A stretch of DNA of 38,499 bases from an uncultured Verrucomicrobiota bacterium. GTDB taxonomy: Bacteria > Verrucomicrobiota > Verrucomicrobiia > Palsa-1439. The translations under genes and the position numbers were made by a program. The notes beneath the pieces were generated by a model. The model had not been told where the DNA came from, ran no database searches, and worked only from the letters and a program-made list of their open reading frames with translations. The DNA lies in assembly GCA_903825435.1 (NCBI GenBank), contig CAIKAP010000206.1, positions 1-38,499 of the forward strand. The letters run 5' to 3'. This document shows, piece after piece, positions 1 through 38,499 of the stretch (the first letter of the stretch is position 1; every line of letters starts with the position of its first letter).

Positions 1-2
1 AT

Positions 3-170
3 ACAAACTTCACGAATATTGCGGGTCAACCCAATGCGACCGGTTATCTCTGGCTGGATCAGGGGACTAACAACCTTGATCTCCTCATCGTCATTCCCGA
101 GCCAGGCACCGGCGCACTGGTCGTTGGCGGTCTCGCGCTCATGTTTCTGTTGCGGCGTCGCCGCCGGTAA
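3..170 (+). CDS. PEP-CTERM sorting-domain protein, C-terminal part only
   Basis: The frame is open from the window edge, and its last 26 codons form a PEP-CTERM signal: IPEPGTGALVVGG, a hydrophobic helix (LALMFLL), then five arginines and TAA. In known PEP-CTERM systems this tail directs an exported protein to an exosortase, which removes it at the membrane. Residues before it (GYLWLDQGTNNLDLLIV) look like the last strand of an extracellular beta domain. The N-terminus lies outside the window, so the main domain and function are unknown. No exosortase gene is visible here. The tail is confident; everything else about the protein is not. Confidence 0.8.
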   Translation, partial: TNFTNIAGQPNATGYLWLDQGTNNLDLLIVIPEPGTGALVVGGLALMFLLRRRRR

Positions 171-342
171 GACGAGGCAGGCTCGCAGGATTTCGACTGC
201 CGTGATAGTTGGCGTTTGTAGCGGTTCACGACATTCTGGGTCCCGTGGTAAGGCGTGTAAAAACACCCGATTGTCCTTACAGTCCTTTTGACTCATTTAC
301 AGACAAGTTGCGATGCAGCGTGGCAGGAGTAAACTGTCCATC

Positions 343-504
343 ATGAATCTTCTCGGCAAGACAGCCCTGGTGACCGGCGCGGCAAAAAGGATCGACACGC
401 CACAAGACGTGGTCGGTGCGGTTTTGTTCTTACTGGAGGGCGGAGACTTCATTACCGGTCAGGTGTTGGTGGTGGACGGCGGTAGGTTGATTGCTGGAGA
501 ATGA
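343..504 (+). pseudogene. Internally deleted short-chain dehydrogenase (pteridine reductase-like)
   Basis: The 53-codon frame starts at ATG 343 (MNLLGKTALVTGAAKRI), which is the first strand and glycine-rich NAD(P)-binding turn of an SDR. It runs directly into TPQDVVGAVLFLLEGGDFITGQVLVVDGG, the normal C-terminal end of an SDR. The roughly 180 residues between, including the catalytic Ser-Tyr-Lys, are missing, and the join is in frame near 393. ALVTGAAKRI is the form seen in pteridine reductase and FolM-type SDRs, which fits the pterin enzyme starting 3 bp after its stop. It cannot be an active reductase. It is a deletion relic, or less likely an assembly collapse. Confidence 0.75.
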
Positions 505-507
505 ATC

Positions 508-915
508 ATGTACAAGGTGACGAAGACGATAGATTTCTGTTACGGGCATCGTTTATTGAATTACGACGGCAAGTGCCGGCATTTGCACGGACATAACGGG
601 CGGCTGGAGGTTGATATCGAACTGCCGTCATTGGATGGGCGGGGGATGGTGCAGGATTTTTCGGACATCAAGCGGACATTGAAGGACTGGGTTGACACCA
701 CGCTGGATCATCGGTTGTTGTTGTGGAAGGAGGATCCGCTGGTGCCGGTGTTGCGCGATCTGGGTGAAGTGTTTGTGGTGCTGGATGTGAACCCCACCGC
801 CGAGAATGTGACAAAAATGGTGTTCGAGTATGCCAGAGGACGTGGCTTGCCGGTGACGGAGGTGCGGCTGTGGGAGACGCCGACTTCGTGCGCGGGCTAT
901 CGTGCGGAATCGTGA
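508..915 (+). CDS. queD: 6-pyruvoyl-tetrahydropterin synthase / 6-carboxytetrahydropterin synthase family protein
   Basis: The 135-residue product has the length and motifs of the QueD/PTPS family. His14 (YGHRL), His27 and His29 (CRHLHGH) are the expected zinc ligands, and Cys23 sits in the CxxxHGH arrangement of QueD-type enzymes. The C-terminal VRLWETPTSCAGY carries the conserved glutamate. QueD converts 7,8-dihydroneopterin triphosphate to 6-carboxy-tetrahydropterin on the way to queuosine and deazapurines; close relatives make other pterins. The gene begins 3 bp after the SDR relic and ends in a GTGA overlap with the next gene. No other que genes are visible, so QueD versus a generic pterin synthase is not settled. 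Confidence 0.85.
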   Translation: MYKVTKTIDFCYGHRLLNYDGKCRHLHGHNGRLEVDIELPSLDGRGMVQDFSDIKRTLKDWVDTTLDHRLLLWKEDPLVPVLRDLGEVFVVLDVNPTAENVTKMVFEYARGRGLPVTEVRLWETPTSCAGYRAES

Positions 916-1571
916 AACACCTGCCACGACAATTCATACTGCGTGCGTACGAGGAGCGTGACCGCGAGGCCGTGCGCCAGATCTGCTGCGAGACGGCGGA
1001 CGCCGGTGACCCGATGAACGACTGGTTCCCCGACCGCGAAATTTTTGCGGATCTATTGATGCGTTATTATACCGACTGGGAGCCGCTTTCTTCTTTGGTG
1101 GCAGTGGCTGAAGGGCGAGTGGTGGGATACTTGATGGGTTGCCGCAACACGCGACGGTTTCGGTGGGCGATGGCGTTGTGGATTGTCCCCTTGACGTTGC
1201 TGAAGGCGCTTGCGCGTGGCACGCTCTGGCATCCGAAGGTGCGGGCATTGTTATGGGCGAATCGCCACGTCAGTTTGTGGCGTGGACGGGTTTCGCTTGA
1301 CGGTTATCCTGCGCACTTGCATATCAACCTGCGACGCAATTACCGCAGCCTCCACATTGGTCAGCACCTGTTCGACCAATGGCTTTTTGAAGCCAAAAGA
1401 GGTGGAATTCGCGGTATTCACGTTGGCGTAAATGCGGGCAATGCCGGTGGATGCCGTTTTTTTGAGGCGTTGGGATTCTGCGCGCTTGGCCGTCAGATTT
1501 GTCTGCGTCTGCCGGGAAATGAGCAACCTATTGAAACGGTCATCTATGGATTACAGCTAGGTGATAACTGA
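912..1571 (+). CDS. GNAT-family N-acetyltransferase
   Basis: A GTG start at 912 is chosen because it forms a GTGA overlap with the upstream stop; an ATG 42 bp earlier would overlap further. The product is about 219 residues. It opens with FILRAYEERDREAVRQIC, the usual first strand and helix of GNAT acetyltransferases, and a strand near residue 75 reads VAVAEGRVVGYLMG. After an insertion of about 60 residues come HLHINLRRNYRSLHIGQHL (acyl-CoA loop region) and GIHVGVNAGNAGGCRFFEALGF, a typical motif B ending. These enzymes transfer an acyl group from CoA to an amine. The substrate is unknown. Coupling to the pterin gene may only be operonic. Confidence 0.75.
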   Translation: MKHLPRQFILRAYEERDREAVRQICCETADAGDPMNDWFPDREIFADLLMRYYTDWEPLSSLVAVAEGRVVGYLMGCRNTRRFRWAMALWIVPLTLLKALARGTLWHPKVRALLWANRHVSLWRGRVSLDGYPAHLHINLRRNYRSLHIGQHLFDQWLFEAKRGGIRGIHVGVNAGNAGGCRFFEALGFCALGRQICLRLPGNEQPIETVIYGLQLGDN

Positions 1572-1647
1572 GATTGGGAGATTAGGTTTGCGATTGACTT
1601 GTGAAGTCCGATGGAGGAAAAGTAAAATCAAAGAAGGAAGAAGAACT

Positions 1648-2217
1648 ATGAAATACTTTAACAGGTTTCACATCGTGCGTTTCTTTTGTTTGGCAACCCT
1701 GTTTCTGGGGATTGCCGGCTCAAGTGCATTGCAAGCAGAGGATATGTGGGTATTGCCAATGGACAATGGATGGATTGGGGAAGGGATGGTTGGATCGGCG
1801 ATTGACCCGGGTCTTGTGCCGATCCGCTACCTTGGTAATATCATTTTGGTGCCGGTTGGTGCGGTTTCTGGTTATCTCCAAAAAGGCGGCAAGGTGGGTT
1901 GGCCTGATGTGGTTGTTCCGTTGATCGTTGACGGCAAACTTGTAGCGGTGCCGATCTGGCAGGTTGCCGATCTATTACGAAAGGGCGCGCAGGCAGCAGA
2001 CGACTTGTTTGTCATGCACAAAGGCGATGAACTGATTGCCGTGAGGAAGGTAGAGGTTAACGAGTATACAGCTAAAGGATACGAGCTGGGTCCTAAGCAA
2101 GATTGGAGGGAAGGGGTCGTCATGTGCGCGAAGGGACACACTGTGATTGTGGCTCGTGCCGCCGTTGAGAAATACAAGAAAGAGGGAGCCGAACTCGGTC
2201 CCTGCAAGAAGAAGTAA
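1648..2217 (+). CDS. Exported protein of four ~33-residue repeats, unknown function
   Basis: The start is ATG 1648, behind a purine-rich AGAAGGAAGAAG site. The 189-residue product has an N-terminal signal peptide (hydrophobic residues 9-24, likely cleaved near ALQA-ED). The mature part contains four degenerate copies of V-x4-V-x2-[YL]-x2-[KE]-G, with anchor glycines at 80, 113, 144 and 180; three copies have another Gly four residues later. The last copy (CAKGHTVIVARAAVEKYKKE, then a GPC end) resembles the short KGxT-x-V...GPC module of exported proteins in environmental bacteria; this is recalled, not searched. Only two cysteines (160, 186) are in the mature chain, both bracketing the last repeat. 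No enzymatic motif is visible. Confidence 0.7.
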   Translation: MKYFNRFHIVRFFCLATLFLGIAGSSALQAEDMWVLPMDNGWIGEGMVGSAIDPGLVPIRYLGNIILVPVGAVSGYLQKGGKVGWPDVVVPLIVDGKLVAVPIWQVADLLRKGAQAADDLFVMHKGDELIAVRKVEVNEYTAKGYELGPKQDWREGVVMCAKGHTVIVARAAVEKYKKEGAELGPCKKK

Positions 2218-2280
2218 TCCATCCACAACGGAACTTAACAAAGCGAATGGTGAAGTGGGTTCGACAAAAACGTTAGTTTT

Positions 2281-3402
2281 TTACATCTTCGCCAATACCG
2301 CTGCCACTTCAACTGCCGCATTTGAAGATATCGCTCCAGCGCCTCGCTGGAGGCGCTCTTGTTTTGCCGCCGTTTCGATTTCATTCGCAAGCGCTCTCGC
2401 ATCCGCGCAATCCACCACCACTCCGCGTGCGCCATAGTGTCCGTGCGAGATCACACGGCAGCCGTGCGCCATCGCCTCCGCAATCGTCAGTCCGTAACTT
2501 TCGTGGCGCGATGGCGACACGAACAAATCCGCCCGCGCCAAGAGTGCGCTCTTGCGCCCGCCGCTGACGTGCCCCGTGAACGTCACCGGCAAACCCTCAG
2601 CGAGTCGTCGCAGCTTGCGTTCGTAGGCTCGCCCCTTCATGTACGCCGGCGCGCCGCAGATGAACACGCTCAGCCGCGACACTCGGACGTGTCGCAGCGC
2701 CCGCAATAATCGCTCGATTCCTTTTTCCGGCGACAATCGACTCAGCGTGACAATCACAAACTCGTCATCTGGCACTTCCAAGGGTTCTGGCGTGACGGGT
2801 GGCGGGATGTTGCCCCACGGCACAATGGCGATCTTCTCGGCTGGGCACCATGGGTAACAGCGGACGATGACATCGCGCATTTGTGCTGACGGCACAATCA
2901 ATCGCAAGCTGTGTCGGACACAGTCTTCCTGCTTGGTGAAGACCAGACGGAGCAAATTCGGGACAAAACGAGAACGCCACCGGAGCTTGGTGAGATATTC
3001 CGGTGGTACGAGGTTGTGTAGATAGAACTTGGTGACGTACTCCACGACGTCCACGTGAAAGATGGTGGCGATCCGAAAACCTGCCTCGCCGAGGCGTCGA
3101 AAGTCCGGACCTTCGCTGATGTCGTTGGCGAGTACGACGCAGTGGCGTGGGTCGCACTGCAAAATGGCGTCAGTGCTCACCTCCTCGAACTGCCGGCAGA
3201 AACGGGCGTATTGCAGTTCCGTCATGTCCGTGAGCGGTTTTGGAAGCGACAAGTTTAGTGAGCGAGGGCTGAATACAGTCCAGTCAGGATGCTGGCGTTC
3301 AAGATAATCGGCCACGGCTTTGCCGCCGCCAAGCGGTTCAGCGTTGGAAAAATGCGCGTGCGCAGCGGTGTAGAGGACTTGGATTGGATTGACTGGGTGC
3401 AC
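2281..3402 (-). CDS. Glycosyltransferase family 4 (GT-B fold)
   Basis: The 373-residue protein starts at GTG 3402; the N-terminal strand IQVLYTAAHAHFS and glycine-rich AEPLGGGKAVADYL follow at once, so this start fits. The C-terminal half is a Glycos_transf_1 domain: VIVTLSRLSPEKGIERLLRA, then RADLFVSPSRHESYGLTIAE with the E-x7-E nucleotide-sugar motif and EAMAHGCRVISH. GT4 enzymes retain anomeric configuration and build polysaccharide, lipid-linked sugars or sucrose-type products. Acceptor and donor cannot be read from the sequence. No other cell-envelope sugar genes are adjacent. It runs convergently into the preceding gene, with about 60 bp between the stops. Confidence 0.85.
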   Translation of the reverse strand: MHPVNPIQVLYTAAHAHFSNAEPLGGGKAVADYLERQHPDWTVFSPRSLNLSLPKPLTDMTELQYARFCRQFEEVSTDAILQCDPRHCVVLANDISEGPDFRRLGEAGFRIATIFHVDVVEYVTKFYLHNLVPPEYLTKLRWRSRFVPNLLRLVFTKQEDCVRHSLRLIVPSAQMRDVIVRCYPWCPAEKIAIVPWGNIPPPVTPEPLEVPDDEFVIVTLSRLSPEKGIERLLRALRHVRVSRLSVFICGAPAYMKGRAYERKLRRLAEGLPVTFTGHVSGGRKSALLARADLFVSPSRHESYGLTIAEAMAHGCRVISHGHYGARGVVVDCADARALANEIETAAKQERLQRGAGAISSNAAVEVAAVLAKM

Positions 3403-3443
3403 CGTGCAAGGGTAATGACAGTGACGAGCAAGTCAACAACAGG

Positions 3444-4961
3444 ATGAACCTGAATTACATTCTGATTTGGATGGTCGGTATCTCCGCCACAGTGGTGCTG
3501 GTGCGCCTGGCGCGGATATCGGTGCAATTGTATCGCGGCTGGATCATCGTCAACAGTGCGCTGCTGGTGTTGTTGGGTGCTGGTCTGTTGTTTTTTCCGG
3601 GAACAGCAGGCTATGCAGCGGGTGGAGCGTGGGTGCTTTTTGTCCAGCTGCCGTCACTGGGAGAGCGCGTGGTATGGCGCTGGGCGGTGAAACAACGTTA
3701 CATTGCGGCGTGGCGGCTGGCGATGCTGTTGCGCTGGCTGCATCCGTTCGATGCCGCCCGTCACCGTCCGGCGCTACTGCAGGCGATGCGGTTGGGGCAA
3801 CTGGGGCGTATGGAGGATGCGGTGAGAATTCTGCGTCGGTTGGTGGCGCACGGAGGCAACGTGGGCGATGCGGCTGCAGTGCAGATGTATCAAATGACGG
3901 GGCGCTGGGAGGAGTTGGTGAATAGTGTCAGGCCGACGGGTTTGTTACGCAACGCGGGTGTGTTGCTGTCGTACCTGCGAGCGTTAGGCGAGACGGGTGA
4001 TCTGAACCGGATGTTGTGGGTGTACGAACAATACGGTGGCGCGCTGGAGCGCTCCTTCCACCGGCAAAACCACCAGTTGTGCCGGATGATGATGCTGTCG
4101 TTTTGCGGGCGGACTGCGTCGGTGGAGCGATTGATGTCGGAGTCATTGGACTGGTTGCCGGTAACGGTGCAGGAATTCTGGCGGGCGACGGCGGATGCTG
4201 CTGCGGGCGAGGTGGAGAGGGCGCAGGTGCGGCTGGTGCGGCTGCTGGAGTGGGAGACCGATGCGGTAGCCCGCGCAGCCATAGAACGGAGGCTGGCAGT
4301 GCCGGTGAAGATTGCCACAGAGACAATCGTTGAGCCCTATCTGGCCGAGGCAACAGAGTCTGAGCCTGCGTTTAGCTGGCGGACTGCGTACGTGACTCAG
4401 GTGTTGGTGGCGATGAATGTAGCGATGTTCGCGCTGGAAACGCTGGCAGGTGGCAACGAGAACGAGGCGGTATTGATGAAACTTGGTGCGTTGTCGGCAT
4501 CGGTGGTGGCGGAGGGAGACTGGTGGAGACTGCTGGCGGCAATGTTCCTGCATTATGGTTGGCTGCATCTGGCGATGAATATGTTGGGTCTGTTGTTGTT
4601 GGGGCCATTCGTGGAGTCTAGCCTTGGTCGTGTTAGATTTGTGGCAACGTATTTATTTTCGGGACTAGCTTCGATGTTGTTTGTGGTGGCAATGGCACAT
4701 TGGCGGCTGGCGGAGGACGATTTACTGGTCGGCGCATCCGGAAGTATCATGGGGTTGATTGGTGCGACGGCTATTGTGTGGCTGCTGGATTGGCGTGTAG
4801 GTCGTTCACGCGTGGCACTGCAACGATTGCAATGGGTGGCGTTGGCGATTGGGTTGCAGGTCGTGTTCGATTTACTGACGCCTCAGGTGAGCATGGCGGC
4901 GCACACTTCAGGTGTTGTCGCAGGCTGTATCGTGGCGTTGTTACTGAGTAGAAAAGACTAA
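3444..4961 (+). CDS. Rhomboid-family intramembrane serine protease with long N-terminal extension
   Basis: The protein has 505 residues. The C-terminal 190 form a rhomboid domain: HLAMNMLGLLLLG (conserved H-x3-N helix), catalytic Ser432 in GASGSIMG, and catalytic His487 in SMAAHTSGVVAG. Residues 1-60 hold two hydrophobic segments. Residues 95-290 are helical and soluble, with paired-helix spacing like TPR units (for example RLGQLGRMEDAVRILRRLV). Rhomboids cut transmembrane helices inside the membrane. The N-terminal membrane hairpin plus helical-repeat domain could present substrates; that is inference. The start is ATG 3444, 41 bp from the divergent glycosyltransferase start. It ends 1 bp before the convergent aminotransferase stop. 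Confidence 0.85.
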   Translation: MNLNYILIWMVGISATVVLVRLARISVQLYRGWIIVNSALLVLLGAGLLFFPGTAGYAAGGAWVLFVQLPSLGERVVWRWAVKQRYIAAWRLAMLLRWLHPFDAARHRPALLQAMRLGQLGRMEDAVRILRRLVAHGGNVGDAAAVQMYQMTGRWEELVNSVRPTGLLRNAGVLLSYLRALGETGDLNRMLWVYEQYGGALERSFHRQNHQLCRMMMLSFCGRTASVERLMSESLDWLPVTVQEFWRATADAAAGEVERAQVRLVRLLEWETDAVARAAIERRLAVPVKIATETIVEPYLAEATESEPAFSWRTAYVTQVLVAMNVAMFALETLAGGNENEAVLMKLGALSASVVAEGDWWRLLAAMFLHYGWLHLAMNMLGLLLLGPFVESSLGRVRFVATYLFSGLASMLFVVAMAHWRLAEDDLLVGASGSIMGLIGATAIVWLLDWRVGRSRVALQRLQWVALAIGLQVVFDLLTPQVSMAAHTSGVVAGCIVALLLSRKD

Positions 4962-4962
4962 C

Positions 4963-6140
4963 TCAGCCTGCCAGAAACTTTGCGATTCGCTCGACGGCTT
5001 TCTCCAGTTCCGGCATTGAGGCGCAATAACTGGCGCGGCAGTAACCTTCGCCGCCGGGGCCAAAGGCATTACCGGGGACCATCGCGACGCGGTGTTGTTC
5101 AAGTAATTTGAGGGCGAATTCCTTTGAGGTCAAGCCGGTGCTTTGGATGCAAGGGAAAGCGTAGAACGCGCCTTTCGGCGTATGGCAGGTGAGACCTAGC
5201 TCGTTGAATGATTTCACGATGAAGTTGCGGTGGAGCCGGTAGTGCTCGCGCATGGAGGCAACATCTTCGGCGCCGTGGTCGAGTGCTTCGATGGCGGCAT
5301 CCTGACTGAGGATCGGCGCGCACATCATGGCGTATTGGTGGACCTTGAGCATTCCCTCGAGTAGTTCGGGCGGAGCGCAGGCGTACCCGATGCGGAAGCC
5401 AGTCATGGCAAACGCTTTTGAGAATCCATGAAGAAAGATAGTACGTTCCTTCATCCGGGGCAATGCGGCGATGCTGCGATGTTGACCGCTGTAGGTCAGT
5501 TCGCTGTAAATCTCGTCGGTGATGACGAGAAGGTTATGCTTCACGCAGAGCACGGCGATCTTATCGAGTTCCTCACCGTGGAGGACTGCGCCGGTCGGGT
5601 TGGTGGGGAAACTGAGGAGGAGCGCCTTACTGCGCTTGGTGATGGCGGCGGCGACGTCGGCAGCGGTGAGGGTGAACTTGTTCTCGGTGCGCGTGGGAAT
5701 AGCTTTGGGAATGCCGTGGCAGAGATTGACGCTGGGATGGTAGGAGACGTAGCAGGGTTCGTGGTAGAGAGGATCTCGTCGCCGGGGTTGATGATGGAGC
5801 GTAGGGCAATGTCCATTGCTTCACTAACGCCGACGGTGACGAGGATTTCGTTATCGGGATTGTAAGTGACGTTGTGGTTGGTAGCGACGTAACGGCTGAT
5901 GGAGCGTCGAAGCTTTATGAGGCCGTAGTTGGAGGTATAGCCGGTGCGCCCACGTTCGAGGGCGAAAATGGAGGCCTCGCGGATGTGCCACGGGGTGACA
6001 AACCCCGGCTCGCCGATGCCGAGGGAGACGACGTTGTCCATGGACTGGACGATGTCAAAGAAATCGCGAATACCCGAGCGCGGGATGTCGCGTACATGGT
6101 CGGCGATGAAACTGCTATGCTGTTGCTGCTTCTTAGGCAT
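4963..6140 (-). pseudogene. PLP-dependent class I aminotransferase, frameshifted
   Basis: Two reading frames on the minus strand together make one fold-type I aminotransferase of about 391 residues. The first (ATG at 6140) covers SLGIGEPGFVTPWHIR to INPGDEIL. The second covers the rest: ITDEIYSELTY, the PLP-lysine motif FSKAFAMTGFRIGYA and the C-terminal domain. The break is at 5766-5771, where a CTCTC tract has two extra bases; removing one TC restores DEILYHEPCYVSY. Family members act as aspartate, aromatic or N-acetyl-diaminopimelate aminotransferases; the substrate is not determinable. It is divergent from an Lrp-type regulator, a common pairing. The frameshift may be genuine or a sequencing error, since everything outside it is well conserved. 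Confidence 0.85.
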
Positions 6141-6175
6141 AAAAGCGATATATGGTAGCAGTGTGAAGGATAAAT

Positions 6176-6190
6176 GCAAGCCAAGCTTGC
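6176..6190. promoter_or_regulatory. Candidate Lrp/AsnC operator, 15-bp palindrome
   Basis: GCAAGC-CAA-GCTTGC is a perfect 6-bp inverted repeat with a 3-bp centre, located in the 98-bp divergent spacer between the aminotransferase and the Lrp-family gene. Its 15-bp length matches the size of Lrp-family sites and its place suits control of both genes. Only one copy is seen, so the assignment is tentative. Confidence 0.3.
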
Positions 6191-6238
6191 CGTGACGCGG
6201 GTCCTCGGCTAGGATGCTGACGGATTTGGAGGAACCAC

Positions 6239-6718
6239 ATGGATCCACTATTGAAACTGCTCGAAGAACACGCGTTGCGTTCGCCAGAGGAACTGGCGAA
6301 GATGCTCGACGCTAAACTCATCGACGTGAAACGACGTATCAAACAGTACGAGGACGATAAGGTCATCCTTGGCTACAAGGCCGTCATCAATGACGACAAA
6401 GTTGACACTGATCTCGTGAAGGCGGTTATCGAAGTGAAGATACAGCCTGAACGCGAAGGCGGTTTTGACCGTATTGCGAAGCGCATTGCAAAGTTCGATG
6501 AAGTGACATCGCTCTTCCTGATGAGCGGTGGGTACGACTTGTTGATCTTTGTTGAGGGCCGGTCGTTACGCGAGGTGGCGCAATTCGTTGCCGAGAAGCT
6601 CGCGACGCTGCAAGGTGTGACCTCGACTGGTACACATTTTATGCTAAAGACCTACAAGGAACAGGGCGTGATGATGGAAGGCGAGGAGGGGAACGAACGC
6701 CTCAAGGTGAGCCCATGA
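6239..6718 (+). CDS. Lrp/AsnC-family transcriptional regulator
   Basis: The start is ATG 6239 with GGAGGA at 6228-6233. The 159-residue protein has an N-terminal winged helix-turn-helix (RSPEELAKMLDAKLIDVKRR, residues about 14-33, followed by YEDDKVILGYKAVIN). The C-terminal RAM domain (residues about 65-145) reads TDLVKAVIEVKIQPE and FLMSGGYDLLIFVEGRSLRE. Lrp-family proteins form dimers and octamers and respond to amino acids. Its divergent neighbour is an amino-acid aminotransferase, the expected target. Its stop overlaps the start of the zinc-ribbon gene (ATGA), so the two are co-translated. Confidence 0.9.
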   Translation: MDPLLKLLEEHALRSPEELAKMLDAKLIDVKRRIKQYEDDKVILGYKAVINDDKVDTDLVKAVIEVKIQPEREGGFDRIAKRIAKFDEVTSLFLMSGGYDLLIFVEGRSLREVAQFVAEKLATLQGVTSTGTHFMLKTYKEQGVMMEGEEGNERLKVSP

Positions 6719-7137
6719 GTGCGTGCAATGAGACAACGGAAATTAGAGTGTGTGACATCGTGTTTGAGTGTCCGGTCTGTCACAAGAGTCTGATGGTTGA
6801 TGAAGCTGCCGAGGGTTTGATGGTGGATTGCCCTGGCTGTGCGATTAATGTGATTGTTCCGCCCAAGGTAGATCAAACGCCGCCACCACCGCCGCCTGCG
6901 GGTGTGGATTCGCGCTTGCTGGCGTTGATGAGTAAGCTGAAGGAACTTCAAACCCAACGCACCGAAATCAGCAACAACATCGCTGCCCGTCTCAACGACA
7001 TCAGCCGTCAGATGGTGATGTTAGCGCGCTTGGAAAGTTCCCAGCAGCAGATGATGCAAGAATGGGCTCGGGTGCTTGATGAAGTCAAACCCGTCAGTAG
7101 GGCGGCGGGACAAACTCAGGCTGATTTTAAGGCGTAA
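6715..7137 (+). CDS. Zinc-ribbon and coiled-coil protein, unknown function
   Basis: The 140-residue protein begins in an ATGA overlap with the Lrp gene. Residues 17-50 form a zinc ribbon with two CPxC pairs (CPVC at 19-22, CPGC at 39-42), preceded by extra cysteines at 4 and 13. A short proline run (PPPPPP) follows, then residues 68-125 are heptad-like and probably a coiled coil (LLALMSKLKELQTQRTEIS and onward). There is no signal peptide or membrane segment. Such ribbons bind zinc for protein or nucleic-acid contact. The strict coupling to an Lrp regulator hints at a shared role, but nothing in the sequence proves it. Confidence 0.7.
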   Translation: MSACNETTEIRVCDIVFECPVCHKSLMVDEAAEGLMVDCPGCAINVIVPPKVDQTPPPPPPAGVDSRLLALMSKLKELQTQRTEISNNIAARLNDISRQMVMLARLESSQQQMMQEWARVLDEVKPVSRAAGQTQADFKA

Positions 7138-7280
7138 TTGCACCATTTGCACCGTGCTGTTGGTGGTAAGCGGTGATGGTGTTCAGATACCAGATCGGCA
7201 CGGCTAATCTATTTGCAAGATGCCACTGGTAGCTAAGGTGTGAGTCGATTGCTGATCCGTGTGCAAACGTCTTACACACG

Positions 7281-8570
7281 TCAGGCGGACAGCGAGAGGT
7301 GCTTAACGAGGATCTTTGAATTTCGGCCGCTCTGTTCGTATTTCTCACGGCGTGACGGCGGTAAGTCTTCGTCGTTGCCTTCTGTATAGCCAAGCTTGTG
7401 CTGGAAGAAAGTGAATGCCTGCGTCGAGAGAGCGAAGATATCCTCGGCTCCGAGTGTGCGCGCTACATCCTCGGCTAGCAATGCCAGCTTGGTGCCGATG
7501 CCGCGGTGTTCATGACCTTCGTTGACGTGGAGGCAAGCCAACTCGGCGCTCTTTTGGTCGAGATGCGGATGGATAGCGACAACCCCGACGATATTGTTGT
7601 CGATCTCGAAGACGTAATACTCACCGATGTGCTTCTCGATGTCAGCACGAGAACGTTTGAGTAACTGGTCTTCCTGAACGGAGGCTTTGATCATGGCGGC
7701 AATGTTGCGGACATCGCGTCGGCGAGCAGGACGGATGGCCTGATATTCGTTGGCGTAGATTAGCGTTCCGATACCTTCATTAGAGAAGACTTCGGCGAGC
7801 AAGCCTTCGTCAACCTGACCGCTGATAACGTGGACGCGCGGGACTCCGTTCTGGCAGGCGCGCAGGCCATACACCGCCTTTGAAAGCATCTCCGGCTGGA
7901 GTTCGTTGGGTGACGTCTTTAGAATGTTATCCAGTTCGACTACGTCGAGTTGTCCTGTAAGTTTGCCGTCAATCTCCAAGCCTGGACGCGGTCCGATAAA
8001 CATCAGCTTGACGGCGCCAAGTTCCCGTGCCAGTTCTGCCGCCACAGCGTCGGAGTTGATCCGGTACGTGTGCCCGTTGCCGTCGAAACCGAGCGGTGGC
8101 ACGACGGGGACGACGCCTTCGTCGAGAAGTGTGCGGAGAAGATTCACATCAACCCGGTGGACTTTGCCGGTGTGTTGGTGGTCAACGCCCTTGAGGATAC
8201 CGAGCGGAACAGCCTCAATGCAGTTGGTGTGCGCAGCGCGGAGGTTGTTCAGTGAAAGCCCTTCGATGACCTCGTGCGTCACCATGTTTGCCGCCATGAT
8301 CGCGAGGCGGAGGGTGTTGGCGTCGGTGACGCCGGTGCCGTCGTCGTTGCTGATTGGCTGGCCAAGCTGCTGCGCGAGCTGCTGAATCTGGTACCCGGCG
8401 CCGTGGACGAGGACGACGCGGATGTTGAGACTGCGGAGGACGGCAATATCCAGGAGGATGTTGCCGAAGTTATCGTTGGCGACAATCACGCCGTCCACGG
8501 CCAGGATGAAGATCCGGTCGCGGAACTGTGGTATGTAATGCAAGATACCCCGCAAGTCTGTCAGTTTCAT
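7281..8570 (-). CDS. argA: Amino-acid N-acetyltransferase (N-acetylglutamate synthase)
   Basis: The 429-residue protein has the two-domain ArgA build. Residues 15-275 are an amino-acid-kinase-like domain (VVLVHGAGYQIQQLAQQLG, then VPVVPPLGFDGNGHTYRINS and DAVAAELARELGAVKLMFI). Residues about 283-429 are a GNAT domain (AIRPARRRDVRNIAAMI, ELACLHVNEGHEHRGIGTKL, FFQHKLGYTEGN). It makes N-acetylglutamate from glutamate and acetyl-CoA, the first step of arginine synthesis; the kinase-like domain normally mediates arginine feedback. The GHEHRGIGT acetyl-CoA loop is intact. The gene is monocistronic here, divergent from hemB across 285 bp, of which the last 120 carry a small ORF. Confidence 0.92.
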   Translation of the reverse strand: MKLTDLRGILHYIPQFRDRIFILAVDGVIVANDNFGNILLDIAVLRSLNIRVVLVHGAGYQIQQLAQQLGQPISNDDGTGVTDANTLRLAIMAANMVTHEVIEGLSLNNLRAAHTNCIEAVPLGILKGVDHQHTGKVHRVDVNLLRTLLDEGVVPVVPPLGFDGNGHTYRINSDAVAAELARELGAVKLMFIGPRPGLEIDGKLTGQLDVVELDNILKTSPNELQPEMLSKAVYGLRACQNGVPRVHVISGQVDEGLLAEVFSNEGIGTLIYANEYQAIRPARRRDVRNIAAMIKASVQEDQLLKRSRADIEKHIGEYYVFEIDNNIVGVVAIHPHLDQKSAELACLHVNEGHEHRGIGTKLALLAEDVARTLGAEDIFALSTQAFTFFQHKLGYTEGNDEDLPPSRREKYEQSGRNSKILVKHLSLSA

Positions 8571-8739
8571 AACTCAGTTTCTCTTATACGACAGAGGGTG
8601 GCAGGGTGGCAACAGGTGATTCTACTAACTTCGTCAAAGTTAAATTGAAGGATACAAGGGATACGTACACCGCGTCCGCGTTGTCACCGTCACCCGCTAT
8701 ACGGAGGAGGACGCCCGTCAGTCTGGCGCGGAGGGATGC

Positions 8740-8859
8740 ATGCCAAAACCGTTTGCGTTGATGGAACTTGGTCGCCTGCTTTCATACGCTTGCCGTAGTG
8801 CAAGAAAAATCTACGGCTTGCCTGGCGGGCGTTTCAGTCTTAGAATTCGCGTCAGATGA
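8740..8859 (+). CDS. 39-residue ORF translationally coupled to hemB
   Basis: This short frame starts at ATG 8740, with GGAGGG at 8730-8735, and ends in TGA at 8857-8859, overlapping the hemB start by four bases (ATGA). The product begins MPKPFALMELGRLLSYACRS and is basic toward the C-terminus. No family is recognised. hemB has no clear ribosome-binding site of its own, so translating this ORF could deliver ribosomes to hemB. It may be a real leader peptide or a chance ORF; the placed ribosome site and exact stop-start overlap are the only support. Confidence 0.4.
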   Translation: MPKPFALMELGRLLSYACRSARKIYGLPGGRFSLRIRVR

Positions 8860-9833
8860 ACTTTCCCCTGTACCGTTCACGTCGGTTGCGTCGGACGCCT
8901 GCGTTGCGGGCGCTGGTGCGCGAGACCGAACTCAGCACGCGCCACCTCGTCCTGCCGCTGTTTGTGTGTGAGGGTCGACGGTTGCGCCGCCCCATCGGCA
9001 CCATGCCTGGCCAATTCCAACTGTCCGTGGACGAACTATTGAAGGAGGCGAGCGAGGCGTTTGCGCTCGGTGTGCCGGCGGTGATCCTGTTTGGCATTCC
9101 CGACAAGAAAGATGAACGCGCGTCGAGCTCCTGCGGCATTGTCCCGAAGGCGGTGCGCGTGTTGAAGAAGGAATTGCCGGAGTTGATCGTGGTGGCCGAT
9201 GTCTGTCTGTGTGAGTACATGAGCCACGGCCATTGCGGCATTGTTCACGGCGGACGCGTGGACAACGATGCGACGCTGCCGTTGCTGGCCAAGGCGGCGT
9301 TGGCGTACGCAGAGGCAGGCGCGGATATTGTGGCGCCGAGCGATATGATGGACGGGCGCGTGGCGGCGATTCGCGCTGCGTTGGACAAGGCCGGGTTGGT
9401 GGAGATGCCGATCATGAGTTATGCGGCGAAGTTCGCGTCGGCGTTTTACGGTCCGTTTCGCGAGGCTGCGGAGAGTGCGCCGCGGTTTGGTGACCGTCGG
9501 AGTTACCAGATGGACGCTGCCAATGGAGAGGAGGCGCTGCGCGAGGTGGCATTGGATATTGCGGAAGGCGCGGACATCGTGATGGTGAAGCCTGCATTAG
9601 CGTACTTGGACTTGGTGCAACAGGTAAAAGAGAAGTTCGGCTACCCGGTCGCCGTTTATAGCGTGAGCGGCGAGTATTCGATGATCAAAGCGGCGGCGGC
9701 CAAGGGCTGGGTGAATGAGCAGTCTGTCGTCTTGGAGATGATGACGGCATTCCGTCGGGCAGGAGCGGACATCATCTTAACGTACTGGGCGAAGGATCTG
9801 GCGAGCTGGCTGGCTAGCCCATCTTCAGTTTAG
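8856..9833 (+). CDS. hemB: Delta-aminolevulinic acid dehydratase (porphobilinogen synthase)
   Basis: The 325-residue protein is full length for HemB. It condenses two 5-aminolevulinate molecules to porphobilinogen in heme synthesis. Both active-site lysines are present: Lys192 in MSYAAKFASAFYGPF and Lys245 in DIVMVKPALAYLD. The zinc-binding cysteine triad is intact (Cys117, Cys119, Cys127 in DVCLCEYMSHGHCG), so this is the Zn-dependent type. The start is ATG 8856, in an ATGA overlap with the upstream 39-codon ORF. Its 3' end overlaps the convergent FHA gene by 20 bp. No other heme genes are nearby. Confidence 0.95.
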   Translation: MNFPLYRSRRLRRTPALRALVRETELSTRHLVLPLFVCEGRRLRRPIGTMPGQFQLSVDELLKEASEAFALGVPAVILFGIPDKKDERASSSCGIVPKAVRVLKKELPELIVVADVCLCEYMSHGHCGIVHGGRVDNDATLPLLAKAALAYAEAGADIVAPSDMMDGRVAAIRAALDKAGLVEMPIMSYAAKFASAFYGPFREAAESAPRFGDRRSYQMDAANGEEALREVALDIAEGADIVMVKPALAYLDLVQQVKEKFGYPVAVYSVSGEYSMIKAAAAKGWVNEQSVVLEMMTAFRRAGADIILTYWAKDLASWLASPSSV

Positions 9834-10326
9834 TAAGCAGGTACCAGACGACAACCACTGCCACCACGGCAGCGATGCCGAGGCCAAGGACAATCCATAA
9901 CCAGATACCGGGTCCGTTCTTCTTCTTGCGACCAAACGGCGAAACGGAACTAAATGTCGGCGGCTGGCCGCTGTGCTGGCCTAAGTTAGTGAGGTCCACG
10001 CCGGATTGCGATGGCGGTAATGGCTGGCTGGCTTTCTTGGTGTCGCCCTCGTATCGCATTTCCACTGAGCCGAGTCGTAGCTGGTCGCCGTGGTTGAGGC
10101 GGGTTTCGATGATGCGCATGCCATTGACGCGGGAGCCGTTGGTGGAATTGAGGTCGCGCACCTTGTAGTCGGTGCCATCCACGAGCAACATGGCGTGATG
10201 ATGGGAAACAGTCCCATCTTCGAGGCGGATCATGTTGTCCATCGCGCGGCCGATGGTAACCCGATCTTCGACAAGATCGTAAATCTTCCCTTCAAGGACA
10301 CCCGACAAAATATGGAGCTTTGACAT
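9814..10326 (-). CDS. FHA-domain protein with C-terminal membrane anchor
   Basis: The 170-residue protein has an FHA domain at residues about 20-95. Its phosphothreonine-binding motifs are visible: TIGRAMDNMIRL, VSHHHAMLL and LNSTNGSRVNG. A Pro/Ser/Gln-rich linker (residues about 98-135) leads to a basic RKKK stop-transfer region and one transmembrane helix (IWLWIVLGLGIAAVVAVVVV), with a very short tail. The topology is thus a C-tail anchor with the FHA domain in the cytoplasm, where it would bind phosphothreonine partners. No Ser/Thr kinase gene is in the window. The 3' end overlaps hemB by 20 bp in convergent orientation. Confidence 0.85.
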   Translation of the reverse strand: MSKLHILSGVLEGKIYDLVEDRVTIGRAMDNMIRLEDGTVSHHHAMLLVDGTDYKVRDLNSTNGSRVNGMRIIETRLNHGDQLRLGSVEMRYEGDTKKASQPLPPSQSGVDLTNLGQHSGQPPTFSSVSPFGRKKKNGPGIWLWIVLGLGIAAVVAVVVVWYLLTKLKMG

Positions 10327-10390
10327 AGCTTAAATCGGATTTCTCCAGTGACTAAAACGCGCGTCATAATGCTAGGAATAGGGGTGCAAG

Positions 10391-12559
10391 TCAATCGTAA
10401 TTTGAGCGCAGACGGTCGCACAACCGGCAGTAACGGGCTGCGGTACGGTTGTTGCGGATGGCAATGGCCAGCGCTTTCTTGGAGCCGACGAGTATCACCA
10501 GTTTCTTGCCGCGCGTGATGGCGGTGTAGACGAGGTTGCGCTGGAGTAGGATGAAATGCTGCGTCAGCAACAGCACGATCACGCACGGATACTCGTTTCC
10601 TTGCGACTTGTGGACGCTGATGGCGTATGCCGGAACCAACTCGTCCAGTTCATCAAACTCGTACGCGACTTCGCGTCCGTCCATCTCGACGACGAGCGTT
10701 TGCTCCACCAGATCGAGCCGCTTCACCCGGCCAAGATCGCCGTTGAACACGTCCTTGTCGTAGTTGTTCCGGATTTGCATCACGCGGTCGCCAACGCGCA
10801 ACGTTCGCCCGTACCGTTGCGTGTGCGGTCCGGTCGGGTTCAACGCCGCCGCCAGTTCACGGTTCAGGTTCTCTGCGCCGCAGACGCCTTTGTGCATCGG
10901 CGTCAAGACCTGCACATCGCGCATCGGATCGAAGCCGAACCGCTTCGGCACGCGTTCGGTGCACAACGTCCGGATCGTCGCCAGCGCCTTCTCCGGTTCC
11001 TCCTGCTCGATGAAGAAGAAGTCCCGCTCCTCGTCAGCATCCAATACCGGCATCTGTCCCTCGTTGACCCGGTGCGCGTTGGTGATGATGAAACTGTCCT
11101 TCGCCTGCCGGAAAATCTCCGTGAGCCTCGCCACGGGGGCGACGCCGGACTCGATGAGGTCGCGCAGGAAATTACCGGGGCCGACTGACGGGAGTTGATC
11201 CACGTCTCCGACAAACACGACCGATGCGCTCAATGGCACCGCCTTGAGCAGATGATGGGCGAGCGGCACGTCGAGCATCGAGCTTTCGTCCACGATCAGG
11301 ATGTCGCCCTTCAATGGACGGCGTTCGCTCAACGAGAAGCCGCCTTCGTGCGGGTCGAACCGGAGCAGCCGGTGAATCGTCTGTGCCATCGCACCGGTGG
11401 CTTCGCTCATTCGTTTCGCGGCGCGACCGGTCGGCGCGGCGAGCAACACCTCGCACTTCTTCGCCCGGAGAATCTGGACGATGCTGTTGACGATGGTGGT
11501 CTTGCCGACACCGGGACCGCCGGTGATGACGGAGACTTTTGAGGTCAATGCCATCTTCACCGCCTCGGCTTGCGACGTGGCGAGTTGGACGCGCGTCTTG
11601 TCCTGCACCCAGGCCAACGCCTTCTCGATGTCCATTGCCGGCAACTCGACTTTCGCGGCGAGCAACTCCCGGAGCTTTGTCGCGACGGCGCGTTCGGCGC
11701 GGCAGAGGCCGGTGAGGTAAACCCATTCCTCCTCGACCACGACTTCACCAGCGATGGCGAGCAACTCGACGGCGCTCTCGACGGGCTTGAGTTCGACTCC
11801 GAGCAATTCCGCCGCCGTTTGCGCGAGCGTTTCGCGCGGCAGACAACAATGGCCGTCGTCCATCGCGCTTTCGAGCGTGTAAATGACACCGGCCTTGAGA
11901 CGGTGAATCGAGTCCCGGGCGATGCCGAGTTTCGACGCGATGCCGTCGGCAGTCTTGAAACCGATACCGGTGATGTCTTTGGCGAGACGGTAGGGGTTCT
12001 CGCGGACGGTGACGATGGCGGTCTCGCCGTACTGCTTGAAAATCTTGGCGGCGTGGGCGCTGCCGATGCCGTGGCCTTGGAGAAATACCATGATGTCGCG
12101 CACTGATTTCTGTTCCGCCCAAGCCTCCTTGATCCGTCGGGCGCGTTCCGGGCCGATGCCTTCAACTTCCCGGAGCCGGGCCGAGAAATTGTCAATCACG
12201 TCGAACGTGTTCTCGCCGAACTTCTCGACGATGCGTTCGGCGAATGCGACGCCGATGCCTTTTACGAGGCCGCTGCCGAGATATTTCTTGATGCCGACTA
12301 CGGTGCGCGGCAACAACGACTCGAATTTCTCGACCACGAACTGCCGGCCAAACTGTTTGTGCGTCGTCCAATGTCCCTGCGCCCGGACATTCTCGCCGAT
12401 GTTGAGCGCGGCGAGGTTGCCGACAATGGTGACCGGCTCCTGTCGTCCGCGACCGTCCGGCAGGAGTTGGGCGACGGTGTAATGGTTCTCCTCATTGCAA
12501 AAGAGGATGCGCTCGATGGCGCCTTCGATGATGTCAAATGGCTCCGGCATGGCTGGCAC
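10391..12559 (-). CDS. recD2: RecD2-type ATP-dependent 5'-3' DNA helicase
   Basis: The 722-residue protein matches RecD2, the long RecD form found without RecBC. The N-terminal region (1-310) has an OB-like segment and helix-hairpin-helix repeats (VKGIGVAFAERIVEKFG, EVEGIGPERARRIKEAW, ITGIGFKTADGIASKLG). The helicase core has Walker A at 347-355 (GGPGVGKTT), LLAAPTGRAAKRMSEATG, a DESSMLD motif II, and late motifs (VHKSQGNEYPCVIV, YTAITRGKKLVILVG). RecD2 is a superfamily 1B helicase involved in repair and replication-fork processing. The gene is complete and stands alone. Its start faces the decayed autotransporter region. Confidence 0.93.
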   Translation of the reverse strand: MPAMPEPFDIIEGAIERILFCNEENHYTVAQLLPDGRGRQEPVTIVGNLAALNIGENVRAQGHWTTHKQFGRQFVVEKFESLLPRTVVGIKKYLGSGLVKGIGVAFAERIVEKFGENTFDVIDNFSARLREVEGIGPERARRIKEAWAEQKSVRDIMVFLQGHGIGSAHAAKIFKQYGETAIVTVRENPYRLAKDITGIGFKTADGIASKLGIARDSIHRLKAGVIYTLESAMDDGHCCLPRETLAQTAAELLGVELKPVESAVELLAIAGEVVVEEEWVYLTGLCRAERAVATKLRELLAAKVELPAMDIEKALAWVQDKTRVQLATSQAEAVKMALTSKVSVITGGPGVGKTTIVNSIVQILRAKKCEVLLAAPTGRAAKRMSEATGAMAQTIHRLLRFDPHEGGFSLSERRPLKGDILIVDESSMLDVPLAHHLLKAVPLSASVVFVGDVDQLPSVGPGNFLRDLIESGVAPVARLTEIFRQAKDSFIITNAHRVNEGQMPVLDADEERDFFFIEQEEPEKALATIRTLCTERVPKRFGFDPMRDVQVLTPMHKGVCGAENLNRELAAALNPTGPHTQRYGRTLRVGDRVMQIRNNYDKDVFNGDLGRVKRLDLVEQTLVVEMDGREVAYEFDELDELVPAYAISVHKSQGNEYPCVIVLLLTQHFILLQRNLVYTAITRGKKLVILVGSKKALAIAIRNNRTAARYCRLCDRLRSNYD

Positions 12560-12619
12560 TGGGCGGTATGGTAGCAGAGTCCGTGGCGATGCGCCGCGAA
12601 ATTCCTCTCACCCCGAATC

Positions 12620-13070
12620 GCGTGTCGCGATGCCACCACCGACCCGCGCCTTGGCGATCTGGTGGCTTATCTCTCCAGCATCCCGACCAACGCGATTCCT
12701 GGTGCCCTTGACCGTCTTGCGCCGGCGGACCTCAATGCGTTGGCGTAACTGGCCTTCTCTGGGTTGGACGGACGCGGCTACGGGTTCCTCGGTCGTCTCC
12801 AGAGCTTCGCGGCGGCTCGCACGGGTTTAACGCGAATCGGCTGAGCCTGTTCGACACGAGCGGTCCCGGCAGAAATGTCCAGAGCGTTTGCCAAGCACAG
12901 TCCCCCTCATGGTCTCCTGTAGCAACATCCTCAGCAACGGCCCGGATAATCCTTGGGGCTTTTACCTTGAAGGCAACGGCGAGTACGTCAACGTCGGCAG
13001 CGACGCCAACGCCAGCGGCTATCACCTCACCAGCGGTGGCGTGACCATTGGGTTGGATCGTCGCCTTTCA
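12620..13070 (+). pseudogene. Decayed autotransporter beta-domain gene
   Basis: Pieces of an autotransporter C-terminal region are spread over three frames. The first (12620-12745) reads LGDLVAYLSSIPTNAIPGAL and DRLAPADLNALA, then TAA; the frame continues as LAFSGLDGRGYGFLGRL. A one-base loss near 12805 shifts to GGSHGFNANRLSLFDTSG. A third frame (from about 12930) gives NPWGFYLEGNGEYVNVGS and SGYHLTSGGVTIGLDRRLS, the first strands of a 12-strand barrel. Beyond 13070 the similarity stops, so most of the barrel and the whole passenger are missing. At least one stop and two frameshifts rule out a functional product. Confidence 0.7.
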
Positions 13071-13211
13071 ATGGTAGAAAGCAACCAGTATAGCCGCCGC
13101 ATCCAGCGTTGCCACGCCGTGGTTCTGTTCTATATTTCCACCCGTTTCAGACTACCCCGAAAAAGTGGAAACTTCTAGACCGCAATCGCTGGAAACCTAT
13201 TTCTGAAACGT

Positions 13212-13310
13212 CTAGTAACTTCTTCCAAAAATCCGCAGCTTTTGCGTGGCGTAATAGAAGGTGATGGTGACCCACAAGAGTGCGGTCAGCCAATAGCGGA
13301 GTTGGTTCAT
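13212..13310 (-). CDS. 32-residue predicted membrane protein coupled to SDR
   Basis: ATG at 13308-13310 overlaps the SDR stop (ATGA). The 32-residue product starts MNQLRYWLTALLWVTITFYY and ends with a basic tail (KLRIFGRSY). Residues 6-21 form one hydrophobic, aromatic-rich helix, flanked by Arg5 and the basic tail, as in single-pass small membrane proteins. The strict stop-start overlap implies translational coupling. No family is recognised. Possible roles are anchoring or regulating the SDR at the membrane, but this is conjecture. It is below the length cutoff of most gene callers. Confidence 0.55.
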   Translation of the reverse strand: MNQLRYWLTALLWVTITFYYATQKLRIFGRSY

Positions 13311-14119
13311 CTGGCCGGAGCTGTTGGACGAGGCTTGACGTATCGGATAATGATGTGGTCGAGGAGACGCGGAGCAATACGCTTCAGCCAATAACTGATC
13401 TTAGCTTCGGCGGTGAGTACGCATTCGCGACGGCCAGACGCTGCAGCCTGCACGACTTGTCGCGCTACGGTGTCTGGGGACATCATGCGGCTCAGCGAGA
13501 ATGGGTTGCGGACACGAAAATTTTTGGCGTGATCGAAGAAAGAAGTGTTGGTGACTCCAGGACGAACGACGAGTACACGGATGTTGTGGCTTTGGAGTTC
13601 GAGACGAGCACTGTCCGACATGGCTTCGAGCGCAAATTTGGTTGCGCAATACGCGCCGCCGAGGGGTACAGCACAGAAACCGCTAACCGACGAGACTTGA
13701 ATAATCAAGCCACTGCGTCGTTGGATCATGTGTGGCACAACTGACCGGTAGAAGTGAAAAGGGCCGAAGAAGTTGGTCTCAAATAGGTCGTACATGTCGG
13801 CTGCGGTCATATCGGCCAATTCACCACAATAGCCTTTACCAGCATTATTGACGAGCACGTCCACACGCTTGAACTGCTCCATCACGGTTTGAACTACGTG
13901 TTCGACTTGTTGTGGATTGCGTACGTCGGCAGGAATAACGAGCCGACGGCCGGGTAGGGCAGTAAGTTGTTGTTCGACATCTCGGAGGTGGGCCTCAGTG
14001 CGAGCAACGAGTGCAACTTGTGCGCCTTGGACAGAAAACGCCATAGCGAGCGCACGCCCAATGCCACTGGAGGCACCGGTAATGAGGACGACTTTATCTT
14101 TGAACACGGCTGGCTTCAT
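13307..14119 (-). CDS. Short-chain dehydrogenase/reductase
   Basis: The start is taken at ATG 14119 (MKPAVFKDKVVLITGASSG); the upstream in-frame extension has no SDR similarity. The product is 270 residues. It has the cofactor turn TGASSGIGRAL, an NNAGKG strand, the catalytic Ser in QVSSVSGF and YCATK carrying Tyr and Lys. The arrangement is a classical SDR, and the long C-terminal tail (SYWLKRIAPRLLDHIIIRYV) is typical of DltE/YqjQ-like and lipid-active SDRs. The arginine in VALVARTEAHL after strand 2 favours NADPH. Substrate is unknown. A small membrane protein gene overlaps its stop. Confidence 0.85.
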   Translation of the reverse strand: MKPAVFKDKVVLITGASSGIGRALAMAFSVQGAQVALVARTEAHLRDVEQQLTALPGRRLVIPADVRNPQQVEHVVQTVMEQFKRVDVLVNNAGKGYCGELADMTAADMYDLFETNFFGPFHFYRSVVPHMIQRRSGLIIQVSSVSGFCAVPLGGAYCATKFALEAMSDSARLELQSHNIRVLVVRPGVTNTSFFDHAKNFRVRNPFSLSRMMSPDTVARQVVQAAASGRRECVLTAEAKISYWLKRIAPRLLDHIIIRYVKPRPTAPAR

Positions 14120-14203
14120 GGTAGACTTTAGCAGATAAGGGCATTTTAGTCTGTGATGCAAGGGTATTTGCATGTAACTTGGCGTCAAGTTAGGAGAGAG
14201 GAT

Positions 14204-14821
14204 ATGCAGACAAATCTATGGAGCATAAGTTCATTAGTAGTGATGGTTTTTCTTATGGGCGCGGCGATCCAGCGACTATTAGAAACCTTTTCTCCACGTC
14301 GGATTGTGCCGGGCCAAAAGAAAATGGGATGGTCGTTTCACGCCTTTTTCTGGCTGCACACGATCATCATGATCGGCAGTTTGTTTGAATACCTACTATT
14401 GCGCCGTGAGTTAGATTGGCGATGGAGCGTATTAGGGTTGATTGCATACGTTGGGTCAGTAGTCCTGAGGAACGTTGCGATCCGAACGCTCGGCCAGTTC
14501 TGGAGTTTGCATATTGAAATCCGCTCGCAGCACCAAATTGTGCGCGAGGGTGTTTACAAGTTTGTCAGGCATCCAGCCTATTCCGCTATCATACTGGAGG
14601 TGTTGTCTATACCGCTGACGGTGAATTCGTGGTGGATGATGATTTTTGCGACTCTGACATACATCCCCATACTTCTATTGCGGTTGAAGAATGAAGAGGC
14701 GGCATTGGTGGAGAAGTTTGGCGAGCAATATCGACAGTATCAAAAGGAGGTCGGAGCGCTGGTGCCAAGGTGGGCGCAATTGCGACGGTGGGTCTGTCGT
14801 TGTCCTTTTAGCGATTCATGA
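14204..14821 (+). CDS. Isoprenylcysteine carboxyl methyltransferase (ICMT)-like membrane methyltransferase
   Basis: ATG 14204 is chosen because AGGAGAG lies at 14192-14198; earlier GTG/ATG codons have no ribosome site. The 205-residue protein has about four hydrophobic helices and the ICMT signature: EIRSQHQIVREGVYKFVRHP, then AYSAIILEV and, near the end, LRLKNEEAALVEKFGEQYRQY. In this family the signature binds S-adenosylmethionine; bacterial members methylate lipids or other small hydrophobic molecules, mostly uncharacterised. It overlaps the next gene (histidine kinase) by ATGA, so the two are coupled. A second family member of very different base composition occurs at 35286. Confidence 0.8.
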   Translation: MQTNLWSISSLVVMVFLMGAAIQRLLETFSPRRIVPGQKKMGWSFHAFFWLHTIIMIGSLFEYLLLRRELDWRWSVLGLIAYVGSVVLRNVAIRTLGQFWSLHIEIRSQHQIVREGVYKFVRHPAYSAIILEVLSIPLTVNSWWMMIFATLTYIPILLLRLKNEEAALVEKFGEQYRQYQKEVGALVPRWAQLRRWVCRCPFSDS

Positions 14822-16926
14822 CAACGATCTATAGTTATCTGGTTCTGTTCAACGCTGTGGCAAGTCTACCAGTAGCAGGGGTAGCGTTTTGGCGCAACCG
14901 CCGACAAGCCTTTGGGCCGCTATTCGGGTTGGCGATGATATTCATGGGGGCGTGGCTGTTTGGGTTTGCACAGTACTTCCGTCCGCTGGGAAGCGAGCAA
15001 GCGGTATTCTGGGCTAAAATGACACTAACTGCAGGCGTCCTTAGCCCTGTGTTAGGTTTTCACAGTATCTGTGCATTAGCGGGACAGATGCGACGATGGC
15101 GTTGGTGGATCACTCTTTCCTACTTAACGGCAGTGGCTTGTGTGCTCTTGCTATGGAATGGACGGATTATCGTTGGGTTGAAGGCTGTCCCTTTCATGGA
15201 TCATTACATCCGCTATAATAGGGGTTGGTATCCATTTCTAATCGGTCACATTATTGTCTGGCAATGGATGGGTGCCGGAATCCTAATCTACAAAGCATGG
15301 CATATGCGAGGATACCAACGAATGCAGTTTATCTTCTATAGTGTGGCATGGGGTGTCGTCTTCCTAACGGGTAACCTTATCATTGTTCCGCTAGAGTATG
15401 AGATTCACATTCCTCCATTCGGTTTCTGCATTCTCCCATTGAACTTCATGCTCTTGGCTTATGTTTTTTCCAGAGCGCGTGTAGCCGATTTCAACGTTGT
15501 GATTGCACGGGTGATGTTATACACGCTGACGTTGCTGACTGTTTCCGGTTTTAGTTTGTTGTTCATTGGGGCAATCACGCTAGCAGCGCCTGGCTTTATG
15601 AACGCGCGGCAGATGGTCTTCACTATGGGCCTTGTGATTACAATCGGCTTGGCGCTGGCAGTCCTGCTGCCTCGATGGTTGCCGTGGGCGGAACGGATCG
15701 TGCAGGAGCGGTTTTTTGGAGGACGGCTGGGCTATCAGGACGTGTTGGGCAACCTAGTCAAGGAGTTGAGCCGTGCCAGCACAATTGACCAGATGTTGGA
15801 TACGGCGGCGACGGCGGTGCACTCCAACATGCAGGTATCGCGTGTGTTGGTCCTGTTGCAGGATCCATTGACAGACGAGTACCGCTTGCAGGCGCAGTGC
15901 GGCTTGAACCAGGGGACGCGCACCGATGGCTTGATACTGACGGAGCACAGCCTGTCGATCCAGTGGTTGCGCCAGCATAAGGATGCGCTGGTGCGGGAAG
16001 AGGCGGTCCGTCTGTTGCCGCCGGCTGCGTGGAAGGAAGTAGGCAGCGAACTGGATCGTTTTGAGGTGTCCTTGTACATCCCGATGCTATTGGAGGAGAA
16101 GTTGGTCGGTGTGATGGCGCTCGGCGAGAAGATCAATAGAGAGATGTTTTTCGTCAGCGACCTCCGTCTGCTCAGCACGCTGGCCACGGAGGTGGCCATC
16201 GGTGTGGGCTATCGTCGCATGGAGGAACAAGTTGTACGCAACAACAAACTGATCGCGCTGGGTACAATCGCGGCGGGTATTGCTCACGAGGTCCGTAACC
16301 CTCTCGCCTCGATCCGTACGTTTGCGCAGTTGTTGCCGACGAAGTCAGATGACCCGGAGTTCAAGAACGAGTTCAGTAAACTGGTCGTTCAGGATGTCGA
16401 GCGGATCACTCGCGTCATCCAGAGTATGCTCGCCTTTGCGCGTCCCGGCACCGTCAACGTCGCCAACCATCCCGCGACTGAGCTAGTCGAAGATGCGTTG
16501 ACGTTGGTGCAGCCGCGCCTGAAAAACAAGCGTATTGAGGTAATCCGCCAGTTCCACGAATCACCGGTCCTGCGCGTGGACAAACAGCAGATACTTCAGG
16601 TCCTGCTCAATCTGTTGAATAACGCCGTTGACGCGCTTCCTTCCGAAGGCAACATCCGCGTCACCGTCGGTGTGCATCATATGGAGATGGCCCAGAGGCA
16701 ATCGGAACAACGCTTCGGCGTCATTGAGATCGCTGACAGCGGCCACGGCATCCCCACCGCCGTGCGTAGTCGCCTTTTCGATCCATTTTTCACCACCAAG
16801 AAGGAAGGCACCGGGCTGGGCCTGTCCATCTCCCAGAAGATTGTTCGCGACCACAATGGTCAGATTACCGTCTCCAGCGTCGAAGGTCTCGGCGCGGCCT
16901 TTCAAGTGCATCTGCCGCTGGCTTGA
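14818..16926 (+). CDS. Multi-TM sensor histidine kinase with GAF domain
   Basis: The 702-residue protein has an N-terminal block of about eight membrane helices (1-300), a GAF-like domain (about 325-470; STIDQMLDTAATAVHSNMQV to MALGEKINREMFFVSDLRLL), then a kinase core. His490 lies in AGIAHEVRNPLASIRTFAQL, the N box is LLNNAVDALP, and the G boxes are ADSGHGIP and GTGLGLSIS. All catalytic motifs are intact. The 7TM-like/GAF/kinase layout resembles PrsK of PEP-CTERM systems, but no search was possible. No response regulator is directly adjacent; the nearest is at 20492. The last codons are followed by a promoter-like element and a new operon. Confidence 0.88.
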   Translation: MTTIYSYLVLFNAVASLPVAGVAFWRNRRQAFGPLFGLAMIFMGAWLFGFAQYFRPLGSEQAVFWAKMTLTAGVLSPVLGFHSICALAGQMRRWRWWITLSYLTAVACVLLLWNGRIIVGLKAVPFMDHYIRYNRGWYPFLIGHIIVWQWMGAGILIYKAWHMRGYQRMQFIFYSVAWGVVFLTGNLIIVPLEYEIHIPPFGFCILPLNFMLLAYVFSRARVADFNVVIARVMLYTLTLLTVSGFSLLFIGAITLAAPGFMNARQMVFTMGLVITIGLALAVLLPRWLPWAERIVQERFFGGRLGYQDVLGNLVKELSRASTIDQMLDTAATAVHSNMQVSRVLVLLQDPLTDEYRLQAQCGLNQGTRTDGLILTEHSLSIQWLRQHKDALVREEAVRLLPPAAWKEVGSELDRFEVSLYIPMLLEEKLVGVMALGEKINREMFFVSDLRLLSTLATEVAIGVGYRRMEEQVVRNNKLIALGTIAAGIAHEVRNPLASIRTFAQLLPTKSDDPEFKNEFSKLVVQDVERITRVIQSMLAFARPGTVNVANHPATELVEDALTLVQPRLKNKRIEVIRQFHESPVLRVDKQQILQVLLNLLNNAVDALPSEGNIRVTVGVHHMEMAQRQSEQRFGVIEIADSGHGIPTAVRSRLFDPFFTTKKEGTGLGLSISQKIVRDHNGQITVSSVEGLGAAFQVHLPLA

Positions 16927-16941
16927 CGGACAAAGAAATTG

Positions 16942-16969
16942 TTTACAGCCATTGCCCCCAGTGTATAAT
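16942..16969 (+). promoter_or_regulatory. Predicted sigma-70 promoter of the fabF-kinase-regulator operon
   Basis: TTTACA at 16942-16947 and TATAAT at 16964-16969 are separated by 16 bp. The -35 box matches five of six consensus bases and the -10 box matches all six. It sits between the kinase stop and the ketosynthase start at 17030, leaving an untranslated leader of about 54 bases. Confidence 0.6.
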
Positions 16970-17029
16970 CTGTGCGGGGAACCTTTCTCGACGAAGTTTG
17001 GGTTAGGAGAGACGTGGAGATTGAGGTGA

Positions 17030-18303
17030 ATGTACTCTAAGTATCATCGGCGGATAGTGGTCACGGGCATCGGCATCGTTAGTCCTGTGGGCATTGGCGT
17101 GGAGGAATTCTGGCGCAACATTATTCCGGCGTTTCCGGTGCCGACCGCGCACCGATCCTCGTCAACTCCGATTGCCCTTGGAAAGTTGCCGCCGAGGTCA
17201 AGGACTTCCATCCCGAGAATTGGATCAGCGCCAAGGAAGTCCGCCGCATGGATCGACTCGCCCATTTCGGCGTTGCCGCCTCCTTCGACGCGGTCAAGGA
17301 CGCCCACCTTGATCTCGATAAGGAAGACAGCGAACGCATCGGCGTAACCATGGGCACCGCGCAAGCCGGGCTGCTTTACGGCGCACGCGAGATGTCGAAC
17401 TATCTGCAAAAAGGACTCAAGGCCGTCACGCCGTACCTCGGCGTCGCCGTCTTTACCGGTTCCTGTGGCGGACTCGTCTCGATGCATCTCGGCCTGAAAG
17501 CGCCCAGCATCACCATTTCCACCGGCTGCGATTGCTCGACCGCCGCCATCGCCCACGCCGCCGACACCATCATCCGCGGCGATGCTGATGTGATGCTCGC
17601 CGGCGGGTCCGACGCGCCGATTCACCCGATGGTAGTGATTTCTTTCGGCCTCGTGTACGCCATCACCAACCGCAACAACGAACCGAAACACGCCTCCCGA
17701 CCGTTCGACGCCAAACGCGACGGCTTCGTCATCGGCGAAGGAGGTTGCGTGCTGGTGCTCGAAGAACTCGAACACGCCAAACGCCGCGGCGCTCGCATCT
17801 ATGCCGAACTCACCGGCTGGGGCAGTACCTGTGATGCCTATCACATGTGCCATCCCGCTCCCGATGCCGAACAAGCTGCGCGCGCCATGAAAATCGCGTT
17901 GACCCGGGCCGGTGTCCAGCCCAACCAAGTGGACTACTACAACGCCCATGGCACCTCGACGCCGACAGGCGATGTGGCGGAGACGATGGCGATTAAGAAA
18001 ATTTTTGGAGACTACGCCTACAAACTTCCGATCAGTTCCATCAAGTCCGTCGTCGGCCACATGCAGGGCGCTTGCGGCACCAGTGAGGTTGCGGCCTGTT
18101 GCCTCAGTATCCGCGACGGCATCCTCCCGCCGACGATCAACTACGAATATCCCGATCCCGAGTGCGACCTCGATTACGTCCCGAACAAGGCCCGTCGTCG
18201 GCGCGTGAACATCGCCGTCAGCAATTCCTTCAGCTTCGGCGGGCGCAACACCGCCATCGTCCTGCGCCGTTACCGCAGCCCGCAGGCGAAGGGGAAAACA
18301 TGA
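17030..18303 (+). pseudogene. fabF: FabF-like beta-ketoacyl-ACP synthase, one-base frameshift
   Basis: ATG 17030, preceded by GAGGTGA, gives RRIVVTGIGIVSPVGIGVEE and then leaves frame near 17125. A missing base there shifts into the frame that continues GVSGADRAPILVNSD and runs to 18303. Repaired length is 424 residues, normal for FabF. The catalytic triad is present: Cys in ISTGCDCSTAA, His in YYNAHGTSTPTGD and His in KSVVGHMQGACGTSE, plus the late GGxN loop (SFSFGGRNTAIVL). FabF condenses acyl-ACP with malonyl-ACP. The active-site context CDCS differs from the usual CATG/S, suggesting a specialised ketosynthase. It heads an operon with a kinase and regulator. The break may be real or a sequencing error. 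Confidence 0.85.
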
Positions 18304-20495
18304 AAACCATTTTGCTTCTTGCCGGCACCGACGAGTCCCGTCCGCTCTTTGCCGAGGCGCTCGGCCCGCACGTCAACCTCGTCCTCGTCGAACCGCCCGC
18401 CGAGCCGGGCCGCGAAAAGTTCGACGCGCTCTTCGCCACTTGGCTGCGGCTGGTTGACACCGTGCTCGTGGACGCCGCCTCGCTGGACGAAGCGGCACGC
18501 TGGGCGTTGGAATCGCTTGCCACCGCGAAACTCGGCGATCACCAGTCGGTCGTGTTGCGCCTGAGCGCGGCACAACGCTCGCTGTACCACGCCGAGCCGC
18601 ACTGGCTGTTGCTGGCCGACACCGACACGGTGGAACAGACTGGCTCGCATTTGCGCACGTTCCTCGATCTGCGCGAGGCCCAGGCCAATCTGAAACGCGC
18701 CCACGCCGCGCTTGGCCGCCACGGCAGTGTGCCTGCCGCCGCGCCATTGGCGTCGGCCTCCGAACTGTTGCGCTACCGCGACGCGCTGCGCAACATCGGC
18801 CAGGTCCTCGGCAAGAACCTTGACGAGAAAGCGCTGCTGGAGGAGTTCCTTCATTTCCTCCGCGAATTGCTCGGCGTCGGCAAACTCGCCCTGTTCACCC
18901 GTCCCTACCACAACGACCTGTTCACGGATCGGCTCACGCTCGAACAACGCCACCTCGCCATTGCCACCAGTCACGGCATCGCCCCGAACCTCGTCGAGCA
19001 TCTTCGCCTGAGCCTGGACTTCGGCATCGGCAGCCACCTCGAACGCGAGGCGAAAATCCTCCGGCGCGCCACGCACGCCGACGCGCTCGCGCCCGATCAC
19101 GATCCGCAGGTTGCTCGCGAATTCGAGTTGCTCGGCGCCGATGTGACGGTGCCGATGTTCGACAACGACCAGTTGCTCGGCGCGCTCGCCTTCAGCGGCA
19201 AGATCACCGGTGAACCGTTGACCAACGAGGAACTGGAGATGGTCTATCATCTCCTCGCCCAACTCGCCCAAGCCATCCGCAACCTTCATCTTCAGGCCAA
19301 GATCGTCGGCCAGCAACGGTTCATGGGCGAAGTTCTCTCGCACGCCCAGAGCGGCGTCATCGCCATTGGCGAGGACGACCGCGTCCTCTGCGTCAACCCT
19401 CGTGCGCGCGCCCTGCTCGAACTCGGCAACGGCGATCTCGTCGGCCAGGACATGCACTGCCTGCCGCCGTGCGTCGGCGATGCGCTGTTCGAGGTCCTGC
19501 AAACCGGCCAGGAAATCTGGCAACACGAAGTCACTTTGCCCGGCAGCCGCCGGCCGCTCAGCGTGAGCGCGACCCGGTTCGCCACCAGCCTCGGCGATGG
19601 CGAGGCGCTCGTGGCGGTGGCGCTCGTCGAGGACCTGACGCAGGCGAAACTCCAGCAGGCCCAGGCCCGCGAGCTGGCCGACAAGGAGTTCTTCACCCGT
19701 CTCGCCTCCCGCCTCTCGCACGAACTGAAAAACTCGCTCGTTTCGATCAAGATCCACGCCCAGCTCCTCCCCGAACGCTACGACGAACGCGACTTCCGCG
19801 ACCAGTTCAGCCGCATCGTCAGCAACGAAGTCAACCGCGTGGACATGCTGGTGAACAACCTTACCTTCTTCTCGCATCCGCTTGCGTTGAACTACGAGTT
19901 GATCACGCTGGAGGAACTGCTCGACGCCTGCATCCGCAACCTCACCGACGAGTTCACCCGCAAGCAACTTCTCCAAGTTGTTTGCTTCGGCCAGACCGCC
20001 ACCGCCGGCAGCGAGTTGCCGGTCGTCACCGTCAAGAAAACACTCAGTGGCCCACTACAGTTGGAAGGGGACCGCGTCCGATTGATCCAAGCGTTCGAGC
20101 ACCTGATACGCAACGCGCTTCAAGCCATGCCCAAGGGCGGCCGCCTCACCATCAGCAGCGCCGAGGCCGCTGCCGCAGATTTCGCCGACGGTAAACTGCC
20201 CGACGGCGGTGCCATTCGCATCCTCTGGGAAGACGGCGGCGAAGGCATCGCGCTGGAACAATTGCCGCGCGTGACCGAGCCGTTCATCACCACCCGCAAC
20301 GTCGGCGTCGGCCTCGGCCTCACCATCGTCAAGCGCATCCTCGAACGCCACAGCGGACGGTTCCTGATTGACAGCCTGCTGGGCGGCGGCACGAAGGTCA
20401 CGCTGCTCCTGCCGTTGAAAGCGCAACTGCACACGGAAGACAACATGGCCGAGGGCGCTCCAAAAGGAGCCGCGCCGGTGACGGCGCCCCGATGA
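18300..20495 (+). CDS. Cytoplasmic GAF/PAS sensor histidine kinase
   Basis: The start is ATG 18300, in an ATGA overlap with the ketosynthase gene; longer upstream extensions run through that gene. The 731-residue protein has no membrane helices. Residues 1-120 look like a degenerate receiver fold (KTILLLAGTDESRPLFAEAL). A GAF-like domain follows (about 165-330) and a PAS domain (about 345-440; HAQSGVIAIGEDDRVLCVNP). His474 sits in RLSHELKNSLVSIKIHAQLL; the N box is LIRNALQAMP, with WEDGGEGI and VGVGLGLTIVKRIL for ATP binding. It is co-translated with the sigma-54 activator downstream and is its likely partner kinase. The signal is unknown. Confidence 0.88.
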   Translation: MKTILLLAGTDESRPLFAEALGPHVNLVLVEPPAEPGREKFDALFATWLRLVDTVLVDAASLDEAARWALESLATAKLGDHQSVVLRLSAAQRSLYHAEPHWLLLADTDTVEQTGSHLRTFLDLREAQANLKRAHAALGRHGSVPAAAPLASASELLRYRDALRNIGQVLGKNLDEKALLEEFLHFLRELLGVGKLALFTRPYHNDLFTDRLTLEQRHLAIATSHGIAPNLVEHLRLSLDFGIGSHLEREAKILRRATHADALAPDHDPQVAREFELLGADVTVPMFDNDQLLGALAFSGKITGEPLTNEELEMVYHLLAQLAQAIRNLHLQAKIVGQQRFMGEVLSHAQSGVIAIGEDDRVLCVNPRARALLELGNGDLVGQDMHCLPPCVGDALFEVLQTGQEIWQHEVTLPGSRRPLSVSATRFATSLGDGEALVAVALVEDLTQAKLQQAQARELADKEFFTRLASRLSHELKNSLVSIKIHAQLLPERYDERDFRDQFSRIVSNEVNRVDMLVNNLTFFSHPLALNYELITLEELLDACIRNLTDEFTRKQLLQVVCFGQTATAGSELPVVTVKKTLSGPLQLEGDRVRLIQAFEHLIRNALQAMPKGGRLTISSAEAAAADFADGKLPDGGAIRILWEDGGEGIALEQLPRVTEPFITTRNVGVGLGLTIVKRILERHSGRFLIDSLLGGGTKVTLLLPLKAQLHTEDNMAEGAPKGAAPVTAPR

Positions 20496-21886
20496 CCATG
20501 CCAAGGCAGAAAGTCCTTTGCATTGACGACGAGGAAAGCCCGCGCGAGTCGTTGCGCTACATCCTCAAGGACCGCTACGACGTCGTCACCGCCTCCAGTG
20601 GGTGCGGCGGGCTGGAGGCGTTACGGGCGCAGGGGCCGTTCGACGCCGTGCTCCTCGACATGAAGATGCCCGACCTCACCGGCCTGGAAGTACTCGAACA
20701 AATCATGAAGTCGTCCCCGGCGCCGCCAGTCGTGATGGTCACGGCGATCATGGACCCGAAACCCGCCGTTCAAGCGATGAAAATGGGCGCGGCCGATTAC
20801 CTGAGCAAACCGTTCGACGTGGACGAAATCCGGCTCGTCGTCGAGCGCGTCATCCGCGAACGCTCACAGAAGAAGACGCCCGCTCCGTCGCCGTCATCCG
20901 TTTCCGACAACATCCTCGGCGACGGCCCCGCGATGCAGCGCGTGTTCAACTTGATCGAGCGGCTCAAGGACGCCGAGACCACCGTCCTCATCCAAGGCGA
21001 GACCGGCACCGGCAAGGAACTCGTCGCGCGCGCCCTGCATTTCCACAGCCTCCGCAAAACCGGCCCGTTCGTGCCCGTGCATTGCGCGGCGATCCCCAAC
21101 GATCTGCTCGAAAGCGAATTGTTTGGCCACGAGAAAGGCTCCTTCACCGGCGCGCTCGCCCGGCGCATCGGCATGTTCGAGGCCGCCGACGGCGGCACGT
21201 TGTTCCTCGACGAGATCGGCGAGATGCCCATCGGCACGCAGAGCAAACTGCTCCGCGCCATCCAGGAACGCGAGATCCGCCGCGTCGGCAGCCAGGAAAC
21301 CATCCGCATCAACGTCCGCCTCGTCTGCGCCACCAACCGCGACCTCGAAGCCGAAGTGAAGAGGGGAGCGTTCCGCGAAGACCTGTTCTACCGCATCAAC
21401 GTCGTCCCGATCCCGTTGCCGCCGTTGCGCGACCGGCGCGAAGACATCCCGACGCTCGTGTTGCACTTCACCCAACGGTTCGCCAAGGAACTGAACCGTC
21501 CCGTGTCGCAGTTTACTGCGCACGCGATGGCCCGCATGCTGCGGTACCCGTGGCCCGGTAACGTCCGTGAACTCGAACACGCCATCGAGCGCCTGATGGT
21601 CATCTGCGACGCAGCGATGATCGATGTCGAGCATTTGCCGTCGCTGGTCTCCGAGGGCGACGCCACGATGCTCAACGAAGAGCCGCCCTCCGCCGTCTTG
21701 GGATTCGAGACGGACGGGCTTGATCTGCCGAAGCTGACCGAGAATTTGGAACGGCAGGCCATCGAGGAAGCGTTGCGCCGTAGCGGCGGCGTCATTAGCG
21801 ATGCCGCCCGTCTGCTACACGTGACCCGCCGCATCCTGCGCTACAAGATGAACCAACTCGGTATCGTTGGGCGCGACACGGATTGA
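20492..21886 (+). CDS. NtrC-family sigma-54-dependent response regulator
   Basis: The 464-residue protein has a receiver domain (residues 6-120; phosphoacceptor Asp56 in AVLLDMKMP, Lys106 in LSKPFD), an AAA+ domain (about 140-380; Walker A GETGTGKE at 169-176, GSFTGA loop at 216-221, GGTLFLDEIGEM Walker B) and a Fis-type HTH at the end (GGVISDAARLLHVTRRILRY). GSFTGA is a common form of the sigma-54 contact loop. It would activate RNA polymerase-sigma-54 after phosphorylation. It overlaps the kinase gene by ATGA. A near-perfect -24/-12 promoter lies 78 bp after its stop, upstream of the fadL-like gene, and is its obvious candidate target. Confidence 0.93.
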   Translation: MTMPRQKVLCIDDEESPRESLRYILKDRYDVVTASSGCGGLEALRAQGPFDAVLLDMKMPDLTGLEVLEQIMKSSPAPPVVMVTAIMDPKPAVQAMKMGAADYLSKPFDVDEIRLVVERVIRERSQKKTPAPSPSSVSDNILGDGPAMQRVFNLIERLKDAETTVLIQGETGTGKELVARALHFHSLRKTGPFVPVHCAAIPNDLLESELFGHEKGSFTGALARRIGMFEAADGGTLFLDEIGEMPIGTQSKLLRAIQEREIRRVGSQETIRINVRLVCATNRDLEAEVKRGAFREDLFYRINVVPIPLPPLRDRREDIPTLVLHFTQRFAKELNRPVSQFTAHAMARMLRYPWPGNVRELEHAIERLMVICDAAMIDVEHLPSLVSEGDATMLNEEPPSAVLGFETDGLDLPKLTENLERQAIEEALRRSGGVISDAARLLHVTRRILRYKMNQLGIVGRDTD

Positions 21887-21963
21887 CGTTCAAAAACGAA
21901 CGCGCCGGACATTTCTGTTCACGTTCAGGTCGCTGCGGAGGCATTCTAAGGCATACTGGCTCG

Positions 21964-21979
21964 TGGCACAGGCATTGCT
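21964..21979 (+). promoter_or_regulatory. Predicted sigma-54 (-24/-12) promoter of the fadL-like gene
   Basis: TGGCACAGGCATTGCT fits the RpoN consensus TGGCACR-N4-TTGCW: GG at 21965-21966 and GC at 21977-21978 are exactly 10 bases apart. Transcription would start near 21990, just upstream of the GGAGG ribosome site and ATG 22007. It follows an NtrC-type activator gene, so regulator and target are adjacent. Confidence 0.8.
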
Positions 21980-22006
21980 AATCTCAGAAACTGTGTGGAG
22001 GCAATT

Positions 22007-23251
22007 ATGAAACATCTCAGAAGTAGTGTGTCGTTGATCACCGCAGCGTTTATCGCTCTCGCCGCCGGTTCCGCTTGTGGTCTCGGGTTCCGCAACCCCG
22101 ACCAAGGCGCCCGCGCCACTGGCCAAGGCGAAGCGTTTGTCGCCCAAGCCGACGACGCCTCCGCCATCTACTACAATCCTGCCGGACTCACCCAGGTCAA
22201 AGGAACCCACTTCACCTCCGGCATGTACCTCGATTTTCCGAACATCACCTTTCATCCCGTTGGCGGCGGGGAGCTCAAGGCAAAAGATGATATGTTCATG
22301 CTTCCGCATGCGTACGTCGCCAGCGATTTTGGGTTGCCGAAGTGGCGCTTCGGCCTCGGTTTCAACATTCCCTATGGCAACAGCATGACTTGGGGAGGTG
22401 ACAACAAGCTCTCTCCGGCCGTTGACAAAAGTTCGATGGCAATTTACGCCGTCACACCCACCGTGGCCTACCAAATCACTGACCAACTCTCCATCGGGGC
22501 GGCCCTCAACATCTACTACGGCGACATCCTCTCCCGCTTCAAGTTTGCTCCTCCGTCCTTCCCATCATCCGACTTCGAGTTCCGCGGCGACGGCATCGCC
22601 GTCGGAGCCACTGTCGGTGTGCTTTGGAAACCCCACTGGCAGCACTCCTTCGGCGTCGTCTATCGCAGCCCGTTTGCCGTCAACTTCGACGGTACCGCTG
22701 TCGTCAACAACCCGCCGTTCCCGGGTTTTCCAGCAAACCCTGGGCCCTCCCCAGCCAATCTTACTATGGATTTTCCACAGTCTGTCACTGCCGGCTACGC
22801 CTTCCGTCCGACCAGGAAGCTAAAACTAGAAGTGGATGTCGAGTGGACTAACTGGGACACACTGAACACCGTCCGAGTCAACTCCCCCAATCCAGCCGTT
22901 GCCGATGATCCTTTTGGCCGCTCTACGATCTCGTTCAACTGGAAGGACAGCTTCTTCTACGAGTTTGGCGCACAGTACGAGCTGAACGAGAAATGGGAAC
23001 TCCGTGCCGGTTACATCTTCTCCGGGAACACCGTTCCCAGCAGCACCTTCAGCCCGAACCTGCCCGACTCCGACCGCCACGTTTTCAGCGTCGGTGCCAG
23101 CTACAACACCGTGCGGTTTACCGTCAACGCCACCTACCAGTACAGCCGGTCCACCGACCGTACTGTTTTAGGCAGCCCCAACAACCTCTGCGACGGCCAA
23201 TGGTCCAGCGAAGGCCACGCCATCATGCTCACTAGCACTATGAGATTTTGA
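22007..23251 (+). CDS. OmpP1/FadL/TodX-family outer-membrane transport protein
   Basis: ATG 22007 follows a strong TGGAGG site; the product is 414 residues. It has a signal peptide (residues 1-26, SVSLITAAFIALAAGSACG) and then GFRNPDQGARATGQGEAFVA and DDASAIYYNPAGLTQ, the conserved N-terminal hatch of the FadL family. The rest alternates in amphipathic beta strands and ends in a terminal aromatic (LTSTMRF), as expected for a barrel. FadL proteins pass long-chain fatty acids or hydrocarbons through the outer membrane by lateral diffusion. The gene sits behind a sigma-54 promoter and a kinase/regulator pair, and 6 bp before another kinase gene. Confidence 0.9.
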   Translation: MKHLRSSVSLITAAFIALAAGSACGLGFRNPDQGARATGQGEAFVAQADDASAIYYNPAGLTQVKGTHFTSGMYLDFPNITFHPVGGGELKAKDDMFMLPHAYVASDFGLPKWRFGLGFNIPYGNSMTWGGDNKLSPAVDKSSMAIYAVTPTVAYQITDQLSIGAALNIYYGDILSRFKFAPPSFPSSDFEFRGDGIAVGATVGVLWKPHWQHSFGVVYRSPFAVNFDGTAVVNNPPFPGFPANPGPSPANLTMDFPQSVTAGYAFRPTRKLKLEVDVEWTNWDTLNTVRVNSPNPAVADDPFGRSTISFNWKDSFFYEFGAQYELNEKWELRAGYIFSGNTVPSSTFSPNLPDSDRHVFSVGASYNTVRFTVNATYQYSRSTDRTVLGSPNNLCDGQWSSEGHAIMLTSTMRF

Positions 23252-23257
23252 TTTTCT

Positions 23258-24481
23258 ATGACCACACTTGAACCACTACCCGCGCCCTCCTCGACCACTG
23301 CGCCCGCAAAACCTGTTTTACTCATCGTGGATGACGAACCCGGCCCGCGCGAGTCCTTGCGTATCGTCTTCAAGGACCGTTACGAGTGCCTTTTGGCCAC
23401 CTGCGGCAAGGAGGGCATTGAGACCGCGCGTCGCCGCCCCGTGGACACCGCCATTCTTGACATCAAAATGCCCGACCTTTCCGGTATCGAAGTCCTGTGC
23501 GAACTCAAAGCCATTGATCCCAACATCGAATGCGTCATGCTCACCGGCTACGAGACCGTCGAGACCGCCCGCGCCGCCGTCCATTACGGTGCCGTCGAGT
23601 ACCTCAATAAACCATTCGATGTCTTCGTCATCCGCGAAATCATCGAAGCCTGCATCGCTCGACGCCAACGCAAACGCGAGGCCGACACCAGCCTACAGAC
23701 TCTCCAACAGGTTAACGACGAGCTTTCCCGCACCTTGGCCGCCAACGCTCGCGCCGCCGCCGCCGACGTCCTCAGTGCCGGCGTCGTTCACGAACTCAAC
23801 AACCCGCTCACCATCATCTCCGGCTACATCCAACTCCTCAACCGCGACCTTGCCAAACTTACCAGCGGGGACGCCACCGCCACTCAGAACATGCAACAGC
23901 GCCTCGCTGCCGTCCAACGCGAGATCCAACGCTGTAAAGACATGGCCGAGCGTTTCCTTCACTTCTCCCGATCGCCCAATGCCCAACTCGAACTCGTGGA
24001 CGTCGCTCCCCTGCTGGAAGACATTGCCCTGTTGTTGCGCGCTCACCCCGCTGGCCGCCGAGCTCATATCCTCACCCAAATCCTCAACTCATCCCTCCAG
24101 ATTCACACCAGCTCCGTCGAAATTATGCAGGTCCTCATGAATCTAGGCGTCAACGCACTTCAGGCCATAGATAGCGAGGGTACAGTCCATTTCACCGCCG
24201 ACCGCGTCGACCAACCTCCCGTCGACTGCGTTTATCACTCCTTGAACTTCGACCCCCACCATCCTCACGTCTGCATCTCCGTTAGCGACACCGGCTGCGG
24301 CATTGCTCCCGAATACATTCAAAAAGTATTTGCTCCCTACTTTACCACCAAACCCCACGGCACCGGTCTTGGCCTCGCCATCGTCGGCAAACTCGTTGGA
24401 AAGTACCGTGGCGCTATCGAAGTCATCAGCACCGTCGGGCGCGGCACCACCTTCAACGTGTACTTGCCCCTCGCCACCTGA
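23258..24481 (+). CDS. Receiver-histidine kinase hybrid
   Basis: The 407-residue protein has an N-terminal receiver domain (residues 19-135; acidic DD at 25-26, phosphoacceptor Asp68 in AILDIKMPDLSG, Lys in LNKPFDV), a helical linker, then a HisKA domain (His178 in AGVVHELNNPLTIISGYIQL) and a HATPase domain (LMNLGVNALQAI, SDTGCGIAPEYI, GTGLGLAIVGKLV). It has no membrane helix and no output domain. Proteins of this order act as phosphorelay nodes that read one regulator and feed another. It follows the fadL-like gene by 6 bp and so is probably in the same sigma-54-driven transcript, which would allow feedback on the system. Confidence 0.88.
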   Translation: MTTLEPLPAPSSTTAPAKPVLLIVDDEPGPRESLRIVFKDRYECLLATCGKEGIETARRRPVDTAILDIKMPDLSGIEVLCELKAIDPNIECVMLTGYETVETARAAVHYGAVEYLNKPFDVFVIREIIEACIARRQRKREADTSLQTLQQVNDELSRTLAANARAAAADVLSAGVVHELNNPLTIISGYIQLLNRDLAKLTSGDATATQNMQQRLAAVQREIQRCKDMAERFLHFSRSPNAQLELVDVAPLLEDIALLLRAHPAGRRAHILTQILNSSLQIHTSSVEIMQVLMNLGVNALQAIDSEGTVHFTADRVDQPPVDCVYHSLNFDPHHPHVCISVSDTGCGIAPEYIQKVFAPYFTTKPHGTGLGLAIVGKLVGKYRGAIEVISTVGRGTTFNVYLPLAT

Positions 24482-24919
24482 GCTTGCAAAGCTGCCATGC
24501 ATGTCAGCCTACACCCTCGCTCTCGAAGCCGGTTGCAGCAAAACCGCCGTCCTCCTCACTGACTTGATCGTCAAAATCCTGTGAGGTCAAAAAAACGTCT
24601 AACCAGCTTCCCAAGAATTAGACAGGATCTGGCTTTAAGAAAGCGCTTGTAGCAACCACTGCAACAACGGGGGCAACAATAGACCGGAGCAATATACGAA
24701 GGGCAGATCATCCAAATACCTATTACAGCTCGACACGCAAACCAAGGTACGCATACGGGGCAAGCAACTCAAAGCTTCTTGGGACTACGCCTGCCTCCAA
24801 TCCTGACTCACCCTATGATGCGTTCGCCCTGACATTTGCCTCGACAACGATTTTCCATCACGGCAATCTTGTCCACGGCTACCGGTATGGTGGTTGCCAA
24901 AACGCAGGAAAGGCAAATC
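24482..24919. other. Intergenic region before the sugar transporter
   Basis: No credible gene is seen in this 438-bp gap. It holds an 8-bp palindrome AAGCGCTT at 24642-24649, the half-site type used by LacI-family sugar regulators, but no extended symmetry. A purine-rich ribosome site (AGGAAAGG, 24906-24913) precedes the xylF-like start. No hairpin with a T-run is obvious after the kinase gene. Confidence 0.4.
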
Positions 24920-26008
24920 ATGAAGCTGCGAATTTCACTCGTTGTTCTGTCGTGCGTCTTAAGTGTGTTGACTGGCTTATTGTTGTCACGACGGTCCAGT
25001 GACGCCGTCACCAATCTTAACGGTAAGGGAAAAGTTGTCATCGGATTATCCATGGATACGCTCAAGGAAGCACGATGGCAGGCGGATCGGGACTTCTTCA
25101 TCAAACGCGCCGGTGACCTTGGTGCGGAAGTGCTCGTGCAATCCGCCAACGGCGACGATGGCCAACAAATTCGCGACGTTGAGTCTCTCATCACCCGTAA
25201 AGTCAACGTCATCGTCATCATCCCTCACAACGGCGCCGCTATGGCCAAAGCCGTCGCTATGGCCCACCAAGCCGGTATCCTTGTCATCGCATACGACCGC
25301 CTCATCCCCAGCTGCGACCTCGACCTCTACGTCACGTTCGACAACATTCGCATTGGCGAAATGCAGGCCAAGTATCTTGTGGAGAACTTACCGCAGCACA
25401 AAGGTAAAATCGTTCGCATCTACGGCGCGAAGAGCGATAACAACGCTTTCCTCTTCAAACGAGGACAAGATAACATCCTTAAACCATACATTGAGCGCAG
25501 CGACATCACCGTCATCCACGAAGACTGGGCTGAGGACTGGAAACTGGAAAACGCCAAGAAGATCATGAACGCTGCCATCACCAAAAGCGGCCAAGGTAAG
25601 AACTTCGACTGCGACGCCGTGCTCGCTCCCAACGACAACACTGCCGGCGGTTCGGTTCAGGCGCTCAACGAAGAAGGTATTACCGGTCGCGTTATCGTGA
25701 CCGGCCAGGATGCCGACCTCGTCGCCTGCCAGCGCATTGCGCTTGGTAAGCAGTCGATGTCCATTTACAAGCCGATCAAACAACTCGCCACCAAAGCCGC
25801 TGAGCTAGCCGTCAACCTGGCTGCCGGCAAACCCGTCATCGCCAACTCTGCCACTAACAACGGCCAGCGCGACGTGCCGTCGGTGCTACTGGACACCGTG
25901 ATCGTCACAAAGGACAATCTTGCCGGCACCGTCATTCGTGACAGCTTCCATTCCTACGATGATATTTACCGAGACGTTCCCGCCAAGCAACGTCCACCCA
26001 AACCGTGA
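24920..26008 (+). CDS. xylF: Sugar ABC transporter substrate-binding protein, XylF-like
   Basis: The start is ATG 24920 (MKLRISLVVLSCVLSVLTGL) behind AGGAAAGG; an earlier in-frame start adds 28 residues without similarity. The 362-residue protein has an N-terminal export segment and then the periplasmic binding protein type I fold of the ribose/xylose group: VVIGLSMDTLKEARWQADRD, VIVIIPHNGAAMAKAV, and VIAYDRLIPSCDLDLYVTFD, whose YDRLI is characteristic of XylF. It captures a pentose, most likely xylose, in the periplasm for the permease below. It overlaps the ATPase gene by GTGA. Ligand identity is inferred from family only. Confidence 0.85.
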   Translation: MKLRISLVVLSCVLSVLTGLLLSRRSSDAVTNLNGKGKVVIGLSMDTLKEARWQADRDFFIKRAGDLGAEVLVQSANGDDGQQIRDVESLITRKVNVIVIIPHNGAAMAKAVAMAHQAGILVIAYDRLIPSCDLDLYVTFDNIRIGEMQAKYLVENLPQHKGKIVRIYGAKSDNNAFLFKRGQDNILKPYIERSDITVIHEDWAEDWKLENAKKIMNAAITKSGQGKNFDCDAVLAPNDNTAGGSVQALNEEGITGRVIVTGQDADLVACQRIALGKQSMSIYKPIKQLATKAAELAVNLAAGKPVIANSATNNGQRDVPSVLLDTVIVTKDNLAGTVIRDSFHSYDDIYRDVPAKQRPPKP

Positions 26009-27531
26009 TCGCCACACCGCACAATCCGTTATTGCGCGCCGACCGCCTTGTGAAGCGGTTTCTTGGTGTTGTCGCGTTGAAGGGAGTCAGCTTCGACCTG
26101 CGGCCCGGCGAGATTCACGCACTCTGCGGTGAAAACGGAGCCGGCAAGTCCACGCTCATCAAAACTCTCTCCGGCCTCTACCCTGCCGGCACGTATGAGG
26201 GTGAGATTTTTGTGGACGGCAAACCGGTGGCTTTCCATTCCATCGCCGATGCCGAGGCAGCCGGTATCGCAGTGATTTATCAAGAGTTGGCACTGGTGGA
26301 GGAAATGACGGTCGCGGAGAATATTTTCCTCGGCGAGGAGCCCCGGTGCGGATTACTGATTGATTGGGACAAGGTTTATCGGGTAGCACGGGCGCAGTTG
26401 AAACATTTCAAAATTCAGATTGATCCCGCTCAACCGGTTAAGAGCCTCGGCGTGGGACAGAAGCAGTTGGTTGAGATTGCGAAGGCGTTGTGCAAGAAGT
26501 CGCGCATCCTCATCCTCGACGAACCGACGGCGGCGTTGACGGAGACCGAGGTGAAAAGTTTGTTGAACATCCTGCGCGATCTACGCCAGCGCGGCTTCGC
26601 GTGCATTTACATTTCGCACAAGCTCGACGAGGTGTTGGCTATTGCTGACCGAATCACGGTGTTACGTGACGGCGAGAGCATCGCGACTCTGGAGACCGGC
26701 AAGACGAACCAAAACGAGGTCATCCGTCACATGGTTGGGCGTGAGATCAAGGATTTTTTTCCGCGCCGGCCGACGAGGCGCGGTACGTGCCGGTTGAGTG
26801 TGCGCGGGTTGAGCGTGGAGGAGTCGTTGCAGGAGATTTCGTTTGATGTTTATGCCGGTGAGGTGTTGGGAATTGGCGGGCTGATGGGAGCGGGGCGTAC
26901 GGAGTTGTTGATGCACTTGTTCGGCGCGTGGGGAGATCGGTTCGCTGGAGCGGTGGAGTTGAATGGGCAGGCGTTCGTCGCGGCGACACCGCACGACGCG
27001 ATCCGTCAGGGATTGGTGCTGGTAAGCGAGGATCGGAAACGTCATGGCCTAATTTTGGAGCAGAGCATTGGATTTAATCTGTCGTTGTCGTCGCTGGCTA
27101 AATTGACGGCGCTCGGGTGTATTGACAAGCACCGGGAGTTCGAGCGGAACAAATGCTTTTTTAATTTTCTACGCGTGAAGGCGCCGACGTTGGAGACATT
27201 GGTCAGCCAACTTTCGGGCGGCAACCAGCAAAAAGTGGTTCTCGGCAAGGCGTTGATGACGGGACCGCAGGTCGTGTTTCTTGACGAGCCGACGCGTGGC
27301 ATTGATGTCGGCGCGAAGGTGGAGGTGTACGAGTTGGTTAACTGCCTCACAAAGGCCGGGCAGGCGGTGGTGTTGGTGTCGAGCGAGCTACCGGAATTGA
27401 TAGGGATGAGCGACCGGATTGTGATGTTGTGCGCGGGGCGTGTCAGCGGCGAGTTCCGGCGCGAGGAAGCCACGCAAGAAAAGTTGTTGGCGGCGGCCAT
27501 GGGGATGGTTGCGGAAAGGGCTGAACGATGA
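26005..27531 (+). CDS. xylG: Sugar ABC transporter ATP-binding protein, XylG-like
   Basis: GTG 26005 overlaps the xylF stop. The 508-residue protein carries two ABC domains in one chain, as in XylG/RbsA. The first has Walker A GENGAGKST at 42-50, signature SLGVGQKQLVEIAKAL and Walker B ILILDEPTAAL. The second has a degenerate Walker A (GLMGAGRTELL), as usual in this family, with intact signature LSGGNQQKVVLGKAL and VVFLDEPTRGIDVGAK. Only one site is therefore likely to hydrolyse ATP efficiently. It powers pentose import together with the flanking permease and binding protein. Confidence 0.93.
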   Translation: MIATPHNPLLRADRLVKRFLGVVALKGVSFDLRPGEIHALCGENGAGKSTLIKTLSGLYPAGTYEGEIFVDGKPVAFHSIADAEAAGIAVIYQELALVEEMTVAENIFLGEEPRCGLLIDWDKVYRVARAQLKHFKIQIDPAQPVKSLGVGQKQLVEIAKALCKKSRILILDEPTAALTETEVKSLLNILRDLRQRGFACIYISHKLDEVLAIADRITVLRDGESIATLETGKTNQNEVIRHMVGREIKDFFPRRPTRRGTCRLSVRGLSVEESLQEISFDVYAGEVLGIGGLMGAGRTELLMHLFGAWGDRFAGAVELNGQAFVAATPHDAIRQGLVLVSEDRKRHGLILEQSIGFNLSLSSLAKLTALGCIDKHREFERNKCFFNFLRVKAPTLETLVSQLSGGNQQKVVLGKALMTGPQVVFLDEPTRGIDVGAKVEVYELVNCLTKAGQAVVLVSSELPELIGMSDRIVMLCAGRVSGEFRREEATQEKLLAAAMGMVAERAER

Positions 27532-28682
27532 CAATCAGTGAATCAACGGGCGCGCGCAGCGGCTTATTGGTCCGTGATTTTTCGCTAGTGATTGCTCTTG
27601 TGGTAATTTGCGGATTTTTTGCGTTGATGAACCCGACATTTCTCAGCGCGCGCAACCTATCCATCTTGATGATTGATCTCTCGATCACGGCGGTGCTGGC
27701 CGTTGGCATGCTGCTCGTGATCGTGCCCGGCCACATTGATTTGTCCGTTGGCAGCGGTGTCGGTTTGATCGGCGGTCTTGCCGCGGTATTGGTGTTTGAA
27801 CACAACCTGCCGTCCCCAGTGGCGATGGGGATTGGATTGGTGCTGGCGCTGGTGTTGTGGGGTGGCATGGGAGCGCTGATCGTGTTTAAGCGTATCCCAG
27901 CCTTCATCATTACGCTCGGCGGATTGCTGATCTTCAAGGGCGCGCACTGGCTCGTCATCCACAACGCCACCGTACCCGTCGTGCCAGGTGGCCAAACGAA
28001 TCTCTACTCGCGGCTCACGACTTGGTATTTGCCCTCGGCACTTGGCTTGCTGCTGGCGGTGACGGTGACGGCGGTCATCACGTGGAACAGCGTGCGGGCG
28101 CGTCAACGACGGCGCGCATATGGCTTTGAATTGGCAAACACGGAATTGTTTTTCCTAAAACTCTTCCTGACCGGTCAAATCATTTTTTTGTTCGTCATCA
28201 TCGCCAATCAATACCGAGGCGTGCCGTTGTCGGCGGCGATTCTAGGCGTGGTGGCAGTCGTGGTCCATTTAGTCACGCAACATACGCCGTTTGGACGGTA
28301 TCTCTACGCCATCGGCGGCAACGCGGAAGCCGCGTTCGTGTCCGGTATTCCCGTGAACAAGGTTTTGCTTGGCGCGTTTGCCAGCCTGGGCGCCATCGTA
28401 GCCCTGACTGGCTACCTGCAAACGGCGTATGCTGGCGCTTCCACCACAACGGTCGGCAGCTTGATGGAACTCGATGCCATTGCGGCCTGCGTGATCGGCG
28501 GCACGAGTCTCAAGGGCGGACGTGGCACGGTGGCCGGCGTGTTGTTCGGCGCGCTAATCATGGCGGCGCTGCTCAACGGCATGACGTTGTTGGCTGTGTC
28601 CCCGGAAATTAAATTCATCACTCGTGGCATTGTACTGACGCTGGCCGTCTGGATGGACGTTCGCCTCAGTGAAAAGTGGTAG
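27528..28682 (+). CDS. xylH: Sugar ABC transporter permease, XylH-like
   Basis: The 384-residue protein starts in an ATGA overlap with the ATPase gene. It has about ten membrane helices and the RbsC/XylH features: NPTFLSARNLSILMIDLSI, VPGHIDLSVGSGVGLIGG, the GGLLIFKGAHWLV helix end and the cytoplasmic coupling region (GRYLYAIGGNAEAAFVSGIP). The long central segment with RARQRRRAYGFEL is the loop seen in XylH rather than RbsC. It is the membrane channel of the importer. A 164-bp gap without a gene separates it from the glycosidase-like gene. Confidence 0.92.
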   Translation: MTISESTGARSGLLVRDFSLVIALVVICGFFALMNPTFLSARNLSILMIDLSITAVLAVGMLLVIVPGHIDLSVGSGVGLIGGLAAVLVFEHNLPSPVAMGIGLVLALVLWGGMGALIVFKRIPAFIITLGGLLIFKGAHWLVIHNATVPVVPGGQTNLYSRLTTWYLPSALGLLLAVTVTAVITWNSVRARQRRRAYGFELANTELFFLKLFLTGQIIFLFVIIANQYRGVPLSAAILGVVAVVVHLVTQHTPFGRYLYAIGGNAEAAFVSGIPVNKVLLGAFASLGAIVALTGYLQTAYAGASTTTVGSLMELDAIAACVIGGTSLKGGRGTVAGVLFGALIMAALLNGMTLLAVSPEIKFITRGIVLTLAVWMDVRLSEKW

Positions 28683-28846
28683 AAAACAGTTTCATAGTTG
28701 ATCGGTGGGTTGAGGCAAGGCAATGTGGAGGTGAGGGTTCCATTCTCAAAAACCCGATCTTGGGATCGGAGTAAATAGGCTTGCTAAAACTGTCGGTGGT
28801 CATGAGAATCCCATCTTGAAAAATCCAAAAGACAAGGAGTAACATC

Positions 28847-29917
28847 ATGCAACGAAGTACATTAACAGCCATTATGTTTATGGGAGTATTTAGCTGTGCG
28901 GTGGCAGCCCGCAGCGAAACCATAGAGGACGTGCTAAAACAGCTGGAGCCCGTATCGCTGAATGAGACCGCGCTGCGCAAGCTGGCTAGTGGTTTCACTC
29001 CTTATGCGCAAAACCCAGTACTGGCTCCCGTGAAGGGATCCACGAATGACTGGGATGGAGGTGCGATTGGTTCAATGACCGTTGTCAAGGCGGGTCGTGT
29101 TTACCACATGTATTACGAAGCTTGGCACGCAAAGGCATGGTCACGTGTTGGTTCAGACTTTGGTCACCTTCAGATCGGACATGCGGTTTCGCTAGATGGG
29201 GTTCATTGGGCCAAAGACCCGGCCAACCCGGTGTTGCGTAATGACTCCACGCATGAGTGGGAATCGCGGGGGGTCTGGGATCCGTTTGTAATTTATGAAA
29301 ACGGCGTGTTTAAGATGTGGTACGGTGGGGACAATGGTCGTCGATGTGAAGGTGGGTTTGCCATCTCCAAGGATGGCAGCCAGTTCGCAAAAAAAGGAAT
29401 GATCAAGCATCTGGAACCACATGGTTTTGAGGACGACCATATAGTGTATGATCCTCACACCGGTGAGTACTTCATGTACTACTATGACCCAGTCAAAGCA
29501 CCGTGGAATGGGGTTATGAAAAATCCGCTAACAGCTCCGTGGGGGTTGTTTGTCGCCCGCTCAAAGAACGAAACAGATTTTGATTTTAAGAATGCCCAGC
29601 GATTGGCCATTGAAGGACAGGCGCGGCCAGTCAAGTACAGCCATGTGGTGCGGGACAAGGACAAATGGGTGATGTTCTATGGCGAGGCGGTGATGCGTGG
29701 TAAACCGAGTAGTACGGGCATGGCTTTTTCGGATGATTTATTGCACTGGAAGAAGGCGGCATTCCCACTGATTAACGGTCATGACGCTGAGGTAATCGAA
29801 ATAGCCCCCAACCTGTGGTTTATGTATTACGGACCGTATGAATATTTTGACCAGCCAGGCTGTGACATACGGTTGGCGGTTTATGAGGGGAAGTTGGAGG
29901 ATCTAGCCAAACATTAG
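28847..29917 (+). CDS. Secreted five-bladed beta-propeller glycoside hydrolase-like protein
   Basis: ATG 28847 follows AAGGAG. The 356-residue protein has a signal peptide (MQRSTLTAIMFMGVFSCAVA). The mature chain has propeller repeats of the GH43/GH32/GH130-like type, seen as recurring W/YxMYYxxW and SxDGxxW turns: VYHMYYEAWHAKA, AVSLDGVHWAKD, FKMWYGGDNG, MFYGEAVMRG, AFSDDLLHWKK and FMYYGPYEYF. Candidate acidic residues are in VWDPFVIYENG and NGHDAEVIEI. It would act on a glycan outside the cytoplasm, and its place after a pentose importer fits release of the imported sugar. Family number and substrate cannot be fixed by eye; a few such proteins are not catalytic. Confidence 0.75.
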   Translation: MQRSTLTAIMFMGVFSCAVAARSETIEDVLKQLEPVSLNETALRKLASGFTPYAQNPVLAPVKGSTNDWDGGAIGSMTVVKAGRVYHMYYEAWHAKAWSRVGSDFGHLQIGHAVSLDGVHWAKDPANPVLRNDSTHEWESRGVWDPFVIYENGVFKMWYGGDNGRRCEGGFAISKDGSQFAKKGMIKHLEPHGFEDDHIVYDPHTGEYFMYYYDPVKAPWNGVMKNPLTAPWGLFVARSKNETDFDFKNAQRLAIEGQARPVKYSHVVRDKDKWVMFYGEAVMRGKPSSTGMAFSDDLLHWKKAAFPLINGHDAEVIEIAPNLWFMYYGPYEYFDQPGCDIRLAVYEGKLEDLAKH

Positions 29918-29952
29918 CCACCGGTGCCGGGCTCACACTGAGAATGACAGAT

Positions 29953-30084
29953 TTAAACCCGATCGATAGGGAAGTATAGGTTGACGTAAATTAGCGTCTC
30001 ACTGGTGGACGGCAACTGTTCGTAGTCGCACCACATGTACACCCAGACGCCGCCGTCACCAGCCACAGCGAATGTCCAAGCGGG
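29953..30084 (-). pseudogene. Possible C-terminal gene remnant downstream of galK
   Basis: Between galK and the glycosidase-like gene the minus strand holds a stop-free stretch of 43 codons reading WTFAVAGDGGVWVYMWCDYE and ending in TLIYVNLYFPIDRV-TAA. The composition is protein-like (aromatic-rich, alternating strands) and an in-frame TGA stands immediately upstream. It looks like the end of a gene whose front has been lost. It is too short to name. Confidence 0.3.
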
Positions 30085-30098
30085 TCAGCGCTTACGGC

Positions 30099-31244
30099 CT
30101 AGCGGACGATCTCCGCGCCGTTAGATGGATGACAGACGTAGAGACTGGGTTTGAGTTTGGTCGCCTTCTCGTAATCCGCAGCAACGGTCTTGGTGAAGTT
30201 CTCCGCTACGTTCTCTTCAACCAGCGCCACGGCGCAACCGCCGAACCCCGCACCCGTCATCCGCGCACCGATGCAACCTTTGCCGTGGCGGGCGCACTCG
30301 ACAATCACATTCAGCGCGTCGTTGGTCACCTCGAAATCGTTCTTCAAGCTCTCATGGCTGGCGTCCATCAATTTGCCGAGCGTCTTCGCATCGCCCGCGC
30401 GCATCGCCACGGCGGCTTGCGCGGTGCGTTCGTCCTCGGTCACAACGTGACGGGCACGTTTGCTCGTCGTCTCGTCGAGTTGTGACGCCTTCGCGTTGAA
30501 CTGCGCCACGCTCACGTCGCGCAGTGCCTTCACGCCGAAGAATTTCGCCGCCGCCTCGCACTGGGCGCGGCGCTCGTTGTACGCCGAGCCAACCAGCCCG
30601 CGACGGGTCGCCGTGTCGAGAATGACCACGACAGTCTTGGGGGGGAGGGGAACAAGCTGGTGTGCCAGTGACCGGCAATCAATCAACAACGCATGTCCTT
30701 TTTTCCCAGCAGCCGAGATCATCTGGTCCATGATACCGCAGTTGACGCCGACCCACTTATTCTCCGCCTTCTGTCCGAGCAACGCCATCTTCGCCGGGTC
30801 CCATGTGAAACCGGACGTGACCTCGAACGCCCGCGCGACTGCCATCTCGAACGACGCCGATGAGGACAATCCCGCGCCGAGCGGCACGTCGCAACCGGTG
30901 ACGCCGTCCCAGCCGTTGAGCTTGAGGCCCGCCTCCTGCAACGCCCACGCCGTGCCTTTAACGTACTCGGACCAGTGGTGCGGGTTCTTCGTCATCTTGG
31001 CGAGATCGAACTCGGCAGATTCATTGTGGCTTTGCGAAAAAATCGTCACGCGGCCGTCCTTACGCGGGCGCAACGCGATCCACGACGCCCGGTCAATCGC
31101 CATCGGCAACACGAACCCGTCGTTGTAGTCGGTGTGCTCCCCGATGAGGTTCACGCGGCCTGGCGCGCGCACGACGGCGGACGGCGCACTGCCGAATCGT
31201 TGCTGAAACGTCTCGATGACCAGTTGCTGTAGCGATGTGCTCAT
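30099..31244 (-). CDS. galK: Galactokinase
   Basis: The 381-residue protein has the three GHMP-kinase signatures of galactokinase: the galactose-binding motif GRVNLIGEHTDYNDGFVLP near residue 30, the ATP loop PLGAGLSSSASFEMAVARA, and the C-terminal GARMTGAGFGGCAVALV. The catalytic Asp is in VNCGIMDQMIS. It phosphorylates D-galactose at C1 in the Leloir pathway. The other Leloir genes (galT, galE) are not in the window. It is last in an operon, 10 bp after the HAD gene, following rhamnulokinase. This suggests use of galactose- and rhamnose-containing plant polymers such as rhamnogalacturonan. Confidence 0.94.
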   Translation of the reverse strand: MSTSLQQLVIETFQQRFGSAPSAVVRAPGRVNLIGEHTDYNDGFVLPMAIDRASWIALRPRKDGRVTIFSQSHNESAEFDLAKMTKNPHHWSEYVKGTAWALQEAGLKLNGWDGVTGCDVPLGAGLSSSASFEMAVARAFEVTSGFTWDPAKMALLGQKAENKWVGVNCGIMDQMISAAGKKGHALLIDCRSLAHQLVPLPPKTVVVILDTATRRGLVGSAYNERRAQCEAAAKFFGVKALRDVSVAQFNAKASQLDETTSKRARHVVTEDERTAQAAVAMRAGDAKTLGKLMDASHESLKNDFEVTNDALNVIVECARHGKGCIGARMTGAGFGGCAVALVEENVAENFTKTVAADYEKATKLKPSLYVCHPSNGAEIVR

Positions 31245-31254
31245 GGGGATTCTT

Positions 31255-31908
31255 CTACACGCCCAACAGGAGGCTCGTCAACTCTGCGATATCGCCGATA
31301 AGATGGTCCGGTTTGCTTGCCGCGATGGCTTCACCGAAGAAACCGTAAGTCACGCCCACCGTCACCATCCCGGCCGCGCGGCCCGCGAGGATGTCCGATT
31401 CCGTGTCGCCGACATACACCGCTTCCGCTGGCGACAGTTCCATTAGTTTCAGCGCGAGCAAGAGCGTGTCGGGATGCGGTTTCGTGCGCGGCGTGTCCTC
31501 CGCCGACAAGGTGACTTCCAACAGTCCTCCGAATCCCGCGTTCTCCAGCGTGCCGAGCGAGCTAACCTTCGAGCGAGCCGTCACCGCGCCACAACGCACA
31601 CCGGCGGCGCGAAGTGTTCGCAGCGTGTTGATGGCGTGTGGGTACGGGTGGATCGCCATCGTTTGCACGCGTTCCTTTTGCCAAGCCCGATGTTCCGCGC
31701 ACAGCACCGATGCGTCGAGGCCGGGCGCCAACACGCGATAGCAATCGGCTAACGCGGGGCCGAGCACGATGCCGATTTCAGTGCGCAGTGGCGGTGTGCG
31801 TCCGTGGAGGCGCAGGACGTGTTCGATGGCGCCGATGACGTAGTCGGTGGAGTCCAGCAACGTCCCGTCCACGTCGAACAACGCCGCGGCGAATCGTGGC
31901 GCGCTCAC
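31255..31908 (-). CDS. HAD-superfamily phosphatase (phosphoglycolate phosphatase-like)
   Basis: GTG 31908 is chosen because it gives a GTGA overlap with the rhamnulokinase stop; the longer frame would reach 45 bp into that gene. The 217-residue protein has the HAD motifs: LFDVDGTLLDS (nucleophile and acid Asp), GAVTARSK (motif II position, Thr), TKPHPDTL (Lys) and VGDTESDILAGRAAG (motif IV). The helical cap between motifs I and II is the class I type of Gph/PpaX. It hydrolyses a small phosphate ester, perhaps a sugar phosphate or phosphoglycolate. It lies between two sugar kinases, so a role in removing toxic sugar phosphates is plausible. Confidence 0.82.
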   Translation of the reverse strand: MSAPRFAAALFDVDGTLLDSTDYVIGAIEHVLRLHGRTPPLRTEIGIVLGPALADCYRVLAPGLDASVLCAEHRAWQKERVQTMAIHPYPHAINTLRTLRAAGVRCGAVTARSKVSSLGTLENAGFGGLLEVTLSAEDTPRTKPHPDTLLLALKLMELSPAEAVYVGDTESDILAGRAAGMVTVGVTYGFFGEAIAASKPDHLIGDIAELTSLLLGV

Positions 31909-33383
31909 TTCACCAATGTCAGCTTCTGGAACCGCTCGTAGGCAGCCTGCCACGTCGCGTTGTCCTGCGGTTCGTAGGTCTGGATCGGGAACGAGTCGCG
32001 TACGACGGCGCGCAACTCATCGAGCGACTTCAGATGACGCAACGCAAGCGCCTGAATCAGGATGTTGCCGATGGCCGTTGCTTCGACCGGTCCGGTCAAC
32101 ACCGTCAACCCGGTGGCGTTGGCGGCGAACTGGTTCAGCAGCGCGTTTTTGGTGCCGCCGCCGACGATGTGCAGGCGCGTGATCGGCTGGCCGGTGATGG
32201 CGCTGGCGTCGGCAAGCGTCTTGCGATAGACGAGCGCGAGACTCTCAAGTGCGCAACGCACAATCTCGCCATGCGTCGCCGGCACGGGCTGGCCCGTTTC
32301 GCGGCAGTAGGCTGCGACTTTTGACGGCATGTCGTCGGGCTTGAGGAAGCGGGCGGCTCTGGGGTTGATAAGGCACTTTAGGGGCTGCACTTCGGCAGCG
32401 ATGCGGGTGAGCTGGTCGTAATTGTACTCAGTGCCTTCCTTCGCCCAAGCGCGACGGCATTCCTGCACGACCCAGAGGCCGACGATGTTTTTCAGAAACC
32501 GGATCGTGTGGCCGTAGCCGACTTCGTTGGTCCAGTTGTATTCGAGGCTTTTCTCGTTGATGATCGGTTCCTTCGCCTCGATGCCGAGTAACGACCACGT
32601 GCCGCTACTGAGATACGCCCAGCCGCTACCTTGCGCAGGCACGGCGGCCACGGCGGCGCCGGTGTCGTGCGAACAAGTAGCGATGACCTTGATGCCTTTG
32701 AGTCCCGTCTCCTTGGCGACGCTGGGGAGCAGGGAGCCGAGGACGGTGCCGGACTTCACGATCTTCGGAAACAGTTTCGCGGGGATTCCGAGTTTTTTCT
32801 GGAGCCTGGCGGACCACTTGCGTGTTTTAGGATTGTACAGCTGCGTGGTACTGGCGAAGGATTGTTCGACGACTTCTTTTCCGCTGAACAAGTAGTTGAA
32901 GTAGTCGCCGATGGTCAGAAAACGGTCGGCGGTTTTGAGAATCCACGGGCGGAACTTCACGTCGGCGTGAAGTTGGTATAACGTGTTGAAGGTCATAAAC
33001 TGGATGCCGGTCTCGGTAAAAATCTCTTTGCGTTTCACGACGGCGAACGCACGCTTGTAGCCGTCGTCGGTGCGCGGGTCGCGGTAATGATAGGGTAGGG
33101 TGAGCATCGGTTCGTTGCCGCGCAGCCAGACGTAGTCAACACCCCACGAATCCGTGCTCAGGCTGTTCGGCTTGACGCCGCTCTGTGCGACCTTGCGCAG
33201 GCCTGTCTTCAGTTCGTCGTAGATGCGGAGCGCATCCCAGCGCAGCGTGCCGCTGACGTTGATGCCGCCGTTCGGGAACCGGTGGACTTCTTCAAGGGTA
33301 AGTTTGCCGTTGGCGAGCGTACCGAGCATGACGCGCCCGCTCTCGGCGCCAAGATCACAGGCGATGTAGTGGTAAGTGCTCAT
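31905..33383 (-). CDS. rhaB: Rhamnulokinase (FGGY family)
   Basis: The 492-residue protein is full length for RhaB. It starts CDLGAESGRVMLGTL (phosphate loop of the first actin-like domain), then RFPNGGINVSGTLRWD, which is characteristic of rhamnulokinases, and DSWGVDYVWL with the catalytic-region Asp. The second domain has SHDTGAAVAAVPAQGSGWAY, SSGTWSLLGIE and HIVGGGTKNALLNQ. It phosphorylates L-rhamnulose. RhaA and RhaD are absent from the window. It is the first gene of the rhaB-HAD-galK operon. Its start is about 130 bp from the IS91-type transposase start. Confidence 0.9.
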   Translation of the reverse strand: MSTYHYIACDLGAESGRVMLGTLANGKLTLEEVHRFPNGGINVSGTLRWDALRIYDELKTGLRKVAQSGVKPNSLSTDSWGVDYVWLRGNEPMLTLPYHYRDPRTDDGYKRAFAVVKRKEIFTETGIQFMTFNTLYQLHADVKFRPWILKTADRFLTIGDYFNYLFSGKEVVEQSFASTTQLYNPKTRKWSARLQKKLGIPAKLFPKIVKSGTVLGSLLPSVAKETGLKGIKVIATCSHDTGAAVAAVPAQGSGWAYLSSGTWSLLGIEAKEPIINEKSLEYNWTNEVGYGHTIRFLKNIVGLWVVQECRRAWAKEGTEYNYDQLTRIAAEVQPLKCLINPRAARFLKPDDMPSKVAAYCRETGQPVPATHGEIVRCALESLALVYRKTLADASAITGQPITRLHIVGGGTKNALLNQFAANATGLTVLTGPVEATAIGNILIQALALRHLKSLDELRAVVRDSFPIQTYEPQDNATWQAAYERFQKLTLVK

Positions 33384-33517
33384 GGCCGCAAATCATCCGG
33401 TTTTCCGGGGAAAAGACAAGTGCGAAGAATGCGGGGGCGCACTGTGGCTGAGCGGTTCCAAACAGTCCGCATGGGGGCGCAACTCAGCATTTGTGCGATG
33501 TTTCCGCGAGGCGCCAG

Positions 33518-34939
33518 ATGCTTGCCACCAACCCGCTCACCGTACGCTGTCCCACGCCCATTTATGCCACGCGCACCGCCGCTGTCCAATACCAGCCACG
33601 GCGACCGCGGTCTTCGCCTTTGTGGCGCTGCTTGCATGAGAATTTCGCGGTATTCCTAACCGAATACGAGCAACGGCACCGGCCACGCTCTGGGGAACTG
33701 CGGCCTATCATCCGCGAAGTGCTGGAGAAATTCCTCGACTGCGGCGACCTCCATCAAGGCTTCGCCCGTGTTCGCTGTCCCGACTGCCGCTTGGAATACC
33801 TGTTGGCCTTCAGTTGCAAGACGCGCGGGTTTTGCCCAAGCTGCCAACAACGGCGCACCGTCCAAACCGCCCAAGTTTTGGTCGAGGACGTTTTCGCCAC
33901 GGTGCCCCATTGCCACTACGTGCTCAGCCTGCCGGTGGCCGTGCGCTCCTTCTTCCAACGCGACCGGTCCCTGCTCACCGACCTGTGCCGCTTGGCCAAC
34001 GATAGTCTCCGCGAATGGATGCAAACCGCGCTGAACCGGACCAACGGCGCACCGGGCGTCGTGCTGACGTTGCACACCTTTGGCGACTACCTCAATTTCC
34101 ATCCCCACATCCATGCCATCGCCACCGACGGACTGTTCGACCGGCACGGCACCTTCATCGCATTGCCCGACGCCAAACTGCGTGACCTGCGCGACCTGTT
34201 TCGGGCAAAAATCTTTCGGCTGCTGGTCCAGCGGAAACTGCTTTCGCCCGCGCTGGTGCACAAATTCATGCAGTGGAAACACAGCGGGTTCAATCTCTTC
34301 CGCGGCGATCCCGTGCCCGGCACCCATCGCGCGGAACTGGAGAAAATGGCCCAGTACATTCTCCGCCATTCCTTCTCTGTCGAAAAGATGACCTATTTCC
34401 CCCAGACCGGCCGGGTCATTTATCATTCCCGCTTGAACCCCACGACCCGCCGCAACTTCGAAGTCTTCACCGCCACCGATTTCCTCGCCGCCATCACCCA
34501 ACACATCCCCGAAAAAGGCGCGCAAACCGTCAAATACTATGGCTACTACAGCAACAAAGCCCGCGGCCAGCGTGCCCGGCAAGAAGACACTGTAGGGCAA
34601 GCGCCCCGCTTGCCGCCTGCCGAATCCGTGGACGATACGTGGCAACCGGAGCGGTCGCCCTACAAACGCCGCAAAATCCCATCCCGAACTTGGCGCGAAC
34701 TGATCAAGAAAGCATGGGATGTTGATCCAATGCTCTGCCCGAAATGCGGCGGCCAAATGCGATTGATCTCGCTGATTGAGGATGACTCCACCATTGAGAA
34801 GATTCTCCGCCATCTCGACCTCTGGGAAGGCTTGGCCCGGCCGACCGAACGCGCCCCGCCATTGCGGCTCGAATCAGAATACATCCGGGAACCGTTTTAC
34901 GACGACCTCCCGTTCGGCCCGGATGCCTACGCCGAGTAG
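33518..34939 (+). CDS. IS91-family rolling-circle transposase
   Basis: The start is set at ATG 33518 (a TTG at 33491 is possible), giving 473 residues. The N-terminal zinc finger is CPDCRLEYLLAFSCK with CPSCQQRR. The HUH metal motif is FHPHIHAIATDG. The tyrosine regions are MAQYILRHSFSVEKM and KYYGYYSNKARG, as in Y2 transposases. A second zinc pair (CPKCGGQM) follows, and the C-terminus ends DDLPFGPDAYAE. IS91 elements move by single-strand rolling circle between oriIS and terIS and can carry neighbouring DNA by one-ended transposition. Element ends could not be defined. A related transposase tail occurs at 38384. The gene looks intact. Confidence 0.92.
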   Translation: MLATNPLTVRCPTPIYATRTAAVQYQPRRPRSSPLWRCLHENFAVFLTEYEQRHRPRSGELRPIIREVLEKFLDCGDLHQGFARVRCPDCRLEYLLAFSCKTRGFCPSCQQRRTVQTAQVLVEDVFATVPHCHYVLSLPVAVRSFFQRDRSLLTDLCRLANDSLREWMQTALNRTNGAPGVVLTLHTFGDYLNFHPHIHAIATDGLFDRHGTFIALPDAKLRDLRDLFRAKIFRLLVQRKLLSPALVHKFMQWKHSGFNLFRGDPVPGTHRAELEKMAQYILRHSFSVEKMTYFPQTGRVIYHSRLNPTTRRNFEVFTATDFLAAITQHIPEKGAQTVKYYGYYSNKARGQRARQEDTVGQAPRLPPAESVDDTWQPERSPYKRRKIPSRTWRELIKKAWDVDPMLCPKCGGQMRLISLIEDDSTIEKILRHLDLWEGLARPTERAPPLRLESEYIREPFYDDLPFGPDAYAE

Positions 34940-35091
34940 AACAATCTCTGTCAACCCGCCGCTCACCGGTGATGGGAGAACCACGCAGTTTTACGGCTGG
35001 ACGGCTTGACATTGAACCCGGTTTCCGGCACGATGCGCGCCGAAAGGAATGGAAATGCGATCAGAGGAACATTTCGCAAGTGTCGCCGATG
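34940..35091 (+). other. IS91 downstream flank with possible coding remnant
   Basis: Downstream of the transposase the plus strand reads NPPLTGDGRTTQFYGWTA and, after an apparent one-base loss near 35007, LNPVSGTMRAERNGNAIRGT. This looks like beta-rich protein sequence interrupted by a frameshift, but it is short and no family is recognised. A 10-bp perfect palindrome (TCACCGGTGA, 34963-34972) lies here and might belong to the element end. Confidence 0.25.
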
Positions 35092-35151
35092 CTTGGCTGG
35101 TCAGAAGAGGTTTCGGCTGGTCAGAAGAGGTTTCGGCTGGTCAGAAGAGGT
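35092..35151 (+). repeat. Three tandem copies of a 20-bp unit
   Basis: The unit TTCGGCTGGTCAGAAGAGGT occurs twice exactly (35112-35131, 35132-35151), and a copy with two changes precedes it (35092-35111). It sits between the IS91 transposase and the first 58-bp repeat. No coding sense is evident. Confidence 0.85.
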
Positions 35152-35165
35152 TCAAGGCTCCCCCC

Positions 35166-35223
35166 TTAACCCCCCTGCTGTCGCCGATGCGAAGCCCCTC
35201 TGAAAAGCAATTTCCTATCAGTA
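35166..35223 (+). repeat. 58-bp repeat, copy 1
   Basis: Identical over 58 bp to the copies at 35947-36004 and 38302-38359. It comprises a GC-rich 37-nt part (TTAACCCCCCTGCTG...CCTCTG) and a 21-nt arm beginning AAAAGCAATTTCC. Left of it is GC-rich DNA downstream of the IS91 transposase; right of it the base composition drops abruptly. This copy lacks the left inverted arm. Confidence 0.95.
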
Positions 35224-35285
35224 GTTTGTTTTCGTTTGATCATTACATCTTGGAAGATAAACTGATTAGGAGTTTTGAATAACCT

Positions 35286-35855
35286 ATGAGTAAATATACT
35301 CAGCCAATAATTGATTTAGTTTATGCTATTGCTAAAGGTAGTAAAAAAGTGAGGAATATTCTGACTCCTTTTGTTGGGTTAATCTTCTTTGCAATAATTG
35401 TCTTGTTTATCTGGTTAGGAATAATTACAGATAGAATACTCAATTTGCCAAGAATTATTCCTGCACCATTTGGTATGATTTTCTCTATTTTTTTTATCAT
35501 AGTAGGCTTAGTGCTTATGCTATGGTCAGTTATTTGTTTTTTGAAAGTGAAAGGGACTCCTGTTCCTATAAATCCACCTCCAGTTTTAGTGACCTATGGA
35601 TTTTATAAGTATGTTCGAAATCCAATGCTTACAGGTGTATTCACAGTTATGCTTGGTATTGGATTTTTTAATAACTCTTGCTCCTTCATATTTTTTTATC
35701 TACCTGTGTATATTTTCCTGAATTACATTGAGTTGAAATTGATAGAAGAACCAGAGTTGGAAAAACGCTTAGGAAAAGCCTATGTTGAGTATAAGAAAAT
35801 TACTCCTATGTTTTTCCCATTTTTAAAAGCTGGAAGAACTAAGGAGCTTAAATAA
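35286..35855 (+). CDS. ICMT-like membrane methyltransferase, AT-rich
   Basis: The 189-residue protein starts at ATG 35286, with TAGGAG at 35269-35274. It has about four hydrophobic segments (for example LTPFVGLIFFAIIVLFIWLG and FGMIFSIFFIIVGLVLMLWS) and the ICMT/phospholipid methyltransferase signature: PPPVLVTYGFYKYVRNPMLT, then LIEEPELEKRLGKAYVEYKK near the end. It should methylate a lipid or other hydrophobic substrate with S-adenosylmethionine. Codon use is strongly AT-biased, unlike every other gene here except the cupin fragment beside it, which points to a different source genome. It is related at family level, not copy level, to the gene at 14204. Confidence 0.85.
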   Translation: MSKYTQPIIDLVYAIAKGSKKVRNILTPFVGLIFFAIIVLFIWLGIITDRILNLPRIIPAPFGMIFSIFFIIVGLVLMLWSVICFLKVKGTPVPINPPPVLVTYGFYKYVRNPMLTGVFTVMLGIGFFNNSCSFIFFYLPVYIFLNYIELKLIEEPELEKRLGKAYVEYKKITPMFFPFLKAGRTKELK

Positions 35856-35933
35856 ATGACCCCAGAAACAATAATAAAACAACTCAATCTTTTACCACAT
35901 CCTGAAGGTGGCTATTATAGAGAGACTTACTGA
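35856..35933 (+). pseudogene. DUF985 cupin gene, cut off after 25 codons
   Basis: ATG 35856 directly follows the methyltransferase stop. The product MTPETIIKQLNLLPHPEGGY plus YRETY is the N-terminus of the DUF985 cupin family, whose members begin with IIxxLxLxPHPEGGYYRETY. It then stops at TGA 35931 within the left arm of repeat copy 2, so the conserved remainder (about 120 residues) is missing. The join lies at 35927-35930, exactly where the inverted repeat begins. Confidence 0.8.
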
Positions 35934-36005
35934 TAGGAAATTGCTTTTAACCCCCCTGCTGTCGCCGATGCGAAGCCCCTCTGAAAAGCAATTTCCTATC
36001 AGTAA
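35927..36005 (+). repeat. 79-bp palindromic element, complete copy (copy 2)
   Basis: Perfect 22-bp inverted repeat (35927-35948 against 35984-36005; TTACTGATAGGAAATTGC and complement) around a 35-nt centre (35949-35983). Its right 58 bp are shared with copies 1 and 3. Left flank: AT-rich, truncated cupin gene. Right flank: GC-rich, the C-terminal end of an unrelated gene. A single strand would fold into a very stable hairpin. Confidence 0.95.
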
Positions 36006-36097
36006 CGAAAACCGGCACGTCTCGATTCATTGTGGTTGTGACCGACACAAATAATTTGCGGGCGACGAAGTCGCTGACATTAACAATCGGAAACTAA
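36005..36097 (+). pseudogene. C-terminal fragment of an Ig-like-domain surface protein
   Basis: From the edge of the palindromic repeat the frame reads TKTGTSRFIVVVTDTNNLRA and then TKSLTLTIGN-TAA. This is the last part of a He_PIG/cadherin-like Ig domain (tGtxxFxVxVTDxxxxxAtksltLtI), found in large secreted or surface proteins. The rest of the gene is not upstream: the other side of the repeat is AT-rich DNA with a different gene. The gene was cut at the repeat. Confidence 0.7.
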
Positions 36098-36121
36098 AGA
36101 ACCCAACCCGGAGAAAGCATC

Positions 36122-36475
36122 ATGAAAAAAGTCGTCATCGTCATCGCGCTGGCACTGGCCGTAGTAACGCTGGGCACTCTCGCACAGGAGACCAACAACC
36201 CGCCGCCGGCCGGCGGACCGGGCCGCGGACCGGGCGGATTTCATATTTTGCCGCCGCACGCCCAAGCGCAATTGAACCTGACCGCCGACCAGCAGAAGCA
36301 AGTGGCGGACCTGGAAGCCGAAGTGAAGGCGAAGATCGAGAAGATCCTGACGCCCGAGCAACTGCAGCAATTAAAGCAGCTGCGGCCGCCGCAGCGCCAA
36401 GGCGGAAAAGGTGGCAGCAAACCCGATGTTGGCAGCGACAATCAGCCCAATCAACAACGGCCGCCCGGCGAATAA
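36122..36475 (+). CDS. Small exported LTxxQ (Spy/CpxP-like) protein
   Basis: ATG 36122 follows CCGGAG. The 117-residue protein has a signal peptide (MKKVVIVIALALAVVTLGTL, then AQE). A Gly/Pro-rich stretch (PPPAGGPGRGPGGF) leads to two LTxxQ motifs: LNLTADQQKQVADLEAEV and ILTPEQLQQLKQL. The tail is rich in Gly, Gln, Pro and Asn and probably disordered. Spy and CpxP use such helices as periplasmic chaperone or stress-sensing surfaces. Environmental Verrucomicrobiota and Planctomycetes have many such small exported proteins. A chaperone role is only a family-level guess. Confidence 0.7.
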   Translation: MKKVVIVIALALAVVTLGTLAQETNNPPPAGGPGRGPGGFHILPPHAQAQLNLTADQQKQVADLEAEVKAKIEKILTPEQLQQLKQLRPPQRQGGKGGSKPDVGSDNQPNQQRPPGE

Positions 36476-36578
36476 TTCCCGGTCGTGACTACCAGGCCTT
36501 GGGTACGGTAGTATTGAACACCGCCGCTGTTGATCGGCGAGCGACGGGGGTTGCAGGACCAACTGAAAGGAATAACCC

Positions 36579-37829
36579 ATGAAACGCAAACTTTTGATTG
36601 CTGCGCTGCTGTTTGGTTGGTCAGCGCTCGGCTTGCCGGCCCAGGAGCCGCGTCCTCCCAAGCGAGACGACCACGGCCGGCAGTATTCCATCGAACAGGC
36701 GACGTCGGACCGGGCACAACTGCATACGATCGCGTTCGACGGTTTGGCCTTCCTGACCGGCGACTTCGGCCTCGACACCTTCCTACCGCCCGGCAAAGTC
36801 TCCGACTATTTCGGCTTCCAATACATGCGCGATATCGACGCGAAGGAGGGCGGACATAACACGTCATTCCTGACGCAAATCGCCAACAACATGCTGGCCA
36901 TCTTGACCGAGGCCCAGAAGGCACAACTCATCACCTTGGCCAGGGCGCAGGAAAACGACATCCAGCGGTTTGCTGAAAAACGGTTCCCGTTGATCAAGGC
37001 GTTCCGGCGGAATTTGGAAGGCGCGCTCCCCGCTGGTAGTCAGGGCTTGGACAAGAACGCGGTAATGAAATATTCCGTTGATTTATATGTGCTGGATGGC
37101 GTGCTGTCGTTCCAGCGCGCACAGGTCATGGGCAGCATCATCCGCAGCCTGACTGCCCAGCAAAAAGCGGCCCTGGCCAAGCTGAAGTTTGGCGATTCCC
37201 GGACCTGGCCGGATGGGCCGGAGCAGCTCGACAAGCAGAGCCTGTCCCACGCGGTCGATGTCGCCGTGATGACCTACGCCAGCGAGATGTTCGCGTGGTA
37301 TGCCGGGTCTCTCATGGCCGACACCTATTTTTGCCCCGAACGGCATGGGATGTACTTTGGCGGGTTTGGCATGAAGACCGCGCCGGCCATGGGCAAACAG
37401 GATTACTCGATCAGCACGTCGCTGACCGGCGACAGTGGCGAGGCTTTCCTGGCTGCGCTGACTGCCTCGCAGCGGAAATTCATCACGGATGTGATCGATC
37501 TCCAACGCCAGGACCTCACCGAGATCGTCAAGACCCGGCGCGCGATCGCCACCGAATTGCGGCGTTTCCAACAAGGCGAATCCGCCGACAAGAGCAAAGT
37601 GCTGGCGCTGTCCAAACGCTACGGCGAATTGGACGGTGAGCTGGCTTACTTTTACGCCACGGCCTTCGCGAAGGTCGGCCAGTCGCTGACCGCGCCCCAA
37701 AAGGAAAAACTCGCCAAGTTGCGCCCGATCAACCCGGCCGATCCCCGCGGTCCGTTTCTGTACTCTGACCCAATCGACATGCCACCGATTGCGAACACGG
37801 ATTTCTTGTTTGGTGTGGCCGGCAAATGA
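36579..37829 (+). CDS. Exported protein with four LTxxQ motifs, unknown function
   Basis: ATG 36579 follows GAAAGGA. The 416-residue protein has a signal peptide (residues 1-21, LLIAALLFGWSALGLPA). It is largely helical and contains four LTxxQ motifs: LTEAQ 109-113, LTAQQ 191-195, LTASQ 294-298 and LTAPQ 370-374, each followed by a basic residue and a hydrophobic helix. That spacing (82, 103, 76) suggests a repeated helical unit related to the Spy-like protein upstream. A single cysteine lies in YFCPERHGMYFGGFGM. No enzymatic motif is recognised. Its stop overlaps the phosphoesterase start (ATGA), so these two are one operon. Confidence 0.65.
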   Translation: MKRKLLIAALLFGWSALGLPAQEPRPPKRDDHGRQYSIEQATSDRAQLHTIAFDGLAFLTGDFGLDTFLPPGKVSDYFGFQYMRDIDAKEGGHNTSFLTQIANNMLAILTEAQKAQLITLARAQENDIQRFAEKRFPLIKAFRRNLEGALPAGSQGLDKNAVMKYSVDLYVLDGVLSFQRAQVMGSIIRSLTAQQKAALAKLKFGDSRTWPDGPEQLDKQSLSHAVDVAVMTYASEMFAWYAGSLMADTYFCPERHGMYFGGFGMKTAPAMGKQDYSISTSLTGDSGEAFLAALTASQRKFITDVIDLQRQDLTEIVKTRRAIATELRRFQQGESADKSKVLALSKRYGELDGELAYFYATAFAKVGQSLTAPQKEKLAKLRPINPADPRGPFLYSDPIDMPPIANTDFLFGVAGK

Positions 37830-38305
37830 AGCGACTGCTGGCACTGGCACTGTTGTGTTCCACCGCTGTTGCGCAGGAACACGGGGCGGCCGGACCGGCG
37901 GCGAACCTGTCCATAATTCTCGGACGGCCAACTGACCGATCGATTGCGCTGAGCGTTTTGTCGGCGACGGAGATTGACGCGCGCGTCGAGTACGGCACGA
38001 AGCCGGGAACGTACTCTGAGAAAACCGCTTCCCGCACCGCGAAGCCCGGTGTGCCGGTGGAGTTTGAACTGGGCGCGTTGCAGGCCAACACGCGGTATCA
38101 TTACCGGCTGCTCACGCTGGCGCCGGGCGCGCCGGGTTACCGGCCGGAGCCGGCAGGCACGTTCCAGACGCAACGGCCGCCCGGCAGCACTTTCACCTTT
38201 GCGCTGCAAGGCGACTCGCATCCCGAACGCGCCGGCAAGATGTTCGAGTCGCAGCTCTACGAGGTGACAATGCGCAATGTGGCGCAAGCGGCGCCCGACT
38301 TTTAA
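37826..38305 (+). pseudogene. Exported metallophosphoesterase, truncated by the 58-bp repeat
   Basis: ATG 37826 overlaps the preceding stop. The frame has a signal peptide (MKRLLALALLCSTAVAQ), an N-terminal Fn3-like domain (residues about 30-115; VEYGTKPGTYSEKTASRT, LGALQANTRYHYRLLTL) and the start of a calcineurin-like phosphoesterase domain, TFTFALQGDSHPER, whose GDSH supplies the first metal ligands. After MRNVAQAAPDF it meets TAA at 38303, made by repeat copy 3; a normal member would continue for another 200-300 residues with the other metal ligands. The layout is that of PhoD or purple acid phosphatase-like proteins. The remaining part cannot be active. Confidence 0.8.
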
Positions 38306-38359
38306 CCCCCCTGCTGTCGCCGATGCGAAGCCCCTCTGAAAAGCAATTTCCTATCAGTA
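38302..38359 (+). repeat. 58-bp repeat, copy 3
   Basis: Exact 58-bp match to copies 1 and 2. The truncated phosphoesterase enters from the left, sharing TTTTA with the repeat edge. On the right is a short unrelated stretch that contains TTGATAGG, a partial inverse of the CCTATCAG in the arm, and then the end of an IS91-type transposase gene. Confidence 0.95.
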
Positions 38360-38383
38360 GAACTAGGTATTTTGATAGGGGTC

Positions 38384-38425
38384 GATGACGACTTGCCGTT
38401 CGGTCCCGAGCCGTTCGCCGAATAG
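38384..38425 (+). pseudogene. IS91-family transposase C-terminal remnant
   Basis: The frame DDDLPFGPEPFAE followed by TAG closely matches the DDLPFGPDAYAE C-terminus of the intact transposase at 33518. Nothing upstream of it matches the transposase. It is the tail of a second, diverged IS91-type element, placed just after repeat copy 3. Confidence 0.7.
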
Positions 38426-38499
38426 AAAAGGAGCGCCGCCGTCCCTGGCGGTCCCGGTATCCGGATTGTCGCTTCGGAATGGCTGTCGTGTCTTTTTTG

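Follow-up and report, generated by a model that had tools for sequence, protein, structure and literature searches.

Insertion sequences of the IS91 family, taken broadly to include the ISCR elements, transpose by a rolling-circle route from oriIS to terIS and insert next to a conserved tetranucleotide (GAAC/CAAG). Ideas on how these elements pick up neighbouring genes, among them the resistance genes located beside ISCR1, have so far been based on circumstantial evidence. According to a 2018 paper, transposition had not been shown for any ISCR element (PMC6218425). The Helitrons (Helraiser), which are HUH rolling-circle transposons, take up flanking gene fragments by bypass of the terminal hairpin (PMC4778049). 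Here we describe a stretch of 38,499 nucleotides from an uncultured Verrucomicrobiota bacterium (henceforth referred to as the window), in which an IS91/ISCR-like transposon is likely to anchor a DNA-capture array, with its HUH transposase using the transposon's own end as the capture site. Whereas Helitrons are eukaryotic and hold captured DNA inside one transposon copy, the DNA in the window lies in an array punctuated by copies of the transposon end.

The transposon extends from position 33452 to 35222 on the forward strand; the left limit is approximate and was placed where homology to other copies starts, and on the right the element stops at the 3' end of the first of three repeat units. 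The element contains an HUH transposase gene (33491 to 34939, forward strand) whose product shares the PF14319 and PF04986 domains of the IS91 family (profile matches of 3.2e-18 and 3.5e-20, respectively) and has an HPHIH motif and a single tyrosine in the sequence QYILRHSF. This combination of a zinc domain with an HUH domain, together with ends of the rolling-circle type and a right end that lies downstream of the gene and is conserved among copies, is that of the IS91 family in the broad sense (including ISCR). The transposase scored 169.7 bits against the IS91 family profile NF033538, above the cut-off of 125, and its match to the profile of ISCR clade Ia (NF052416) was below the cut-off. 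In contrast to IS91, which has two tyrosines in the motif (PMC4778049), the window transposase has one and does not have the YxxxY arrangement of catalytic tyrosines that characterises IS91 sensu stricto; a QYxLR[NH]xF-like motif, with N or H at the position of the second tyrosine, was likewise seen in 12 transposase homologues. The predicted transposase structure is of low confidence (mean pLDDT 48.9), and a search by sequence for a solved homologue returned two poor matches only.

The earlier note had described three identical 58-bp repeats in the window, and comparison of the copies at 35166-35223, 35947-36004 and 38302-38359 bore this out. Over the 12 copies in the genome (G000), however, the invariant unit is 56 bp and not 58 (TAACCCCCCTGCTGTCGCCGATGCGAAGCCCCTCTGAAAAGCAATTTCCTATCAGT), so that units 1, 2 and 3 occupy positions 35167 to 35222, 35948 to 36003 and 38303 to 38358, respectively, on the forward strand. 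All 12 copies, three in the window and nine on contig C220, are identical and in the same strand orientation; the base that follows the unit is A or T, the base that precedes it is mostly T, and two head-to-tail units on C220 confirm the period of 56. In four genomes, identity among copies is ~1.0 within the unit and falls to ~0.4 outside it at both edges. Unit 1, the transposase-proximal copy, follows three tandem 20-bp repeats (GGCTGGTCAGAAGAGGTTTC; 35095 to 35154, forward strand) in the right-end region of the element. The unit terminates the transposon in G000, in a sister species (G001) and in a mini-copy that has an internal deletion but retains both ends (contig C81 of G000). The link to IS91-type transposition is thus stronger than the earlier note had proposed, and the 56-bp unit is the right-hand end of the transposon and probably its oriIS. 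No Rfam RNA family was matched. A plasmid or phage element was rejected: plasmids gave no match, matches in phages were limited to 21 bp and at chance level, and the repeat arm was absent from the viral contigs searched.

In its arrangement the locus resembles ISCR1 and its relatives, which have an HUH transposase of the same lineage, in that the probable oriIS end also lies downstream of the gene. ISCR1 has variable captured DNA on its oriIS side (PMC6218425), as is the case here; however, ISCR1 has one variable region, whereas in the window the end unit recurs, with exact borders, between many segments, and the literature searched describes no such array. In segment 1 (35223 to 35947; 725 bp, GC 0.32), Pfam recognises a phospholipid-methyltransferase-like gene that is complete (35286-35855) and a Cupin_5 gene (35858-35934) that is truncated, breaking off at unit 2 after 22 of 139 profile positions. 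Segment 2 (36004 to 38302; 2299 bp, GC 0.60) begins with the end of an upstream gene, contains two small complete ORFs (36122-36475 and 36579-37829) and ends in a truncated purple-acid-phosphatase-like gene (37826-38302). Segment 3 starts at 38359 and is covered up to the contig end at 38499; as reported previously, it opens with the tail of an IS91-type transposase frame, which ends in DDLPFGPEPFAE and resembles the C-terminus of the window transposase (YDDLPFGPDAYAE).

That the copies mark joins between unrelated DNA, as the earlier note had suggested, was upheld by the change in GC content across copy 1 (0.58/0.31) and copy 2 (0.33/0.58). Breaks in composition coincide with units (p = 0.011 to 5e-05), domains are truncated at unit borders, intact homologues in G001 continue beyond the border point, and the sequences to the left and right of one unit have their matches on different contigs. 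The same observations bear on whether the unit is a tiny MITE-like mobile element inserted into continuous DNA, a reading to which the nature of the unit as a transposon end with two exact borders and the internally deleted mini-copy lend some credit. Since the flanks at the junctions tested are discontinuous, with GC jumps, different source contigs and truncated genes of different families on either side, and the units are clustered in a single orientation, we regard insertion of this kind, as for a MITE or REP, as very unlikely. The earlier suggestion that the repeat may be mobile finds no support: the unit gave no sign of hopping alone into continuous DNA, and its copies form one-orientation punctuation of an array behind the transposase.

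The array is situated at a conserved chromosomal site. Upstream of the transposon lie genes, assigned by Pfam, for a galactokinase (30099-31244), a HAD hydrolase (31255-31953) and an FGGY carbohydrate kinase (31905-33383), all on the reverse strand, and the same order of galactokinase, HAD hydrolase, FGGY kinase, transposase and unit was found on contig C129 of G001 at ~80-84% identity. At this orthologous locus the unit of G001 differs from that of G000, as does the DNA that follows it. In both species every segment at the site is flanked left and right by precise copies of the end, all in the same orientation. This is unlike IS91, in that the platform stays at a single chromosomal site in two species and its end units form an array. 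The sequence (T)GAAC follows two diverged copies in G001 and does not follow the array units.

The sister locus also bears on the concern that an adapter or short repeat linked unrelated fragments during library preparation or assembly, which deserves attention given that each of the genomes examined closely is a draft and that the sister genome was assembled with metaSPAdes from 2x150 reads (PMC8245535). An adapter or vector origin was excluded by the diverged unit at the orthologous locus, and the units of distant genomes differ in sequence again. Furthermore, contig ends in G000 overlap by ~140 bp, and exactly 141 nt separate unit 3 from the end of the window contig. From this we infer an assembly k-mer of 141, which exceeds the unit in length and would therefore span the junctions. 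An artefact is therefore extremely improbable.

Related arrays were found in other genomes. Transposases that are 42-57% identical, in five other families, are each accompanied by a repeated end of 38-78 bp that has a sequence of its own, and such cognate-end repeats accompany distant transposases in G166, G190, G252, G243 and G231. In at least six related bacterial genomes the end copies divide unrelated, often broken genes; segments are mostly 0.1-3 kb in size, and the units are near-identical inside one genome and different between species. The units lie downstream of the transposase in G166, G190 and G252 and upstream of it on the transposase contig of G231; G252 has two units only, 10.5 kb apart. 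Adjacent units are co-oriented in 41 of 43 pairs, and orientation is mixed in part of G231, where two of eight adjacent pairs are oppositely oriented. These features of G231 and the low number of units in G252 count against the capture reading. The features that we propose as diagnostic of a capture array (a cognate end, exact borders, co-orientation and unrelated segments) occur together in G000, G001, G243, G190 and G166. In G231 (in two unit families), G190 and G166 the element has another end-like motif immediately to the left of the unit (10 of 13 matches, against a background frequency of 0.006), which favours capture; its absence from G000 and G001 counts against it.

An anchored recombinase gene with variable segments between species-specific repeats is also what an integron would present, with the units as attC sites and the segments as cassettes inserted by the tyrosine recombinase IntI, and IntI genes above the cut-off are present in G000, G001, G166 and G252. 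However, G190, G231 and G243 have the repeats and no IntI match above the cut-off, and at the loci examined in G000, G001, G252 and G166 IntI is unlinked to the units, with no unit or unit end motif near the IntI genes. Read by eye, the 3' borders consist of CAGT, CATT, CCTT or CAAT followed by variable bases and not of the conserved GTTRRRY, and the paired RYYYAAC and GTTRRRY cores of attC are missing. In contrast to cassettes, the segments are random, truncated pieces of genes, and the units are the end of an IS91-like element, which leaves an integron hardly credible. CRISPR arrays resemble the locus in having repeats identical within a genome, unrelated inserts and a repeat that is apparently duplicated with each addition, but here the inserts are 0.1-3 kb and not short spacers, the repeat is a transposon end and the anchor is a transposase gene. 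The ORFs scanned in the window and C220 are metabolic or transposase genes, with no cas genes at the locus, and a PADLOC search for defence genes gave a single weak match, to a coiled-coil protein.

Overall, the architecture of the array is well supported, and we infer how capture might proceed. The HUH transposase, acting on single-stranded DNA, would make two nicks: one at the unit's 3' border (CAGT^W), resembling an oriIS cut, and one at the 5' border or close to it (^TTAAC). Foreign DNA, typically up to ~3 kb, would then be joined in and the unit copied in the process, leaving a unit on both sides, as a CRISPR repeat duplicates on spacer addition. The captured segments would come from other genomes, with no selection for whole genes. 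An unlikely but more serious competitor than those above is recycling by one-ended transposition, in which modules of a segment plus a unit are copied by rolling circle from one unit 3' edge to the next and reinserted behind other units, the array growing mainly by shuffling and not by fresh capture with unit duplication. Mobilisation of adjacent DNA by one-ended events is an accepted idea for IS91/ISCR (PMC6218425, PMC13393415), the cut it expects falls at the unit's 3' edge, and tandem empty units are present. However, it leaves unexplained how each new segment first came to abut the 5' border of a unit so exactly; a one-ended event leaves one end variable. Moreover, no near-identical segment is duplicated within G000 or G001. 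Recycling of existing modules would itself look identical to capture, which counts against the capture reading.

With capture as the preferred reading, it looks as if a rolling-circle transposase gathers foreign DNA here in a manner not described before; a literature search of partial coverage (few subscription papers, no preprints) found no earlier description of them. More tentatively, and at somewhat below even chances, they may constitute an undescribed class of DNA-collecting locus, in which a resident HUH transposase with a single tyrosine, of the IS91/ISCR lineage, would employ its terminal unit much as CRISPR employs its repeat, inserting kilobase-sized foreign DNA next to the unit, duplicating it with every insertion and building an ordered archive at a conserved site in Verrucomicrobia and their relatives. 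In several families the arrays offer capture products that nature has replicated, that can be aligned and that have exact borders, which makes cut sites predictable from sequence and testable. If the capture reading is true, ordered arrays of outside DNA in bacteria are not limited to integrons and CRISPR, and metagenomes can readily be probed for further arrays with the species-specific unit.

The middle copy lies, as noted earlier, within a perfect 79-bp inverted repeat (35927 to 36005) with arms of 22 bp (35927-35948 and 35984-36005) around a centre of 35 nt; a 21-bp arm had no match in 100 shuffles and is thus more than chance would produce. The proposal of a short palindromic mobile element does not fit the unit, which is itself non-palindromic: the 79-bp form is a rare variant, present in one of the 12 copies in G000, in which a truncated inverted copy of the unit 3' end is joined to unit 2. 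A second example occurs in another species (G243, L179:12316-12390). The palindrome probably arose when the single-stranded end accidentally folded back in the course of a capture event.

Direct comparison of the three repeat copies in the window, which the earlier note had described as identical, confirmed that they are the same over all 58 bp. A search of the whole genome (G000, 242 contigs) with a 34-mer from the 3' part of the repeat returned 12 matches at up to three mismatches, eight of them exact and four differing in the last base alone. All lie on one strand, with three at the far end of C206, the window contig (units 1, 2 and 3 at 35167-35222, 35948-36003 and 38303-38358) and nine on C220, a contig of 10.7 kb that includes a head-to-tail pair with a period of 56. 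Alignment of these copies gave an invariant core, the 56-bp unit, beyond which they share no sequence except an A or T on the 3' side and often a T on the 5' side. As single-stranded DNA the unit can form two small hairpins (z = -2.9 and -2.4 for the two strands), a potential that is weaker in the sister species G001. Among the 93 genomes searched, the unit occurs at up to three mismatches in these two species only.

We considered whether the repeats could be an assembly artefact. Contig ends in this genome overlap by ~140 bp and the window contig ends exactly 141 nt past unit 3, which implies an assembly k of 141; therefore, a repeat of only 56 bp should have posed no problem for the assembly. 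The window contig probably stops because what follows unit 3 is also present at another place in the metagenome, there with no unit before it. C220 stops at L013:10578-10718 because the end of a multi-copy sequence, 100% or 99% identical near the ends of many contigs of the genome, lies there.

At 33491-34939 lies the transposase gene of an IS91/ISCR-like element. Comparison with other copies and a mini-copy from both species places the start of this element near 33452 and its end where unit 1 ends on the 3' side, so the unit is the element's right end. In ISCR1, oriIS sits at the right end, in a position matching the unit (PMC6218425). The mini-copy at L123:1640-1935 (G000 C81:71640-71935) is internally deleted, retains both ends and lacks the transposase, i.e. 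it is a MITE of the IS91-like family. Directly before unit 1, within the right-end region, GGCTGGTCAGAAGAGGTTTC occurs three times as tandem 20-bp repeats (35095-35154).

The gene order up to the unit is common to the window and G001, a Verrucomicrobia MAG from Lake Tanganyika (VHCW01), at ~80-84% identity (L064:1336-7263). Behind this platform, G001 has segments different from those of the window and likewise separated by units, which are identical to one another across several contigs and differ at four positions from the units of G000. That units are the same within a genome and different between species means that they arise by copying, either of one another or from the platform, as CRISPR repeats do.

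Several lines of evidence indicate capture of the DNA between units, as opposed to simple interruption. In G000, G001, G231 and G243, shifts in GC and 3-mer composition are larger at units than at randomly chosen positions (p = 0.011 to 5e-05), and the segment between units 1 and 2 (35223-35947) has a GC content of 32%. Genes are truncated at units: a Cupin_5 gene is cut off after 22 of 139 profile positions and two genes of the SMP-30 family at 176 and 201 of 246, a ThuA gene lacks its first 45 profile positions, and an rve transposase retains its C-terminal part only (a weak match). Homologues in G001 run on past the segment border (e.g. C22 GTCTTGATGCC versus array GTCTTAACCCC; C112 TACGACACC versus array TACGATTAACC), and the flanks of one unit have their matches on different contigs. 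A segment of G001 shares 91-92% identity with parts of that genome's own contig C22 but has ~1.6 kb extra mid-segment, and thus its source was probably a related genome and not G001 itself.

Transposases of other families, at 42-57% identity, have their own repeated units and end sequences, the latter with a common 3' motif resembling AAGCAAWTTCCTATCAGT. Units lie downstream of the transposase in G166 (L131: 4802, 7243 and 9589), three follow the transposase end in G190 (L182), G252 has two exact copies of 78 bp (L132), G243 has near-exact 58-bp copies over several contigs, and G231 has 19 copies of 62-64 bp within the fetched contigs, including one tandem pair with a period of 64. As units lie upstream of the gene on its transposase contig, G231 does not show the platform order of transposase followed by units. 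Of 43 pairs of neighbouring units, 41 are oriented alike, and segments have a median length of 1.9 kb (84% are at most 3.1 kb). Units in G166 can end in two or three consecutive copies of their own 3' part, AAGCAAATTCCTATCAGT (L131:7243-7298 and 9589-9657). Two G231 units (L168:1356 and L168:184) end in CCTAT followed directly by TAAC, the unit's own first letters, versus the usual CCTATCC[TG]T, and a second unit family, TTAACGCGCCGCGGC...AAAAAGGAAATTCCTATCAGT, is intermixed with the first (L166:6548 and L173:1089).

The transposase of the arrays belongs to the broad IS91/ISCR lineage. Transposases here carry a single tyrosine, against the two of IS91. Array-building behaviour is like that of integrons and CRISPR, but the tests made assign the arrays to neither, and the chance that they represent a new kind of array is substantial. 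True integron integrase genes, scoring above the cut-off, occur at L190 (G000 C161:1061-1993), L191 (G001 C1:35136-35966), L186 (G166) and L192 (G252), with no units near any of them.

Since both unit borders are exact, the simplest event would be that DNA enters at one unit and this unit is duplicated. An HUH nuclease would achieve this with two cuts, one at the 3' edge of the unit, where the oriIS cut is expected, and one at its 5' edge. The elements of G190, G166 and G231 (there for two unit families) have a second copy of the terminal motif immediately to the left of the unit (10 of 13 matches; background frequency 0.006), so that the unit there is flanked by two end-like motifs; it was looked for in G000 and G001 and is absent, and its bearing on two-border cutting is suggestive only. 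The 79-bp palindrome of the window consists of a truncated inverted copy of the unit's 3' end joined to its 5' border, and looks like a single-strand fold-back. A second palindromic unit of the same build, a single case, is found in G243 (L179:12316-12390).
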